Shown here: positions 1 to 64,000 of the stretch, one piece after another | How positions within the stretch are numbered: the first letter of the stretch is position 1 | Layout of the letters: each line of letters opens with the position of its first letter | From: Williamsia limnetica | GTDB lineage: Bacteria > Actinomycetota > Actinomycetes > Mycobacteriales > Mycobacteriaceae | Direction of reading: 5' to 3' | NCBI RefSeq assembly: GCF_003217475.1 | Contig: NZ_QJSP01000002.1 | Span: 372,001-436,000, forward strand | Length of the DNA: 64,000 nucleotides | Made by a program: the position numbers and the translations under genes | Notes under the pieces: model-generated | Database searches by the model: none | Seen by the model: only the letters and a program-made list of their open reading frames with translations | What the model was told of the DNA's origin: nothing

Positions 1-2
1 GC

Positions 3-2831
3 ACCGGCATGACAACCGTCGACCTTCTCGAACTGGTCCGGGACACGGACCTGGCGGCGCTCGATCACGCGCTGCTGCCGTTCGACGAGGTGGTCGCACA
101 GCAAGATCCGATCCGGGAACTCGGCAGACATCCGGTTGTGCAGGTGACATTGTCGGTCATCGACGAACCCGGCGGCCACGTAGCCGACGAACTGAGCCCG
201 AACTCGGAATTCGACCTGCAGGTGACCGTCGGCCGCGACTCCGCGATGTTCACCCACGCGACGGCGCTCTATGACAAGCGCGCCATCGAGACCCTCGCGC
301 TGCGCTGGAAAGTGGCGCTGCGGTTGCTCGTCGCCGACGAGATCACCTCGCTCGAGGCGGCCGATCTGCGCACCGAAGAGGAGCGGGCCGACCGCTTGCA
401 CCGCTTCCCCAGTCGACCCGAGACCACGCTGGGCGAGATGCTCGAGGAGTCGGTGCGCAGGCGCCCCGGCGCCGTGGCGGTCGATGACGGCGCGAGTACG
501 ACGACCTATGCCGAACTCGATCGCTGGTCGGCCGCACTTGCCGCCGACCTGCAGGCAGCGGGCGTGGGGCGGGGTGATCCGGTCGCGATGATGTTGCCGC
601 GCAGCGTCGAATCGGTGGTGGCGTTCTGGGCCATCGCACGACTCGGTGCTGTGTATGTCCCAGTCGACCCGAGATACCCCACACAACGCGTCGAACGGAT
701 GATCGCCGTCAGCGGCGCCGAGGTCGCGGTCGCGGCCCCGGGCGCGCCGCAACACTGCCGCGTGCAGATCCCTGTGCCCCCCGCCCGGACGCAGGTCGCC
801 GGCACCGAGTGGACGCCGATGAGGACCGACGACGCCGCGTACCTGCTGTTCACCTCCGGGACCACGGGAACCCCGAACGGGGTCGTGGTCTCGCACCGTG
901 GACTGCGCAACCTGGTGGAGCCGGCGGTCTTCTCGGCCACCGCTGATGACCGCGTCGCTCACCTCGCCAGCCCCAGCTTCGACGCATCGATCCTGGAGAT
1001 GGTGTGGGCGTTCGCATCCGGGGTGACCCTCGCCGTCGTCCCCGCCGACGACACCAGCGGCCGGACCCTCACCGAGCAGTTGGGACTACTGGGTGTCACC
1101 CAGGCCTTCGCGACGCCGTCGGTGCTCGCCACGCTCGACGAGGCAGCACTGCCCGGACTCCGTGGCCTCTTCGTCGGTGGCGAAGCGTGCCCGCCCGAGC
1201 TCGTTCGACGCTGGAGTCACGGCCGCAGTCTGACGAATCTGTACGGCCCGACCGAGACAACCGTTCTCGGAACCGCGCGCGGTTCGATGCAACCGGAGAG
1301 CGCTGCCGTGATCGGCCGCGGTGTGCCAGGGATACGCACCCATGTACTCGACTCGCACCTGCGTCCGACGCCGGACGGTGCCGTCGGTGAGCTGTACTTC
1401 ACCGGCCCGGCATTGGCGCTCGGCTACCGCCACGACTCCGCACTCACCGCAGCCCGCTTCGTGGCTGCGCCCGGGGGTGAGCGGATGTACCGCACCGGAG
1501 ATCTGGTGCGGCGGTTGGAAAGCGGTGATCTCGAGTATCTTGGCCGGGCCGACCGTCAGGTCAAGATCCGTGGCCAGCGGATCGAGCCGGGCGAAGTCGA
1601 TGCCGCGCTGGTCGACGCTGGTGCACGTACCGCGGCGACCGTGTTGCGTACCGGACCCACCGGGCCCGTACTGGTGTCGTACGTGATTGCCGCCGATCCC
1701 ACCGATCTCACGGTCTCCGAGCGCTTCATGGACGCCCTGGTTGCGCGGCTGCCTCATCACCTCGTCCCGGCCGCCATCGTCAGTGTTCCCGAACTCCCGC
1801 GGACACCGGTGGGCAAGCTCGACACCGCGGCTCTCCCCGAACCGGTGTGGACCATCGCCGGCGGCGAACCCCGTACGGCCACCGAAACCGCAGTGGTGCA
1901 GGTCTTCCGCGACGTCGTCGGCAATCAAGAACTCGGCATCTACGACGACTTCTTCGCTGTCGGGGGCAATTCACTGCTACTGGCCTCCGCTGCCGCGGCA
2001 CTGTCCACCAGCCTCGGCCGGCCGGTACCCGCAGCGGTCCTGTTCGCTCAGACGACCCCGGTGGCGCTGGCGGCTGTGCTTGATCAATACGCGGATCTGA
2101 CAGCCGGATCCGGTGCGATCGTCGAACTGTCCACCGGCGGGACAGGAACCCCGCTGTGGTGCATCCACCCGGTCAGTGGCCTGGTGAACGATTACCGTCC
2201 GCTCGGGCAGATGCTGCCCATTCCTGTGCTGGGCGTGCAGATGCCCGGCCTGGATGACCCGACCGCGCCGCATCTGCTCACGATCGAGGAGATGGCCGTC
2301 CATCACGTGGCCACCATCAGGGCTGCCCAGCCGTCCGGTCCCTACCGCCTGCTCGGCTGGTCGCTCGGGGCGACGCTCGCACATGAGATCACCCGACAGT
2401 TGACGTCGGCAGGGGAGCGGGTCGCAGCGCTGGTCCTGCTCGATCCCCGGCTCGATCCCGACACCCAAGGCGCTGCCGCCATCGACGACTCGCTGGAACG
2501 CGCGCTACGGGCCATCGACCCCGCGAGGTTCGAGCAGTACCGGATACGCTGCCAGGAAGCGGTCGCGGCGGCGATTGCCTACCAGCCAGGGCCGGCAACG
2601 GCCGACACAACAGTATTCGTTGCAGCACAGGACAACCCGAACCCCGAACAATGGCAGCCCATGGTGACCGGTCCGATGACGATCGAGCGGGTCCCGATCG
2701 CACACCACGCGATGGGCACGCCCGACGCCATGGCCGTGATCGCCGGACTCGTGGGCACCCACATCTGTACACCCGCCGACAACACCGGCCTCGATTCCGC
2801 ACACAACGAAGGCACCAGGAGAGAGAATTGA
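3..2831 (+). CDS. Non-ribosomal peptide synthetase, 3' part (C-terminal end of C, then A, PCP and TE domains)
   Basis: The frame is open to the window edge, so the 5' end lies outside; about 940 codons are visible from the first in-frame ATG. The order is the tail of a condensation domain (about residues 1-125), an adenylation domain (about 140-620, with core [10 protein letters not shown] near 280 and YGPTETT), a carrier domain whose phosphopantetheine Ser lies in GGNSLL near 654, and a terminal thioesterase with GWSLG (Ser near 785) and a likely catalytic His in AHHAMG near 899. This is therefore the last module of an assembly line, which releases the peptide by hydrolysis or cyclisation. 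A manual reading of the specificity pocket gives roughly D-A-L-F-F-G-L-V-L, suggesting a hydrophobic residue; this is low confidence. The next gene starts inside its stop codon, so the downstream genes are translationally coupled. Confidence 0.93.
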
Positions 2832-4612
2832 CCAGCGCTGCAACGCCTGAACCCGCCCCGAGACGAAAGTCGCGGCTGCGATGGTGGCTGCTCGGGGCCC
2901 TGGTGGTGCTGGTACTGCTCGTCGTCGCAGCCCTGTACCTGGGCTACCTCGGACTGAAGGCCAAGGATTCCCTGGACTCGGCTCGCGGACATGCCTCGTC
3001 GGCGCAACGTGCTTTCCTCGCCGGTGACACCGACAAAGCGGTCGATGAGGCAAATGCCGCAGTCACCGACGCCGCATCGGCGAAAGACGATGCCCACAAC
3101 CCGGTCTGGTCGGCAGCTGCCGCGATCCCGTGGCTGGGCGATCCGCTGCAGTCCGTACAAGAGATGACCGACTCGGTGGACGCGTTGGCGTCAGACGTAC
3201 TGGCGCCGACCGCGGAACTGGCCGGCGTCATCAACCCGGACAACCTGCGCGCCGAGGACAACACGATCAACACGACCGCACTCTCGGAGGCACAACCGCA
3301 GCTGGCCGTCATCGCCGACCGCGCCGAAGAGATCCAGGCCGACGTGACGTCCACGGATGGCAGTTGGTTCGGGACGGTGTCGGACGCGCGAACGCAACTG
3401 CTGGACCAGCTCACCGAATCGGCGCGCTTCATCCGGGGCACCGACACCGCAGCGCAACTGCTGCCACCGATGCTCGGGGCAGGCGGTGAACGCAACTACT
3501 TCTTCGGATTCCAGACACCCGCCGAATCCCGCCCGACCGGAGGCCTTCTCGGTGCCTACGGAGTGGTGAGCGCGGAGAACGGACGCGTCGACGTCGACGA
3601 TCTGGGCACGAATGCCGAGATAGATGCGCCCCCCAACCCGGTCGACCTCGGGGAAGAATACGACTACAACTACAAGTACAGCAGGCCGTATACCGACATC
3701 CGCAACAGCAACATCAGCGCGCATTTCCCCTACGCGGCGCAGATCTGGATGTCGATGTGGGAGCAGCAATCCGGGACGAAACTGGACGGGGCCGTCGCCC
3801 TCGACCCCATCGCATTGAGCTACCTCCTCGATGCCACCGGGCCCGTGACACTCGCGAACGGCCAGAAGGTGAGCGGTGACGACGTCACCGAACTGACCCT
3901 GTCGACCTCGTACCAGCAGTTCGCGAACAACAACACCGCCCGCAAGGCATACCTCCAGGAGATCGCCCAGAAATCGGTGTCGGCACTGACGTCGATGCGC
4001 GGTAACACCTCGAAAGTTCTCGAGGCGTTGGGACGTTCGGTGCACGAACAGCGGTTGATGGTCTACAGCGCCGACGAGCGGGAACAGCAACTGCTCGCCG
4101 ACGCCGGGCTCGCGCACGATGTCGCCGAAACCGCAGCACCGTACGCAAACGTCGTGGTGGGCAACCTCGCAGGAAACAAGATCGACTACTACCTCGAACG
4201 TGCGATCACCTACAGCGCAGGGAGCTGTGACTCCGATACCCGGACGTCGACCGTCGAGGTGAAGTTCACCAACACCCTGACCGACCTGAATCTGCCGCCC
4301 TACGTCATCGGCAGCCTGGGTAATCCACAACTGCAGCTGCCGAACGGCACGAACTTCTCCGCCGTGACCCTGTACGGAACCCAAGGCGCCACCATCGATT
4401 CGGCGACCATCGACGGCGAATCCATGCTGATCGCCGTCGGCACCGAACGCGGACATCCCTTCGCCACCGGACAGATCCAGATCCCGCCCGGCGAGACGGT
4501 GACGGTGACCTATCAACTCACGGAACCGACCTCTCCCGGCGAGCCCGTCGTCCCGGTGCAGCCGCTGGTCGACGATCCGGAAGTGAAGGTCGATGTCCCT
4601 GTCTGTGGCTGA
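2828..4612 (+). CDS. DUF4012 domain-containing membrane protein
   Basis: The 594-aa protein is best started at TTG 2828, which overlaps the NRPS stop (TTGA) and follows an AGGAGAG ribosome-binding site; a longer reading frame upstream lies inside the NRPS gene. A short basic N-terminus is followed by one membrane segment (about residues 18-43), a helical region, and a large extracytoplasmic DUF4012 domain containing [18 protein letters not shown]4012 proteins are often found in actinobacterial envelope and exopolysaccharide contexts, but their biochemical role is not established. Its position between an NRPS and a DrrAB-type exporter suggests a role in export or anchoring of the product; that is inference. 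Confidence 0.88.
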
Positions 4613-5552
4613 GACCAACGCAATCGAGGTCGCCGACCTCCGGATGAGCTACCGCGGAGTGGACGCCCTCAAGGGGATCGATCTGGTGGTGCCCGCCGGC
4701 ACGGTGATGGGACTGCTCGGGCCCAACGGCGCCGGCAAGACGACCACCGTCAAGATCATCGCCACCCTGCTGTCCCCGACCTCGGGTTCGGTGCACATCA
4801 ACGGGATCGACGCACGGACCCACGCGCACCAGGTGCGCAGTCTCATCGGATTGTCCGGACAGCATGCCGTCGTCGACGACAACCTGACCGGTCACGAGAA
4901 CCTGGTGATGATCGCGAGACTGTCCGGTCTCGGCCGCACACAGGCCACCCGCCGATCGCGAGAACTGTTGGAGCAGTTCAACCTCGCGACCGCGGGTAAG
5001 CGCCGGGTTGCCACCTATTCGGGCGGGATGCGACGCAGGATCGACCTGGCAGGCGCGATCATCATCCGGCCACCGGTGCTGCTGCTCGACGAGCCGACTG
5101 CGAGTCTCGACCCCATCAGCAGGACCGAACTCTGGTCGGAGATCAAGGCTTTGGTGCACGACGGGACAAGCGTGCTGCTCACCACCCAATATCTCGAAGA
5201 AGCTGATCAACTCGCCCACGCGGTCACCGTGATCGTCGGTGGTGAAGTGGTCGCGCGCGGCACGCCCGCCGACCTGAAGTCGACACTGCGCACAGCGCAG
5301 GTGCGCTTGCTGCTGACCCGCGCGGATGACGCGCAGTCGGCCTCCGAGGTGATCACCCGGATGGACGGCGTGCAGTCCGTCGACGTCGACGACTTGGTGA
5401 TCACCTACTCGACCAATGACGCCGGCCGCAGTCTGACCCGCGCCATCGGCGCACTCGCCAGAGCAGGCATCGACGTCGCCGACTCGAGCGCCTCCGAACC
5501 GACCCTCGACGACGTCTTCGTGTCACTGGCCGGCAGCGCACCCCGTGGCTGA
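4593..5552 (+). CDS. ABC transporter ATP-binding protein, DrrA type
   Basis: A 319-aa nucleotide-binding subunit of a drug/lipid-exporting ABC transporter. Visible motifs are Walker A GPNGAGKTT (about residues 43-51), the signature region YSGGMRRR (about 142-149) in place of a canonical LSGGQ, Walker B VLLLDEPTA (about 162-170), and the C-terminal extension typical of DrrA. The start overlaps the preceding gene by 20 bases, and a GTG at 4605 is an alternative start. Its partner permease follows with an 8-base overlap. The likely role is energising export of the NRPS product or a cell-envelope lipid. Confidence 0.93.
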   Translation: MSLSVAETNAIEVADLRMSYRGVDALKGIDLVVPAGTVMGLLGPNGAGKTTTVKIIATLLSPTSGSVHINGIDARTHAHQVRSLIGLSGQHAVVDDNLTGHENLVMIARLSGLGRTQATRRSRELLEQFNLATAGKRRVATYSGGMRRRIDLAGAIIIRPPVLLLDEPTASLDPISRTELWSEIKALVHDGTSVLLTTQYLEEADQLAHAVTVIVGGEVVARGTPADLKSTLRTAQVRLLLTRADDAQSASEVITRMDGVQSVDVDDLVITYSTNDAGRSLTRAIGALARAGIDVADSSASEPTLDDVFVSLAGSAPRG

Positions 5553-6387
5553 CGTCGTGTCGGTGGCCGAACCGATCGTGGGGCCGCGACCACGGAACGC
5601 GAGCACGTTCCTCGTGGACTGCGAGGTGGTGGCGCTCAGGAACATTCGGACGATCCTTCGGAACTGGCAGATGATCCTCGGAGTCGTGCTGCAGCCCCTG
5701 ATGTTCGTGCTGCTGTTCTCCTACGTGTTCGGTGAGGCCCTCGGGGGTGATCGCTATCGGGAATTCCTCATCGGCGGCATCATGACGCAGACCGTCGCAT
5801 TCAACGCGGGTTTCACAGCTCTGGGTCTGGCCACCGACATCAAGAGCGGCATGGTCGACCGGTTCCGTGCGCTGCCCATGTCCCGGCTGGCCTTTGTGGT
5901 CGGCCGGTCGGTCTCGGACATCACGGTCAACGTCGTCGGTTTGATCGTGATGTCTCTCGCCGGACTCGCGATCGGGTGGCGCATCGACACCAGCTTCGGG
6001 GAGGCCCTTACCGGATACGCGATCGCGCTTCTGTTCGGCTTCGCACTCTCCTGGGTGGGTGCGGTGGTCGGGCTCGTCGCCGGATCGGCGGAAGCGGCCC
6101 AGAGCCTGCTGTTGACCGTCCTGTTCCCGCTGACCTTCATCTCATCGGCATTCATCCCTGCCGCGACGCTCCCGGGTCCGCTCCGGGCCGTCGCGAACTG
6201 GAACCCGGTGACCGCGGTCGCGCAAAGTCTTCGCGAATGCTTCGGGAACCCGGTGACGGTGAATCCGCTGCTCCCGAACTCGGTGACCTGGGCGTCGGAG
6301 AATCCACAGCTCTATTCGCTGGTGAGCATCTGTGTGCTATTGGTGGTGACCGTCCCGCTGGCGTCGTGGGCCCTGCGCCGCGTGTGA
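5545..6387 (+). CDS. ABC-2 type permease, DrrB type
   Basis: A 280-aa integral membrane protein with about six hydrophobic segments and the ABC-2/DrrB fold. It starts at GTG 5545 inside the end of the ATPase gene (GTGGCTGA), so the two are co-translated. The sequence around FVVGRSVSDITVNVVGL and the conserved NWNPVTA near the C-terminus are typical of DrrB permeases. It forms the membrane channel of the exporter and is the last gene of the NRPS - DUF4012 - DrrA - DrrB operon. The stop codon is followed immediately by a palindromic repeat that could end the transcript. Confidence 0.92.
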   Translation: MADVVSVAEPIVGPRPRNASTFLVDCEVVALRNIRTILRNWQMILGVVLQPLMFVLLFSYVFGEALGGDRYREFLIGGIMTQTVAFNAGFTALGLATDIKSGMVDRFRALPMSRLAFVVGRSVSDITVNVVGLIVMSLAGLAIGWRIDTSFGEALTGYAIALLFGFALSWVGAVVGLVAGSAEAAQSLLLTVLFPLTFISSAFIPAATLPGPLRAVANWNPVTAVAQSLRECFGNPVTVNPLLPNSVTWASENPQLYSLVSICVLLVVTVPLASWALRRV

Positions 6388-6388
6388 C

Positions 6389-6463
6389 CACCACATTCAG
6401 CCCCGTGTGCCCTGGTTGAGGGCACATAGCCCTCGGCGAGCTCAGGTGGGACCGAATGTGGTG
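6389..6463. repeat. Palindromic repeat family I, copy A (75 bp)
   Basis: Imperfect inverted ends: CACCACATTC at 6389-6398 pairs with GAATGTGGTG at 6454-6463. Inside is a perfect 8-bp hairpin, TGTGCCCT (6406-6413) with AGGGCACA (6419-6426), and an overlapping alternative GAGGGC-ACATA-GCCCTC hairpin. It begins 2 bases after the DrrB stop. Copies of the same length and layout lie at 7292-7366 and 60592-60667. It may act as a transcription terminator as well as being a dispersed repeat. Confidence 0.8.
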
Positions 6464-6496
6464 AGCATTGGGCCATGACCGCCCCCGCTGCGTCAG

Positions 6497-7312
6497 ATGT
6501 CCATGGACGTCGGGGTGTACAGCCGGGCCGAACTGCGAAAGCGAGGCCTCGATGGCTGGATTCTGCGCAAAGAGCTTGCAGGCGGCTCGCTGTTCAGCGT
6601 CCGTAACGGGTGGTACGCGGTCCCGAGCGCAGACACCGTTGTGGTGGAGGCGGTTCGTCTCGGGGGAGCGCTCAGCTGCGTGTCTGCCTTGCGTAAGCAC
6701 GGGCTCTGGGTCCCGTCCGGCTACAGCGGAGTACACGTGCGGGCGTCCAGGCATGGCAAGCAACAGCTGGCTCGGTCATGCCAGGGTCCGGGCCGCCCGG
6801 TTCCGGTGAGCACCGCCCTCGACCCCATCCCGATCGCACTCGGTTGCGCCTTTCGGTGCATGTCCGACGAGGACTGGATCGCGGGCTGCGATTCGGTCCT
6901 GAACACCCTGAGACTGTCGGTTCCGGCGCTGCAGGCCGAGATGGGCAGGATTCCGCAGAAAATGTACGATCTGATGAGCAAATGCGACCCGAACTCACAG
7001 TCGGGTACCGAGTCGCTGGCGCGGGTCAGATTGCGGGCGGCAGGTTTTTCCGTGCACGTCCAGCCGGATATCGCGGGGGTCGGCCGCGTGGACCTTCGAA
7101 TCGGCCGCCTCTTGATCGAATGCGACAGCGTCACCCATCACACGAGTCTGGAGAACTACCGCAACGATCGCCGCAGGGACAGGACCGCCTTGGTGAACAA
7201 GTGGATGACCATGCGGCTCACCTACGACGACGTCTTGTACGGCTGGGATGAGGTGATGGCAGACATCCGAGCCATCACCGACTCCGATCGTCACCGAATT
7301 CGGTCCGCGTAG
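6497..7312 (+). CDS. DUF559-type endonuclease-like protein with AbiEi-like N-terminal domain
   Basis: A 271-aa protein. The N-terminal half (about 1-95) resembles the AbiEi-type antitoxin winged-helix region, including the pattern of a basic helix followed by a strand ending NGWYAVP. The C-terminal part (about 185-265) has the DUF559/very-short-patch-repair-like nuclease pattern: VDLRIG, then LLIECDS, THH and a run of Arg/Asp, ending in a MRLTYDDVL strand. The Asp...Glu-x-Asp arrangement is that of PD-(D/E)XK nucleases. It is flanked on both sides by copies of the same 75-bp palindrome, and its last codons lie inside the downstream copy. A second gene of this class lies at 39751-40707. Actual nuclease or regulatory activity is untested. 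Confidence 0.75.
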   Translation: MSMDVGVYSRAELRKRGLDGWILRKELAGGSLFSVRNGWYAVPSADTVVVEAVRLGGALSCVSALRKHGLWVPSGYSGVHVRASRHGKQQLARSCQGPGRPVPVSTALDPIPIALGCAFRCMSDEDWIAGCDSVLNTLRLSVPALQAEMGRIPQKMYDLMSKCDPNSQSGTESLARVRLRAAGFSVHVQPDIAGVGRVDLRIGRLLIECDSVTHHTSLENYRNDRRRDRTALVNKWMTMRLTYDDVLYGWDEVMADIRAITDSDRHRIRSA

Positions 7313-7366
7313 GGGTGACCGAGGGAACATAGCCCTTGGTGGCCGCGTACGGGACTGAATGTGGTG
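7292..7366. repeat. Palindromic repeat family I, copy B (75 bp)
   Basis: Same orientation and length as copy A. From GAGGG to GAATGTGGTG both copies are exactly 46 bases, with the shared core ACATAGCCCT. The left arm (CACCGAATTCGGTCC) overlaps the last codons and stop of the DUF559-type gene. It lies between two convergent genes. Confidence 0.78.
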
Positions 7367-7368
7367 GG

Positions 7369-8577
7369 TTACCTGGGCACTACCTCGGATGGGGTGGTGG
7401 GTGAGGTCGTGGACGCTGACGGCGTACTCGAGGTAGACCGCGACGGCGGTGTGTAATCCGGCAGGTTCGGAGCCGGCGGACGGTCGGAGTTGCCGGTCGG
7501 TATCCGCGGGTTGGGGACGGGTCGACGGGTGGTGGTGGTCTCCACGACCACGGTCTCCACAGTGACCTCGGCGACCTCGGCGACCTCGGCGACCTCGGTG
7601 GTTGTCGGGGTGACAGCGGTGGTCGACGACGGCGCCCGGCTCGGCGAGGTGGATTTCGGCACCGAGCTGGGTGTCTGTGTCTTGGTCGGCGACGACACAC
7701 TCGTCGAGAACGGTGCGACGACATCGGCGTTCCTGGGGCTCTCTGACCCGCCGTTCTTGATCAGGTACGCCGATCCGCCGATGAGTGCCGCGGAGACGGC
7801 CAGACCCGCTGCGCCGGCGAGAAGCATCGTGCGCTTCTTGCCCGCGCCTCCCGCAGCAGCGACGGGCGGTGCGACCTTGTTCGACTTCGTGAGGGCCGCA
7901 GCGCCGTGGGCGACGGCGAACTCACCGTGCTCGATGGGCTGGACGGCCAGGCCGGTGGCCGCACCCAGCGTGCTCGCCAGGTGTGGGATTTCGGACCCGG
8001 CGCCTGCCGAGGCGATCATCTCCACGTCTCGGCCGCGACCGGGCAGTTTGTTCATCGAGTTGGCGACGGCGGTGGAACCCGCCATCTCCTGCACGGGTGG
8101 GGTCCCGAACGGCAGGGTGGCGGTGTCGACGACCGACTCCGTCAGTGGATCGACGAGCACCATCGGCTGCACCGCTGCGGTGTGGCCTGCGCTGTCGACG
8201 TTGACCACCAGGACCTTGCTCATCCCGGCGAACTGGCGGGCGGCGATCACGGCCACAGCGGTGGCGACCGAGGTGATGCTGGCGGCCAGCAGCCAGCCCG
8301 GCACCGCGTCCTCATCGTCGTCATCGGTCTGCGACGAAGTGCGCCGGCGTGCCTGGTCGAGCGCGATTCGGATGGCCGGGTCGGCGCATGCGATGCCGAC
8401 CGAGTCGATGGTCTCCGGGGCTGAACGGATGAGTCGGTCGATGGTGCCGACGAGGTCGGTGTCCTGGGTGAACGGGATGCGGTTCTGCGCCAGCAACTCG
8501 CCGCTGTTGCCGTCGATGATCACCGACAGGATCTCACCTGCATCGATGGAGATCCCCAGGACGACATCGTTGCGCAT
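7369..8577 (-). CDS. Membrane protein with actin-like (ASKHA/DUF7159-like) N-domain and Ser/Thr/Pro-rich tail
   Basis: 402 aa from ATG 8577, chosen because AAGGAAG lies just upstream; the open frame extends further but without a better signal. Residues 1-220 resemble the actin-like domain of actinobacterial DUF7159-type proteins: VVLGISIDAGEI at the N-terminus, alternating strands, and a DDDDED insertion. One membrane segment follows (about 258-280), then a low-complexity Ser/Thr/Pro-rich segment containing a VAE tripeptide repeat encoded by a 9-bp tandem repeat (7562-7597). The function is unknown. The topology suggests a cytoplasmic sensing or ATP-binding-like domain joined to a cell-wall-spanning tail. 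Confidence 0.7.
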   Translation of the reverse strand: MRNDVVLGISIDAGEILSVIIDGNSGELLAQNRIPFTQDTDLVGTIDRLIRSAPETIDSVGIACADPAIRIALDQARRRTSSQTDDDDEDAVPGWLLAASITSVATAVAVIAARQFAGMSKVLVVNVDSAGHTAAVQPMVLVDPLTESVVDTATLPFGTPPVQEMAGSTAVANSMNKLPGRGRDVEMIASAGAGSEIPHLASTLGAATGLAVQPIEHGEFAVAHGAAALTKSNKVAPPVAAAGGAGKKRTMLLAGAAGLAVSAALIGGSAYLIKNGGSESPRNADVVAPFSTSVSSPTKTQTPSSVPKSTSPSRAPSSTTAVTPTTTEVAEVAEVAEVTVETVVVETTTTRRPVPNPRIPTGNSDRPPAPNLPDYTPPSRSTSSTPSASTTSPTTPSEVVPR

Positions 8578-8738
8578 TGACTTCCTTCTTTCCCAGGTAC
8601 TGATCGTGCATGTTAGCGCTCGGCAGAAGCGAAAATCGACGTCGCCCGACGAACGATCGACATCGCGGGAAGATAAAAGCTCCCTGTGAATCTTGGTCAG
8701 GGGTGTCCAAGTCGTCCGTGTGTTGGCACTATGGACTG

Positions 8739-8894
8739 GTGATTGCGCTTGTGATAACCGTCGCAGTGGTGGTGTGGATTGCCATCTCTGTGGTTGTCGC
8801 GGTGCTGGTGGGTCGCGCGATACGACTGCGCGACGCCAGAGACTCCCGGGCCGGGTCTCCTGATGGTGGCGACGTGAGATCCAAAGCCTCCTGA
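8739..8894 (+). CDS. Small single-pass membrane protein (tentative)
   Basis: A 51-aa open frame from GTG 8739 encodes one long hydrophobic segment (about residues 2-27) followed by a basic-acidic tail (RAIRLRDARDSR). GTG 8718 is another possible start. No clear ribosome-binding site is visible and no family is recognised. It lies in the gap between the divergent 7369-8577 and 9005-9979 genes, so it could be real or chance. Confidence 0.35.
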   Translation: MIALVITVAVVVWIAISVVVAVLVGRAIRLRDARDSRAGSPDGGDVRSKAS

Positions 8895-9004
8895 TCGGCG
8901 AAAGTCCAGGTTGACCCTGCTCTTTTGCTGCAAAATGCTGCATACTGTCCGAAAGGTGATCTTGAAACTCACTTTCGATGGTCTAGGGATACCAGGGGTC
9001 GGGA

Positions 9005-9979
9005 ATGCTGTCTGAATCCGAGATCAACGCCAGGCAAAGGCGATTGGTCCACCATGCGTCCGAGCGGTCGGAGCTCGCCGCGCTGGTGGACTCTCTGTCG
9101 CCGGGCGTGCTGATCTTGTCGCCACAAGGTGACGTCGAAATCGCGAACGACACGGCGCGCGAGCTGCTGGCGATCCTCGAGGGCCGCGGTGGCGCCCGTG
9201 TGGACATCGCCCGGCCCCAGACGATGTCGTTGGCAGATGGCCGAGAAATTTCGTTCGATGACCTGCCCCACAACACCATCGTCAGGGACCGGCGAAGCGT
9301 CAGGGATATGGAAATCCAGGTCGACCGTCCGGACGGTACGCGGATGTGGTTGTGTTGCAGCGTCTCTCTGCTGGACGAGGCCGATCCGGAGTCGTCGGTG
9401 GTGGTCACCCTCGCCGACACCACCGAACTGCACAGCCTGCGCGAACGCGTGCACAAGAGCGACAATTACGACGCGGTCACCGGTCTTCCGAACCTGCCGT
9501 TCGTCCTCGGGCAGATCAGCGATCTGCTCGACGACACCCACGCCGATGATGCAGACGTATCGACCGTGGTGATGGTCATCAACTTCGACAAGCTCAAGGA
9601 GCTGAACGTCTCCCTCGGACACCTGCGCGGTGACCGAGCGTTGGCGATGACCGCCGAGCGACTGCGGTCGGCACTGCCCGCGCGGCATCTGGTGGGTCGC
9701 GTGGTGGGAGCGGAGTTCGTTGCCGTCCTGACCGGACTCGACGAGGACGGGATCGAGGACATCTCCGATCTCGTGCACCTGCTGCTCACCGATCCCACCG
9801 ATATCGATGGCAACGATCTGCGGATGCGGGCCAGTGTGGGACTCGTCCGGCTGCGGCCCAATGACACCCGCAGTGCCGAAGACATCATCAGCGATGCCGA
9901 CACCGCGATGTACCACGCAAAGATGAAGGGTGGCGGGCACACCGTCGACTTCGATCGGCTGCGCCTCACCGGCGTCTGA
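9005..9979 (+). CDS. PAS-GGDEF protein with degenerate GGDEF motif
   Basis: 324 aa. Residues about 20-140 form a PAS-like sensory domain (SPGVLILSPQGDVEIAN). Residues about 155-320 form a GGDEF fold (AVTGLPN; DKLKELNVSLGHLRGDRAL). The signature reads VGAEF instead of GGDEF (about 234-238), so diguanylate cyclase activity is doubtful and a GTP- or c-di-GMP-binding regulatory role is more likely. It is followed 332 bases later by a paralogue with an intact motif, in the same order of domains. Both precede the exopolysaccharide locus. Confidence 0.88.
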   Translation: MLSESEINARQRRLVHHASERSELAALVDSLSPGVLILSPQGDVEIANDTARELLAILEGRGGARVDIARPQTMSLADGREISFDDLPHNTIVRDRRSVRDMEIQVDRPDGTRMWLCCSVSLLDEADPESSVVVTLADTTELHSLRERVHKSDNYDAVTGLPNLPFVLGQISDLLDDTHADDADVSTVVMVINFDKLKELNVSLGHLRGDRALAMTAERLRSALPARHLVGRVVGAEFVAVLTGLDEDGIEDISDLVHLLLTDPTDIDGNDLRMRASVGLVRLRPNDTRSAEDIISDADTAMYHAKMKGGGHTVDFDRLRLTGV

Positions 9980-10311
9980 ACCATCTGCCGGGAGCCTGTT
10001 AGCCACGCGCCGCCTGTGGTTTGACATACTTAATTTGCACAAACGTCCAGCCAGTGAAATGCGTCATAGCAGTGTTTGTCCTACGCATCTTCGTGGCGTC
10101 ATGTGCCACCACTGTTGGGGTCCCGAGGCGGGTCCAGTTCGGGCAGCGCGTCTACTGACACTCGCAAATGATCGTTGCGATCATGATGTCGCATTTAACG
10201 GTAGTTAGTGCTCAAAAAGTCGCTGTTGCGGGCGGTTGAGCAGCCGTACAGGATCGGTGATGAGACAGTACACACGCAGTAGGCATTGACTACCAAAGGG
10301 ACTCGCAAGAG
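9980..10311. other. 332-bp intergenic region between two PAS-GGDEF genes
   Basis: No convincing gene. A TTGACA hexamer at 10022-10027 looks like a -35 element but has no good -10 at normal spacing. A short inverted repeat, TGCGA-N8-TCGCA, lies at about 10176-10193. This region probably holds the promoter of the downstream cyclase gene, and its local GC is lower than that of the genes. Confidence 0.4.
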
Positions 10312-11310
10312 ATGAAAACTTTTGCGCGACAGAAACGTAAAGCCACACCAACCCGGCCCGGCGGACAAGAGGCCGGATTCGATCACGCATCCGTCATCAG
10401 CTCGCTGCTCGAGGCGGTCGTTGTGGTCTCGCCTCGCCGGGGCATTCGAGTCGCCAATCCGGCCGCGCTCGAACTCCTCGAGTTGGACGCGCGCCACCTC
10501 GACCTCGGCGGCGGGTTGGCCGGCGTTCTGAGCCTGACCGACGCCGAGGGGTCACCGCTCGCCCCGGGCTCCTATCCCGATCGCATGGTTACTCGAACCG
10601 GTAGGTCGGTCAGCGGGATGGTCGTCGGCTACCTTCTGCCCAACGGCCGACGGCTTCATCTCAAATGCAACGCAGTACTCGTCAACGGCAGCGATGACGA
10701 CGATCCGACCATCGCCGTGTCGATCAGGGACATCACCGAAAAACACGCATCCTGGCGCCGGTTGGCGTACGCCGCCCATCACGACCTGATGACCGGACTG
10801 CTGAATCGAACTGCCGCACTCACGCGCCTGCAGACGGCTCTGGCCGATCGGCAGGAAGTCGACGGAACACCGCGGTCTCTCGCGATCATGTTCATCGATC
10901 TCGACCACATGAAGCGTGTCAACGACACGTTGGGCCATGCCGACGGAGATCGAGCGCTGATCGCGGTGGCTCGGCGCCTGCACTCGCTGATCGCGCCACC
11001 GGGTTTTGTCGGTCGACTCGGGGGCGACGAGTTCGTCGCGGTCGTGGACACCGATGACCCCGACGAGGTGGAGTGGATTTCGCGCGCGATTCATGAGCGC
11101 CTCGCCGAACCTGTGGACGTTCGGGGGCAGGGTTTCGTGATCAGCGCGAGCGTTGGGTTGGTGCGGATGCCCGCAGACGATGACCGACCCGCTGCCCAGA
11201 TCATCCGTGACGCCGACGAAGCGATGTACGCGGCGAAGGCGTCGGGAGGTGGCCGCACGGTTGACTTCGACGATCTGGGCCGAGGAGAGATCAGGTCGAT
11301 CGGGGCCTGA
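10312..11310 (+). CDS. PAS-GGDEF diguanylate cyclase
   Basis: 332 aa. A PAS-like domain (about 25-145; [14 protein letters not shown]) is followed by a complete GGDEF domain (about 155-325) with [29 protein letters not shown] and an intact [11 protein letters not shown] motif near 236-242. It should condense two GTP into c-di-GMP. It has no membrane segment, so it senses a cytoplasmic signal. It is paralogous to the protein at 9005-9979, which has lost the motif. The next gene, on the opposite strand, starts the polysaccharide locus. Confidence 0.92.
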
Positions 11311-11338
11311 GCGGCGCGTGTTGGCCTGCGCCGGGGTC

Positions 11339-12742
11339 CTACGAGCCGGTGCCGCGGATGACGGCCCGGATGGTCAGGATGATGATCTTGATGTCGAGCC
11401 ACACCGACCAGTTCTCGATGTAGAAGTTGTCGTACAGGGCGCGGTCGTCGATGCTGGTATCGCCACGAAGTCCGTGAATCGCTGCCCAGCCGGTCAAACC
11501 GACGTTGACGCGGTGGCGATCGCGGTACGACGGAACCGAGTCCTTGAACTGGTTCACGAAATGGGGACGCTCGGGACGCGGACCCACCAACGACATGTCG
11601 CCCTTCACAACATTCCATAGCTGCGGCAACTCGTCGATCGAGGTCTTGCGGATCAACTTGCCGACGAAGTTGACTCGATTGTCCTTATCGGGTCTCCAGT
11701 CCTGGTCTGACGTCGTCGGAGCCACCGGCCGCATCGAGCGGAACTTGAAAAGGGTGAACTCGTCTCCGTTCCGCCCGACTCGAACCTGGCTGAAGATTAT
11801 TGGCGCGGTCCGATCTGACAGGTACACAGCCAGGGCCGTGACGCCAAGAATGGGAGACAGAGCTACCAGGGCAAGTCCGGACAGGGTGAAGTCGAAGAGC
11901 CGCTTGAAGTTCCAGAACCAGGTTCTATAGATGTGCCGACGAACTCGGATCAGCGGAACCGTATGAATCCGATCCATGTCCGAGGTGAGATGGACAAACT
12001 CGAAAAGCCTTGGAACGAGGAAAATCTCACAGTCAAGTTTGTCGCATTCGCGCAAGGCGGACACGAGAGTCGAGTCAGGGGCGTTCCGGAAGGCGACTAT
12101 CACGGTGTGGATGTCTTCTGATTCGACGATCTCGCGTAACGGCCGCCCAGAAAAAACCGGGACCCGCAGGTGATCGGCGTCGTACATTGGGTCGCCGTCG
12201 ACAACGGCCACCGGTTCCATGCCCAGCTCGGGGTACTCTGCGATGCTCTCGAGCAGTTCCGCGGCTACCACTCCACCGCCGACCACCACAGTCCGGCTTC
12301 GAGCCTTCAAGGATTTGCGGCGGCGACGTCGTCGGAGAGAGTAATATGCCAGTCTGACCACGAAGAGAATGACCGTCACGTACATCGACAACAACAGCAC
12401 TCGCTGTACATTGGCATCGATCTCGAAAAGTGCTGTGATGGTGAACGTGGCAGCGAAACAAGCTGCTGCTAGGCGCGGTAGATCGTTGAGTGCTGACAGC
12501 GTTATCTTGGCTCGATAGTTACCGGACAGCTCGACTAATGCCACCACAATCAACGGTCCAAGAAGGATCACGATCATTGTCTCGGAAATGACGAGCAAAC
12601 CGACGATGACGATCACGAAGTCGAGGATCGGCAGACCGACATCGGTGCGGCGGCGGGTCAGAAAGTACTTACGGTCGGAGACCTGGCTTTTGAAGCGGCG
12701 ATTCACCGGAGCGTCGAGGCGCGAGGATGTCGAGGGCGGCAT
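11339..12742 (-). CDS. Exopolysaccharide polyprenyl-phosphate sugar-phosphate transferase (WbaP/WcaJ type)
   Basis: 467 aa. The N-terminal half has four or five membrane segments and a nucleotide-binding-like region (VVVGGGVVAAELL). The C-terminal third is the bacterial sugar transferase domain: a membrane helix after KRLFDFTLSG, then VGRNGDEFTLFKFRSMRP, RKTSIDELPQLWNV and SLVGPRPERP. It transfers a sugar-1-phosphate to undecaprenyl phosphate on the cytoplasmic face and so starts repeat-unit synthesis. A decayed paralogue lies at 13470-14430. The start at 12742 is the longest good candidate, although its ribosome-binding site is weak. Confidence 0.92.
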   Translation of the reverse strand: MPPSTSSRLDAPVNRRFKSQVSDRKYFLTRRRTDVGLPILDFVIVIVGLLVISETMIVILLGPLIVVALVELSGNYRAKITLSALNDLPRLAAACFAATFTITALFEIDANVQRVLLLSMYVTVILFVVRLAYYSLRRRRRRKSLKARSRTVVVGGGVVAAELLESIAEYPELGMEPVAVVDGDPMYDADHLRVPVFSGRPLREIVESEDIHTVIVAFRNAPDSTLVSALRECDKLDCEIFLVPRLFEFVHLTSDMDRIHTVPLIRVRRHIYRTWFWNFKRLFDFTLSGLALVALSPILGVTALAVYLSDRTAPIIFSQVRVGRNGDEFTLFKFRSMRPVAPTTSDQDWRPDKDNRVNFVGKLIRKTSIDELPQLWNVVKGDMSLVGPRPERPHFVNQFKDSVPSYRDRHRVNVGLTGWAAIHGLRGDTSIDDRALYDNFYIENWSVWLDIKIIILTIRAVIRGTGS

Positions 12743-12989
12743 GTCTGCATTCTTTGTAGTCGCAAAGATATCGGATCTAAGACCAGCGACAGCCGGACAT
12801 AGATGTTGCGGAGTCAGCGTATCGGCAAACCCCGAACGCCGCCGACTTCTGCGCCGAAACTAGGCAGATCGAAGAAGGGCACACCTCACCTGTTGGCTGT
12901 TCTCTGCTCGACCTGCTCGGCTCATGTCGTTAGATCGGAGAAACTGGTTTCGCCGTTACAACGTCGTCGCCGCGTGGCTGGAGAGGTAC

Positions 12990-13436
12990 TCAGAGAGCAG
13001 ATTTCTGATCAGGCGCGGCTGACCGGCCGGTCAACACCGCTTTCGACTGCGACAGGATGCGCCAGAACAGCCGCACGGGGCGCGGTAGCGGCGACCGCAG
13101 AATGGCGTGCTTGCGAACGTATTCGGGAACGTGCCAGGTGGTCCATTCCCCTGCCGGGAACAGTGCTGAATCATTCGGTCCGAGGGTCACCTGCTCGCCG
13201 CTCGGCATCGTCACCTGGACGGAGCCCTCAATGATATGAACCAATTCGTCGCATGTGAACTGCCAGCGAAAGGTGCCGGCGGTGCAACTCCAGACGGCCA
13301 TCGTCACGGTGCCGTCAGACGATGTTGCCCAATTGCCTGAAAGCGCCTGCGGCGATCCCGCGATGATCCAATCCGGGTTGATCGGTGAACTTGACAATTC
13401 TACCGAGTCGAGGACCACGCTTCGAACAGGCTGCAC
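12990..13436 (-). CDS. Cupin domain protein (EutQ/DUF861-like)
   Basis: 148 aa with a single cupin barrel. CDELVHIIEGSVQV and the second motif around LFPAGEWTTWHV follow the cupin_3 pattern. It could be a small sugar-modifying or binding enzyme, but its substrate cannot be told from sequence. It lies between an intact and a decayed sugar transferase on the same strand, which ties it to the polysaccharide locus by position only. Confidence 0.8.
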   Translation of the reverse strand: MQPVRSVVLDSVELSSSPINPDWIIAGSPQALSGNWATSSDGTVTMAVWSCTAGTFRWQFTCDELVHIIEGSVQVTMPSGEQVTLGPNDSALFPAGEWTTWHVPEYVRKHAILRSPLPRPVRLFWRILSQSKAVLTGRSAAPDQKSAL

Positions 13437-13469
13437 GAGTATCTCCAGGTTGGTTAGCCTCGTCTACAA

Positions 13470-14430
13470 GGCCTTTACTGTTGCCGGAGGTGAGGGTAGC
13501 ACCGCCTCGCCGAGATCGTGGAGCGGAGTGATTCGTGGTCGGAACCGGGACAGCAATATGACCTGATTGATTCGGTGAATTGATCGACGAGGTGCGGCCG
13601 TTCGGGACGTGGCCCGACCAGAGACCTTGCTCGGCGGAACACATTCCACAATCGCGGCAGTCCGTCGATGGACGTGCGTCGGGATGAAGTTCTGACTCTG
13701 TTCAACCGCACAGCGCGATCGGGATTCCCGGAGGTGTCGGATTCGTCCTCTGTCACCGGCCGAATCGAGCGGAACCTAAAAAAGGTGAACTCGGTGCCGC
13801 TTCTGTTCACCCGAATCTGGCGGAAGGTGATCGGCGCGTCACGGTCGGTCTGTGAGAGCGCTGTGGTGACAAAATCGGGATCAACAGAGCCAGGGCTCCC
13901 AGGGCACAAGAAGATCGAAGAGTCGCTTGCTATGCCAGTACCCCGTGCGATAGATGTCGCGCCGAACACGCAACAGTGGAATTGTGTGAATCCTGTCCAT
14001 GTCGGCGCTCATGTGCAGCATGAACTCACGGGGATCCTCCGGCGCCTTTTGGCGAAGTAGTAGAGGGCGCGGAGAGTGAAGAAAATCGGGAGCACCTCCA
14101 AGGGAACGGCCTGCACTCGGCTGAGCCGCGGAAGAGCGTTCAGCGCTGCGAAAGTGACCTGGGCGCGATAACCACCGGAGAACTCCACAAGCAGGACGAC
14201 GGCCAATGCAATTAGGAGAGCCCGTCCAAGGGGTCGAAGAAAGTGAGCGCGACGGTCAGTGTGACCAGGTCAATCGAGAGAAGCGTGGTGTCGACCCTGC
14301 GCCGCTGTCTCAGGTTGTATTTCGCGGTGACACGGCCGACAAAACCCGGCTTTCTCACGGCCGAGCGGGAACGTTCAGGGCGGTTCAGCGTTCTCGGCTC
14401 ACTGGAGGGTTTCGGTGCGGCAGGTGACTG
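13470..14430 (-). pseudogene. Decayed polyprenyl-phosphate sugar transferase (paralogue of the 11339-12742 gene)
   Basis: Broken segments on the minus strand match the neighbouring intact transferase in order. The N-terminus is at about 14206-14430 (LNRPERSRSAV, RQRRRVDTTLLSIDL, then a stop). A membrane-helix segment lies at 14009-14206 (LVEFSGGYRAQVTFAALN, then ALYYFAKRRRR). The next segment, at about 13905-14040, contains DMDRIHTIPLLRVRRDIYRTG. The catalytic core at 13570-13880 contains EFTFFRFRSIRP and SLVGPRPERPHLV. Frameshifts separate them and the nucleotide-binding-like middle is deleted. It cannot make a working enzyme. It indicates that the locus once had two initiating transferases, or that one replaced the other. 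Confidence 0.85.
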
Positions 14431-14493
14431 ATCGGACTGTGTGTTCGGAGCGCTGCGGATGGACTGTCGCCGCGCAACTTTCTCATCCGGGGA

Positions 14494-15864
14494 TCAAGGC
14501 AATGCGAATGCCTTGTCGTACAGCGCAAAGACCGCCTCGCGAGAATACTTCGCATCGAAGTGGTTTCGCGCGGCATCGGATATGGCGGCGTTGTGAGCAG
14601 GCGACGTGAGGTCGAGCAGATGCGTCATGAACTCGCTCGCCGAGTCGGCGACCAGAACACCGTGCTGCGGGCCGGAGGAGATACCGTCGGCACCGATGGC
14701 CGTCGATACCACCGGGATTCCACGACCGAGCGCCTCGATCACCTTGAGTTTGATTCCAGATCCGAATCGCAACGGATTGATCATCGCTGCGGCGCGGGTC
14801 AGAACTGCGGACAGATCCGGGGCGAATCCCTCTAGTAATACGGTGCCGGGGTGCTGCTGGACCGCCGCGATCAAGCCGGGCAGCGGGTCGCGTCCGAATA
14901 TTCTGAGTTTGGCGTCGGGGCGCTCGGCGAGCAGTTTCGGCCAGGTCAGGTTGATGAAGGTGCGCAGACCGTCATCGTTGTGCGGCAATGAGAGAAGACC
15001 GAGGAACACGAACTCGGGTGCACCCTGGTAGTCCCGGTTCGTTCGGATCGGGGTGCTGATCAGCGGCGGGATCGACTGCGTCTGATTCTTGCCGACACCG
15101 GCTCGTCGACGCAGCAGGTCCGCCTCGTGCGAGTTGACGAGCAGACTTCTGCGAAAGCGACGGGCAACCCGGTCTTCGCTGCGCTCGACGAGGCGGCGTT
15201 CGGCGCGAAGCAGGGCACGCTGACCTATCTTGCTCTCCGCAATGGGCCGCAGGGCTCGCGGTACGTGCTCAGCGAAGTTGCCCAGGGGTTGTATATCTAC
15301 GTCGGAATACTTGTCGGCTGCCCGCAGCATCGCCAGGTACCGTTCAGAGAAGAGGTCGTCGAGGTAGCAGATCTGCTTGTGGACACCGGCGTCCGAGGCG
15401 TATTGCGCGGTGCGGACGGTGTCGAAGATCTCGAGGTCCGGTTCTAGGTGCGCAAGGACGCGGGTGATTTCTTCGCCGGTCTGTTTCGATCGCAACAGCG
15501 ACTCCTGCAGGCTTGCGCGCCCAGATCCTGCGCCACGCATCACATTCCCCAGGGCCGCGCGGGCACGTGGTTTCGGAATCGCGTGGAGCGGGACCGGGAA
15601 GTCGGTAGCAGCGTCGCCACCGATGAGGAGGTAGTGCACGTTTTCCGTGCCGAGTCGTTCGCTGAAGTAGTCGATCAGGCCCGAGAGTACAACTTTCTTG
15701 CCCGCATCGATCGGATACGGACGTACAGCACTGATCAGCCCGACTGTTTCCGCCAATTCACCCTCCATTGTCGCAGCGCTGACGCGGTCGTACTGTATCG
15801 CGAACTCAACAGGTAAAGCAGGAGTCGTTGAATCCGTCACTATTCCTGGTTCGGCGAGATGCAA
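14494..15864 (-). CDS. Glycosyltransferase, GT4-like
   Basis: 456 aa from ATG 15864; a GTG at 15837 with AGGA just upstream, or ATG 15768, are alternative starts. The N-terminal half contains RPYPIDAGKKVVLSG and DTVRTAQY. The C-terminal half has the GT-B donor-binding pattern: LRIFGRDP, a strand with VLLEGF, NPLRFGSGIKLKVIEALGRGIPVVST and a final helix. It most likely adds a sugar to the lipid-linked repeat unit on the cytoplasmic side. It is divergent from the flippase gene, and their 5' ends lie close together. Confidence 0.85.
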   Translation of the reverse strand: MHLAEPGIVTDSTTPALPVEFAIQYDRVSAATMEGELAETVGLISAVRPYPIDAGKKVVLSGLIDYFSERLGTENVHYLLIGGDAATDFPVPLHAIPKPRARAALGNVMRGAGSGRASLQESLLRSKQTGEEITRVLAHLEPDLEIFDTVRTAQYASDAGVHKQICYLDDLFSERYLAMLRAADKYSDVDIQPLGNFAEHVPRALRPIAESKIGQRALLRAERRLVERSEDRVARRFRRSLLVNSHEADLLRRRAGVGKNQTQSIPPLISTPIRTNRDYQGAPEFVFLGLLSLPHNDDGLRTFINLTWPKLLAERPDAKLRIFGRDPLPGLIAAVQQHPGTVLLEGFAPDLSAVLTRAAAMINPLRFGSGIKLKVIEALGRGIPVVSTAIGADGISSGPQHGVLVADSASEFMTHLLDLTSPAHNAAISDAARNHFDAKYSREAVFALYDKAFALP

Positions 15865-15935
15865 CGACTACAGTTGCAGTGTTCTGTCTTCGGGGGATGG
15901 GACGTAATGTCCAGAATGCGCATTCGGCGTCGGGA

Positions 15936-17873
15936 ATGAAGAAAGTGAAGCTTCACATGCACGCCCTTCGTCGCAGGCCCGTCGTCGAGCCGATCTGGCC
16001 GGATTCCGATCCCGTCACGATTCCTGAATCCCCAGCCTATTCAGGGTCATTGTGGGCGGCGCAGACCGACGTTCTGGAGCGGATCGACATCACATCGTCT
16101 CGGTGGGATTTACCCACCGATGTTTTTGATCGTGTCGAGGAATCCACGCCGGCCACGGGAAAACAAGTGGCCTGGAATTACCTGGTTTTCGCGCTCAGTA
16201 AGAGCTCCACCCTGATCATGACGATCATTTTGGCACGTCTGTTGGACCCGGTGGAGTTCGGCTTATTCGCTTTCGCGCTGCTCGTAGTCAATTTCTTCGA
16301 TTTTGTCAAAGATCTCGGCGTGGGTGCCTCGCTCGTCCAGAGTCGGCGAAGTTGGGCCCGTATCGCGCCGACCGGGTTGACGCTGTCGGTCGTGTTCGGT
16401 GTCTTGATCGGTGGTGCGCTGGCGGCGTCCGCGGGGCTGACCTCGCGTCTCGTCGGGCATCCAGATCTGGAACCATTGATCCAGGTGCTTGCCATCGGCC
16501 TGACCATTTCGGCTCTCAGTGTGGTGCCGATGGCGTCGCTGCGGCGGAAGATCGATTTCAAGGGCCGGATATTTCCCGAGTTCGTCGGCGCACTCTTGAA
16601 GACCGTCCTCACCGTCGGGCTGGCGGTGGGCGGGCTGGGGGTGTGGAGCCTGATCTGGGGACAGCTCCTCGGCGTGACAGTGACCATGTTGCTCTACTGG
16701 AGGGTCGCCGGGGCATCGCTCCAATTCGGTTACGACGGCGAGACGGCACGTGCTCTGCTGAAGTTCGGCCTACCGGTCACCGCCGTGACACTGCTGGCAT
16801 TCGGGATCTACAATATTGACTACCTCGCCGTCGGAACGCGGCTCGGTGACGCCGAGCTGGGTCTGTACACACTCGCTTACCGGGTGCCGGAACTGCTTGT
16901 CCTGAGTCTCTGCGGGGTCATCAGCGAGGTCCTGTTCAGCTCACTCTCCCGTCTGCAACACGATCTGCCCTCCCTCGGCAAGCACTACTTGCAGACGCTC
17001 GGTGTGGTGGTCGCGCTGACCGCACCGATCGGCATCGGACTCGCAGTCGGGGCCGATGCCCTGATCGCGACGATGTACGGCCCCAATTACGCGGCCGCGG
17101 GACCCATGCTCGCGGTGCTCGCCCTGTACGCAGTGATTTACTCCGCCTCGTTTCATTCTGGCGATGTCTACAAAGCCATCGGCAGACCCAGCGTCTTGAC
17201 GGCGATCAATGCCGGCAAGTTCGCGGCACTCATCGTCCCGATCTGGTGGGCCGCAGGCCACAGCGCAGTCATGGTGGCGGTGGTGTTGCTCGGTGTCGAG
17301 CTCGTGCATTTCGCGGTGCGAATGCGGGTCGTCCACCGCGTGCTGACGTTGTCCTGGTCGGAGCTGCTGGTCACCATCGCCCGACCGCTCTCGGCCGCTG
17401 TGGTGATGGGTGTCGTGCTACTGGGTGTGAACCACCTCTGCCGAAACTTGCCAGCCCCTGTGCTTCTCGTCGTGCTGGCGCTGCTCGGGCTTGTCGTCTA
17501 CATCGTCGTGGTCCGGTTCACCGCCCCGGAGATGTTTGCGATGGTGTCGGGGCCAGTTCTTCGTAAGCTCGGCCGGGGACCCGCAGACCTGAAGCCCGCA
17601 GACCTGAAGCCCGCAGACCCTGACCCGGCCCTGGTGCCTGCGTCCTCGGCCGCAGCCACCGTCGGTGGCTCTGGTGGTCGGCACCGCGACGGACCCGGTC
17701 ACCGCCCCGTGGTCCCGGCGGGCGCGACCGGTGGCGGCGGCCGGCATCGGGCCGCGCCCGTTTCGCAGCCGCAACCATCTTTGATGTCTAATTCACGAGA
17801 ACTGCGGCCATCGGCCGTGTCGGATTCTCGAGGTCGGCACCGCCACGTGTCGCAAACCGGAGGAAATAAATGA
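15936..17873 (+). CDS. Oligosaccharide flippase (Wzx/MOP family)
   Basis: 645 aa from ATG 15936; ATG 15897 and 15828 are alternatives, and the latter overlaps the divergent glycosyltransferase gene. A cytoplasmic N-terminal stretch of about 85 residues precedes 12-14 hydrophobic segments of the polysaccharide-transport family (SKSSTLIMTIILARLLDPVEFG is a typical first helix). The protein should move the lipid-linked repeat unit to the outer face. The C-terminal tail is long and unusual, with a KPADL repeat encoded by 15-bp tandem units at 17580-17624 and a His/Arg/Gly-rich end. The stop overlaps the next start. Confidence 0.9.
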   Translation: MKKVKLHMHALRRRPVVEPIWPDSDPVTIPESPAYSGSLWAAQTDVLERIDITSSRWDLPTDVFDRVEESTPATGKQVAWNYLVFALSKSSTLIMTIILARLLDPVEFGLFAFALLVVNFFDFVKDLGVGASLVQSRRSWARIAPTGLTLSVVFGVLIGGALAASAGLTSRLVGHPDLEPLIQVLAIGLTISALSVVPMASLRRKIDFKGRIFPEFVGALLKTVLTVGLAVGGLGVWSLIWGQLLGVTVTMLLYWRVAGASLQFGYDGETARALLKFGLPVTAVTLLAFGIYNIDYLAVGTRLGDAELGLYTLAYRVPELLVLSLCGVISEVLFSSLSRLQHDLPSLGKHYLQTLGVVVALTAPIGIGLAVGADALIATMYGPNYAAAGPMLAVLALYAVIYSASFHSGDVYKAIGRPSVLTAINAGKFAALIVPIWWAAGHSAVMVAVVLLGVELVHFAVRMRVVHRVLTLSWSELLVTIARPLSAAVVMGVVLLGVNHLCRNLPAPVLLVVLALLGLVVYIVVVRFTAPEMFAMVSGPVLRKLGRGPADLKPADLKPADPDPALVPASSAAATVGGSGGRHRDGPGHRPVVPAGATGGGGRHRAAPVSQPQPSLMSNSRELRPSAVSDSRGRHRHVSQTGGNK

Positions 17874-18535
17874 TGAAAACCCTGCGCGGCTCTGCCCGAA
17901 AGGTCGCGGCGCTCGGCGCTCTTGTCGGCCTGCTCCTCGGGATCATTGCCGCCCTAGTTTTCTCGGCCGTGCAGTCGCCGAGCTACGAGGCGAAAGCTGT
18001 CGTGGTGATGATGCCGGCACCGGGTGTCCCGGTGGCGGAGACGTCCTACTATTGGGAAATCCTGAGCCGCGGGCAGGTTACACGCACGGCCGCCATAGTG
18101 CTGGCCGACCACAACTGGCTTGACGATGCGGCGCAGGCAGCCGGGGTTCCCGAGAGTGATCTCACCCTGACCGCCGGTGCCGTCGCCGACACCACGCTGA
18201 TCGAACTGACGATGAGCGCTGGTTCGGCCGATGCAGCGGAGAAGTCGCTGGCGAAACTGATCGAGGTCGCTTCGCCCGACGCCGCGAAGATCTCCGGGCC
18301 GTTTGTGCTCAAGGTGATCTCAGCTCCCGAGGGTAGCGCCGAGGAATCGGGGATCTCGGGTTCTCAACTGGTTCCCGTGGCGGCGATCGCCGGACTGGTT
18401 CTGGGGGCGGGCATCGCGCTGCTCGTCACCCGCATCGGCGGCGCTGGGACGGCAGCGCCACAGCCACCCGCCGAGCCTGTGATGGAGCCGGTGCTGGACG
18501 GTCGGGATGACGTGTCGCAGAAATCGTCCGAGTAG
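17870..18535 (+). CDS. Wzz-like chain-length determinant protein
   Basis: 221 aa starting at ATG 17870 in ATGATGA, with GGAGG at 17859-17863. It has two membrane segments (about 13-34 and 166-186) with an extracytoplasmic domain between them, which is the topology of polysaccharide co-polymerases. YEAKAVVVMMP at the start of the domain is typical. No Walker motifs or tyrosine-kinase domain are present. It probably sets polysaccharide chain length together with the polymerase encoded next to it, whose own C-terminus looks Wzz-like. Confidence 0.8.
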   Translation: MMKTLRGSARKVAALGALVGLLLGIIAALVFSAVQSPSYEAKAVVVMMPAPGVPVAETSYYWEILSRGQVTRTAAIVLADHNWLDDAAQAAGVPESDLTLTAGAVADTTLIELTMSAGSADAAEKSLAKLIEVASPDAAKISGPFVLKVISAPEGSAEESGISGSQLVPVAAIAGLVLGAGIALLVTRIGGAGTAAPQPPAEPVMEPVLDGRDDVSQKSSE

Positions 18536-18544
18536 AAATCCGCG

Positions 18545-20569
18545 ATGACAACGAAGATCAGAACGGCCGAGGAGCGCAGCGCCAGAGCCGGGCCGGCTCT
18601 CACGGCCAACGACCTTGCCTTGTTCCTGGTCGGAACCGGGCTGGCGCTGATCGCTGCGATCACACAACTCGGGCCCCGGATTTTGCTGCTGCTGATCGTG
18701 CCCGTGGGTGTGGCGCTCGGTGTGTACGCGATGCGCCGTCCACTGGTCACACTTCTGCTGCTCGTCGTCGCGGAGGCCTTGAACCTGGCAGGTGTTGTCG
18801 CCCTACATGTCTCGTTGCCGGTGTTTCCGGCGTCGCTGGCGCTCGGGCTGTTGACGATCGCCCTTGCCCTGCGGGATCCCGGTATGCGGGCACGACTGAA
18901 TCGCTGGACGGTCGTCTTCGCCGGCCTGGTTTGCGTGTACCTGGCGACGCAGGCCGTTGCGATCATGGGCAGCGTGGAACTGCAGGAGTCCATCTGGACG
19001 ATCAGGCGGATACTGCTCGACTGCGTGTTCTTGATGATCGTCTTCGTGCTGGCTCAGTTCACTGCGCGGCCGTGGACGGTTGCCGTCGCCATCGTCGTTC
19101 CCCTGGCGGTGTTGTCACTGCTTGCTCTGGTGAACGAGCTCGTCTTCGCCGGCGGTTCATCTTTCTTCGGCTTCTCGACGGTCACGGAAGCCTCGGGCGA
19201 ACTGACCACCACTCTCCGATACGGTGGCCCACTTCCTGATTCGAACTTCTGGGGCCGGAATCTGGTCATGGGGCTGCCCCTGGCGTGTGCTCTGATCCAC
19301 CGGTCCGTCCGCTCGAGAGACATCCGTGCTGTCACGCTGTGGGGCGCGTCTGTGCTTGCGCTCCTCGCCGGCATCTATCTCACCCAGTCCCGGGGCACCT
19401 TCGTCGCGGCAGCGGCGGGGCTCGTCGTCTGGATCGTGTTGAGCGGCCCAGCAGTCCGGAAGTGGAGTTTGCTCGCGTTTCCGCTGGTGGGGGTGATGTT
19501 TGTCGTCCCTGGCATCGGCAACCGACTCACCGCGCTCTACGACGACGTCTTCGGGGAGAACGTTGACTACGGAATCGATCCTTCGATCCTCGGCCGCAAA
19601 GCAGCCCAACAGATCGCATGGGCGATGTTTGACGATCGGCCGATCTACGGCTTCGGGCCAGGCACTTACTACACACAGGTTCCGGAATACGCGGGGACCG
19701 TTCAGACCGCGGTGGTTCACCCCACCGACGCCCCCCACAATCTCTATGCCCAGCTCGCGGCGGAATCGGGCATCGTCGGGCTGACCGGATGGCTGGTGAT
19801 GGTCGTCGGGATCGTCGGTCTGCTCGCCCTGCGGCTGTATTCGAATCCGTCGGTGCGCGACCGTGTTCTGATGGCTGCTGCAGTGGCGGCCGTTGCCGCA
19901 TGGTCGGTGGCGAGCATCTTCCTGCACCTCGCCTATTTCCGGTCGTTCGCGCTGGTCCTCGCGCTTGCCGGCGCGATGGGCGCGACCGGGGGACCGTTCG
20001 CGGCCGAGGCCACGCGAGGATTCGCTCGTGGCGTCGCCGTGACGATCACCGCGGCGGTCGCCGGTGTGCTGGCCGCGGGAGCCGTACTGTGGTCCACGAC
20101 AACCACCGAGACCACGGCGACCCAGGAGCTCATGTTGCTTCCGCCGGGAACTTCAACGGACGACGGGTATGGCTATGCGCTCGACATCCGTTCGCGCTCA
20201 CCTGTGCTGCCGACCTATGCGGCGATCATGAGATCGGCCGAGCACTCGGCGACGGTCACTGCCGACCCTGTTCGCGGGGTGGTGACAATCAGTCGTACGG
20301 ACCCGGACGCCGCCACCGCGCGCGAGGAACTGCGAGCCGATGTAGACCTCGCGCTCGAACGGATCCGAGAGGTCGGCGCGGACAGCGACTACTCGATCGT
20401 CGACGTCGGTCAGCGGATGACCAGCGAACCAACCCATTCCGGGGCGGCCACATCAGTCGCGGTGCTGATCGGTGCGGCGGTTGCAGTCGGCGTCGGGTTG
20501 ACGATTCGCAGATTAGCGGGCGAGTCTGCTGGCGTCCGCCGGCGCGCCAGGGCGGGGACTGCACCATGA
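18545..20569 (+). CDS. O-antigen ligase/polymerase-like protein (Wzy) with a Wzz-like C-terminal region
   Basis: 674 aa. Residues about 20-500 hold 11-13 membrane segments with the O-antigen ligase pattern, including a large loop containing YGFGPGTYYTQVPEY and HNLYAQLAAESGIVG. The C-terminal 150 residues are an extracytoplasmic segment (SRSPVLPTYAAIMRSAE, LERIREVGADSDYSIVDVG) followed by one more membrane helix, which looks like half of a chain-length determinant domain. It should join repeat units outside the membrane. The stop overlaps the next start as ATGA. Confidence 0.87.
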   Translation: MTTKIRTAEERSARAGPALTANDLALFLVGTGLALIAAITQLGPRILLLLIVPVGVALGVYAMRRPLVTLLLLVVAEALNLAGVVALHVSLPVFPASLALGLLTIALALRDPGMRARLNRWTVVFAGLVCVYLATQAVAIMGSVELQESIWTIRRILLDCVFLMIVFVLAQFTARPWTVAVAIVVPLAVLSLLALVNELVFAGGSSFFGFSTVTEASGELTTTLRYGGPLPDSNFWGRNLVMGLPLACALIHRSVRSRDIRAVTLWGASVLALLAGIYLTQSRGTFVAAAAGLVVWIVLSGPAVRKWSLLAFPLVGVMFVVPGIGNRLTALYDDVFGENVDYGIDPSILGRKAAQQIAWAMFDDRPIYGFGPGTYYTQVPEYAGTVQTAVVHPTDAPHNLYAQLAAESGIVGLTGWLVMVVGIVGLLALRLYSNPSVRDRVLMAAAVAAVAAWSVASIFLHLAYFRSFALVLALAGAMGATGGPFAAEATRGFARGVAVTITAAVAGVLAAGAVLWSTTTTETTATQELMLLPPGTSTDDGYGYALDIRSRSPVLPTYAAIMRSAEHSATVTADPVRGVVTISRTDPDAATAREELRADVDLALERIREVGADSDYSIVDVGQRMTSEPTHSGAATSVAVLIGAAVAVGVGLTIRRLAGESAGVRRRARAGTAP

Positions 20570-21738
20570 CCCGACCCATCGTCCTGGTCGAGTTCTCACC
20601 GTCAGGCGGTCTCTTTCAGTTCGCCGTGCAGCTGGGCCAGGCTCTCGCCCGCCGGGGTGAGCGCGTCATCCTTCTCACTGGTCCGAACCCCGAGTTCACC
20701 TCGAGCCAGCCCGGCTTCACCATCAAGTCGTCGCTGCCGACGTGGCATCCCGCCGACACCGAGGTGCTATCGAAGCCGCTGCGACTTGCAAGGCGCGGCC
20801 TACGGGCCGGGCAGCTGATGGTGGCCTGGCTCGTCCTCGCAGCGGTGTTGCTACGCATCCGCCCCCGCGCGGTGCTCTGGTCGCATTGGCGATTCACCTT
20901 TGAACCCATGTTCGTGGTGCTCATCACCCACCTGGTCCGTAAGTCGACTTTTGGAATCGTTGCGCACGAACCACTTCCGCGATCAGACGCCCGCGACACG
21001 AGCACACCCAAGTCGGGCCGGCTGGTGGACGCGGCCTTCGCTGCGGCCTGGCGGCGCATGGACGTGGCATTCGTGCTCGGGCCTCGTACCCGGGAAGTGG
21101 TGCTCGAGCACTTCGAACCCGGCGGCGAGGTGGTCGTCATCCCGCACGGAGACGAAGGTCTACTGGTGACCAACGATGACGCTGTGGCCGTGTCCGACAC
21201 GGGTCCGGTGGCGCTCTTCTTCGGAACGTGGACGACGTACAAGGGCATCGACGTCCTGCTCGACGCGTTCGCTCTGGTGCGCAGGCAATTGCCCGCCGCC
21301 GAACTCGTACTCGCCGGGGCGGTCGGTGCCGATGTCGATCATGCGAGTCTGTTGCGCCGGGCCGCGGAGATCGGGAATGTCGACGCCAGAGCAGGTTACG
21401 TCGCACATACCGATGTCGCGGGCATCGTGCAGTCGGCGCGGGTGGTGGTGACGCCGTACGTCCGGGCGAGTCAGAGCGGAGTCGCCCACCTCGCGTTCAC
21501 TTTCGGTAGGCCGGTCATCGCATCTGCGGTGGGGGACCTGCCGGACGTCGTCCGAGATGGGGAAACAGGCCTGTTGGTGCCTGCGGGCGATGCAGCCGCA
21601 CTCGCCGCGGCGATGGTCACGCTGCTCACGGATCCAGACCTCGCGGAGCGTCTGGGTTGCACCGGACGATCATTTTTGACCGAATCGTGGTCTGTGGCGG
21701 CCGACCGGATCGTATTGTCACTGGAGGGGGCGTCATGA
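20566..21738 (+). CDS. Glycosyltransferase family 4 protein
   Basis: 390 aa from ATG 20566, chosen because it overlaps the polymerase stop (ATGA); a longer frame upstream is an artefact inside that gene. It has the GT-B fold with VLVEFSPSGGLFQFAVQLG at the N-terminus and, in the C-terminal half, LFFGTWTTYKGIDVLLDAF and an acidic-glycine segment ending GETGLLVPAGD. It likely adds one sugar of the repeat unit using a nucleotide-sugar donor. It is in the middle of a tightly coupled operon. Confidence 0.88.
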   Translation: MTRPIVLVEFSPSGGLFQFAVQLGQALARRGERVILLTGPNPEFTSSQPGFTIKSSLPTWHPADTEVLSKPLRLARRGLRAGQLMVAWLVLAAVLLRIRPRAVLWSHWRFTFEPMFVVLITHLVRKSTFGIVAHEPLPRSDARDTSTPKSGRLVDAAFAAAWRRMDVAFVLGPRTREVVLEHFEPGGEVVVIPHGDEGLLVTNDDAVAVSDTGPVALFFGTWTTYKGIDVLLDAFALVRRQLPAAELVLAGAVGADVDHASLLRRAAEIGNVDARAGYVAHTDVAGIVQSARVVVTPYVRASQSGVAHLAFTFGRPVIASAVGDLPDVVRDGETGLLVPAGDAAALAAAMVTLLTDPDLAERLGCTGRSFLTESWSVAADRIVLSLEGAS

Positions 21739-22742
21739 CCAACCCGGAGGCAGACATGGGCAAACACGCAGTGCAGAAGACCTGGTGGTTCGGGCTCCAT
21801 CCCAAATGGCACGTCGCGCTGATAATGACGGTGGTCGCGGCAGTGGCCATCGCAACAGGAGCCTTCATCTTCCGAAGTCAAACCACCTCTGCCGGAGCAA
21901 CGCTCGCCAATCCCTTTGCGACCAACAGTCCGTTCAACACAACCATTGCCGGCAACGCCCAGATCGATCCGGTGAGCCAAGCAATGATTGCGCGTGCCAC
22001 GAGGGACGGCCAGGTGTATGCGTCGACCGTCGAGTTCGGTATCCCGATATACGGTGCAGACCGACGCACACCGCGCTATACGGTGAACTGCACGATCACC
22101 TACTGGGGTCCATGTCCTTTCGCGGGCAAGCAGGTTCCCATCCCGAACGGAGCCAGACCCCACAGCGGCAGCGATGGCGCGATGGTCGTCGTCGATCAGG
22201 GCGCCAACAGGATCTACGAGTTCTGGCAGGCCCGCAACTCCGGCGGAAAGTGGACGGCATCCTTCGGGGCCGTCAATCCGCTGGACGGATCGGGCTGGGG
22301 TGGCGCGAGCACCGGTTCGGGCGCGTCGCGGCTCGGCGGTGTCGTCCGGATCGCAGAGATCGAACGAGGATCGATCCAGCACGCGCTTGTCGTGCAGAGC
22401 GACAACATCTGTGCTGGAATCTTCCGCAGTCCGGCGATCAAGACGGACGGGAATTCTACGCGTTCTGACTGCCTGCCAGAAGGTGCGCGCCTCCGCCTGG
22501 ATCCGACACTTGATCTCAGCACTCTCCAACTGACTTCCGGCGAACGAACAGTCGCCAGAGCGTTGCAACAATACGGCGCCTTTGTCATCGACATAGGTGG
22601 ATCGCCACTCAGTATGAGTTTCGAACTCGACACCCGGGCCCCGGCAGGATCGATCGGCCAGGTTTACGAAAGGGCAGGATTCAGGTGGGACTACGACGGA
22701 ATGTCGGCGATTCCGTGGAAACGGTTACAAGTCATCAGATGA
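21735..22742 (+). CDS. Secreted or membrane-anchored protein of unknown function
   Basis: 335 aa from ATG 21735, overlapping the previous stop (ATGA). One membrane segment (about residues 27-49) is followed by an extracytoplasmic domain starting NPFATNSPFNTTI and containing HSGSDGAMVVVDQGANRIYEFWQAR and CAGIFRSPAIK. Several Cys pairs (near CTITYWGPC) suggest disulfides. I do not recognise a characterised family. Its position between glycosyltransferases, on the outside of the membrane, suggests a polysaccharide-processing or -binding role such as a lyase or hydrolase; this is inference only. Confidence 0.7.
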   Translation: MTNPEADMGKHAVQKTWWFGLHPKWHVALIMTVVAAVAIATGAFIFRSQTTSAGATLANPFATNSPFNTTIAGNAQIDPVSQAMIARATRDGQVYASTVEFGIPIYGADRRTPRYTVNCTITYWGPCPFAGKQVPIPNGARPHSGSDGAMVVVDQGANRIYEFWQARNSGGKWTASFGAVNPLDGSGWGGASTGSGASRLGGVVRIAEIERGSIQHALVVQSDNICAGIFRSPAIKTDGNSTRSDCLPEGARLRLDPTLDLSTLQLTSGERTVARALQQYGAFVIDIGGSPLSMSFELDTRAPAGSIGQVYERAGFRWDYDGMSAIPWKRLQVIR

Positions 22743-23884
22743 CACGACCGCTCCGGGTACTGTTGCTGATCGATGCCTTTCGGATGGGCGGCGCCGAGAC
22801 ATTACTGGCGCCGCTCGCCGTGGCGTTCCGGGACAGCAATGTCGAGATGGAGTTCGTCAGCGTGCTCGACGCCTCGGCGGACGCTGTGAAGACGAACGAG
22901 ATCTTGACCGAGGCCGGAGTGGCCACCCGGGCGCTCGGCATCAAACGGTTGCTCGACCCCACCGCAATTCCCAAGGTGGTGCGGGAGATCCGCCGCGCGG
23001 ACTTCGATGTCGTGCACGCACACCTGGAGATGGCGACGACGCTCGCCGTTCCCGCTGCCGCCATCGCCGGCCGTTCCGCGGTCTGCACTTTCCATCACGT
23101 CGCTCGTCCGCTGACCGGTCGCGAGGGCGCGCGTGAGCGTCTCGCCGTGGCCGCTGCCGGCCACGCCTACCGGGCGCTGTTCGTCTCGCAGGCTTCTCGC
23201 GACTCGTTTCAGGAGATCTACCGTCCGAAAGGCCTGCCGGGCAATTGGGGCGTGATGCACAACGGGATCGACATCGGGAACTTTGTACCCGGGCCGGTAG
23301 ATGCGGAGGTCCGCACGGAACTGGGCGGTACCGGGGGGCCACTGGTCGTTCTGCCCGCGGCATTCCGGGATTTCAAGGGTATTCCCAACGCGATCCGCGC
23401 TTGGCCACTCGTCCTCGAGCGCTTCCCGGACGCTGTTCTCTCGCTCGTGGGTGGTGGATCCGCCGAAGCAGAATTGCGGGCAGAGGTTTCCGCCGCCGGG
23501 GTCGGGCGGAACGTGGTGTTCGCCGGGATCCGGTCGGACATGCCGAAGGTCTACCGCGCGGCCGACATCGTGCTGCTGCCGTCGATACACGGCGAGAACC
23601 TGCCGACCGTGCTGATCGAGGCCGCCGCGTCGGGCCGGGTCGTGGCGGCGTCTCGCACCGGGGGCATCTCCGACATTGTCGTACACGGTGAGACCGGGAT
23701 GCTGTTCGAACCGAACAATCCACGGGCTCTGGCCGATACGGTCATCGGGTTGCTCGCCGACCCAGGGCGTTGCCGAACGCTCGGAGAGGCGGCGGTCATC
23801 CGGGCGCGCTCCGAGTTCTCGGCGTCGTCCTGGGCGGAGCGGTTGTACGCCCTGTACGCCGAGGCCGCAGGCAAGAAGCGGTGA
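22739..23884 (+). CDS. Glycosyltransferase family 4 protein
   Basis: 381 aa from ATG 22739, overlapping the previous stop (ATGA). The N-terminus, VLLLIDAFRMGGAETLL, and the C-terminal donor site, LPSIHGENLPTVLIEAAASGRVVAASRTGG followed by GETGMLFEPNN, are typical of GT4 retaining transferases. It probably extends the repeat unit. The next glycosyltransferase starts at a GTGA overlap, so both are translated together. Confidence 0.88.
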   Translation: MTRPLRVLLLIDAFRMGGAETLLAPLAVAFRDSNVEMEFVSVLDASADAVKTNEILTEAGVATRALGIKRLLDPTAIPKVVREIRRADFDVVHAHLEMATTLAVPAAAIAGRSAVCTFHHVARPLTGREGARERLAVAAAGHAYRALFVSQASRDSFQEIYRPKGLPGNWGVMHNGIDIGNFVPGPVDAEVRTELGGTGGPLVVLPAAFRDFKGIPNAIRAWPLVLERFPDAVLSLVGGGSAEAELRAEVSAAGVGRNVVFAGIRSDMPKVYRAADIVLLPSIHGENLPTVLIEAAASGRVVAASRTGGISDIVVHGETGMLFEPNNPRALADTVIGLLADPGRCRTLGEAAVIRARSEFSASSWAERLYALYAEAAGKKR

Positions 23885-25134
23885 GCGCGGCCCCGGTACA
23901 GATCGTGTACCTGGTGTCGCGATTTCCTCGTACCTCAGAGACTTTCATCGTTCGTGAGGTGGATGGGCTGTCGCGCCTGGGTCGCTTCGACATTTCCCTG
24001 CGGTCGCTTTTTCCCTCTCCGGATACCGCCGTGCACGAGGTGTCCCGGCGGTGGACAGACCGGGTCCGGCGCCCCTCAGGGGGCGATGCCCTGTTCGCGT
24101 TCGGTTGGGCGCTCGGCCGCCATCCGCTGGCGCTGATGACGGTCCTGGCACTGGTCGTCGCCGGTCACCGCCGATCTCCGCGGCTGCTTCCGCGAGCCCT
24201 GGTGACGGTCGTCCTCGCCTGCGCGCATGCGAGAGATATCGGGCGAACGACTCCGAACGCTCATATCCACGCGCACTACGCCACCTATCCGGCTCTGGCA
24301 GCCTGGGTCTGTCACCGACTGATCGGCGTCACCTATAGCTTCACCGCTCATGCGCATGACCTGTATGTCGATCAGTCCATGCTTTCTCGCAAGATGGCCG
24401 AGGCGACGTTCGTGGTGACCATCTCGGAGTACAACCGGCGATTGCTGAATCGGCGAACCGACGCAGAAACCGCTGTGCACGTGGTGCATTGCGGAATCGA
24501 GACCTCCAATTACCCGTTCCGTCCCCGAGAGCCGGCCGCGGCGGGGCCCGTGAGAGTTCTCTGCGTGGCATCTCTGCAGGAATACAAGGGGCACGAGATT
24601 CTGCTGCGGGCGCTGGCAGCCGGTGGAACGGGTGTCGATCGCATCGAACTCGACCTGATCGGCGACGGGCCGCTCCGTGAGCCCCTCACCGAACTCGCCC
24701 GCGAACTCGGTCTCGGGGAACGGATTCAATTCCTCGGTGCTCGCACCGAGGTCTTTGTCGCGGAGAAGCTCGCGTCCACCGATGTGTTCGTGCTGCCGAG
24801 CGTCGTGGCCGCGGACGGCCAGATGGAGGGGCTCCCGGTCGCGCTGATGGAGGCGTTGGCATCAGGAGTGCCCACGGTGTCGACGTCGCTGTCCGGCATC
24901 CCGGAGATCATCGTGGACGAGGTGACCGGGGCGCTTGCCCGGCCCGGCGATGTCGACGATCTGCGGCGGGCGCTCGAAGTCACCATCGCCAGGGGTGGCG
25001 AGGTGACCCAATTGGCGGATGCAGGCAGAGAATTGGTTCAGCGTGAGTTCGAGTTGGCGGTCACCCTGGGTGAGCTGGCGGCGCTGTTCGACCACTACCT
25101 CGGGGCCGATCAGGCTCGTCGACCGAAACGATGA
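23881..25134 (+). CDS. Glycosyltransferase family 4 protein, WcaL-like
   Basis: 417 aa from GTG 23881, overlapping the previous stop (GTGA). It begins IVYLVSRFPRTSETFI, the hallmark of the WcaL/EpsE-like group, with HIHAHYATYPALAA and TAHAHDLY further in. The donor site contains EGLPVALMEALASGVPTVSTSLSG. It is the last gene of the plus-strand polysaccharide operon. Its final 74 bases overlap the end of the convergent phosphopantetheinyl transferase gene. Confidence 0.9.
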   Translation: MSAAPVQIVYLVSRFPRTSETFIVREVDGLSRLGRFDISLRSLFPSPDTAVHEVSRRWTDRVRRPSGGDALFAFGWALGRHPLALMTVLALVVAGHRRSPRLLPRALVTVVLACAHARDIGRTTPNAHIHAHYATYPALAAWVCHRLIGVTYSFTAHAHDLYVDQSMLSRKMAEATFVVTISEYNRRLLNRRTDAETAVHVVHCGIETSNYPFRPREPAAAGPVRVLCVASLQEYKGHEILLRALAAGGTGVDRIELDLIGDGPLREPLTELARELGLGERIQFLGARTEVFVAEKLASTDVFVLPSVVAADGQMEGLPVALMEALASGVPTVSTSLSGIPEIIVDEVTGALARPGDVDDLRRALEVTIARGGEVTQLADAGRELVQREFELAVTLGELAALFDHYLGADQARRPKR

Positions 25135-25522
25135 TCACCGCCATCGCGTGACAAGCGGTGTGTGACAACGACAATTGCCCGAACTGCCAGCCCAACGCCC
25201 GGGCTCGCGCCGCGACAGAACCTGCCAAATTCACGAACGGCACACCACGGCGCAAGACCACCTCGATCTCGCGCGGGGGTGTTGCCATCTCGGGGTCGGC
25301 GAATGTCTTGACAACCGCTTCCATCGCCGCGAACCGTGCAGCCATGCGTTCGATACTGCCGGCGCAGTCCTGGAGTTCGTTCTCGGTGAAGACACGGTGC
25401 AGAAAGCGTGAACCGAACGCCGTTACGGAGTCACGGATGTCGGAAATGGCCACCACATCGCAACCGATGCGGGTGCCGGGCGGCGGTGCGAGCGACAGGT
25501 GCGCGTCGGCGGGGATCATCAC
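25061..25522 (-). CDS. AcpS-type 4'-phosphopantetheinyl transferase
   Basis: 153 aa from GTG 25522 (GTGA overlap with the upstream gene); ATG 25519 is an alternative. IGCDVVAI carries the metal-binding Asp and FAAMEAVVKTF the Glu/Lys of the AcpS motif; LSLSHTACHAMAVI is the C-terminal strand. It should move phosphopantetheine from CoA to the Ser of a carrier protein. It is the last gene of the minus-strand set that also encodes a small carrier protein, so it is likely a dedicated activator. Its 3' end overlaps a convergent glycosyltransferase by 74 bases. Confidence 0.85.
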   Translation of the reverse strand: MMIPADAHLSLAPPPGTRIGCDVVAISDIRDSVTAFGSRFLHRVFTENELQDCAGSIERMAARFAAMEAVVKTFADPEMATPPREIEVVLRRGVPFVNLAGSVAARARALGWQFGQLSLSHTACHAMAVIIVSVDEPDRPRGSGRTAPPAHPG

Positions 25523-27936
25523 GACTCACGTTCTTGATCGTCCACCACAACGCGGATGGGCAGGTGATGGTCGATTGAAGTCACTGTGCCCGAGGGCTGT
25601 TCGCGGGCACCATCGTGTGGAACCAGCCGGACCACGTACGCCGACCCTCCGGCAAGATGGAAGAAGTTGTCGGATGGCCGCCAGCCCGCCAGGGCGATCT
25701 GCACATAGCGCAGGCACACCGATGTCTGTAGCGTCAGATACCAGTCTCCCGCGACCTGATTCGCGGTGGCGGTGAGGTCGCTACGGGCCTGCTCCGGCCT
25801 CGGCGTCACGATCAAGACGTCGCGCGCCACGACGGCGCCATCCATGCGGAGGGAGACCTCGACGGCATCGGCGACCGCCGCCCCGAAGCCGTAGGCGTGG
25901 GCCAGATCGGTGAATCGACCTGTCAGATCAGCGTCGTGGAACGTGACCGACGAGTGCGGCTCGACGACCACGGCAGTGTCGGCGTCGGCGACGCGGTGTC
26001 CCGATGAGTTGGTCGCGATCAACGCGAGCGTGCCCGCCAATGGAGTCGGGCCGTCGTTGTAGACGTCGATGCGTACACCCGACAGGCCCTCGGATGTCGC
26101 GGTCACAGCGATGGGGGCCCACACCCTGGACAGTGCATCGAGTGGGGCCTTCGGATCGCCGTCCACGTCGAGTAGACCCCACCCGGGTCCCGGGCGTAGA
26201 TCCCGGGCCGAGAGCACCAACGCCCCGTCGCAGCGTGAGTCCTCCCTCCGCCAACAGGAATAGCAAGCGACCATTGCCTCGGCGATGGCCGCGCGACCGA
26301 GCTGCAGATAGCGGTCGGGGGCGAGCCTGCGAACCAGAAAAGGATTGACCGCGAAGACTTCAGACACGTAATGGTCGCGAACGTCCTCGAAATCCCAGGA
26401 GGATCCGCGGTCTCTGGGGACCCCGGTCTTCCAGTCGGGCGCATGCCCGGCCACCCGCGCGCCGGAGAAATGGCGGTCGACGGCAGCCGGCGATGGCGGA
26501 ATCGCAAACGCCAGGCACTCCGCAGCGAACCGGACGCCCGCACGTTGCACGTCGGGTAACGGACGAAGGTATCCGCCGACCCCGAACCAGTGACTAACAC
26601 CGGAATCCGGCCTGATCGCCAGGTCATCGGATCCGACGGGAGCCGAGGGGCTGGCAGGAACGTAGGGTACGTCTGCCTCGACGGCCACCACCGTCGGCAA
26701 GATGGTGTGCAACAGTTCGATCCGCCGTTGCGCAGGGTCAAGACCGAGCATCTCGGGTTGTTGGATCGTCTCGTTTCCGCCGCTGACCACTGCGAGTGCA
26801 GGGTTTCCCGACACCGTTCGCAGTACGTCCTGTAGTTCTTTGACGAGGAGGTCGCAGACCTCCTCCGGGGGATCGAACGTCGCTTGCATCACGTCCTGCC
26901 ACACCAGGATTCCGTGTTCGGCGCACAGCGCCCACAGCTCGGGACCGGCGTACGTGGTGCCCCCGGGAATACGAATCATGTTCGCGCCCGCGTCAGCGAG
27001 GTGTCCCAGTTGCCTGCGCAGAGAATCGGTCGCCTGGGAGTCTGCGTCCTGAACCGGGTCCATCCAGACAGCGCCGCGGGCGAAGATCGCCACGTCGTTG
27101 ACACGGATGCCGAAGCCGCCGTCGGAGGTGGTGGCCGTGACGGTGCGAAAGCCGAAGATGCGCTGATCAATTGCTGTCTCGTCCACCAGGGTGGTCACCG
27201 TGTACAGCGATTGATCGCCGTAGCCGCGTGGCCACCACAGGTGTGGGTCGGGCACCGTCGCAGCGACGCGGTAGCGCCCGGTCGCATCGGTGTGAACCGA
27301 CGCCCGGGCGACCTCACGAGCTCGGTACGAGATGGCCACTGTCACCGGAGTGTCGGGGGATACCACGCCGGCGATGTCGACCCGCCCGCTCGCTGCCACG
27401 GGGCGTACGACGATTTCCCGGGGCGCTGACTCGGGTACGAAACGCACTGGGCGCCAGAACCCGACCGGAGCTGGTGGTCCCTGGTAGATGGGTGCCCGCC
27501 CGATCAGGGAGGTGCGCACCCACCGCATGCCCTGCGCCGCAATGAGCGATGAGCGCCAGCGGCCGCGGGGTCGACGTTTCGCGAGAGCCCGGTCGAGCGA
27601 AGGGAGGTGGACCGACAGCTGATGCCGACCGGCGGGAACGTGGACCAACACTGGCAGGAACATCGACTCCACCGCGGCGACGGGTTGACCGTCGATGAAC
27701 ACCGTGGCGGGCGCGGTCACGCCCTCGAACGCGATGGTCCGGGGGGCCGACGACGAAAGAGAGGTCTGAAACCACCAGTCCAGCGCGTCGATTGCCTCCG
27801 CAGAGTCCCGTATCGCCCCAACGGTGGTGGCCTCGCCGATCTGTACCGCGTCGTCCCACCGTGCGCCGAGTTCGCCGGGCGTCGCCGCGGCACCGGGCTC
27901 GGTGCCGACGAGCCGCCAACCGGAGACGCTCGTCAT
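25519..27936 (-). CDS. GH2-family beta-mannosidase-like glycoside hydrolase
   Basis: 805 aa from ATG 27936, chosen for the ATGA overlap with the DUF1839 gene upstream. It has the GH2 domain order: jelly-roll sugar-binding domain (about 1-180), immunoglobulin-like domain (about 180-285), TIM barrel (about 290-600) and C-terminal beta domains. SGGNE (near 382) carries the expected acid/base Glu. AAECLAF (near 472) aligns with the nucleophile motif SEFG of mannosidases, but with the flanking residues changed. No signal peptide is seen, so it acts in the cytoplasm. Genes of this type recur in aa:CP ligase loci; the true substrate is unknown. Confidence 0.8.
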   Translation of the reverse strand: MTSVSGWRLVGTEPGAAATPGELGARWDDAVQIGEATTVGAIRDSAEAIDALDWWFQTSLSSSAPRTIAFEGVTAPATVFIDGQPVAAVESMFLPVLVHVPAGRHQLSVHLPSLDRALAKRRPRGRWRSSLIAAQGMRWVRTSLIGRAPIYQGPPAPVGFWRPVRFVPESAPREIVVRPVAASGRVDIAGVVSPDTPVTVAISYRAREVARASVHTDATGRYRVAATVPDPHLWWPRGYGDQSLYTVTTLVDETAIDQRIFGFRTVTATTSDGGFGIRVNDVAIFARGAVWMDPVQDADSQATDSLRRQLGHLADAGANMIRIPGGTTYAGPELWALCAEHGILVWQDVMQATFDPPEEVCDLLVKELQDVLRTVSGNPALAVVSGGNETIQQPEMLGLDPAQRRIELLHTILPTVVAVEADVPYVPASPSAPVGSDDLAIRPDSGVSHWFGVGGYLRPLPDVQRAGVRFAAECLAFAIPPSPAAVDRHFSGARVAGHAPDWKTGVPRDRGSSWDFEDVRDHYVSEVFAVNPFLVRRLAPDRYLQLGRAAIAEAMVACYSCWRREDSRCDGALVLSARDLRPGPGWGLLDVDGDPKAPLDALSRVWAPIAVTATSEGLSGVRIDVYNDGPTPLAGTLALIATNSSGHRVADADTAVVVEPHSSVTFHDADLTGRFTDLAHAYGFGAAVADAVEVSLRMDGAVVARDVLIVTPRPEQARSDLTATANQVAGDWYLTLQTSVCLRYVQIALAGWRPSDNFFHLAGGSAYVVRLVPHDGAREQPSGTVTSIDHHLPIRVVVDDQERES

Positions 27937-28898
27937 ACCGCCACGGACTCGGCCACGATGTCGACACCACGCGTCCAGGCCCGGCCCATCGCCGTGAGCA
28001 GGTCGTCGACCTCGACAGTCCGGCCGCGGGCGGCTCGAGCCATCTTGAATTGAACGGCTTTCGCTCCTCGGGCGACGTCGAGGAAACACGGTGCTGCCTC
28101 CGCCGCCCCCGGTGCCAGATCGGCGCCAAGATGGGAACTGAGGTCGGCGGCTAGCTCGGCGGTCGCGCCGCATTGTCGAAGCGTCGCAAATGCCCACAGG
28201 TGGAAGGTCTCCATCCCGGCGTCCGGCAGCCAGCCGACCGCGGAGCGGACGTCGCCCGCAAGCCGATCGATCGGATTACCCGGAGCGCGCCGGGAGAGGT
28301 GTTCTCGGACAATTGGCAACAACACATCGGGCTCCTGCCGATCGGGAAACCAGCGGATCTGCTCGACGTAGGGCAACAGCCCGGACCGCGGACTGTCGCC
28401 CAGGCCGAAGATGCCCGCGAAGTCGTCACCGGCAAGAGAGTGGGTCCCGGAGTTGTGGATATAGGTCAGCTGTCGCTGCTCTCGGTCGAACCGCACCGGC
28501 ACGATGGTCGTTTTGACGTGGTTGTGGTGATAATCGGTGCCCGCGGTGTCCGGGAGCCACCAGCTGTCGACCTCGACGGTGTGCAGCAACTGCCGTGCCG
28601 GACCGCTTTCCACTGTGTCCACCAACGGCATCCAGACGTTCTCCTCGGTGACCTCCAGGCCGTACAAACGGCGGAGATCCTCCTGGGTCACCTTCAGAAA
28701 GGTCCACTGGCCGCCGTCGTGGTCGGCGGAGAGGGCGCAGGCGAACGCAGGAACCGGGTCACGGCCGAGGGCGTGGAGCAGCTCGACCCAGAGATCGATG
28801 TAGCAGTTGGTCTCCGGCCAGATGCGGTCTCCGTCATGGACCGGATGCGGGCGGGGGCCGTCGGCCGAGATGACCAGAGGCGCGGCGCCGGTGTTCAC
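27933..28898 (-). CDS. DUF1839 family protein
   Basis: 321 aa from GTG 28898, overlapping the carrier protein stop (GTGA). ETNCYIDLWVELLHALG near the N-terminus and TDYHHNHVKTT in the middle are hallmarks of DUF1839. The Cys and the His cluster resemble a papain-like or transglutaminase-like active site, but no activity has been shown to my knowledge. DUF1839 genes occur next to amino acid:[carrier protein] ligases, so it may act on the aminoacyl-carrier or transfer the aminoacyl group. That is inference from context. Confidence 0.85.
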   Translation of the reverse strand: MNTGAAPLVISADGPRPHPVHDGDRIWPETNCYIDLWVELLHALGRDPVPAFACALSADHDGGQWTFLKVTQEDLRRLYGLEVTEENVWMPLVDTVESGPARQLLHTVEVDSWWLPDTAGTDYHHNHVKTTIVPVRFDREQRQLTYIHNSGTHSLAGDDFAGIFGLGDSPRSGLLPYVEQIRWFPDRQEPDVLLPIVREHLSRRAPGNPIDRLAGDVRSAVGWLPDAGMETFHLWAFATLRQCGATAELAADLSSHLGADLAPGAAEAAPCFLDVARGAKAVQFKMARAARGRTVEVDDLLTAMGRAWTRGVDIVAESVAV

Positions 28899-29140
28899 GC
28901 AACACCGTCCAGGAGTTTGTTCACCACCGTTGCAAGACTCTGGACGGAGGAAAAGGTGGCCTTTTTGAGGTCCTCGTCGGGAAACTCGACATCGAACTCG
29001 TCTTCGAGAGCAAGCATCACATTGACGCTGGCGTGCGATGTCAATCCCAATTCGTACAAATCGGCCTCGGAGGTGACCGATTGTGGGTCGACCGACAACC
29101 GGCCATGGTTCGCAAGAACTTCGCGAATACGCTCTTCCAC
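28895..29140 (-). CDS. Small carrier protein (ACP-like partner of aa:CP ligase)
   Basis: 81 aa from GTG 29140, chosen for the GAGAGGGA ribosome-binding site and normal ACP length; the open frame extends to 29191. The phosphopantetheine site is Ser35 in ELGLTSHASV, where the usual Asp before Ser is Thr, as in the carrier proteins paired with amino acid:[carrier protein] ligases. EDEFDVEFPDEDL follows in helix II/III. It is the first gene of the minus-strand set that runs to DUF1839, the GH2-like hydrolase and the phosphopantetheinyl transferase, all with stop-start overlaps. Confidence 0.9.
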   Translation of the reverse strand: MEERIREVLANHGRLSVDPQSVTSEADLYELGLTSHASVNVMLALEDEFDVEFPDEDLKKATFSSVQSLATVVNKLLDGVA

Positions 29141-29332
29141 TGCAGTCCCTCTCGTGAATCGTCCACGAGAGACAGGACCTGCACCCCGCAAAACGATTGA
29201 GTCGACGATGTTGATCGTGCTTCTTACCCCCGAGTCTCGTAGATTACAGTATCTCCGGGGGGCTTTGACCTGCCGCAGTTCTGGCGGGTACCAAGGCGAT
29301 TACGTGCGCCGACAATGGGATAGGACCACATC
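29141..29332. promoter_or_regulatory. Divergent promoter region of the carrier-protein locus
   Basis: 192 bases separate the divergent carrier-protein and acyl-CoA-dehydrogenase-like genes. A bulged inverted repeat pairs CCCCGAG (about 29228-29234) with CTCCGGGG (about 29252-29259) around an A/T-rich centre and could be an operator. A TTGACC at about 29266 lacks a good -10. One control point probably serves both arms. Confidence 0.45.
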
Positions 29333-30496
29333 GTGACCGAATCCAGTCTTGCCGGTTCGACCGGTGCCGAGCTCGACTACGAGAAAGTCGTCATCGTTGC
29401 GGCCGCAGCCGCGCACGAAGTTGATCGTGACGCTCGTTTTCCGCATGAAGCCGTTGCGGCCATGCGCGACAACGGCCTTCTCTCCTGTTCCCTGCCGACC
29501 GCACTAGGCGGACGATCGACGAGTATTTCCGACCTGGCGACCATGGCCCGCGCTCTCGGCGCCGGCTGTAGTTCGGCGGCAATGGTATTTGCCATGCACC
29601 ACACGCAAGCGCTGTCGTTGCGATGGCACGGAGCGCAGGGCGACATCGCCGAACTGACCCGGACGATCGCCGCCGAGGGGGCGTTGCTGGCGTCTGCGAC
29701 CACAGAGATCTCCACCGGCGGGGATGTCCGGTCATCCGGGTGTGCCGTGATATCGGACGGGGCCGAGGTGGTGCTCGAGAAGAACGCACCGGTCATCTCC
29801 TACGGCGAGTACGCGGACTACATCTGTGCCACCGCGCGGCGCGGTCCGGACAGCCCTCCCAGTGACCAGGTGCTCATCGTCTGTCCGCGGTCTGACATCG
29901 AGCTCGAGAAGACCGGCACCTGGGATGTGCTCGGTTTCCGCGGCACGTGTAGCCCCGGTTTCATCTTGAGGGCCAGGACGGTGCCGTCGAACGTGCTGCC
30001 TGTCGATTACGGGACCATCTCGTCGCACACCATGCTCCCGTCCTCGCATACCCTCTGGGCATCTGTCTGGCTCGGGATCGCGGATGCGGCGGTCTCTAAG
30101 GCCAGGGTTCAGGTACGCGCTGCGGCAAGGCGTAACGGCGGGGGAGCCACGGACCGTACCGCCGCGTTCGCGGACCTGCTCGTCATCCATCAACGCTTCG
30201 AGGCGTCCGTTGCCCAAGAGATTCGCCGCTACGAAGACTTCCTCGCGTCCGGCGAGCTGGAGACCACCGTCGGATTCGCCATCGCGTTGAACAACCTGAA
30301 ACTCGCTGCCTCGCAGGCAGTCGTCGACGTCGTCTCCGCTGCGCTCGCCATGACTGGTATCAACGCGTACCGGGAGGATCATGTCGCGTCGATGGGACGA
30401 CTGCTCCGCGACGCCTTTGGGCCGCAGCTCATGGTTTCGAACGAACGTATCCGCGCCAACAATGCTCAATTGGTACTTGCCTACAGGGGACGATGA
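29333..30496 (+). CDS. Acyl-CoA dehydrogenase family flavoprotein
   Basis: 387 aa from GTG 29333. It has the acyl-CoA dehydrogenase fold: a helical N-domain (AVAAMRDNGLLSCSLPTALGG), a central beta-domain with ASATTEISTGGD, and a C-terminal four-helix bundle. Placed directly before an amino acid:[carrier protein] ligase, it probably oxidises a carrier-bound aminoacyl or derived thioester rather than an acyl-CoA, as flavoprotein partners do in NRPS pathways. The stop region overlaps the next start (ATGATGA). Confidence 0.87.
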   Translation: MTESSLAGSTGAELDYEKVVIVAAAAAHEVDRDARFPHEAVAAMRDNGLLSCSLPTALGGRSTSISDLATMARALGAGCSSAAMVFAMHHTQALSLRWHGAQGDIAELTRTIAAEGALLASATTEISTGGDVRSSGCAVISDGAEVVLEKNAPVISYGEYADYICATARRGPDSPPSDQVLIVCPRSDIELEKTGTWDVLGFRGTCSPGFILRARTVPSNVLPVDYGTISSHTMLPSSHTLWASVWLGIADAAVSKARVQVRAAARRNGGGATDRTAAFADLLVIHQRFEASVAQEIRRYEDFLASGELETTVGFAIALNNLKLAASQAVVDVVSAALAMTGINAYREDHVASMGRLLRDAFGPQLMVSNERIRANNAQLVLAYRGR

Positions 30497-31449
30497 TGAC
30501 AGCGATCGACCAATCCGAACATCACGCCGCGCTGGAGAACGCGCGTCGCGAGTTCCGTGACCAACTGATTGACGCGGATCTACTCGTCCCGTCGGGAATC
30601 GCGGGGCTGTACGGGCGCGGCGCGGTATTCGAGGACATCATCGACGGCATCGACCGGGTGGTGCAACGAGCGGGTTCAGCCGCACACGGCAGCGGCATTC
30701 GGCGGCTACGTTTTCCGCCGGTGTTCCCGCGGGATTCATTCGAGAAGACCGATTACATCGCGTCGTTCCCGAATCTGACCGGGGCCATCTCGACATTCGA
30801 AGGCGACAACAAGAAGCACCGTGCACTGCTCGGTGATCGCGACGCCGGTCTGGGCTGGGACCACCACCTCACCCCGGCAGGCACGATGCTCGTCTCGGCC
30901 GCGTGCCATCCTAGCTATTCCGGTCTGACGGGCACGTTGGCGCAGGACGGCACGACCATGGACATCTACGGATACTGTTTTCGGCACGAGCCGGCGATCG
31001 ATCCGGCGCGGATGCAGGCCTTCCGCATGCATGAGTTCGTGCGAGTCGGGACACCCGAGCAGGCTCAGCAGCACAGGGATTCGTGGGTGCCGCGTGGTCT
31101 GCAAGTCCTCGAAGACCTGGGGCTCTCGGCCGCACCGGTCGCGGCGAATGATCCGTTCTTCGGTCGGGTCGGAAAAATGTTGGCCGCCAACCAACTCGAG
31201 GAGAGCCTCAAAACCGAACTCGTCGTCCGTTTATACGATGACCTCGACGAGGGGACCGCGGTGGTCTCGTGCAACTGCCATCGCGACCATTTCGGGGTCA
31301 CTTTCGATATCAAGACCGAAGACGGCGAACCGGCACACAGTGCTTGTGTGGGTTTCGGAATGGAACGCATCGCGCTGGCCATGCTCCGTACACATGGTCT
31401 CGATGTGGCCCGATGGCCGGCGCGGGTCGTCGCAGTGCTCGAAGGATAA
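30493..31449 (+). CDS. Amino acid--[acyl-carrier-protein] ligase (class II aaRS-like)
   Basis: 318 aa. This is the catalytic core of an atypical seryl-tRNA synthetase without a tRNA-binding domain. Motif 2 lies in CFRHEPAIDPARMQAFRMHEF (from about 162), motif 3 in GFGMERIALAML (about 287-298), and likely zinc ligands are Cys in AACHPSY (near 138), Glu in MHEF (near 182) and Cys in SCNCHRDHFG (near 260-262). Bradyrhizobium homologues (Bll0957 type) activate glycine or alanine and load a small carrier protein instead of tRNA. The cognate carrier is encoded divergently at 28895-29140. Confidence 0.93.
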   Translation: MMTAIDQSEHHAALENARREFRDQLIDADLLVPSGIAGLYGRGAVFEDIIDGIDRVVQRAGSAAHGSGIRRLRFPPVFPRDSFEKTDYIASFPNLTGAISTFEGDNKKHRALLGDRDAGLGWDHHLTPAGTMLVSAACHPSYSGLTGTLAQDGTTMDIYGYCFRHEPAIDPARMQAFRMHEFVRVGTPEQAQQHRDSWVPRGLQVLEDLGLSAAPVAANDPFFGRVGKMLAANQLEESLKTELVVRLYDDLDEGTAVVSCNCHRDHFGVTFDIKTEDGEPAHSACVGFGMERIALAMLRTHGLDVARWPARVVAVLEG

Positions 31450-31452
31450 AGC

Positions 31453-33219
31453 GTGAGCGATCTGCCGGATACGACATCACTGCCAACCTATTTCGGTCCA
31501 GCGGCGGCCCCGTTGTTCGGGGTCGTGCACCTTCCCGTGAACTCACAGGTGCGTGGGGGTGTGGTGATGTGTGCACCGCTGGGCAAAGAGCAGGCCGACA
31601 CCACCAGAGGCATGAAGTATCTCGGGGAAGTGCTGGCCCGCATGGGTTTCTTCGTTCTCCGTTTCGACTACGCATGCACCGGCGAGTCGTCCGGATCGCA
31701 AGAATCGCCGGAGGCTGCGGGGCGCTGGCTCGACAGCATCGACATTGCGGTGAGTTTCGTACGCGCGCACACTGAGAGCGTGTCGCTTGTCGGACTTCGA
31801 GCAGGGGCACTGCTCGGCGGCCAGAACGAGGACCTCCTGCAGACCCTCGACGCCCTGGTCCTGTGGGACCCTGTGGTCAAAGGGCGTCCCTACGTTCGCG
31901 GCCAGACGGCGTTGCACAACCTGTCGGTCGGGTCGGTCGATGCCGACGATCCTCGGGTGCATCTGGTGGGCACATCGCTGGCCCAGAGTGCAGCCGATGC
32001 GTTGGCTCGCATGCACTTGACCGCGCAGACCCTGGCCCGGGGACCCAAGGCGATGCTGTGCGGGATACGCGACACCGACGTGAACGGACGATTCGCGACC
32101 GAATTGGAAGCTGCGGGTGCCGAGGTGTTTCCCATCGGGGATCCGACACCTTTCGTGGCCTCTCACACCGTGTATTTCGAGTTCCCCGTCGCCGTGATCG
32201 AGCGAATCGCTCAGTGGTTCGACACCACAGTCGGAACCGAAACCCACAGTGCGGTCGTCACGTCGTGGAATGACGTCGTGCTCCCCGAAAGCCCGATGGG
32301 TCTCGCGATCAGAAAGAGCATTCACACCCTCGACGACGGAACGATCGTCTGGATCACCGAACCCGACAGCGAGCGGCCCTCGGATGCGCCGTTACTCGTG
32401 GCCCACTCCACCGCCAACGACATCCGCACCGGACCGGCGCGTTTGTGGGCTGAACTTGCGGAACTCGTCGCGCGCCGAGGTGGCCGAGCCGTTCGCTATG
32501 ACCGCTACGGGGTCGGGGAGACGTCACCGGTCGATCCGATCGACGACTTCTCACCGTTGCACACAACCGAATCGGTGGGTCAGGCGCAAGCGGTCACCGA
32601 GTTCGCGACGGTGGGTGCGCCGTCACGCGTAGTCCACGCCGGTGTGTGCTCAGGCTCATGGCTCGCTGCGCACATCGGGAAGAGAGGACCGCAGTCCAGA
32701 GTCGTAATGGTCAATCCGTTGATGTGGCGATTGCGCGCAACAGCATTCGACACCACCAAGGCGTCTGCAATCGGTGCCGGCCCCTCGGTGTCCGAGGTGG
32801 TCGAGTCCACGGGGCCCGACAGCAGGCTGACAGCGCTGCAGATGAAGTTGCGTGAGAGGTTCGGACCCCTCCTGCGCGCCCACATGCCGTACGCGGTCGT
32901 GAACCTGTTGGGGGTCGTCGGCGTGGTACAGGCCCCAAAAATTCTGCTGTCTGCGCTGGCAAAGCGCGGGGTCACACCGGATCTGATCTTTTCGCCATGG
33001 GATTACGAGAGGTTCATTCTCAATCGTGGCCCTCGTGCACTGGAGACACTCGGCCGTCGTGGCCGACGGCCGAACGTCAGAGTGTGTGAGTCCGGGGACC
33101 ATCCCGCCATGCACTGGCTCATCCGTGAGTCCGTAGTCGAGGTGTGCCTGGACGCGCTCGGTCTCGCACCGGACGGTCTGGGCACGCTGGGCGGGGCCGT
33201 AGACGTTGTCGGCGGCTAG
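31453..33219 (+). CDS. Double alpha/beta hydrolase (exosortase-associated hydrolase 2/1-like fusion)
   Basis: 588 aa from GTG 31453 with AAGGA upstream. Two alpha/beta-hydrolase domains lie in tandem (about 1-270 and 285-575). The nucleophile elbow of the first is GLRAG (near 113), with Arg where Ser is expected. That of the second is GVCSG (near 397), with Cys. These motifs resemble hydrolases 2 and 1 found near exosortase A polysaccharide loci, here joined in one chain. It is probably a thioesterase or acyltransferase acting on carrier-bound intermediates or on the glycan. The stop shares CTAG with the convergent EAL gene. Confidence 0.8.
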   Translation: MSDLPDTTSLPTYFGPAAAPLFGVVHLPVNSQVRGGVVMCAPLGKEQADTTRGMKYLGEVLARMGFFVLRFDYACTGESSGSQESPEAAGRWLDSIDIAVSFVRAHTESVSLVGLRAGALLGGQNEDLLQTLDALVLWDPVVKGRPYVRGQTALHNLSVGSVDADDPRVHLVGTSLAQSAADALARMHLTAQTLARGPKAMLCGIRDTDVNGRFATELEAAGAEVFPIGDPTPFVASHTVYFEFPVAVIERIAQWFDTTVGTETHSAVVTSWNDVVLPESPMGLAIRKSIHTLDDGTIVWITEPDSERPSDAPLLVAHSTANDIRTGPARLWAELAELVARRGGRAVRYDRYGVGETSPVDPIDDFSPLHTTESVGQAQAVTEFATVGAPSRVVHAGVCSGSWLAAHIGKRGPQSRVVMVNPLMWRLRATAFDTTKASAIGAGPSVSEVVESTGPDSRLTALQMKLRERFGPLLRAHMPYAVVNLLGVVGVVQAPKILLSALAKRGVTPDLIFSPWDYERFILNRGPRALETLGRRGRRPNVRVCESGDHPAMHWLIRESVVEVCLDALGLAPDGLGTLGGAVDVVGG

Positions 33220-34481
33220 GAGGCATCCAGCATGATCTCGTCCGCGGGCGCGGGTTTCCCGAACAGGTAGCCCTGCCCGTGCGTGAATCCGAGTTCGCGC
33301 AGGTGCTCGATCTGACCGGGGTCTTCGACTCCCTCGGCCACGGTCGCCATCCCGAGTGAGTTCGAGAGGGCGCACACCGCCTTGACGATGCTGCGCATGG
33401 TGTTGTCGTCGCTGCCCACCTTCGTGACCAGGGACCGATCGACCTTCACCACCTGCACGGGCTGCTCGACCATGTATCGCAGCGCGGCGAACCCGGTGCC
33501 GAGGTCGTCGACGCAGACGGTGCAACCGAGTGCATCGAGCTCGATGAGTGTGGCCGAGGCAAGGGATCCGACCTCTATCAGGTCACGTTCGGTGACCTCG
33601 ACCCACAGTGCGTCGGCCGGGACTCCGGTGGTTTTCAGTGTCGCGGCGATCAGTTCGGGTAGCCCCCGGTCCTGCAACTGCCGTGCGGAGAAGTTGACCG
33701 AGACGAACAGGCCGGGCGTCCTGGAGGTGCGCCGCCAGATCGCCAGTTGTTCCAGTGCGGCCTGTACGCCCCAGCGGCCGATCGGGATGATGAGCGAGGT
33801 GGCCTCGGCGGCGTCGAGGAAGTCGTGGGGTTTGCGGACCTCATCGGCTACCCGCCAGCGCAGCAGCGACTCGTAACCGACGGTGTTCAGGGTGGTGATG
33901 TCGATGATCGGTTGGTAGTAGAGCGCGAAGTCGCTGCCGACTGCGTTCGACAACTCGGTAGTCCTCGACACCTCTTTCTGCAATCGGGCGATCGAGTCCG
34001 GGGTGGCGTGCGCGACGGTGTCGCCGTCGACGATCGCGTAGTGAATTGCGGAAATGGCTGCCTGGACGAGGTCGGACACGTCTTTGGCGGTGGTGACGAC
34101 AGAAGAGATGGCCACGCCCTGGCAGGCCGGGACGAAGTAGCCGCCGCCATCGATGTCGAGCTGTCGCGTCAGGCACGCGGAGATCACGCGTTCCACCGTT
34201 CCCGGTGCGATGGCCCTGACATCGAAACCGATGGTCAGAAGATCGTTGTACGGCCCCAGCGACACCGAGCACTCGGGCCCGAGCATGTCGACCAGAGCAG
34301 CGTGGGCGGCGGGCCGCATCTTCTCGGCCGGGTCCCAGCCGACTGCGCCTGCGAGCAGGCCGGTCGGGTCCAGGCACACCACCGAGATGCCCAAGAAATC
34401 GAAGTCGAGGTGTGCTGTGGCGACGCGGATCTCCGCAATCCTGTCGCGGGCAGACCCGGACGTCGATGGGGGGAGCGGCAT
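33216..34481 (-). CDS. EAL-domain c-di-GMP phosphodiesterase
   Basis: 421 aa from ATG 34481, preceded by AGGAAGG; a much longer upstream frame is not supported. The N-terminal half is a degenerate GGDEF-like or sensory region. The C-terminal half (about 180-420) is an EAL domain with YESLLRW (ESL variant), NFSARQL, EVTERDL, DDLGTGFAAL, KVDRSLV and AEGVED, so the metal and substrate residues appear present. It should linearise c-di-GMP. It is divergent from a GGDEF cyclase at 34715, forming an antagonistic pair. Confidence 0.92.
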   Translation of the reverse strand: MPLPPSTSGSARDRIAEIRVATAHLDFDFLGISVVCLDPTGLLAGAVGWDPAEKMRPAAHAALVDMLGPECSVSLGPYNDLLTIGFDVRAIAPGTVERVISACLTRQLDIDGGGYFVPACQGVAISSVVTTAKDVSDLVQAAISAIHYAIVDGDTVAHATPDSIARLQKEVSRTTELSNAVGSDFALYYQPIIDITTLNTVGYESLLRWRVADEVRKPHDFLDAAEATSLIIPIGRWGVQAALEQLAIWRRTSRTPGLFVSVNFSARQLQDRGLPELIAATLKTTGVPADALWVEVTERDLIEVGSLASATLIELDALGCTVCVDDLGTGFAALRYMVEQPVQVVKVDRSLVTKVGSDDNTMRSIVKAVCALSNSLGMATVAEGVEDPGQIEHLRELGFTHGQGYLFGKPAPADEIMLDAS

Positions 34482-34714
34482 ACCCAACCTTCCTGCCCAT
34501 CTGCGGAGCCGACACCGGGTCGACCCCGGTAACACGATCTGGGTCCCTCTGAGAATACCCCCAACGAACGAATACGCTCTGGTGCCTGGTCGGGTTGTCG
34601 CCGACTGTCTACACTGCATTTTGGCGTGCACCCCGGGGCGGCGTGTAGGCGCCCGAGTTTCGTGAAGCCAACGCGGGATACGATCGTGGGACCCCCATTT
34701 CTCGGGATCGACGA

Positions 34715-35938
34715 ATGTCGGGATTCGAGCTACATTTCCACAGGAATGGACAGGCTGCGACCGTGAGTTCAGGTTTCTTCGAACGCTTCGACGCGCGCTC
34801 GACGGCCGTTCTCTTGAGCACCTTCGGCGCAATCGGGTTGCCGATCTTCGCGTTGATCGCACCGTCTCTCATCTCTCCCGGTGGGATGAAATATCTCCTC
34901 GTGATCTGGCTGTTCTCGGCGATCACATTTGCGATCACGCTCTATGTAGGTCGTTTGACCGATAGACAATTCGCAATACTTGGATTCGGCGGAATGGTCG
35001 GAGTGGCCTGGGCCGCGTATCTCGTCACAGACCCCACCGTGGCGCGAGCGATTGTCGCACTGTTGGCGGCGATCCCCGCGATTGCAGCAATGGCCTCGTC
35101 GCTTCGGGTGACCATTTCTTTCGCATTGTTCGCCATGGCGCTCGCCGTGTACCTGTCGACTCTGAATGCGACGTCGTGGGTTGCCGTGATGGTTGCCGGT
35201 GGTGCGTCTGTGACCACGGTTCTGGTACCGGTCTTCATGGTTGTGGCGCTACGTCGATCGCTCGAGTTCGCGTTGTCGCGCGTGGCGAAACTGGGAGACA
35301 CCGATCCGCTCACCGGAATTCTGAACCGGCGTGGATTTCTCAACAGCAGTAGCGGGGTGCTCGAACGGGTCGTCGCGAGTGGAAAATCCGTGGGCTTCAT
35401 GATGATCGACATAGACGACTTCAAGAACGTCAATGATGCTCTTGGCCACGCGGCCGGCGACGCGGTGTTGGTCGATGCTGTCGCCGCGATCGAGAATGCG
35501 GCACCGCCGTTCGCTCTCCTGAGTCGCTTCGGCGGTGAGGAGTTTGTCGTCATGTACGTATCCGAAAGTCGAGACGACCTTTTCGGGGCCGCCGAGAACA
35601 TTCGTCTGGCCGTCGCGGAACAATGTCCTGTCACCATCAGCGTCGGCGCTGTGCAGGGACCACTGAGCAAATCCGTCGGCGGGACTCCGAATATCGACAA
35701 GGTCATCGATACGTTCACCCGATTGGCCGACCAGAGCGTCTATTACGCCAAGAACGGCGGACGGAACAGGGTCGTGTCCATGGTGGCCCCGGCGATCGGT
35801 TGGACCCCGGGGCCACCATCTGAGCCGACCGTCAAGATCGTGGATACGACCCGCAACGTCGGCGTGTTGGAACTCGTGCGTCGTGTCAACGACAAAGATC
35901 AGGCAGCGCCCACGCGCGACGGCGAGAACGAACTCTGA
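34715..35938 (+). CDS. Membrane-anchored GGDEF diguanylate cyclase
   Basis: 407 aa. About six membrane segments (about 25-190) form an N-terminal sensor. A GGDEF domain follows (about 200-360) with DPLTGILNRRGF, MIDIDDFKNVNDALGHAAGD and an intact GGEEF active site near 273-277. About 40 extra residues form the C-terminus. It should make c-di-GMP in response to an envelope signal. Its 3' end overlaps the convergent 35899-36651 gene by 40 bases. Confidence 0.93.
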   Translation: MSGFELHFHRNGQAATVSSGFFERFDARSTAVLLSTFGAIGLPIFALIAPSLISPGGMKYLLVIWLFSAITFAITLYVGRLTDRQFAILGFGGMVGVAWAAYLVTDPTVARAIVALLAAIPAIAAMASSLRVTISFALFAMALAVYLSTLNATSWVAVMVAGGASVTTVLVPVFMVVALRRSLEFALSRVAKLGDTDPLTGILNRRGFLNSSSGVLERVVASGKSVGFMMIDIDDFKNVNDALGHAAGDAVLVDAVAAIENAAPPFALLSRFGGEEFVVMYVSESRDDLFGAAENIRLAVAEQCPVTISVGAVQGPLSKSVGGTPNIDKVIDTFTRLADQSVYYAKNGGRNRVVSMVAPAIGWTPGPPSEPTVKIVDTTRNVGVLELVRRVNDKDQAAPTRDGENEL

Positions 35939-36651
35939 CGGTTGGTGGTCAGCGGCGCAGAGGTGGCCACCATCTGTGCGTAGACCGCCGGATCGGCGTC
36001 GACGGCCAAGGTCTCACGGTCCCACCACATCAGGCTGGTGCGGTAACGGCTGTCCGGGTACGGCGAGGCGGGGATGTGCTCGGCCACACGACCGCCGGAC
36101 GATTCCCAGCGACGCAGAACGTGGTCGGCGGCCGTCGCCATGATGTAACGCGTGCCCATAAGCGTGAAGGTGGGGATTGCGAGGCGGGCGAGCATGCCGG
36201 CAACGGTGGGTGCGGTCGGGCCGTCAGCGGCCCAGGCGGTCTTCACCTCGACGATTCCCTCGTCCAGCCGTGACCGGATCGCATCGGTGACCAGTTGCAG
36301 ACCGGGCTGCCCCGCCCATTCCAATAACGCGTGTGACTGATGCGGGTCGACGTAGGGTCCCTGCGCCCGAAGGCCTCCGATGACCGTGCCGTCTTCGTCG
36401 ACCGCTGCGTAGAACAACGATGTGCAGTCGCCGCGCACGACGGTGTCGTACTCGAGAGCCATGGAGACGCCGTGTGAGGCATACGACTGGCGAGCGCCGT
36501 CCAGATAATCTAGCCACAGCTGCGGGGCGGACGACGGGGTCGCGACGATCAGTCTGGTCGCCCCCCTGGTGGTCAGCACCTGCGGCTCGAGATCGCGCAC
36601 GGGGATGTCGGTGCGCGAAAAACGGTTGGCGTTCACATAGTCTGTAGTCAC
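35899..36651 (-). CDS. Uncharacterised GNAT-like protein
   Basis: 250 aa. The middle has an acetyltransferase-like pattern (LFYAAVDEDGTVIGGLRAQGPY, then a conserved HALLEWAG and an MGTRYIMATAADHVLRRW segment), similar to GNAT or N-acyl amino acid synthase folds, but no signature is strong enough to name a substrate. It lies next to an Rv1355c-type gene and c-di-GMP enzymes, an arrangement recalling M. tuberculosis Rv1354c-Rv1357c. A perfect 11-bp inverted repeat lies just upstream of its start. Confidence 0.65.
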   Translation of the reverse strand: MTTDYVNANRFSRTDIPVRDLEPQVLTTRGATRLIVATPSSAPQLWLDYLDGARQSYASHGVSMALEYDTVVRGDCTSLFYAAVDEDGTVIGGLRAQGPYVDPHQSHALLEWAGQPGLQLVTDAIRSRLDEGIVEVKTAWAADGPTAPTVAGMLARLAIPTFTLMGTRYIMATAADHVLRRWESSGGRVAEHIPASPYPDSRYRTSLMWWDRETLAVDADPAVYAQMVATSAPLTTNRQSSFSPSRVGAA

Positions 36652-37050
36652 GGAAGACTCCTGTTTCTAGGGTTTTTGCTGGGATAAATCAACAATTCGT
36701 CAAAATGAATTGTTGATGGATGATGGCTCGCGGGTGCTAGTTAGTTCGGCGTAAGAAACGGGTTGACCGCCAGGATCATCTGGTCAATTGTGGACCGCGG
36801 AGCGGCGACCTGTCATCGCGGCAGTGGGCCGCGTCATACCCGGCCGGCCGATGAGGTATCGCTAAGGGCCGGTTGCCTTTTACTCGAATGCCCGTATTTG
36901 CCTGTGGTGAGCCTGGATTGGCTGGTTTGTTCGATTTCCGCACATCAGTTTCCCCCATTTCTGAAGAGATGACAGCTTCGGTATAACGTCTCATTACAGC
37001 TGGCCATTTGGTCAGTAAACGACGCAATAGACGCATGAGGAGGCGGTGCC
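36652..37050. other. 399-bp divergent intergenic region
   Basis: No gene is seen. It holds the inverted repeat at 36688-36717, a possible -10 TATAAC near 36981, and a near-palindrome CTGGCC-ATTT-GGTCAG at about 37000-37015, just ahead of the GAGGAGG ribosome-binding site of the next gene. It is more A/T-rich than its surroundings and is probably a two-way control region. Confidence 0.5.
36688..36717. promoter_or_regulatory. Perfect 11-bp inverted repeat, likely operator
   Basis: ATCAACAATTC (36688-36698) and GAATTGTTGAT (36707-36717) are exact reverse complements separated by 8 bases. The centre is about 50 bases upstream of the minus-strand start at 36651. The A/T-rich, protein-site-like composition and its place in a divergent region favour a repressor-binding site over a terminator. 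Confidence 0.6.
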
Positions 37051-39180
37051 GTGCCCGCGCCAGCGAAGGATCACACGCAGGCAGGTGAGGCGGCCGTCGA
37101 GATACTCGATCCGCGATCGGCGGACGACCAGCGCAAGCTTGATGCCCTCCGGGCCGACGGAGCGATCGACTTTCTCGATGTGGCCGCCGACCTGACCGAA
37201 TCGCTGGGAAAGTTGCTCCCACCGCCCGATGATGAGGCGGATGCTGACGGAAGTCGATGGGTGCTCTACCCGTGGCGTCGCAGAGCGGTGCACCTGCTCG
37301 GTCCTACCGCGTTCCGGAGGCTGCGGCTCGACCGGAACCGAAACAAGCTGTCTGCGGCGGAACAGGACCATGCAGCCACCCTCCGGATCGGTGTCGTCGG
37401 TTTGAGTGTCGGTCACGCGGTCGCGCACACCCTCGCCCTCGAAGGCCTGTGCGGGCAACTGCGGCTGACCGATTTCGACGAGATCGAACTGACCAACCTC
37501 AACCGGGTGCCGGGTTCGGTCTTCGACATCGGGGTGAACAAAGCGGTCGTCGCGGCACGTCGGATCGCCGAACTCGACCCCTACCTCGATGTGCAGGTTC
37601 ACCAGGGCGGCGCCGAGGCCGCGACGATCGACGCGTTCCTGGACGGACTCGACGTGGTGATCGAAGAGTGCGACTCCTTCGACGCGAAGGTGCTCGTGCG
37701 CGACCGGGCCAGGGCGCGGGGCATCCCGGTGATCATGGAGACCAGTGACGGCGGCGTACTCGATGTCGAGCGGTTCGACCTCGAGCCCGACCGGCCACTG
37801 TTCCACGGCTTACTCGGAGATTTCGACGTCAAGGCCCTGGCCGGGCTCACCGCGGAGCAGAAGGCACCGTTCGCATTGCGGATCCTCGACGGGGCGCGGC
37901 TGACCGCACGCATGGCGGCATCCGCGCTCGAGATGGGCCGCACGCTGTCTGCCTGGCCGCAGCTCGGCGGGGACGTGGCCCTCGGCGGCGCAACGGTCGC
38001 TGCGGCGGTGCGCCGGATCGTCCGAGGGGAAGAGCTGCCGTCCGGCCGGGTGCGTGTCGACCTCGATGCCGTTCTCGGCGGTCTGGAGTCACCTGTCATC
38101 GACGAGGTTGTGCCAGAACGTGTTCCGGCAGACGTGCACGCCATCGTCGAGGGGCTCGAGACGCGTGACGCGGTGCTGTTCGCAGGGTCGAGGGCACCAT
38201 CGGCGGGCAACGCACAGCCATGGCGATTCTCGTCCGATGAGGGTGGCGTGACCGTACGCTTGGACGCGTCGCCGACCTCGAGCGCCGATGTCGGACGCCG
38301 GGCGTCGGCCGTGAGTCTCGGTGCGGTGCTGCACAATCTGACCGCCGCGGCCGCAGCTGCCGGGGTGTACGGCAAGGCGGGCATCGTCGGGGACGGCGAC
38401 GACGTAGAGGTGCGGGTCGACTTCGGCGACATCGCCGAAACCGGCGCGAGCGTGCATCCGATCCTCGAGCGGCGCACAAACCGGGCATTCGGGGATGGCA
38501 GCGAACTCGATGCGGGCGTGGTCGCGGCGTTGTCGTCGGGCGGTTCGGTCGGCACCGGCGTTCGGCTGATCACCGAGCGCAGTGCCCTCGCCGGATTTGC
38601 GGCAGTCGCGGGAGCCACCGAGCGACTTCGGTACCTTACGCCGACGCTGCACGCCGAGATGATGGCCGAAATCGTCGACCCGTCAGATGTGCACTCCGAC
38701 ACGGGCATCGACGTCGATGACCTTGCGTTGTTGCCGCAACAGGCGCCCCTGATGGTGCTGCTCCGCAGGCGTGATGTGATGGCTCACCTGAACGCGTGGG
38801 GCGCAGGCTCGGTGCTGGGTGCCGACGCCCAGGGCCGCATCATGACGTCGTCGGCCCTGGCCGTGGTGACCCAGGAGGGGCGCGCCACGGCGGACTATGT
38901 ACGCGGCGGCCAGACAATGCAGGAGCTGTGGATTCGCGCCGAGATGATGGGCCTCGCGGTGCATCCGATGAACCCGGTCTTCCTCTATGCCGACGGCCGG
39001 TCGGAGCTGGCGCAGATCGCGCCGGATCGGGTGGACGAGTTCGAGGCTTTGGCAGCTCAATTCGCGCAGGTGCTGGGACTGGCCGACGGCGAAGTGGTAA
39101 CCACAGTTCTGCGGCTGTTTCGTACCGACGCGACACCCCCTGCGAGCAGGCGCAGGTCTCTGGCGAACCTCTTGGCCTGA
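37051..39180 (+). CDS. Rv1355c-family protein: E1/ThiF-like domain fused to nitroreductase-like domain
   Basis: 709 aa from GTG 37051 with GAGGAGG upstream. Residues about 100-350 form an E1/ThiF/MoeB-type adenylating Rossmann domain (LRIGVVGLSVGHAVAH; FDEIELTNLNRVPGSV). Residues about 370-709 form a nitroreductase-like flavin fold (LFAGSRAPSAGNAQPWRF). This matches M. tuberculosis Rv1355c, annotated MoeY, in length and order, although a molybdopterin role is not proven. The last 179 bases, including the stop, are duplicated at 39490-39668. Confidence 0.88.
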   Translation: MPAPAKDHTQAGEAAVEILDPRSADDQRKLDALRADGAIDFLDVAADLTESLGKLLPPPDDEADADGSRWVLYPWRRRAVHLLGPTAFRRLRLDRNRNKLSAAEQDHAATLRIGVVGLSVGHAVAHTLALEGLCGQLRLTDFDEIELTNLNRVPGSVFDIGVNKAVVAARRIAELDPYLDVQVHQGGAEAATIDAFLDGLDVVIEECDSFDAKVLVRDRARARGIPVIMETSDGGVLDVERFDLEPDRPLFHGLLGDFDVKALAGLTAEQKAPFALRILDGARLTARMAASALEMGRTLSAWPQLGGDVALGGATVAAAVRRIVRGEELPSGRVRVDLDAVLGGLESPVIDEVVPERVPADVHAIVEGLETRDAVLFAGSRAPSAGNAQPWRFSSDEGGVTVRLDASPTSSADVGRRASAVSLGAVLHNLTAAAAAAGVYGKAGIVGDGDDVEVRVDFGDIAETGASVHPILERRTNRAFGDGSELDAGVVAALSSGGSVGTGVRLITERSALAGFAAVAGATERLRYLTPTLHAEMMAEIVDPSDVHSDTGIDVDDLALLPQQAPLMVLLRRRDVMAHLNAWGAGSVLGADAQGRIMTSSALAVVTQEGRATADYVRGGQTMQELWIRAEMMGLAVHPMNPVFLYADGRSELAQIAPDRVDEFEALAAQFAQVLGLADGEVVTTVLRLFRTDATPPASRRRSLANLLA

Positions 39181-39190
39181 CGTCCCCGAA

Positions 39191-39264
39191 TCTGCTCCAC
39201 TTCTGGGAATGCGCTCCGCTTCCAGGGTTCTGGAAGTGGAGCATGTGTATGGAAGTGGAGCAGA
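39191..39264. repeat. Nested palindrome family II, copy R1 (74 bp)
   Basis: Outer arms TCTGCTCCACTTC and GAAGTGGAGCAGA are perfect 13-bp complements. Inside, GCTCCGCTTCCAG and CTGGAAGTGGAGC form a hairpin with a GGTT loop. The layout is 22+30+22 bases. It begins 10 bases after a stop codon. R2 at 39421 is identical in all 74 bases. Confidence 0.9.
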
Positions 39265-39402
39265 TCGGGCGGTCAGGGGGTGAGCACGCCAGTGTTGCCG
39301 AGTGCTTCGCGCAGGATGCTGCGGAGACGCTGGGGATGCATCAGGTCGTCCCAGCACCAGCGGATGACGACGACGCCGAGCCGTGCGAGTTTCTGCTCGC
39401 GC
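39265..39402 (-). pseudogene. Duplicated 3' fragment of the DUF559-type gene at 39751-40707
   Basis: 138 bases match 39743-39880 colinearly with about five substitutions and encode only the C-terminal end of that protein. There is no start and no full domain. The fragment breaks off at GCTCGCGC, followed by 18 unrelated bases and palindrome R2. Confidence 0.88.
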
Positions 39403-39420
39403 TTCGGTGGGTCTGGTAAA

Positions 39421-39494
39421 TCTGCTCCACTTCTGGGAATGCGCTCCGCTTCCAGGGTTCTGGAAGTGGAGCATGTGTATGGAAGTGGAGCAGA
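39421..39494. repeat. Nested palindrome family II, copy R2 (74 bp), at the duplication junction
   Basis: Identical to R1. It lies between the two halves of a tandem duplication (39012-39402 and 39490-39880). Its last bases, GCAGA, are shared with the start of the duplicated fragment that follows. Confidence 0.9.
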
Positions 39495-39668
39495 TCGCGC
39501 CGGATCGGGTGGACGAGTTCGAGGCTTTGGCAGCTCAATTGGCGCAGGTGCTGGGACTGGCCGACGGCGAAGTGGTCACCACAGTTCTGCGGCTGTTTCG
39601 TACCGACGCGACACCCCCTGCGAGCAGGCGCAGGTCTCTGGCGAACCTCTTGGCCTGACGTTCCCGAA
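39490..39668 (+). pseudogene. Duplicated 3' fragment of the Rv1355c-like gene
   Basis: 179 bases match 39012-39190 with about three substitutions and encode the last ~55 residues and the stop of the Rv1355c-like protein. The fragment joins R2 at a GCAGATCG match present in both the palindrome end and the gene. It has no promoter or start of its own. Confidence 0.9.
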
Positions 39669-39742
39669 TCTGCTCCACTTTGGGGAATGCGCTCCACTTC
39701 CAGGGTTCTGGAAGTGGAGCATCTGTCTGGAAGTGGAGCAGA
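39669..39742. repeat. Nested palindrome family II, copy R3 (74 bp)
   Basis: The same 22+30+22 layout. The inner 13-bp stem is perfect in this copy (GCTCCACTTCCAG/CTGGAAGTGGAGC); small differences from R1/R2 lie in the spacers and the outer arm. It sits 8 bases beyond the stop of the minus-strand DUF559-type gene. Confidence 0.9.
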
Positions 39743-39750
39743 TTGGGCGG

Positions 39751-40707
39751 TCAGGGAGTGAGCAGGCCAGTGTTGCCGAGTGCTTCGCGCAGGATGCTGC
39801 GGAGACGCTGGGGATGCACCAGGTCGTCCCAGCACCAGCGGATGACGACGACGCCGAGCCGTGCGAGTTTTTGCTCGCGCCTCTTCTCCCGTTCGTACGC
39901 GTCGGCGATGGTCTCGCCAGGTTTCAGGTAGCGGATGTACTTGGCGTAACCGTCGAACTCACCGACAATCACGCCATCCCACTCGAAGTCGGTTCGAGCG
40001 ACGAAGTTGCCTCTGCCGTCGCGGAACTCGTGCTGTAGACGTGGTGTCGGGATATCGCCGAATGTGTGCATCAACGCACGCGACAAAGACTCACCGATGC
40101 TCTCCGCATCGCTGTCGGAGATCGCGAACGCGCGGATGGCATTGGCGACCCCCGCGCGGCCATGGCTGCGATCGAGGACCGACTCCACGTCACCTCGCGT
40201 CGCGCCCATTCGGAGCGCCCCGTCGAAGGCGCAGACCGCTTGCAAGAAGCTGCCCACCCGGGCCAGATCGACGGCTGTCCTGGCGAGCGAGGTGACGAGC
40301 AACCCCTCGAGCTCGACCACTTCGTCCGGCTGCCAGGGGGCTGCATGAAGGACGTTCGCCCGTCCCTTCTTTCGTCCACCTGTCTTCCGATTCGCGGTGA
40401 AGTGGACTCGTGTCGTCCGGCCGGCCAGCAGCGGCAGACCGTGCAGGACAGCGGCTGAATGATGACTGACGGCTTTCGACCCGTCGCCCGCTTGCGCGGC
40501 GCCGAGTACGGTGCGTCGATACTGCAGCTGTTCGCGCTCGTGTTCGGCCAATTCGCTGAGGTCACAGCTGAACGTGTAGAAGCCACGATAGAGCCGGGTC
40601 AGCTGTCCGGATTTGACCCGGACCCGAAGTGTGTCGTCACCGAGGCCGACCAGCGCGGCATCGCGCCGGCGAATGAGCCGCTCGTTGTCAGAAGTGTTGT
40701 CCCCCAT
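39751..40707 (-). CDS. DUF559-type endonuclease-like protein with AbiEi-like N-terminal domain
   Basis: 318 aa from ATG 40707. The N-terminal region (about 10-100) has the AbiEi-like winged-helix pattern (RVKSGQLTRLYRGFYTF; SHHSAAVLHGLPLL). The C-terminal region (about 235-310) has the nuclease-like RTDFEWDGVIVGEFDGY followed by EREKRREQKLARLG and VIRWCWDDL. This is the DUF559 layout, although the Glu-Phe-Asp differs from the usual Glu-x-Asp-Gly-x-x-His. Family II palindromes flank it (R3 downstream, R4 upstream). A fragment of its 3' end is duplicated at 39265-39402. A companion toxin gene is not seen, so a true AbiE toxin-antitoxin pair is unlikely. Confidence 0.75.
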   Translation of the reverse strand: MGDNTSDNERLIRRRDAALVGLGDDTLRVRVKSGQLTRLYRGFYTFSCDLSELAEHEREQLQYRRTVLGAAQAGDGSKAVSHHSAAVLHGLPLLAGRTTRVHFTANRKTGGRKKGRANVLHAAPWQPDEVVELEGLLVTSLARTAVDLARVGSFLQAVCAFDGALRMGATRGDVESVLDRSHGRAGVANAIRAFAISDSDAESIGESLSRALMHTFGDIPTPRLQHEFRDGRGNFVARTDFEWDGVIVGEFDGYAKYIRYLKPGETIADAYEREKRREQKLARLGVVVIRWCWDDLVHPQRLRSILREALGNTGLLTP

Positions 40708-41036
40708 GCCTCGATCATGAAGGGTCGAGGTGGTCAGCTTCGTGACCAATCGTCGGTAAGCGCCCATCTGGGGATGCCTGGCGCGACTGTGGATAGGTAT
40801 GTCTCGCGGGTTCGATTGCCGGCTCTCACCGTCAGACTGAGCGTTTACGGTGGTGACGGGGCAGGGTGTTGCCGCTACTGACGATCTCGTCGGCGAGCCG
40901 TCGCACGACGTCTCGAGCCGCATCGATTTCGCGCGGGCAGCAAGTAATTCAGGTGAAATATTGACACCCGAATGAAAGTCCGTAGCGGTCGGACAGCAGT
41001 AACATAGCGCGGTTGGCGGAACTGTGGACAACTCAA
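40708..41036. other. 329-bp region upstream of the DUF559-type gene
   Basis: No intact gene is seen. On the minus strand at about 40845-40930 a short frame reads EIDAARDVVRRLADEIV and then stops, without an in-frame start, and may be a gene remnant. The promoter of the 39751-40707 gene presumably lies here. Confidence 0.35.
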
Positions 41037-41110
41037 TCTGCTCCGGTTACAGAAGAATGCTCCACTTCCAGAGCGCTGGAAGTGGAGCATTTTCCCGGAA
41101 GTGGAGCAGA
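41037..41110. repeat. Nested palindrome family II, copy R4 (74 bp)
   Basis: The inner stem ATGCTCCACTTCCAG / CTGGAAGTGGAGCAT is perfect over 15 bp with an AGCG loop. The outer left arm has drifted after TCTGCTCC. The total length and the 22+30+22 layout are the same as in R1-R3. It ends 1 base from the stop of the saccharopine-dehydrogenase-like gene. Confidence 0.88.
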
Positions 41111-41111
41111 T

Positions 41112-42362
41112 TCAGCTGAGGCGTTCGGTCTCCAACCGGAAGCCTGCGCCGCGGAGGCGTTCGATGAGGACGTCACCGATGGCGGCTGCGGTGGTGAGGA
41201 CTCCGGTGCGTGGCGGGAGTTCGTCGCGATGCAGGGCCAGCGACAAAGCGCTCTCGGCGAGCATCACCGCGGTGGCCTTGTACCCGGGGTCGCCTTTTGC
41301 GACCATCCGCGAGCGGTAGCGCTTGCCGGTGGTGGTGGTGGTGTAGGTCTCGGTGGTGAAGTGTCCGGTCTCCCTGACCTTCTCGGTCGGGCCCTCGCCG
41401 GGCTTGGGGAGCAGCCGATCGAGGACGCTGCGGACGGGGCCGATCGACATCGCGCCGAGGAAAGCAGTGGTACCCGCGGCGACGGCTGCCGCAATGGCCG
41501 TGGAGACCAAGGGGATACCGCCGACGTACATGGCCTCGCCGTAGTGGAAATCCTTGCCGTATGCGCCATCGAGAATGGCGTTGCTGCGGCGGACGATGCG
41601 GGTGTTGTAGCTCGCCATGAAGAACGGGGCGAGGGTGCCCTTCAGGCTCGGATCGACCTTGGAACCGCTGACGATGGCCATGTCGCTGGGCTCGGCGCTC
41701 CGCTTGATGCCGGCATAACCGCCCGGCTCGGTGGACAGGGCGTGGGGGTCCAGAAGCGTGCGGCGGGTGTTCGCATCGCCTGCCTCCTTGGCGATGACCC
41801 GCATCGAGTCGATGGTGCCGCCACTGATGCCGCCACGGAAACTACGCACGACCATGGTGGTGTCGCCAAGGGTGCCCTCGCCGTCCTCGGTGACCTTCTT
41901 GTGCAACAGGTAGGCACCGATATCGGAAGGGACCGAATCGAACCCGCAGGAGTGGACGATGCGGGCGCCGTTGGAGGCGGCCTGATCGTGGAACTTGTCG
42001 ATGGACAGTCGCACGAAGGGGACCTCGCCGGTGAGGTCGACGTAGTCGGTCCCGGCGTTGACCGTCGCGGCGAGGACGTTCTCGCCGTACTTCAGGTACG
42101 GCCCGACCGTCGTGCAGACGACGCGGGTGCGCGCGGCCATCGCATCGAGGGAGGCCGGTGAATTGCTGTCCGCGATCACCAGCGGCCACTCGTTCGCCGG
42201 CGCGGGAAGGTTGAAGCGGACTTGGGCAAGTTTGTGCTCGCTGCGGCCTGCCAGGGCGACCCTGGTACCGGTCGGCGCGTGTTTGGCCAGGTATTCGGCG
42301 GTCAGTTTGCCGACAAAACCAGTGGCCCCGTAAACGATGACGTCGAACTCGCGATCACTCAT
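41112..42362 (-). CDS. Saccharopine dehydrogenase-like / trans-acting enoyl reductase family protein
   Basis: 416 aa from ATG 42362 with AAGG upstream; a GTG at 42368 is an alternative. The N-terminal Rossmann motif YGATGFVGKLTAEYLA and the central HSCGFDSVPSDIGAYLL are typical of the mycobacterial family that includes Rv2449c and the trans-acting enoyl reductase of lipid synthesis. It is an NAD(P)-dependent oxidoreductase acting on an unknown, probably lipid, substrate. Palindrome R4 abuts its stop. Confidence 0.88.
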   Translation of the reverse strand: MSDREFDVIVYGATGFVGKLTAEYLAKHAPTGTRVALAGRSEHKLAQVRFNLPAPANEWPLVIADSNSPASLDAMAARTRVVCTTVGPYLKYGENVLAATVNAGTDYVDLTGEVPFVRLSIDKFHDQAASNGARIVHSCGFDSVPSDIGAYLLHKKVTEDGEGTLGDTTMVVRSFRGGISGGTIDSMRVIAKEAGDANTRRTLLDPHALSTEPGGYAGIKRSAEPSDMAIVSGSKVDPSLKGTLAPFFMASYNTRIVRRSNAILDGAYGKDFHYGEAMYVGGIPLVSTAIAAAVAAGTTAFLGAMSIGPVRSVLDRLLPKPGEGPTEKVRETGHFTTETYTTTTTGKRYRSRMVAKGDPGYKATAVMLAESALSLALHRDELPPRTGVLTTAAAIGDVLIERLRGAGFRLETERLS

Positions 42363-42542
42363 GCCCACGACCTTACTGAAACCTGGGCGACGGGTGACCC
42401 CGGTCGCCGATCCGCAGATGACTGTGGCGCGGTACCACGGGAAGTCCCGTCATACCGCGCCACCTGAGTTCGTCAGCGACGATGCGGGCCCCTACGGGCA
42501 GCTGTCACTCGCTCACAACGGGTCTCACCCGTCGATACGTCT

Positions 42543-42698
42543 CTAGTAGTAATGCGCGCGCCCGCCGACCTTACGGCCGGTTGCGCCGAGGATCCACAGG
42601 ACCGCGCCGATGACGATCAGCACGATGCCGATGGTCCACAGAATTGAGATCCCGAAAACAAATCCGAGAATGAGAAGAAGTAAACCGAGAAGAATCAT
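42543..42698 (-). CDS. Small hydrophobic DUF6131-family protein
   Basis: 51 aa from ATG 42698, with GGAGATCAACG directly upstream as a good ribosome-binding site. Two short hydrophobic segments are followed by a conserved polar end, TGRKVGGRAHYY, that matches the DUF6131 family of small actinobacterial membrane proteins. The role is unknown. The gene stands alone between the oxidoreductase and the AbrB-type transporter genes. Confidence 0.8.
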   Translation of the reverse strand: MILLGLLLLILGFVFGISILWTIGIVLIVIGAVLWILGATGRKVGGRAHYY

Positions 42699-42877
42699 CG
42701 TTGATCTCCATACACCCCGAGTTGGAAGCGATCACGGACATGGTCCGCTCACACCTACGTGCCCCCATTGTCTTTGCACGGCTGCTGTGCCGGGGGTCAC
42801 GCAGAGACTGAATACCCAGACGTCCGAACCATAAACATACTTTTGGAAAGAAAGTTTCGGACGACGACGCTGCAGGG

Positions 42878-43969
42878 CTACGCGGCTACCAGTTCGTCGC
42901 GCGCCGCTGCTCGCCGTCGCCGCAACCACCAGTGGTAGCCACGGGCGGCGAAAGGCGCGATGAACAGCATGATGAGTACCCGGATCATCTGGGCCGCCAC
43001 GATGAAGGCGATGTTGCCCCCGGTCGCGGACGCCGTCGCCAATACCGCGTAGATCCCACCCGGGGTGGTCGCCAGATAGCAGTCGAACATCGACTCGCCG
43101 GTCCACAGACTCAGCAGCGCACCCAAACCGGCGCACGCCGCGGCGATGACGACGATGAGCAGGGTTGCCAGCGGCAAGATCTTGCCGATGGCAACCAGCG
43201 ATGCCCTCGTGAAACCGACACCCGCCTGCCACCCGATCGCCGCGTAGGCCAATTGCACCAAGATGATCGGGACCGCGGCCGTCGACGTGATGCCGAGAAG
43301 CTGGCCGGCCACGGACAGGAGAAGCGGCCCGAGCAGTCCTGCTGCGGGAAGGCGGATCAGCTTGCCTGCGAAGTAACCGACGACCATACAAACCGCGAGC
43401 ATGAGCAGGCCCCACCATTGGCTGCCGGTGTTCGAGGAGAACTCGCTGCCACCGGAGATGGACTCGTGGAACACGAAGATCGCGACCAGGGGCATCGACA
43501 TGGTGATGATCGCCACCCGCAGGTATTGGATCACCGCGACGACCCGTTCGTCACCGCCGAGTTCACGAGCAAGCGCGACCAATCCGGAGGCGCCGCCGGC
43601 AACCAGGGCCAATGATCCTGTCAGCGGGTCGACGCGGCGATGAAGGCCGAGCAGCGCGCCGCCGATCACGGACAGCGCAAGAGTGACCAGGGACATCGTC
43701 AAGACGGCGGGCCAATGCGATCCGAGGCCTGCAAGCGTGTCGGGGGAGATGAGGGTCCCGATGTAGACACCGAGCACCCCCTGCGCGGCCAGCCCGATCG
43801 AACGCGGCATCGGTGGTTTGTCGCCGCGTGGGCGGGGTCCCCAGCCGACGATGGCCAGCGCGGCAGCGACCACGAGTCCGGCGAAGAGCGCAGCTGACGG
43901 CACACCGACGGCGGACAGTCCCAGGGACGCCCCGCCGGTGAGCACAATCAGTCCGATCCACCGCAGCAT
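42878..43969 (-). CDS. AbrB-family (PF05145) membrane protein
   Basis: 363 aa from ATG 43969. There are 9-11 hydrophobic segments in two related halves, with LPAAGLLGPLLLS and ATTPGGIYAVLATASATGGN, as in the AbrB/ammonia-monooxygenase-like membrane family. These are thought to be transporters or regulators, and the substrate is unknown. It is transcribed divergently from a MarR-type regulator 75 bases away, which probably controls it. Confidence 0.85.
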   Translation of the reverse strand: MLRWIGLIVLTGGASLGLSAVGVPSAALFAGLVVAAALAIVGWGPRPRGDKPPMPRSIGLAAQGVLGVYIGTLISPDTLAGLGSHWPAVLTMSLVTLALSVIGGALLGLHRRVDPLTGSLALVAGGASGLVALARELGGDERVVAVIQYLRVAIITMSMPLVAIFVFHESISGGSEFSSNTGSQWWGLLMLAVCMVVGYFAGKLIRLPAAGLLGPLLLSVAGQLLGITSTAAVPIILVQLAYAAIGWQAGVGFTRASLVAIGKILPLATLLIVVIAAACAGLGALLSLWTGESMFDCYLATTPGGIYAVLATASATGGNIAFIVAAQMIRVLIMLFIAPFAARGYHWWLRRRRAAARDELVAA

Positions 43970-44020
43970 TGTCAAAAGTCTACGCTTGCCAATTGGTGAC
44001 CGCGAACTGGACAAACCTCG

Positions 44021-44037
44021 CTTAATAGCAAGTATTG
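44021..44037. promoter_or_regulatory. Possible MarR operator
   Basis: CTTAATAGCAAGTATTG is an imperfect palindrome in the 75-base gap between the divergent transporter and MarR genes. Its size and A/T-richness are normal for MarR sites, and it would overlap both promoters. Confidence 0.35.
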
Positions 44038-44044
44038 TCTTGGT

Positions 44045-44500
44045 ATGTCTGAACCCGTGGCTCACCAGCAGCTTGTCGGCACCGACCAGGCCACCTCGCT
44101 GCGCGAAGCAATGATGGCCGTGACCCGCCAGGCCAGGCGGCACCGGCCGGCACACGGGATGACCATGACGCAGGTCGGAATCCTCGGGGATCTGGATCGC
44201 CACGGCGTCAGCACCGTGGCCGAACTCGCCGAACGCGCGCAGGTGAAGGTGCAGTCGCTGACACTGAGCATGAACAGACTCGAAGAACTCGGCCTCATCA
44301 CCCGCCGCGCCGACCCGGAGGACCGGCGTCGTCAACTCGTGGAACTGACCGAGGCCGCCCACCCGTTGCTGGCCTCGGACCGTCGACAACGCGACGAGTG
44401 GCTGGCCAAGGCGATCAATACCCTTCCCGACACCGAACGTGGGCTACTGATGCTCTGCATCCCGGTGTTGCGGCGGCTCGCGGAGCAAGACCCCGACTAG
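44045..44500 (+). CDS. MarR-family transcriptional regulator
   Basis: 151 aa. The winged helix is clear: MTMTQVGILGDLDRHGVSTVAELAERAQVKVQSLTLSMNRLEELGLITRR, followed by the wing DPEDRRRQLVELT. It is likely a ligand-responsive repressor of itself and of the divergent AbrB-family transporter gene. Its stop shares CTAG with the convergent GH65 gene. Confidence 0.92.
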   Translation: MSEPVAHQQLVGTDQATSLREAMMAVTRQARRHRPAHGMTMTQVGILGDLDRHGVSTVAELAERAQVKVQSLTLSMNRLEELGLITRRADPEDRRRQLVELTEAAHPLLASDRRQRDEWLAKAINTLPDTERGLLMLCIPVLRRLAEQDPD

Positions 44501-46842
44501 AGGCGTGCTTCCCGCTGATATGGCTCGCAGTGACGCGGTTGCGTCGGGGGCTCGCGGTGGTGCAGCGCCGGAATCTCGAGCACTGTCTCACCGGAATGGA
44601 CCGTGAAGGTCTGGCCGTGGTGCTGCGCCTCCATCGGTTCGCCGTAGACGAGTTGATAGGTTGCTTCCCCGGGCCGCACCCGCACCGCGATACAGCGGTC
44701 GCGCACGGACAGTCGAAACGTCAAGCCGTGCAACCGCGCCGGCAACCGTGGCGCGAAGGTGATCGACCCGTTGTGATCGCGCATTCCACCGAAGCCGGCA
44801 ACACAGCAGAGCCACGTCCCGGCGAGGGAGGCGATGTGTAGACCACTCGATGCGTTGTGATGCAGGTCGTGCAGGTCGGTCAGGGCAGCTTCGGCGAAGT
44901 AGTCGTACGCGAGGTCGAGATAGCCGACCTCCGCAGCGACGATCGATTGCGCACACGCCGACAACGAGGAGTCCCGCACCGTGATCGGGTCGTAGTAGTC
45001 GAAGTTCTTGAGCTTCTGTTCCGGAGTGAAGGCATCGCCACGGAGATACATCGCGAGCACCAGATCAGCCTGTTTCACGACCTGTTTGCGATAGAGATCC
45101 TGGTACGGATAGTGCAGCAGGAGTGGGTAGTTCTCCTTCGGGGTGCTGTCGAAGTCCCACAACGCCTGCCGGGTGAACGATTCCGACTGCTGATGTACGC
45201 CCAGGGCCGGATCGAACACCACCAGCATCCGGTCGGCGCAATCGCGCCAGTACGCCATCTCCTCGTCGTCGACCCCGTGGTGGCGGGCGATGGTCGGATG
45301 CCGCTTGCAGGCATCCGCCGCGTCGCGAAAGTTCTTCTGCGCCATCAAGTTGGTGAAAACGTTGTTATTGGCGACGGCCGAGTACTCATCGGGTCCGGTG
45401 ACGCCGTCGATGCGGAAGTCGCCGCGCAGGTCGTGATGGCCGAGCGAGGCCCATGACCGCGCTGTCTCGACCAGCAGCTCCACACCCTGAGTGACCTCGA
45501 ACTGTTCGTCGCCGGTGGCGGCTATGTACTGCGACACCGCGTACGCGATGTCGGCGTTGACGTGCACGGCCGCGCTGCCGGCAGGCCAATAGCTCGAACA
45601 CTCCTCGCCGTTGATGGAGCGCCACGGGAACATCGCGCCGACCTGACCCAACTCGACAGCCCTGGCTTTTGCCTTGTCGAGCGTCGAATGCCGCCACCGC
45701 AGTGCATCGGCGGCTGCTGCGGGAACGGTGTAGGTGAGGACAGGCAGGACATAGGTCTCGGTGTCCCAGAAGGCATGTCCGTCGTAGCCGGGCCCGGTGA
45801 GCCCTTTGCCCGGGATCGCGCGGGTCTCGCCGCGGGCACCGGCCTGCAGGACGTGGAACAGCGCGAACCGTACCGCCTGCTGCAGTTCGGCGTCGCCGTC
45901 GAGGGTGACATCGGCCGAGCGCCAGAAGTCGTCGAGATACTTGCGCTGGCGCGAGAGGAGTTCGTCCCAGCCGTTGTCCAGTGCGGTGGCGAGTGCGGCG
46001 TCGACCTGAGCGCGCAGCGCCGACGGTGACCGCTGGCTCGACCAGCCGTACGAGAGATACTTGATGACGGTGAACTTCTGCCCTGCTTGGACTTTGGCAG
46101 TCACAGTGAGTCTGGCGAGGTCGTCACTGAGGATCTCGCAGTTCACCGAATTGGTGCCGAGCAGCTCGTGATCCATGCCCGCTGCCATGCGCAGGCCGGA
46201 CTCTTTGGTGTGGTGCCCTAGGACGCCGCGGTGTCCTTTGGCTTCGGCGAAATCGCCGACCAGCGGCCGATCGAGCGCGGCTGCCAGCCGGGGATCGTTG
46301 CCCGGCCGTGGAACATCCTCATTCGCTAGGAGGTCGGACTGCACCACGATCTCCATCTCGAGGTCGAGGGGTTCGACCTCGTATCGGATGGCGGCGATGG
46401 CGCGTTCGGTGAACGAGACGAGCCGCGTCGAGCGCACCCGGACCTTTCGGCCGGTAGGTGAGGTCCAGTCGGTGACCCGCTCGAGAGTGCCTGCCCGGAA
46501 ATCGAGCTTCCACTCGTGTTCGTCGGCGTTCCCATACCGCATGTCCATCGGCTCGTCCTCGACGAGCAGCCGGATGATCTTGCCGTTGGTCACGTTGACA
46601 ACCGTCTGGCCGTCCTCGGGATAACCGTATCCACCTTCGGCGTAGGGCAGTTCGCGCTGTTCGTAGAAGCCGTTCAAGTAGGTGCCCGGGTTGAAGACCG
46701 GCTCGCCCTCCTCGAGGTTCGCGCGCATGCCGATGTGCCCGTTCGACAGGGCGAAGATCGACTCGATGGCGGCCATCGCGTCGGGGTCTGTACCCCGCCA
46801 GGACAGGTGCCAGGGCGCGACCTCGAATCCCGCGGGCCTCAT
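44497..46842 (-). CDS. Glycoside hydrolase family 65 protein (disaccharide phosphorylase or trehalase-like)
   Basis: 781 aa, close to M. tuberculosis Rv3401 in length and context. GH65 features are the N-terminal beta-sandwich (FALSNGHIGMRANLEEGEP), the (alpha/alpha)6 barrel with AFWDTETYVLPVLTYT, and DGVTGPDEYS, whose Glu (near 485) is the general acid. It should phosphorolyse or hydrolyse an alpha-glucosyl disaccharide. The ATGA overlap with a beta-phosphoglucomutase-type gene upstream favours a phosphorylase that releases beta-glucose-1-phosphate. Confidence 0.9.
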   Translation of the reverse strand: MRPAGFEVAPWHLSWRGTDPDAMAAIESIFALSNGHIGMRANLEEGEPVFNPGTYLNGFYEQRELPYAEGGYGYPEDGQTVVNVTNGKIIRLLVEDEPMDMRYGNADEHEWKLDFRAGTLERVTDWTSPTGRKVRVRSTRLVSFTERAIAAIRYEVEPLDLEMEIVVQSDLLANEDVPRPGNDPRLAAALDRPLVGDFAEAKGHRGVLGHHTKESGLRMAAGMDHELLGTNSVNCEILSDDLARLTVTAKVQAGQKFTVIKYLSYGWSSQRSPSALRAQVDAALATALDNGWDELLSRQRKYLDDFWRSADVTLDGDAELQQAVRFALFHVLQAGARGETRAIPGKGLTGPGYDGHAFWDTETYVLPVLTYTVPAAAADALRWRHSTLDKAKARAVELGQVGAMFPWRSINGEECSSYWPAGSAAVHVNADIAYAVSQYIAATGDEQFEVTQGVELLVETARSWASLGHHDLRGDFRIDGVTGPDEYSAVANNNVFTNLMAQKNFRDAADACKRHPTIARHHGVDDEEMAYWRDCADRMLVVFDPALGVHQQSESFTRQALWDFDSTPKENYPLLLHYPYQDLYRKQVVKQADLVLAMYLRGDAFTPEQKLKNFDYYDPITVRDSSLSACAQSIVAAEVGYLDLAYDYFAEAALTDLHDLHHNASSGLHIASLAGTWLCCVAGFGGMRDHNGSITFAPRLPARLHGLTFRLSVRDRCIAVRVRPGEATYQLVYGEPMEAQHHGQTFTVHSGETVLEIPALHHREPPTQPRHCEPYQREARL

Positions 46843-47582
46843 GCGGGTTTCAACAGGTCAGTGAGCGCGGTGACGACAACGTCTGCCCCGTTGTCGCGGA
46901 GGTTGCCGCCATGGGTGTCGCCTCCTGTCCGGTCGACCCCGACCACGTAGCCGAAACCGCCTGAGTGCCCGGCCTGCACCCCCGACACCGCGTCTTCGAA
47001 CACCACAGCCCTCTCGGGTGGCACCCCCAGCGCATCGGCCCCGGCCAGGAACGAATCAGGCGCCGGCTTCCCGGCGAGCCCGCGTTCGGTGATCACCTTC
47101 CCGTCGATGCGGGCGACGACGAAAGGACTCAATCCGGTTGCCTCCAAGATCTGCTCACCGTTCTTCGACGACGTAACCACAGCGATCTGCAACGGAACCT
47201 GCTGAGCTGCTTTCAAATACGTCACCGCATCGGTGTAGGCCTCGGCGCCGTCCTTGTTCAGGAGTTCGAGGAACAGCTTGTTCTTCGTGTCGCCGATCGA
47301 GGCGATCGAAGGCCCTTGCTCGCCGCCGCGACCACTGGGCACGGTGATGCCCCGCGACTGCAGGAAGTTGACGATGCCGTCTTCCCGGGGCCGTCCGTCC
47401 ACGTAGGTGAGGTAGTCGTCCTGGCTGAAGGGCCGCCGCTGCTCATCGGTCACCCCGGGGTATCCGGCCAGGAACGAGTCGAAGGCCTGTTTCCAGGCCT
47501 GGCTGTGCACGACTGCGGTACTGGTGAGGACACCGTCGAGATCGAAGAGGAGTGCGGTGACGGAATCGGGTAGGCCAATCAC
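46839..47582 (-). CDS. HAD-family hydrolase, beta-phosphoglucomutase type
   Basis: 247 aa from GTG 47582; the frame extends upstream without a better signal. The HAD motifs are FDLDGVLT (nucleophile Asp near 14), VVTSSKNG, KPAPDSFLAGADALG and VVFEDAVSGVQAG. It is similar to Rv3400. It should turn beta-glucose-1-phosphate into glucose-6-phosphate, completing the reaction of the GH65 enzyme with which it shares a 4-base overlap. Confidence 0.88.
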   Translation of the reverse strand: MIGLPDSVTALLFDLDGVLTSTAVVHSQAWKQAFDSFLAGYPGVTDEQRRPFSQDDYLTYVDGRPREDGIVNFLQSRGITVPSGRGGEQGPSIASIGDTKNKLFLELLNKDGAEAYTDAVTYLKAAQQVPLQIAVVTSSKNGEQILEATGLSPFVVARIDGKVITERGLAGKPAPDSFLAGADALGVPPERAVVFEDAVSGVQAGHSGGFGYVVGVDRTGGDTHGGNLRDNGADVVVTALTDLLKPA

Positions 47583-47712
47583 GAGATCGACGGTACCCGC
47601 GACGCGCCCGGGGTGTCGGCGGCGCGCTCGGAGCGATGAGTTTCGCCTGCACATATGGTCGAACTCTTCGACAACAGCCTGGGCTGCAGGCTGGGAACAA
47701 GGAGACACCCTC

Positions 47713-48360
47713 ATGGCGAAGTTGCGCGTGCACAACATCACGATGTCGCTGGACGGCTACATGGCCGGCCCGGATCAGACTGAAGACGCGCCGATGGGCG
47801 TCGGCACAGAACACTTGCACTCCTGGGTGTTCGATACCGCTTTCGGCCACAAGATGATGGGCAAGGAAGGCGGGTCGCAAGGCCTGGACAACGACTATCT
47901 CGTACGCGGTGACGACGGAATCGGCGCAACAATCATGGGCCGCAACATGTTCGGGCCGATTCGCGACGACTGGGACGACAGTGGCTGGCAGGGCTGGTGG
48001 GGCGACACCCCGCCTTACGGTCATCCCGTCTTCGTGCTGACGCACTATCCGCGAGACCCACTGCCCATGAAGGGCGGGACCGTCTTCAACTTCGTAGACG
48101 ATGGGATCCACAGCGCCCTGGAGCAGGCGTTCGATGCGGCAGGCGGCGCCGACGTGCGGCTCGGCGGGGGCGCGTCCGCGATACGGCAATACCTGGACGC
48201 AGGACTGGTCGACGAACTGCATCTCGCCATCTCACCCGTGCTGATCGGCGGCGGCGAGCGCTTCTTCGACGGATTGGACTCCGGGTGGCCGCGGGGGTTC
48301 GAGGTCTCCGAGTTCGTGCCGTCCGAGACAGTGACCCACGCGGTGCTGCGAAAGATCTGA
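47713..48360 (+). CDS. RibD C-terminal/dihydrofolate reductase-like protein
   Basis: 215 aa from ATG 47713 with AAGGAG upstream; an upstream in-frame extension is an artefact. The fold has the N-terminal MSLDGYMAGP, a central MGRNMFG, and a C-terminal GGGASAIRQYLDAGLVDELHLAISPVLIGGG. This is the common actinobacterial family of small NADPH-dependent reductases of unknown substrate. It is a single gene just before menD. Confidence 0.88.
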   Translation: MAKLRVHNITMSLDGYMAGPDQTEDAPMGVGTEHLHSWVFDTAFGHKMMGKEGGSQGLDNDYLVRGDDGIGATIMGRNMFGPIRDDWDDSGWQGWWGDTPPYGHPVFVLTHYPRDPLPMKGGTVFNFVDDGIHSALEQAFDAAGGADVRLGGGASAIRQYLDAGLVDELHLAISPVLIGGGERFFDGLDSGWPRGFEVSEFVPSETVTHAVLRKI

Positions 48361-48420
48361 CGCGGTGACCTGCGGGTCATGTGACCGCGACCACGCCAGG
48401 CGCGAGGCTAGCCTGGTCTG

Positions 48421-50058
48421 ATGAACCCTTCGACCCTGCAGGCCCGAGTGATCGTCGACGAGATGATCCGCGGTGGCGTCCGGGACGCTGTACTCTGCCC
48501 GGGGTCGCGGAACGCGCCGTTCGCATTTGCCCTGCACGCCGCCGATGCCGCCGGTCAGCTGCGGTTGCACGTCCGAGTCGACGAACGGACGGCCGGCTAC
48601 CTCGCGCTGGGTCTGGCGATCGCGTCCGGGCAGCCCGTCCCCATCGTGATGACCAGCGGCACGGCCGTGGCGAACATGAGCCCGGCCGTGTTCGAGGCCA
48701 ATTACGCACGTCAACCGCTCATCGTCGTCAGCGCCAATAGGCCCTATGAGTTGCTGGGCTCGGGCGCGAACCAGACCATCGAGCAGTTCGGGATCTTCGG
48801 AACCCAGGTGCGCGCAGCGATCAGTCTGGGTCTGGCCGAGCAGAATCTCGACACCAACAGCCAGTGGCGCTCGGGCGTGGGACGTGTCCTGGCCGCGGCG
48901 CGCGGCGCCCGGACCGGCAATGCCGGACCCGTCCAGTTCGACATCCCGCTGCGCGAACCGCTGGTGCCCGACGCCGGCATCGCGCCGACCGACGACCTCG
49001 GTGAGTACTCAGGGCGGCCCGGGGGAGCGCCCTGGACCGTGACCGCCGTCGGCAAACTCGACGTGCCCGTCGAGATCGACATCACCGAACCGACCGTCGT
49101 CGTGTCGGGTCACGGAGCCGGCCATCGGCCTGAGCTCGCCGCGCTGCCGACCGTCGCCGAACCCACCGCCCCGGCGCCGCAGAATCCATTGCACCCCTTG
49201 GCATTATCGGCACTTCGGCCGACCCAGGCCATCATCTGCGGTCGCCCGACGCTGCATCGTCAGGTCTCGACGCTGCTCGCCGACCCCGAGGTGAAGGTGT
49301 ACGCCCTGACGACCGGCCCACGCTGGCCGGACGTCTCGGGCAACGTCCTGGCCACCGGGTCCCGGGCCATCACCAGCGGCGAACCCGACGAGGAGTGGAT
49401 CAAGAGCTGCGCCGAGGCCCACCAACGCGCGGTGAGTGCCGTGGATGTGGAGCTCGAGCAGTCCGAGCATGTCACCGGACTGCACGTGGCAAAGGTGGTC
49501 AGCGCCGCCATGGCGCCCGGCGAGCAGCTCGTGGTCGGGGCGTCCAACCCCATCCGCGACGTCGCGCTCGCCGGTCACGTCGGCGCCGACGTGCGGGTGC
49601 TGTCGAACCGCGGGGTCGCGGGGATCGACGGCAACGTCTCCACCGCCATCGGTGCCGCGCTCGCCGCAGGCGTGCGGACCGTCGCACTGATGGGCGACCT
49701 CACCTTTGTGCACGACGCGACCGGCCTGTTGATCGGCCCCGCCGAACCGCGCCCACGTCGCCTCACGATCGTCGTCGCGAACGACGATGGCGGCGGCATC
49801 TTCGGGTTGCTCGAACAGGGTGATCCGAGATTCGAGGGCAAGGACTACCTCGGCGCCTACGAACGCGTCTTCGGCACGCCGCATCACACCGACCTCGCGG
49901 CGGTCTGCGCCGGCTTCGGCACCCCGTATCGGCTGGTCACGCTGGCGGAACTGCCCGCGGTGCTCAACGCCCCGAGTGAGGGGATCGAAGTGATCGAAGT
50001 CCGCACCGACCGTTCCCGGCTGCGAGCGTTGCACGCCGCGATCCGCGCCAGGTTGTAG
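48421..50058 (+). CDS. menD: 2-succinyl-5-enolpyruvyl-6-hydroxy-3-cyclohexene-1-carboxylate synthase
   Basis: 545 aa. The ThDP-dependent MenD adds the succinyl-semialdehyde carbanion from 2-oxoglutarate to isochorismate in menaquinone synthesis. Features are [14 protein letters not shown], the ThDP-activating Glu in [27 protein letters not shown], and the C-terminal ThDP/Mg motif [13 protein letters not shown] with [12 protein letters not shown]. It heads the cluster whose order matches M. tuberculosis Rv0555-Rv0563. A 21-bp tandem repeat follows its stop. Confidence 0.96.
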
Positions 50059-50064
50059 CCGCCC

Positions 50065-50148
50065 GCCGACCGTGCCGATACCGCTGCCGACTGTGCCGCC
50101 ACCGCCGCGGACTGGGCCGATATCGTGGCCGACCGTGCCCTTGTGGGC
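50065..50148. repeat. 21-bp tandem repeat, four units
   Basis: Four consecutive 21-base units (starting 50065, 50086, 50107 and 50128) share GCCGACnGTGCCGATACCG with drift. They lie just after the menD stop and do not encode a separate gene. Confidence 0.75.
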
Positions 50149-50211
50149 TGTCGCGGGGTCCCGTGCGTCGAGCAGTTGGGGCGGCGATGACCGGTTGACT
50201 AAGGTGGCGTC

Positions 50212-50670
50212 ATGTCTCCCACCGTGCTGCGCCGAGTTCAACTCGGCCTGATCTCGCTGGGAGTGGTCATCACCATCATGATGGCGATCATGGTGGCCGG
50301 GACCTACCGCAACGACACCCTCATCAACTCGGACGAGGCGACCGCGGTCGCCGAGGTGGTCAGTGCGACCCCGACGAAGGCCACCGTCAGCTTCTCCACC
50401 CCGGATGGGATGTTCCACAGCCCCCGCCTGGGCGTGTTCTACCCCGGCAGGCTCGCGGAGGGCCAACGGATCAGCATCGAGTACTCGCGGGCGAATCCCG
50501 AACTGGTCCGCGTTGCGGGCCGCAACGCGAGCTTGGCGATCGTGCCTGCGTTGTCGGTCTTGGTGTATTCGTATCTCGTCATCGGCGCACTCATGGTGCT
50601 GTTCGCCGAGACGAGCAGGCGACGTTCATCTTCGGTTTCACCAGAGGTCACGGCGACGAAGACCTCCTGA
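50212..50670 (+). CDS. DUF3592 membrane protein (Rv0556-like)
   Basis: 152 aa. Two membrane segments (about 10-30 and 100-125) flank an extracytoplasmic beta domain of the DUF3592 type ([30 protein letters not shown]). The role is unknown. It holds the same place between menD and mgtA as Rv0556 does in M. tuberculosis. Confidence 0.8.
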
Positions 50671-50696
50671 CAACTCCACTGCCCACACTGGGCAGC

Positions 50697-51854
50697 GTGC
50701 GAGTGGCAATTGTGTCCGAGAGCTTTCTCCCGAACGTCAATGGCGTCGTCAACTCCGTCCTGCGGGTGGCCGAGCATTTCGACCGAACAGGGCACGAGGC
50801 GATCATCGTCGCGCCCGATACGCCGTGGTCGATGCGAAGAACCGGTCGCGAACCGCAAGGCCCGAGTCATGTGACCGGGGCCGACGTGCACTACATCCCG
50901 TCGGTGATGGTTCCGAAGGTCAGTTCGTTGCCGGTCGGGGTACCGGCGCCGTCGATGTTCCGTGTGCTCGCCGACTTCCAGCCCGACATCGTCCATCTCG
51001 CGTCGCCGTTCGTGGTCGGTGCTGCCGGAGCTGCTGCGGCGCGGAGACTGGACGTTCCTGCGGTCGGGGTGTTCCAGACCGACGTCGCCGGATTCGCCGC
51101 CAGCTACGGTATGAAACTCGGCACCCGGGCGGCCTGGGCGTGGACCCGCAAGCTGCACGGTGCGTGCGATCGCACCCTGGCCCCTTCGACGGTTTCCGTC
51201 AAAGCGCTTCGCGACCAGGGGATCCCGCGAGTGTTCCAGTGGGGTCGGGGAGTCGATGCCGAACGTTTCCACCCCAGTCGTCGTGACGACGCCCTACGCG
51301 GCCGGTGGAGCCCGGACGGCAAGTTGCTCGTCGGCTTCGTGGGTAGGCTCGCGCCGGAGAAACATGTGGAGCGGCTCGCGATCCTGTCGGGGCGCTGTGA
51401 TGTGCAACTCGTCATCGTCGGTGGCGGGCCCGAGCGCGGACGGCTGGAGCAGTTGATGCCCGACGCCGTCTTCACCGGGGAACTGCGTGGTGTCGACCTC
51501 GCTCGTGCCTACGCGAGTCTGGACGTGTTCGTACATGCGGGCGAACACGAGACGTTCTGTCAGGCCGTACAAGAAGCGATGGCCAGCGGGATTCCGGCCA
51601 TCGGACCCGACGCCGGTGGACCACGGGACCTGATCGGCCACTTCCGGACCGGCTATCTTCTTCCGGTAGAGGACTTTTCAGCGCGTCTGGTCGATGCTGT
51701 CGGAACCTTGCAGGACGCCGGGGTCCGCGCTGACTTCGGCTCGGCAGCGCGCCGCTGGGTGCAGGGTCGTACCTGGTCGGCGATCACCGATCAGCTGATC
51801 GGGCACTACGACGCGGTACTCGGTCGGGACCTGGTCGCGCGCCGGTCGGCGTAG
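50697..51854 (+). CDS. mgtA: GDP-mannose-dependent alpha-mannosyltransferase
   Basis: 385 aa from GTG 50697. It is a GT4 enzyme similar to Rv0557 (MgtA): [20 protein letters not shown] at the N-terminus, [25 protein letters not shown] and [26 protein letters not shown] at the donor site. In mycobacteria this enzyme adds mannose to glycolipids such as glucuronosyl-diacylglycerol on the way to lipomannan-like products. It lies in the conserved menD-menG interval. Confidence 0.9.
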
Positions 51855-51876
51855 ATAGTTCGCATCGATGCCTGCG

Positions 51877-51947
51877 ACAAACCCACCCCTTCTGGTCAGA
51901 ACCACGGGGCACAGACCCCTGGGTTTGACTGGAACGGGTGGGTTTGT
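51877..51947. repeat. Palindromic intergenic element (71 bp)
   Basis: ACAAACCCACCC (51877-51888) and GGGTGGGTTTGT (51936-51947) are perfect 12-bp complements. Inside are the hairpins TTCTG-GT-CAGAA and GGGG-CACAGA-CCCC. It lies between mgtA and menG, which run in the same direction, and has the same outer-arms-plus-inner-hairpins layout as the other repeats. Confidence 0.7.
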
Positions 51948-51970
51948 GGCGACGCGGTAGCGTGGCTCCT

Positions 51971-52660
51971 ATGTCACGTGCATCGCTGGCCAAAGAGCCC
52001 GCCGACGTCGCCGCCATGTTCGACGGAGTCGCCGGGCGGTACGACCTGACCAACACGGTGCTCTCTTTCGGCCAGGACCGCGGCTGGCGCACTGCCACCC
52101 GCAAAGCGCTGGCGCTGGGCCCCGGAGACGTGGTGCTCGACCTCGCGGCCGGCACCGCAGTCTCCACCGTCGAGTTGGCCCGCTCGGGCGCCGCCTGTGT
52201 CGCCGCCGATTTTTCACTGGGGATGCTCAAGGCGGGGTCGAAGCGGCCGGTCCCGAAGGTCGCCGCGGACGCCCTGCATCTTCCGTTCGGCGACGAGACC
52301 TTCGACGCCGCCACGATCTCGTTCGGACTGCGCAACGTGGCGGACGTCGACGTCGCGTTTGCTGAGCTGTTCCGGGTACTCAAACCGGGTGGACGAGTGG
52401 TGATCTGCGAGTTCTCGACCCCGGTGTTCGAACCGATGCGCGTCGTCTACATGGAGTATCTGATGAAGGCGCTGCCCGCGGTCGCGACGAAGGTGTCGAG
52501 CAATCCGGAGGCGTATGTCTACCTTGCCGAGTCGATCCGGGAATGGCCCGATCAGCCCGCACTGGCCCAGCGGATGCGCGATGCCGGTTTCAACGAGGTG
52601 CGCTGGCGCAATCTCACCTTCGGCATCACCGCGCTGCACCGAGGTCTCAAGCCCCGGTAG
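51971..52660 (+). CDS. menG: Demethylmenaquinone methyltransferase
   Basis: 229 aa, also called UbiE-like. It is a class I SAM-dependent methyltransferase with [25 protein letters not shown], the SAM motif [20 protein letters not shown] and [13 protein letters not shown]. It methylates demethylmenaquinone in the last step of the pathway. It corresponds to Rv0558 in the conserved order. A long palindrome after its stop separates it from the convergent menJ. Confidence 0.95.
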
Positions 52661-52667
52661 CCCGGAA

Positions 52668-52720
52668 TTGGTGGGTTCTGGCGAACCCCACCTGGGGAAA
52701 TGCTCGCCAGAACCCACCAA
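52668..52720. terminator. Bidirectional terminator-like nested palindrome (53 bp)
   Basis: TTGGTGGGTTCTGGCGA (52668-52684) and TCGCCAGAACCCACCAA (52704-52720) are perfect 17-bp complements, with an inner CCCCA-CC-TGGGG hairpin (52686-52697). It lies exactly between the convergent menG and menJ stops, so it probably terminates both, although no T-run follows. Confidence 0.7.
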
Positions 52721-52728
52721 GATCGGGG

Positions 52729-54003
52729 TCAGGAAAAGGGTGGACGGCTGTCGATTCTCGAGCTGACGATGCCGGCGGTGCGCCAGGCGCGAGCGATCAG
52801 ATCGGTGTCGTCTTCGGTGATCAGGTTGCCCATCACGCGCACGACCATCGACATCAGGGCGGACGAGCGGATGCCCGGACGGCCGAGCACCGGCACCACC
52901 TTCGGGACGGTCAGGACGGCCGCCAGACGTCGCGCCGCAGAGAACGCCAGGGCGTACCGCGCGCGGAGCAGATCCGGCCACAGTGCTGAAAGATCTTTTT
53001 CGCCAAGGACTTCCACTGCGAAACGCGCTGTTTCGAGCGCGTAGTCGATGCCCTCGCCGTTGAGGGGGTTGACGCACGCGGCGGCGTCACCGATCAGTAC
53101 CCAGTTGGCGCCGGCGACGTTGCTGACGGCGCCACCCATCGGCAGGAGCGCGGACGCGATCCGCACCGGCGGACCGCTGAGTTGCCAGCTATCTCGCTGA
53201 GAGTTAGTGTAGTGCTCGATGATCGGGCGCAGCGCCATGTGGGCGGGCCGCTTCTCGGTCGCGAGCGCACCGACGCCGATGTTCACCAGTCCCGATTCGG
53301 CTCCCAGCGGAAACACCCAGCCGTATCCCGGCAGCAGCGCCCCGGCGCCGTCGCGAAGCTCGAGGTGCGAACCCATCCAGCGGTCATCGCAGCGCCCGGA
53401 CTCGACGTATGCCCGTGCCGCGACGCCGTATGCGGTGCCCCGATGCCAGGCTCGGCCGAGGGAAGTGCCCAAAGCGGACTTGACCCCGTCCGCGACGATG
53501 AGTTTGTCGACCTCGATCTCAGCTGGGCCGCCGGCCGTATTCACCTGCACGGCAGTGACTCTGCCGCCGATGATGGTGGCTCCCACGGCCTTGACGCCCG
53601 ACACCATCGCAGCGCCGGCGTCGAGAGCGTGGCGTCGGATACGGTCGTCGAGTTCGGTCCGTGCGACCGCGCTGCCGTAGTCGGGGAAGTGGTCGGAGGC
53701 CTGCGGCCACCGCACCTGTTGCCTGCGACCCCAGCCCTGCAGGTCAAGCCCCTCGATCCGTGGACCGTTGAAGGCATCACCGAGCCCGAGCGCGTCGAGT
53801 TCGGCGATGGCCCGCGGGGTCAGTCCATCGCCGCAGGTCTTGTCGCGAGGAAACACCGCGGCGTCGAGCAGCGTCACCTCGTGACCGGCCTTGGCTGCCG
53901 CAGCTGCGGCGGCCGAACCGCCGGGACCTGCACCGACGACCAAGACCTCGGTCCGCGTCGGTAACGGGGTGGGTGCACTCACCCAGTCAGTATCCCGCAC
54001 CAT
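52729..54003 (-). CDS. menJ: Menaquinone reductase (geranylgeranyl reductase family)
   Basis: 424 aa from ATG 54003; GTG 53982 is an alternative giving a start nearer the Rossmann fold. The FAD motif is VLVVGAGPGGSAAA, followed by DKTCGDGLTPRAIAEL and, near the C-terminal half, WVLIGDAAACVNPLNGEGIDYALE. It is similar to Rv0561c, which saturates one double bond in the isoprenyl chain of menaquinone. It is convergent with menG and divergent from grcC1. Confidence 0.93.
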   Translation of the reverse strand: MVRDTDWVSAPTPLPTRTEVLVVGAGPGGSAAAAAAAKAGHEVTLLDAAVFPRDKTCGDGLTPRAIAELDALGLGDAFNGPRIEGLDLQGWGRRQQVRWPQASDHFPDYGSAVARTELDDRIRRHALDAGAAMVSGVKAVGATIIGGRVTAVQVNTAGGPAEIEVDKLIVADGVKSALGTSLGRAWHRGTAYGVAARAYVESGRCDDRWMGSHLELRDGAGALLPGYGWVFPLGAESGLVNIGVGALATEKRPAHMALRPIIEHYTNSQRDSWQLSGPPVRIASALLPMGGAVSNVAGANWVLIGDAAACVNPLNGEGIDYALETARFAVEVLGEKDLSALWPDLLRARYALAFSAARRLAAVLTVPKVVPVLGRPGIRSSALMSMVVRVMGNLITEDDTDLIARAWRTAGIVSSRIDSRPPFS

Positions 54004-54035
54004 TAGGCTCGTCCTATGACGGGAGCAGGTCAGGC

Positions 54036-55046
54036 GTGAAGACGACGTTCGCAGGTCTTGAATTGGAGCCGGAGGCCTTTGCCGCCGATGTGGGTGCGTC
54101 GCTCGAGCGTGTCGAGACGTTGCTGCTGGGGGAGCTGTCCTCCGGCGAGGACTTTCTCACCGAAGCGGCCACGCATCTCGCGAAAGCCGGCGGTAAGCGG
54201 TTCCGGCCCATCTTCTCCATCCTCTCGGCCCACTTCGGGCCGAATCCCCACGCAGAGGATGTGATCATCTCGGCGACCGTGGTCGAGATGATCCACCTGG
54301 CCACGCTCTATCACGACGACGTGATGGACGAGGCCGAACTCCGGCGCGGTGCGGTGAGCGCCAACAGCCGGTGGGGCAACAGCGTGGCGATCCTGTCCGG
54401 CGACTTCCTGTTCGCCAGGGCGTCGCGCCTCGTCTCGACCCTCGGGCCGCATGCGGTCCGGATCATCGCCGACACGTTCGCCGAGCTGGTGACCGGCCAG
54501 ATGCGTGAAACCGTCGGCGCCCAGGGCAAGGCCGATCCCGTCGAGCACTACCTGCGGGTGGTGTGGGAGAAGACCGGATCGCTGATCGCGGCCAGCGGCC
54601 GATTCGGGGCGATGTCGTCCGGTGCGGACGCCGAGCAGATCGAACGGCTCTCGCGCCTCGGAGACAACATCGGGACCGCCTTCCAGGTCTCGGACGACCT
54701 CATCGACATCACGTCGGTTGCCGGGGATTCCGGCAAGAATCCGGGCACCGATCTACGTGAGGGTGTTCACACCCTCCCAGTGCTCTACGCGCTGGCCGAC
54801 CCGACCGAGACACGAATCCGCGAATTGGTCCTCAATGCGGATGGCACCAACCGCCCGATCACCGACGACGCCGAGGTCGCCGAGGCTCTGGTGTTGCTGA
54901 ACGCCTCGGACGGCCTGGTCAGGGCCCGCGCCACCCTGCAGCGCTACGCCGATGCCGCCGACGAGGAACTGGCTCAGCTGCCTGCAGGTCCGGCTCACGA
55001 TGCGATGACCTCGCTGGTCCGCTACACGATCGACAGGGTCGGCTGA
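54036..55046 (+). CDS. grcC1: Polyprenyl diphosphate synthase
   Basis: 336 aa from GTG 54036, preceded by GGGAGCAGG; an upstream in-frame ATG would overlap menJ. Both Asp-rich motifs are present: LYHDDVMDEAELRR (first) and QVSDDLIDI (second), along with GGKRFRP. It makes the long isoprenyl chain for menaquinone and matches Rv0562. It is divergent from menJ, with 32 bases between starts. Confidence 0.92.
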   Translation: MKTTFAGLELEPEAFAADVGASLERVETLLLGELSSGEDFLTEAATHLAKAGGKRFRPIFSILSAHFGPNPHAEDVIISATVVEMIHLATLYHDDVMDEAELRRGAVSANSRWGNSVAILSGDFLFARASRLVSTLGPHAVRIIADTFAELVTGQMRETVGAQGKADPVEHYLRVVWEKTGSLIAASGRFGAMSSGADAEQIERLSRLGDNIGTAFQVSDDLIDITSVAGDSGKNPGTDLREGVHTLPVLYALADPTETRIRELVLNADGTNRPITDDAEVAEALVLLNASDGLVRARATLQRYADAADEELAQLPAGPAHDAMTSLVRYTIDRVG

Positions 55047-55084
55047 GTCCACCCGCTGCCCGAAGATGTGCTGTTGTGGCGGTG

Positions 55085-55146
55085 CTCACCTGGGCTTTTG
55101 GTCGCCAAAAGGCCCCATGATCGGCAGGCCGGGGAACCCTGGTGAG
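55085..55146. terminator. Nested palindrome after grcC1 (62 bp)
   Basis: Outer arms CTCACCTGGG (55085-55094) and CCCTGGTGAG (55137-55146) match at 9 of 10 positions. Inside, GGGCTTTTGG-TCG-CCAAAAGGCCC forms a bulged hairpin (55092-55115). It lies between grcC1 and htpX and may terminate the former. Confidence 0.6.
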
Positions 55147-55193
55147 GCATTCGTTCGTTGCGGCTCCAGTGCAACAGGACAGGAGTGAGACAA

Positions 55194-56051
55194 ATGGGCG
55201 GCCATGCCAACGGACTGAAGACAGTTCTTCTACTGGGCTTCATGTCGGCGATCATCGTGGGAATCGGTGCGGCCTTCAGAAGTCCGGCGATTCTGCTGCT
55301 CGCCATCGTGCTCGCCGTCGGGTTCAACGCCTACATCTACTTCAACAGCGCCAAGATGGCGCTCAAGGCGATGCACGCGCAACCGGTGACCGAAGTGCAG
55401 GCGCCGGCGCTGTACCGCATCGTCCGTGAACTGGCGACGGTAGCCCGCCAGCCCATGCCCGCCCTGTACGTCAGTCCCACCGAGGCACCCAACGCTTTTG
55501 CGACCGGTCGCAATCCGAAGAATGCCGCAGTGTGCTGCACTGCGGGCATCTTGCAGATTCTCGACGAACGTGAGTTGAGAGCTGTTCTCGGGCATGAGCT
55601 CTCGCACGTCTACAACCGCGACATCCTCATCTCTTCCATTGCAGGTGCGATGGCTGCGGTGATCAGCGGTATCGCCAACTTCGCGTTCTTCTTCGGCGGT
55701 AACCGCAACGGTGGTGCCAATCCTGTTGTGTTGCTGCTCATCACCTTCCTCGGGCCGATTGCGGCAACTGTCATCAAGCTCGCGGTGTCGCGGTCACGTG
55801 AATATCAGGCAGACGCATCCGGCGCTGAGCTGACCGGTGATCCACTGGCCCTTGCCTCGGCGTTGCGCAAGATCTCCGGTGGCGTACAGGTCGCCCCACT
55901 GCCGCCCAACCCCGACCTCGCGGCGCAGTCACATCTGATGATCGCGAACCCATTTCGTGCCGGTGAACGGATGAGCAAGGTCTTCGCCACCCACCCGCCG
56001 ATGGAAGATCGGATCCGCAGGCTCGAAGAAATGGCGCGCGGCGGGCGGTAA
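55194..56051 (+). CDS. htpX: Zinc metalloprotease HtpX
   Basis: 285 aa from ATG 55194 with AGGAG at 55181-55185. Two N-terminal membrane segments, the active-site HELSH (His134, Glu135, His138), two further membrane segments, and [16 protein letters not shown] with the third zinc ligand (Glu) are all present. It is a quality-control protease for damaged membrane proteins. It matches Rv0563 in the conserved cluster. A 21-bp tandem repeat follows its stop. Confidence 0.95.
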
Positions 56052-56059
56052 GGCCCACA

Positions 56060-56119
56060 CGGTGCGAGTTTCGGCCCACTCGCCGCGAGTTTCGGCCCAC
56101 TCGGTGCGGGTTTCGGCAC
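56060..56119. repeat. 21-bp tandem repeat, three units
   Basis: Two full units of 21 bases (56060-56080 and 56081-56101) and an 18-base third share CGnnGCGAGTTTCGGCCCACT. They lie between the convergent htpX and LLM oxidoreductase genes. Confidence 0.8.
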
Positions 56120-56140
56120 GGTCGGCGGTCGCGGTGGGGA

Positions 56141-57034
56141 TCAGCTGAGGTCGCGGACCACCTCGGCGACCTTCTCGAGCTGGCTGATATCAGAGCTCGT
56201 CGGGATCAGGTGGACCTCGTCGGTCCCTATGGCAGCGAATGCCGACAAGGTTTCGGCGAGCTCAGATTTCGAACCCGACCACCCGGTTGTCGGCGCGATC
56301 GCGTCGACGAACTCGGACGGTATCCAATTCATGTAACGACGCAGATGGTGATGGATCTGCGCCCTCGCGGGTCCGGCGTCGCCGATCGCGAACCAGAACG
56401 ACGTCGCCAGATGCGGCGGCTTCTTCCCGGCCTCGGCCCAGGCCGTCGTCGCGACATCGAAGAGTTCACGTTGCTTGGTGGCGTCGAGGTCGAGGGTGGT
56501 ACCCGCGAGACCCTCGGCCCATGCGGCCGCGCTGCGCAGAGTCTTGGGCCCGATCGTCCCGACGAGTAGCGGCGGTCCGCCCTCCTGAACCGGTGTCGGC
56601 CCGACCGGGAGCACAGAATCGGTCTGCCGCTCGCCCGCCCAGACCTGTTTCATCACCGCGACGCGGTCGGCCATCTGCTTCATGGTCTGCGTCTTGGGGT
56701 CGGCGCCCACGGACTTATAATCCTCATGTCGGCCGCCGACGCCGATCCCGACCGTGAGCCTGCCCCCGCTGAGCACATCGCCCGTGGCCAGCGCCTTCGC
56801 CAGCATCACCGGGTCGTGCAGTTGCGGCACGATCACGGTGGTGACCAGACGCACCCGTTCGGTCCATGCCGCGACCGCGCCGAGCAGCGTCAGGCTGTCG
56901 GGGTTGTCGAACGCTATCCGCTCACCCCAGCACAGCGACGAAAACGGTCCGTCGTCGATCACCCTGGCCCAGTCCCTGAGCACGGCGCGGTCGAGGTCCG
57001 GTTCCATCACCGGCAACGTCATTCCGATCTGCAC
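56141..57034 (-). CDS. LLM-class F420-dependent oxidoreductase
   Basis: 297 aa from GTG 57034. It is a TIM-barrel luciferase-like protein: IGMTLPVMEPDLDR at the N-terminus, LVTTVIVPQLHDPVMLAKALATGDVLSGGRLTVGIGVGG in the middle, and a C-terminal region ending TDEVHLIPTS. Such proteins use coenzyme F420 (or FMN) in actinobacteria. The substrate is unknown. It stands alone, facing htpX. Confidence 0.88.
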   Translation of the reverse strand: MQIGMTLPVMEPDLDRAVLRDWARVIDDGPFSSLCWGERIAFDNPDSLTLLGAVAAWTERVRLVTTVIVPQLHDPVMLAKALATGDVLSGGRLTVGIGVGGRHEDYKSVGADPKTQTMKQMADRVAVMKQVWAGERQTDSVLPVGPTPVQEGGPPLLVGTIGPKTLRSAAAWAEGLAGTTLDLDATKQRELFDVATTAWAEAGKKPPHLATSFWFAIGDAGPARAQIHHHLRRYMNWIPSEFVDAIAPTTGWSGSKSELAETLSAFAAIGTDEVHLIPTSSDISQLEKVAEVVRDLS

Positions 57035-57107
57035 GGTGAGTCATTCTGCGTCATCAGCAGGCAGTTGCATCGGGGAATGAGGAAGTCCGAGTAGAGCGGA
57101 GGCGCAG

Positions 57108-59339
57108 ATGAAAGAACCTTCATCTCGGCCTCATGGGCGCATCACACCCGGCCGCGAAGGTCTTCCTATGCGAACTTCCGATTCATCGGTCGCGACAGTG
57201 TCCCGTCCGCCGTCCGCGTGGGCGACCGACCGGTTTCCCGCGCCGGACCCTTGCCGTGAATCCAGGCCATCCACGCGCCGGCGGATCGCGGCGTGGACGC
57301 TGCTCGGCACTTTCGTGGTACTGGCCATCGCCACCGGTACTGCGCGCACAGTGATGCTCCGGGCAGTCGATGACAGGGCGAACAACGTTGTGGCGCAGCA
57401 GACAGATCAGTTCCAGGCGTTTGCCACCACCGGCGTCGATCCGTTCACGACACGTCCCTTCGATTCGGTGGAGCGCACGATCGAGGTATATCTCCTCAAC
57501 CACCCGCCGGGGCCGAATCAGGTGATGTTCGGCGTCGTCGGCGATCGCACGGTCGGGATGGCTCGTGATGGCGCAGCACCGGTCGTGGCCTCCGAGCTAC
57601 TTCTGCCGATTGTCACCGCCGCCGAAGCCGCCGGCGTCACGCACACGCCGGCAGGCGAGATGCGTTGGACTCGAGTCGGTATCGATGATGTCGCCGGAGG
57701 CACCGGCCTGTTCGTGTTCGGTGTGGTCACCGGACCGGAGCGCGACCTGGTCGAGAAGAGGATGTGGGCCTTTGCTGCCGCCGGTATGGGCGGACTCGTG
57801 CTGACAACGTCGATCGTCTACCTGGTTTCCGGGCGGTCACGATTACCGGTCACCCACCGGCCCGTCCTGCCGAAAGCACCGCCGCGCATACTCATCAGCG
57901 CGATCGTCGCACTCGCCGCATGCATCTACGTGGCCACTGCCGGCCTGTGGGGCGATCTGTCGGTCGACGGCGCACTCACCCTCGTCGTCTTCCTGGTGGC
58001 CGTGTGGTTGTGGATCTTCGCCCCGGTCGAGGACACCTACGTCGCGCTCGGCGCCGCGCTCGCCCTGGTGATGCTGGGACCGATCGAGTCCGAGCAGTTC
58101 ACCCGCACGCTCGGCGACCACGTCATCTGGCTGCTGGTGGGCTCTTTCGTGGTCGCGGCGGCGGTCACGGCGAGCGGACTGTCGGCCAGGGTCGCGGCGC
58201 GTGTGCTCTCCGTCGCCCGCACCCCACGGCAATTGGTGCACCTGGTCACGCTCGTGCTGTTGCTCACCACCTTTGCGATACCGGCCACATCCGGCCGCGC
58301 GGCGCTGGCGCTCCCGGTGTTCCTCGCCCTGGCGACGGTGCTGCGCCACCGGCCCCAGCTGGTGCTGTGCCTGGCGCTGGTGTTCCCATCGGTGATCCTG
58401 TTCTCGGCCATCGGATCGCTGCTCGGGGCGGGTGCACACCTGGTCACCAGCGAGATCGTGCGTAGCGCCACCGGTTCGGGCATCGGCTTCCTGACGTGGA
58501 TGCTGCTCGGTCTGCCCCTGGCGGTGCTGTGGTCGCACCTGTGCGCCGAGATAGCGCTGCTGCTCTTCACCGACCACACCGAACGCCGTAGTCCGTTGGT
58601 CGTGCGGCGCTCCGATCTGCTCGCCGCCGGTGACTGCGGAGCCGGGAAGGAGACGGGCCCGAGGGCGGAGCTCGACCATGACGGGCTGTCACCAGCGCAA
58701 CGCCGCATGGCCGGCCTGCTCGGTGCCGTCGTGCTGCTGTGGTGCTCCGAACCGCTGCACGGTATCGACCCTGCGATCGTGGCGATGCTCGGCGCGATGG
58801 TGGCCGTCGCCCCCGGGGTCGGCGCCACCACCCTCGGTGCCGCGGTGAAGACGATCCCGTGGAACCTGCTGCTGTTCATGGCCGCAACACTGTGCCTCGG
58901 TGTCGCGCTGTCGACCAGCGGTGCCGCGCAGTGGGTTGCCGATCAGTTCTTCACACCGATGCAGAGCCTCGCCGGCTCGGCCGGGTGGGTCTTCGTGGTG
59001 GCCGTGGTGATCATTTCACTGGCCGCACACCTCTTCGTCCAGTCCCGGTCGGCCCGTTCCGCCGTCCTGATCCCGGTCATCGTCGCCACTGCACCTGCGG
59101 TCGGGATCGATCCCACCGCAGCAGCTTTCATCTCCACCGCCGCTGCCGGGTTCTGCATCACCCTGACGAGCTCGGCGAAACCCGTCGCGATGTTCGCGGC
59201 GACCGACCAGGTACCCGGCTACGACAGCCGACACCTGCTGCGGCTCTCGGCGGTGCTCGCGCCCGTATCGACAGGACTCCTGCTCGTGTTCGCCCTGTGG
59301 ATCTGGCCGGCCCTCGGCCTCACACTCCACGCAGCTTGA
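57108..59339 (+). CDS. SLC13/DASS-family anion permease with sensor-like N-terminal extension
   Basis: 743 aa; an in-frame ATG at 57168 is an alternative start. An N-terminal segment has a membrane helix (about 64-86), an extracytoplasmic domain of ~130 residues (NNVVAQQTDQFQAFATTG ... GIDDVAGGTGLFVFGVVTGPERDLVEKR) and another helix (about 221-243), the layout of sensor kinase input regions. The rest (about 265-743) is a divalent-anion:Na+ symporter-like core with 10-12 helices and AGFCITLTSSAKPVAMFAAT near the C-terminus. It probably imports di- or tricarboxylates. It is 29 bases upstream of glycerate kinase, so likely co-transcribed. Confidence 0.85.
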   Translation: MKEPSSRPHGRITPGREGLPMRTSDSSVATVSRPPSAWATDRFPAPDPCRESRPSTRRRIAAWTLLGTFVVLAIATGTARTVMLRAVDDRANNVVAQQTDQFQAFATTGVDPFTTRPFDSVERTIEVYLLNHPPGPNQVMFGVVGDRTVGMARDGAAPVVASELLLPIVTAAEAAGVTHTPAGEMRWTRVGIDDVAGGTGLFVFGVVTGPERDLVEKRMWAFAAAGMGGLVLTTSIVYLVSGRSRLPVTHRPVLPKAPPRILISAIVALAACIYVATAGLWGDLSVDGALTLVVFLVAVWLWIFAPVEDTYVALGAALALVMLGPIESEQFTRTLGDHVIWLLVGSFVVAAAVTASGLSARVAARVLSVARTPRQLVHLVTLVLLLTTFAIPATSGRAALALPVFLALATVLRHRPQLVLCLALVFPSVILFSAIGSLLGAGAHLVTSEIVRSATGSGIGFLTWMLLGLPLAVLWSHLCAEIALLLFTDHTERRSPLVVRRSDLLAAGDCGAGKETGPRAELDHDGLSPAQRRMAGLLGAVVLLWCSEPLHGIDPAIVAMLGAMVAVAPGVGATTLGAAVKTIPWNLLLFMAATLCLGVALSTSGAAQWVADQFFTPMQSLAGSAGWVFVVAVVIISLAAHLFVQSRSARSAVLIPVIVATAPAVGIDPTAAAFISTAAAGFCITLTSSAKPVAMFAATDQVPGYDSRHLLRLSAVLAPVSTGLLLVFALWIWPALGLTLHAA

Positions 59340-59368
59340 TTCATCCACCCACCACTCCTGGAGGAACC

Positions 59369-60589
59369 ATGTCAGTCCGCATTCCACAACGAATCCTGGT
59401 TGCACCCAGCGGCTTCAAAGAAAGCCTGTGCGCGGAGTCGGTCGCGACCGCGATCGCCGCCGGGGTCCGCCGGGCCCTGCCCGGTGTCCGGGTCGACATC
59501 GCGCCGATCGCCGACGGCGGTGAGGGCACAGCACGCACCCTGGCCGTTGCCACCCGCGGCGCACTGCGGGAGATGGCGGTCACGGGCCCGACCGGGTCGC
59601 CGGTGGAGTCACACTGGGTCCGACTCGGAGGTGCTAGCCGATCGGTGGCTGTCGTCGAGATGGCTGCAGCGGCGGGGTTGTCACTGGTACCCGCCGACCT
59701 CCGAGATCCCGGGGCGACCACGACCTACGGAGTCGGGCAGCTCATCGCAGCCGCACTGGACGAGGGCGCGGAGACGATCCTGGTGGGCTGCGGCGACTCG
59801 GGCACCTGCGACGGGGGAGCGGGTGCACTGCAGGCGCTGGGAGCGCGGATCCTGGACGTTGACGGAGTCGAGATAGGTCTCGGTGGAAAGGAATTGGCGC
59901 GTGCCGCGCGCCTCGACCTGACTGGACTGCATCCCCGCGTCGCCAACACCGAGATCGTCCTCGCCTGCAACCCCCACAACGTGCTGACCGGCCCGCAGGG
60001 TGTGGCGCGGGTGTTCGGGCCCCAGAAGGGGGCATCTGTAGACCAGGTCGAAGAACTCGCTGCGGCGCTGGACAATTGGGTGACGATACTCGAGCGCGAC
60101 GGCGTCGGGAAAGGTGATCTGCGCAGAGGGCCGGGCAGCGGCGCCTCCGGGGGACTCGGCGCCGGGCTCGCAGGCGGGCTCGGCGCGGTCCTGCGATCGC
60201 GCTTCGAGGCGCTGCTCGACTCCGGGCTCTCGGGCATCGACCTCGACCGCCGCATCCGTAAGGCCGACCTCGTGATCACCGCCGAGGGTTCGATCGACTT
60301 CCAGACCCCGCACGGCAAGGTGCCCGCCGAGGTCGCCCGCCGGGCCACTCGGTACGGCGTCCCCGTCGTCGCGTTGGCCGGGTCACTCGGACGGGGGGCG
60401 CCCGCCGTCCACGACGTGGGCATCGCCGCGATCGCGTCCATCCTGACCGTCCCGATGCCGCTGTCCGAAGCGGTGGCGAACGGGGAGGAACTGCTCGTGG
60501 CGGCCGCCGAACGCATGATGCGGATGATCCTGCTCGGCGGCACCATCGCGGCGCGGACCGGCAGCAAGAAGCGGAACAAGGCGTCGTGA
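59369..60589 (+). CDS. Glycerate kinase
   Basis: 406 aa from ATG 59369 with GGAGGA directly upstream; a longer frame upstream overlaps the permease. The glycerate kinase family pattern is clear: LVAPSGFKESLCAESVA, DGGEGTARTL, GCGDSGTCDGGAGALQALG and GVARVFGPQKGA. It phosphorylates D-glycerate to 2-phosphoglycerate, or 3-phosphoglycerate depending on type. Following a carboxylate permease, it may handle an imported compound. A family I palindrome follows its stop. Confidence 0.92.
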   Translation: MSVRIPQRILVAPSGFKESLCAESVATAIAAGVRRALPGVRVDIAPIADGGEGTARTLAVATRGALREMAVTGPTGSPVESHWVRLGGASRSVAVVEMAAAAGLSLVPADLRDPGATTTYGVGQLIAAALDEGAETILVGCGDSGTCDGGAGALQALGARILDVDGVEIGLGGKELARAARLDLTGLHPRVANTEIVLACNPHNVLTGPQGVARVFGPQKGASVDQVEELAAALDNWVTILERDGVGKGDLRRGPGSGASGGLGAGLAGGLGAVLRSRFEALLDSGLSGIDLDRRIRKADLVITAEGSIDFQTPHGKVPAEVARRATRYGVPVVALAGSLGRGAPAVHDVGIAAIASILTVPMPLSEAVANGEELLVAAAERMMRMILLGGTIAARTGSKKRNKAS

Positions 60590-60591
60590 AC

Positions 60592-60667
60592 CCGCCGAAT
60601 TCCGCCCCCTGCCGGGCGTCCGGGGGCAACGCGCCCTCGGTGGTTGGCGTAGGGGCCGAATCTGGTG
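60592..60667. repeat. Palindromic repeat family I, copy C (76 bp)
   Basis: The most diverged copy: left arm CCGCCGAATTC (60592-60602), hairpin GGGC-AACGC-GCCC and right end GGGGCCGAATCTGGTG. From GGGGG (60622) to the end it is 46 bases, exactly as in copies A and B. It begins 2 bases after the glycerate kinase stop and lies before the convergent yajQ. Confidence 0.7.
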
Positions 60668-60680
60668 TGGAAATCTACTG

Positions 60681-61172
60681 CTAGCGGTAGTTGACGAACT
60701 GCAAGGCGATCTCGAAGTCCTTGTTCTTGAGCAAGGCGATCACTTCTTGCAGGTCGTCACGCTTCTTGCTCGACACCCGGAGCTCCTCGCCCTGGATCTG
60801 CGCTTTGACACCCTTGGGGCCCTCGTCGCGGATGGCCTTGGTGATCTTCTTCGCCTTCTCGGAATCGATGCCCTGCACCAGGGTGCCGGTCACCTTGTAG
60901 GTCTTCCCGGACCCGATGACCTCGCCGGCGTCGAACGCCTTCAGGGAGATGTCGCGGCGGATGAGCTTTTCCTTGAACACCTCGAGTCCGGCCTGAGCGC
61001 GTTCCTCGGCGTCCGAGGTGATCACGATGTTCTCTTCACCGGACCATTCGATCTTGGTGTTGGTGCCACGGAAGTCGTAGCGCTGCGACAGCTCTTTGGC
61101 CGCCTGATTGAGAGCGTTGTCGACCTCTTGCCGATCGAGCTTGCTGACCACGTCGAACGATGAATCTGCCAT
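60681..61172 (-). CDS. yajQ: YajQ-family nucleotide-binding protein
   Basis: 163 aa from ATG 61172. [23 protein letters not shown] at the N-terminus, [16 protein letters not shown], and a second ferredoxin-like half ending LQFVNYR are diagnostic. YajQ proteins bind nucleotides, and some bind c-di-GMP as effectors, which may matter given the four GGDEF/EAL genes in the window. It is convergent with glycerate kinase and divergent from tRNA-Tyr. Confidence 0.95.
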
Positions 61173-61256
61173 AACGGTCAAGCGTAGCCGCGCCTGTGCT
61201 CCCGCTCGCGCAGCATGGGGCCAAAACGTCAAAAGAGGGCCCGCTGTACTGGGCAT

Positions 61257-61285
61257 TTGTGTTCTTGGGCCCTGCCCGATGTAAT
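61257..61285 (+). promoter_or_regulatory. Candidate tRNA-Tyr promoter
   Basis: TTGTGT (61257-61262), 17-base spacer, TGTAAT (61280-61285). It would start transcription about 42 bases ahead of the tRNA. Confidence 0.5.
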
Positions 61286-61334
61286 GTTTCCCGCGTTGCT
61301 TTCCGCCGGTCCAAAAGACTGCGGGAGGCAGCTT

Positions 61335-61415
61335 GCCAGGTTGCCCGAGCGGCCAAAGGGAGCGGACTGTAAATCCGCCGCGCAAGCTACATAGGTTCGA
61401 ATCCTATACCTGGCA
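61335..61415 (+). tRNA. tRNA-Tyr (GTA)
   Basis: The acceptor stem GCCAGGT/ACCTGGC is perfect. The anticodon loop in GCGGACTGTAAATCCGC reads GTA. A long variable arm (GCGCAAGCTACAT), as expected for bacterial tRNA-Tyr, and the T-arm AGGTTCGAATCCT are present. The discriminator is A and CCA is not fully encoded. Confidence 0.95.
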
Positions 61416-61417
61416 CA

Positions 61418-61471
61418 GCACCAAAGACTCAGGCCTCGAGCTGGCGCAACCAGCCCGGGGTCGTTTGGTGC
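61418..61471 (+). terminator. Nested inverted repeat after tRNA-Tyr
   Basis: GCACCAAA (61418-61425) and TTTGGTGC (61464-61471) pair perfectly around an inner GCTGG-CGCAA-CCAGC hairpin. It probably ends the tRNA-Tyr transcript. Confidence 0.6.
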
Positions 61472-61495
61472 GAGGAGGATGAGAGAGCACACGAT

Positions 61496-61525
61496 TTGGC
61501 ACGCGCCAGCGCCGCTGTGTAATCT
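61496..61525 (+). promoter_or_regulatory. Candidate promoter of tRNA-Thr/tRNA-Met
   Basis: TTGGCA (61496-61501), 18-base spacer, TAATCT (61520-61525), about 50 bases ahead of tRNA-Thr. Confidence 0.5.
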
Positions 61526-61578
61526 CGTTAAGGCCCTTCGCGAGGGCGCCGGAGACGGTGCCGACGTGAGAGGCGAAC

Positions 61579-61651
61579 GCCCCCTTAGCTCAGTCGGTAG
61601 AGCGTTTCCATGGTAAGGAAAAGGTCGACGGTTCGATTCCGTCAGGGGGCT
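61579..61651 (+). tRNA. tRNA-Thr (GGT)
   Basis: Acceptor stem GCCCCCT/AGGGGGC; D-arm TTAGCTCAGTCGGTAGAGC; anticodon loop with GGT; T-arm CGACGGTTCGATTCCGTC; discriminator T. The order with the following tRNA-Met and rpmG is the same as in mycobacteria. Confidence 0.96.
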
Positions 61652-61717
61652 CGCTGGACTCAGATCTCGACCAATGCGCTGCCGGCAACGGCGCGCAGCG
61701 ATCGAGGTCCGGGCCAT

Positions 61718-61791
<74 letters not shown>

Positions 61792-61883
61792 CGATGCACA
61801 CGACGTGCCGCTAACGGCGACACACCAGACGTGACGTCCCTCGGGGGCCGTCGCACCACACGATCCACCTGAAAGGCATTCCC

Positions 61884-62051
61884 GTGGCCTCCTCAACAGA
61901 CGTGCGCCCCAAGGTCACCTTGGCCTGCGAGGTTTGCAAACACCGCAACTACATCACCAAGAAGAACCGTCGCAACGATCCCGATCGCCTCGAGATCAAG
62001 AAGTTCTGCCCGAACTGCGGCAAGCACCAGAACCACAAGGAATCGCGCTAG
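61884..62051 (+). CDS. rpmG: 50S ribosomal protein L33
   Basis: 55 aa from GTG 61884 with GAAAGG upstream. The sequence has the L33 pattern with four Cys (CEVC and CPNC), the zinc-binding type, and [23 protein letters not shown]. It is part of the large ribosomal subunit. Its place between tRNA-Met and the had genes is conserved with M. tuberculosis rpmG2. Confidence 0.95.
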
Positions 62052-62084
62052 ACCGCTACAGGCGGTCAGCTGACTGCCTGACAT

Positions 62085-62122
62085 GACCGGGGACGCGTAA
62101 GTGTGCCCGGTCTTTGGTCTTT
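62085..62122 (+). terminator. Rho-independent-like terminator after rpmG
   Basis: GACCGGG (62085-62091) pairs with CCCGGTC (62106-62112) and is followed by a T-rich run (TTTGGTCTTTT). Just before it lie a GACCGC-TACAG-GCGGTC hairpin (62051-62067) and the near-palindrome CAGGCGGTCAGCTGACTGCCTG. Confidence 0.65.
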
Positions 62123-62182
62123 TCTGCGCACCCGGCAATGCCCAGCCGGTGAGGCGATAGTCGAAAGATGAGGGGTCGGCGA

Positions 62183-63268
62183 ATGACGAATGCGAGCGAG
62201 AGCAAAGTGGCCGAGCCAGTCGAGGCCCCGCAGGAGGGCCCGAAGCTGACTCCCGAAGAGATCGCGGCCCACACCCAGAAAATGGTGGGCTTCAAGTACA
62301 CCGTCGACGACTACTACGAGGTCGCCCGCGAGAAGGTGCGCGAGCACGCCCGAGCAGTCCAGGACACCAACCCGGTGCACTGGAACGAAGCCAAGGCGCG
62401 CGAGATGGGTCACGACACCCTCGTCGCAGCACCGACCTTTGTCTCCGTTCTCGGCATCATCGCCCAGCGGCGTCTGTTCGAAGACGTGCTCACCGGCTAC
62501 GACCTCTGGCAGATCATGCAGAGCGATCAGCGGCTCGTCTTCCATCAGCCGATCAAGGTCGGCGACCAACTGATCTGCGACGTCTCGCTCGATTCGTTCC
62601 GGCAGATGTCCGGCACCGACCTGATGGTCACCAAGAACGTCATCTGGAACCAGCGCAACGAGCCGGTGATGACCACCTGGACATCTCTCGCGGCGCGGGC
62701 TGCGATCGAGGTCGATCCCGAACTGGTCGACAAAATCGAACACGTGATGATGCAGGAGCCGGGCGGCATCGACCCCGGCAAGACCGTCACCGGGCCCTTC
62801 GCGCGTTACGACGACCCCGACCCCGAGGTCGCCCCGCTACCGTACGGTGCGATCAATTTCGACGAGCTCACCGTCGGCCAGGAGATCCCGGCTCGCACGT
62901 TCAAGCTCACCCGCGGCAACCTCATCAATTACGCCGGCGTGGCGGGCGACCCCAACCCCATCCACTACAGCGACGAGGTCGCCAAGGTGGCCGGGTTGCA
63001 GGACGTCGTCGCGCACGGCATGCAGACGATGGGCCTCGGCGCCAGCTTCATCGGCGAGTTCATCGGTGACCCCGCTGCGATTCACGAGTACAACGTGCGG
63101 TTCACCAGTCCCGTGTACGTGCCGGCCGGTGATTCCGCGGCCGTGGACTTCACGGGCAAGGTCAAGTCGCTCGACCCGCAGACCCGGCGTGGCCAGCTGT
63201 CGATCGTGGCCAAACAGGGTGATCGCAAAATCTTCGGGCGAGCACTCGCCGGCGTGCAGTTCAACTGA
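62183..63268 (+). CDS. Fused (3R)-hydroxyacyl-ACP dehydratase HadA/HadB
   Basis: 361 aa from ATG 62183 with AGGGG upstream; ATG 62168 is an alternative. The N-terminal ~165 residues match HadA (KMVGFKYTVDDYYEV; DTNPVHWNEAKAREMG). The C-terminal ~145 match HadB, with a hot-dog fold and hydratase motif GDPNPIHYSDEVA (near 254-266) holding the catalytic Asp and His. In M. tuberculosis these are separate overlapping genes followed by hadC; here they form one chain and tRNA-Trp follows. It dehydrates hydroxyacyl-ACP in mycolic acid FAS-II. Confidence 0.93.
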   Translation: MTNASESKVAEPVEAPQEGPKLTPEEIAAHTQKMVGFKYTVDDYYEVAREKVREHARAVQDTNPVHWNEAKAREMGHDTLVAAPTFVSVLGIIAQRRLFEDVLTGYDLWQIMQSDQRLVFHQPIKVGDQLICDVSLDSFRQMSGTDLMVTKNVIWNQRNEPVMTTWTSLAARAAIEVDPELVDKIEHVMMQEPGGIDPGKTVTGPFARYDDPDPEVAPLPYGAINFDELTVGQEIPARTFKLTRGNLINYAGVAGDPNPIHYSDEVAKVAGLQDVVAHGMQTMGLGASFIGEFIGDPAAIHEYNVRFTSPVYVPAGDSAAVDFTGKVKSLDPQTRRGQLSIVAKQGDRKIFGRALAGVQFN

Positions 63269-63349
63269 TCATGTGCGTCTTCGGAGCTGGTTGGAGTTCC
63301 ACCCCTCCGGTGACGTACACTCGAATAGTCGTCAGCTCTATTTCAACTT

Positions 63350-63381
63350 GCGCGCTGCCCTAAGGGTGGCGCGTTGGTTTT
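63350..63381 (+). terminator. Terminator-like hairpin before tRNA-Trp
   Basis: CGCGC-TG-CCC-TAA-GGG-TG-GCGCG is followed by TTGGTTTT. It is about 80 bases after hadAB and 70 before tRNA-Trp, so it probably ends the hadAB transcript. A possible promoter (TTGGAG ... TACACT, 19-base spacer) lies upstream of it. Confidence 0.5.
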
Positions 63382-63451
63382 GTGTAGTGCAGACGCCGGG
63401 TCGACGGAGCCCCGGTGACCACCTCGGTGGTCGTCGGCGAAGTCGGCCCAA

Positions 63452-63524
<73 letters not shown>

Positions 63525-63629
63525 CCCTTGATCGTGTGAAAGCACCTCAGGGCACCCGATGTCAGCTGCCGGGCAGAAGGACCAGCTGGTCCACTGCAGG
63601 CATCCGACTTCAGCCACGAGAGGAACAAG

Positions 63630-64000
63630 TTGAGCAAGCGCGACCGTGCCGAACGCGCCAAGAACGCGGCTGAGTCGACCGACGAGGTCGAGCTCGACAG
63701 CTCTGTGGACTCCGAAGCGGACTCGGCGGACGAGACCGGCAGCGGCGACACCGCCACCGTGGCCCGTCCGAGCGGCAAGCGCTCGCCCCGTGGCAAGCGT
63801 CCGAATCTCGCCAAAGGCGACGACGGCGACGACGACGCGGGGTCGACAGTTGCCACCAAAGAAAAAGCCAAAGACAAGAAAACCGACGGTAAGCGCAAGC
63901 GCGTCAAGCCTGAGGACAGCCGCAACCCGTTCATCAAGTTGTGGGTGTTCCTCACGCAGGTTGTCAGCGAGCTCAAGAAGGTCATCTGGCCGACTCGCAA
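63630..64000 (+). CDS. secE: Preprotein translocase subunit SecE, 5' part
   Basis: The start is TTG 63630, preceded by GAGAGGA; the frame is open to the window edge (about 123 codons seen). A long, charged, low-complexity N-terminal extension rich in Asp/Glu and Lys, typical of actinobacterial SecE, leads to the conserved FIKLWVFLTQVVSELKKVIW that begins the amphipathic/membrane region. The membrane helix itself lies beyond the window. SecE clamps the SecY channel. nusG is expected next. Confidence 0.92.
   Translation, partial: MSKRDRAERAKNAAESTDEVELDSSVDSEADSADETGSGDTATVARPSGKRSPRGKRPNLAKGDDGDDDAGSTVATKEKAKDKKTDGKRKRVKPEDSRNPFIKLWVFLTQVVSELKKVIWPTR

Follow-up and report, generated by a model that had tools for sequence, protein, structure and literature searches.

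We analysed a window of 64,000 nucleotides (the whole stretch of DNA under study, G000:C2:372001-436000) from the 6.35 Mb source genome of Williamsia limnetica, called G000, in which a gene with a nuclease-like C-terminal part is enclosed by two palindromes, while a third palindrome of the same family stands on its own (Table 1). The upstream palindrome begins 1 base past the stop codon of an ABC-2 membrane gene and the downstream one stops 2 bases short of the end of the opposing frame; as this downstream neighbour lies on the opposite strand, the palindrome-gene-palindrome unit occupies a gap between convergent genes. Directly 3' of the orthologue of the ABC-2 membrane gene, neither the gene nor a palindrome was present in G003 and G005, the two genomes read at this place. 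The solo copy is located directly past a stop codon and, judged by eye, the next gene apparently heads towards it. The comparison set consisted of nine Williamsia genomes (G000 to G008, source included, G004 being W. soli), and the class letters A to E used for the palindrome arms are our own naming. The preliminary description had proposed a search in Gordonia, a genus close to the actual one.

Table 1. Features of the locus and of the solo palindrome (positions within the window)
Feature	Position	Strand	Description
ABC-2 type transporter membrane protein, upstream neighbour	5545..6387	+	assigned by Pfam scan
Upstream 75-bp palindrome	6389..6463	none	class A arms CACCACATTC...GAATGTGGTG
Gene for 271-aa protein	6497..7312	+	weakly AbiEi-like N-terminal part and predicted Vsr/EDxHD-like nuclease C-terminal domain
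Predicted nuclease domain, residues 168-266	6998..7294	+	invariant residues in alignment, structure match
Downstream 75-bp palindrome	7292..7366	none	covers the final 21 bases of the frame (7292-7312)
Downstream neighbour	7369..8943	-	opposing frame, without Pfam match
Solo palindrome of the same family	60593..60667	none	model match 60592-60668, without the gene

The preliminary description had placed around the gene two palindromes of 75 bp in the same orientation, of which the second overlaps the last codons, with 46 bases alignable without gaps, and all of this was recovered. The ungapped block of 46 nt (6418-6463 / 7321-7366) is 76% identical between the two flanking copies, which are alike at 49/77 columns, and complementarity between the outer arms (6388-6406 and 7349-7367) reaches 95%. 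As a control, 911 random spans of gene size were drawn from loci of the named relatives described below; their best upstream and downstream 'palindromes' agreed at no more than 45/77 columns (99th percentile 37), so the likeness of the window pair exceeds chance. The distance from the upstream palindrome to the frame, previously given as 26 bases, had to be corrected to 33 bases with the ATG at 6497. Both flanking copies belong to the training set of our model R1, and their low R1 E-values are therefore not independent, while the third window copy (60592-60668) lies outside that set. An Rfam scan of positions 6200-7600 gave no family near threshold, the lone match being sot2652 with 16.5 bits vs 61.

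Sequence comparison of the window protein gave a match to MTES_1575 REase (PF18741) with 23.6 bits, below the cut-off of 38.2, no match to AbiEi_4 or DUF559 (PF04480) at E ≤ 0.01, no match in NCBIfam, just weak AbiEi matches in PADLOC, and no credible relative in a PDB sequence search (four matches, E 0.27 to 0.79). Among 32 relatives, MTES_1575 was matched by 30, AbiEi_4 by 14 and DUF559 by 9 at E ≤ 0.01. An AlphaFold2 model built on 32 sequences (pLDDT 87, pTM 0.84) gave a predicted C-terminal domain resembling I-Bth0305I (3r3p_A; Z 12.1, rmsd 2.8 Å, 95 residues), a Neisseria endonuclease-like protein (Z 11.7) and Vsr (Z 11.0), with the I-Bth0305I and Vsr alignments spanning 95-98 residues. 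Foldseek returned no match at E ≤ 0.001, its best ones being I-Bth0305I (1.3e-3) and AbiEi (6y8q, 1.3e-2). On the strength of this model the C-terminal fold is predicted to be Vsr/I-Bth0305I-like and the N-terminus weakly AbiEi-like. Residues E172, D199, E208, D210 and H215 are invariant across the 32 aligned sequences, and from the DUF559/Vsr motifs we take them to be catalytic. The gene family is under purifying selection: dN/dS of the window gene equals 0.14 and 0.15 against two orthologues, and values of 0.13-0.27 were obtained for six of seven gene pairs, with 0.51 in one nearly unchanged pair.

The five nuclease-like genes of the source genome carry four kinds of arms. The outer box is CACCACATTCGGCCCC in class A (window gene), GCGATCTTTGTCCCC or GCGATTTTGTCCCC in class E (G000:C13), CCCTGAGATCGTCC and variants in class B (G000:C6), and CCCTGAAAACYGKCA in class C (G000:C5 and G000:C8). 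At their start, class A arms read CACCACATTC, class B arms CCCTGAGATC, class C arms CCCTGAAAAC and class D arms CACCACGATC, and in none of these four is there a GTAG tag at the repeat end. The two flanks match each other at 93% over 76 nt in G000:C5 and at 86% in G000:C8. Arms differ among paralogues and agree between the flanks of a single gene, and the same was noticed in Gordonia and other genera: in the 33 genes with flanks alike at ≥40/77 (pooled scan below) an upstream arm agreed with its own partner flank at 16.3/20 vs 9.75 with the flanks of other genes, and the own partner was best or tied for 24 of them. Protein identity tracks arm identity as well (Mantel r 0.52, reached in 0/2000 permutations). 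The G000:C6 gene is class B by its downstream arms and its site, and it is placed in the tree apart from the other class B genes and near class C (support 0.86); class E groups with class A with support of 0.87.

The palindromes have the layout box - spacer - central stem - spacer - box, and by eye their length stays near 75 bp even in classes with few letters in common. Their two halves covary: 38 copies, which had been chosen as palindromes, contain 212 double changes vs 109 after shuffling and 72 to 88 in slid controls, and the variable spacers covary too (82 double changes vs 57 expected). Outer, inner and direct arm pairs are about equally alike (14.5 to 15.0 of 20, in a comparison of 72 genes, three above the 69 left by stricter duplicate removal), which means that the unit is without special outer ends, and an inverted-end (TIR) model was rejected. 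Mismatches on the gene strand are more often G-T (126) than A-C (82); such an excess hints at a role of the palindrome as RNA, unless strand composition is its cause.

Association of gene and palindrome extends well beyond the window. Among close homologues in the nine Williamsia genomes (n=22), many of whose loci supplied training sequences for the palindrome model, both flanks were matched at E ≤ 0.01 in 19/22 and the downstream flank alone in 3/22. These three are G000:C6, G006:C47, whose contig begins inside the upstream region, and G008:C5:1004628, with an upstream palindrome that is readable but decayed. Besides the window gene, the source genome has four additional paralogues of 60-69% protein identity, three of them flanked by palindromes on both sides and that on G000:C6 downstream alone. 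The named relatives comprise 31 mostly 10-kb loci from Williamsia, Gordonia and one record titled Kitasatospora; at E ≤ 0.01 the model matched both sides in 20, a single side in 6 and neither in 5 of them, with 10/31 having supplied training sequences. Ten of the 21 non-training loci are two-sided, including four (L040, L043, L044, L064) that are orthologues of training loci. Five match sites in the named loci are distant from the gene, and one further is a second copy close behind it. The enrichment of the palindrome at nuclease-like genes, proposed beforehand from the window locus, is thus borne out in both sets. Away from the gene, the locus of Gordonia asplenii (L060:10466-10720) contains palindrome copies in tandem with a 90-b spacing, two matched at E ≤ 0.01 and a third at 0.18.

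In a wider survey of 401 family genomes, a homologue at E ≤ 1e-25 was found in 93, spanning 9 of 31 genera. We picked 40 family loci across genera before their flanks were looked at; in 20 of them, across six genus groups, the flanks are alike at ≥42/77, above the 99th percentile (37) of the 911 random spans, and the remaining 20 fall below this mark. When own, named and family loci were pooled (76 candidates, 7 duplicates dropped, 69 left), 33/69 genes had flanks alike at ≥40/77, a low count because the scan took odd-centred palindromes only and missed even-centred cases; the 36 genes under the mark include some with one side missing or with an even centre. A plasmid search gave four records, three copies from Tsukamurella and one from Actinomyces. 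The homologue on a Tsukamurella tyrosinosolvens plasmid (L257:1768-3050) is 38% identical and carries its own arms on both flanking palindromes (23 and 25 of 36 pairs, flanks alike at 44/77), though only the last part of the frame is annotated as a gene in the gene table. The other two Tsukamurella copies showed no clear two-sided palindromes, and R1 at E ≤ 1 gave no match in any of the three. One match (28%) came from a phage collection and one partial match (38%) from viral contigs; with these lone distant matches and the few plasmid records, a phage or plasmid origin was rejected.

In the W. soli unit (L312:10600-12400, equal to G004:C22:324600-326400) the downstream palindrome is followed by a gene that we labelled by eye, from its sequence, as flavin-monooxygenase-like, and then by a third palindrome differing from the unit's downstream one at 3/75 bases. 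Near-identical palindromes thus enclose a passenger gene.

The Vsr match of the predicted structure could also mean that the protein simply serves in repair or defence, in Vsr-like mismatch repair or as a restriction nuclease, the palindromes being no more than markers or passengers. A Caulobacter DUF559 protein is reported in PMC12907096 to be Vsr-like and to have a link with a cytosine methyltransferase. We consider this very unlikely for the Williamsia genes, as up to five close paralogues occur in one genome with four of them palindrome-flanked on both sides. To our knowledge, gene-palindrome pairing is no part of Vsr.

Palindromes of the family are much more widespread than the gene. The model matched at least 87 sites in G000 and from at least 34 to at least 80 in the eight other genomes (two strands, gene flanks included, 150 candidates scored per genome, hence likely lower bounds). 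We read 67 solo loci, comprising most of the solos that the model listed and two others; the third window copy comes on top of these. A nuclease-like gene was found in the fetched stretch of 0/67 solo loci (tblastn E ≤ 1e-3), and according to a codon-usage gene caller 0/67 solos lie inside called genes. Of these solos 34 are between convergent genes, 25 between tandem and 5 between divergent ones, and 3 are at contig edges; the gaps of the window number 9 convergent, 25 tandem and 9 divergent. With so many solos lacking a nuclease-like gene, the palindrome is also spread through intergenic regions.

The avoidance of genes and the preference for convergent gaps, together with the G-T over A-C excess on the gene strand and an unrelated nearly perfect hairpin that G001 has at the G000:C13 site, are what one would expect if the host kept the palindromes as bidirectional terminators or as elements of RNA 3' ends, and the nuclease gene were there as convergent gaps tolerate insertions. 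Such a role may exist, alone or in addition to that favoured below, but we regard this reading as rather improbable: it leaves unexplained why each paralogue has private arms that recur on its two flanks and among the solos of its genome, and why the length is nearly fixed at 75 bp, and by eye no T run follows the stem in the right flanks of nine solos. A regulatory function is less probable still. If the palindromes were operators through which an AbiEi-like regulator controls its own gene and a set of others, one could understand the AbiEi_4 matches in 14/32 relatives and the position of the upstream palindrome close ahead of the start codon, and promoter binding of AbiEi antitoxins through inverted repeats is reported in PMC7319586. 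The second copy, however, overlaps or trails the stop codon, solos prefer 3' ends to promoters (34 convergent vs 5 divergent), and no AbiEii toxin adjoins the window gene, the ABC ATPase having drawn just a generic AAA match.

Pattern counts by class, which include gene flanks and gave 0 in a reversed-pattern control, connect solos with particular genes. Class A copies number 14 in G000, 12 in G004, 8 in G006, 7 in G007, 1 each in G003 and G005, and 0 in G001, G002 and G008; class B copies number 5 in G000, 3 in G001, 11 in G004, 10 in G006, 15 in G007 and 0 in the other four; in case of class C the numbers from G000 to G008 are 9, 5, 1, 2, 6, 2, 4, 4 and 4. Class A and B copies occur essentially only where the matching gene exists, in a comparison in which class presence is confounded with clade, since the nine genomes make up few clades and do not provide nine independent tests: the class A gene is present exactly in G000, G004, G006 and G007, and the class B gene exactly in G000, G001, G004, G006 and G007 (the G000 gene standing apart in the tree). 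The lone class A match in G003 flanks the class D gene of that genome. Class C is an exception, with 1, 2, 2, 4 and 4 copies still present in the five genomes without a class C gene; G006 and G007 each have two of these copies at sites that bear the gene in relatives. Dispersal at the level of classes is established for A, B and C only. A finer correspondence was noticed in the base after the class B box, which in part follows the resident gene: solos have C throughout or nearly so in G001 and G004, G for the most part in G000, and either A or G in G007, but in G006 most of them have C where the resident gene has A.

Alleles with one palindrome, anticipated from the window locus, were found at two sites. 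At the G000:C5 site G004 has palindrome-gene-palindrome, and G006 and G007 have one class C palindrome; the direction of change is ambiguous. At the G000:C8 site G001 has the whole unit, G004, G006 and G007 have a single palindrome, and G008 retains the gene with a downstream palindrome and a decayed upstream one. Here gene loss leaving one palindrome is the simplest history and is favoured over insertion into a palindrome. The units look mostly old and inherited at fixed sites rather than freshly mobile. As for the small mobile unit first proposed, the enrichment and the one-palindrome alleles agree with it, whereas the mostly old, fixed-site inheritance does not.

Solo sites also differ between genomes. 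Compared with G006, whose site is empty and shows no trace of the gene, the nearly perfect G000 solo L133 is an insertion of 78 nt; this equals 75 + 3, with flanking triplets that are not identical (one clean junction). L138 is missing from G004, where a GTGGTG remnant is present, and the L147 site holds a class C palindrome in G000, a class B one in G004 and none in G005. Such junction reads are limited to sites with usable flanks, and for L143 the single locus tried was no match. In G006 and G007 (L252, L253) an unrelated stretch of ~215 b rich in CTCGCTC-like words replaces the palindrome of the L147 site. One solo (G001:C7) agrees at 72/77 positions with a flanking palindrome of the G001:C12 unit, and another (G007:C35) at 69/77 with one of the G007:C31 unit; near-identical solos at unrelated places indicate that palindromes do reach new sites by copying.

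Single palindromes at sites that bear the unit in relatives would equally arise if solos were relics of lost palindrome-gene-palindrome units, comparable to solo LTRs, and the whole unit alone had ever moved. This is a variant of our preferred reading and compatible with it. We find it doubtful, though not to the degree of the terminator or operator readings, as solos are far more numerous than units and the empty L133 site in G006 has no gene trace, even if insertion followed by deletion may have occurred there.

The C13 site has a history of its own. It carries a class E gene in one clade and a class D gene in another, which are not grouped in the tree. The class E gene has dS of 0.04 between G000 and G007, vs 0.78 for the class A gene of that pair, which suggests recent exchange of the C13 segment; judging from these sequences, the class E segment of G000, G006 and G007 was likely exchanged recently at this site. 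At the corresponding place in G001 (L242, G001:C6:199500-202000) the same flanks enclose an unrelated nearly perfect hairpin without any palindrome of the family. Palindromes as boundaries of recombination were considered and rejected: identity jumps of ≥8 points accompany 10/37 palindromes vs 22/220 controls, a modest excess among pairs that are not independent, and the high-identity stretch left of the C13 unit is common to G004, which is without the unit.

Taken together, we favour a two-part element that works in a REPIN-RAYT-like manner, in which the palindromes would be the cognate sites of a nuclease unrelated to RAYT; we give this a probability of about 0.58. Its first part would be the gene for a DNA-binding nuclease and its second a population of 75-bp dyad-symmetric palindromes, the presumed cognate sites. 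That the nuclease acts on the palindromes we infer from the co-variation of protein and arms. The protein may dimerise on the outer boxes through its N-terminal domain, and its Vsr/I-Bth0305I-like C-terminal domain may cut within the palindrome. The gene has a direct copy of its own palindrome on either side. A cut, or recombination of these copies with each other, would delete the gene and leave one palindrome, and a single palindrome that is cut could be repaired from a palindrome-gene-palindrome copy, by which the gene would be restored. Solos spread by copying into further intergenic sites, in which the nuclease may assist. As box and nuclease change in step, paralogues within one genome have palindrome populations of their own. 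In its anatomy the element would resemble a REPtron (a RAYT gene with its REP/REPIN repeats) whose HUH transposase is replaced by a PD-(D/E)XK-fold nuclease. More tentatively, and with less than even odds, we propose that this is a repeat-nuclease element of a kind unseen before, in which a Vsr/EDxHD nuclease with a winged-helix-like box reader maintains and spreads 75-bp palindromes throughout the genome and shuttles its own gene into and out of them, through cuts in the palindrome that are repaired from another copy. Such an element might extend to cargo, as in case of the monooxygenase-like gene of W. soli.

Genes of this type are commonly annotated as hypothetical or as 'type IV AbiEi antitoxin', the latter label being attached to 2/3 Tsukamurella plasmid copies, and we know of no tested role for them; the private palindrome provides a concrete candidate substrate. 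Should the nuclease indeed act on its palindromes, at least two unrelated ways of keeping short palindromic repeats would exist in bacteria, and the upkeep of extragenic palindromes could be tested in a second system. The naturally diverged nuclease-site pairs (at least 8 box types by eye) could be used for decoding recognition. In the open PMC papers searched we found no account of this nuclease-palindrome pairing, so that the association of enzyme and genomic repeat appears to be undescribed.

Several known systems share some of these features. MITE and IS elements likewise combine short many-copy inverted-repeat elements with an autonomous-looking unit, but the sole gene of the unit described here is of no known transposase type. 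AbiEi antitoxins show weak similarity to the N-terminal part; here a nuclease domain follows, and AbiEii is absent among the three window neighbours scanned (the ABC transporter pair and the protein without Pfam match), for which reason a toxin-antitoxin pair within the window was rejected. With Vsr and DUF559 proteins the window protein shares its predicted C-terminal fold, and 9/32 relatives match DUF559; it differs in the additional N-terminal domain, the palindromes on both flanks and the several paralogues, and the Pfam scan of the immediate window neighbours gave no methyltransferase. In case of EDxHD homing endonucleases, I-Bth0305I is the nearest solved structure to the predicted catalytic domain (Z 12.1). 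It dimerises on a target of nearly 60 bp according to a passage of PMC3943268, which is similar to the distance between the two boxes of a palindrome. The window gene, unlike a homing endonuclease gene, lies between two whole palindromes with no split site: single-palindrome alleles exist, yet occupied alleles hold two whole palindromes.

The closest system in its working is REPIN-RAYT. According to PMC3733652, RAYT genes have REPs on their flanks, further copies of the matching class are dispersed chiefly 3' of genes, and genomes with several REP classes have repeat-specific RAYT genes; long persistence of REPIN populations is reported in PMC8049555. In the same way we observe a gene between copies of its own palindrome class, dispersed intergenic copies, class-specific genes and long-lasting repeat populations. 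The enzymes differ, a predicted Vsr-like nuclease here and an HUH transposase in REPIN-RAYT, as do the repeats, single palindromes of ~75 bp here and REPs of 20-40 bp with GTAG or CGTC ends. PF01797 (HUH/Y1 transposase, RAYT-type) was found in 0/9 Williamsia genomes, with a control positive in 5/14, and RAYT-driven mobility of the palindromes in Williamsia was rejected; membership in the REPIN-RAYT system thus fails on the defining transposase. CGTC REPs are said, in a passage of PMC3733652, to be without a dedicated transposase, and they might be candidate partners of DUF559 nucleases. If the repeat-nuclease element proposed here is real, REPIN-RAYT would have an independent counterpart that does without an HUH enzyme.
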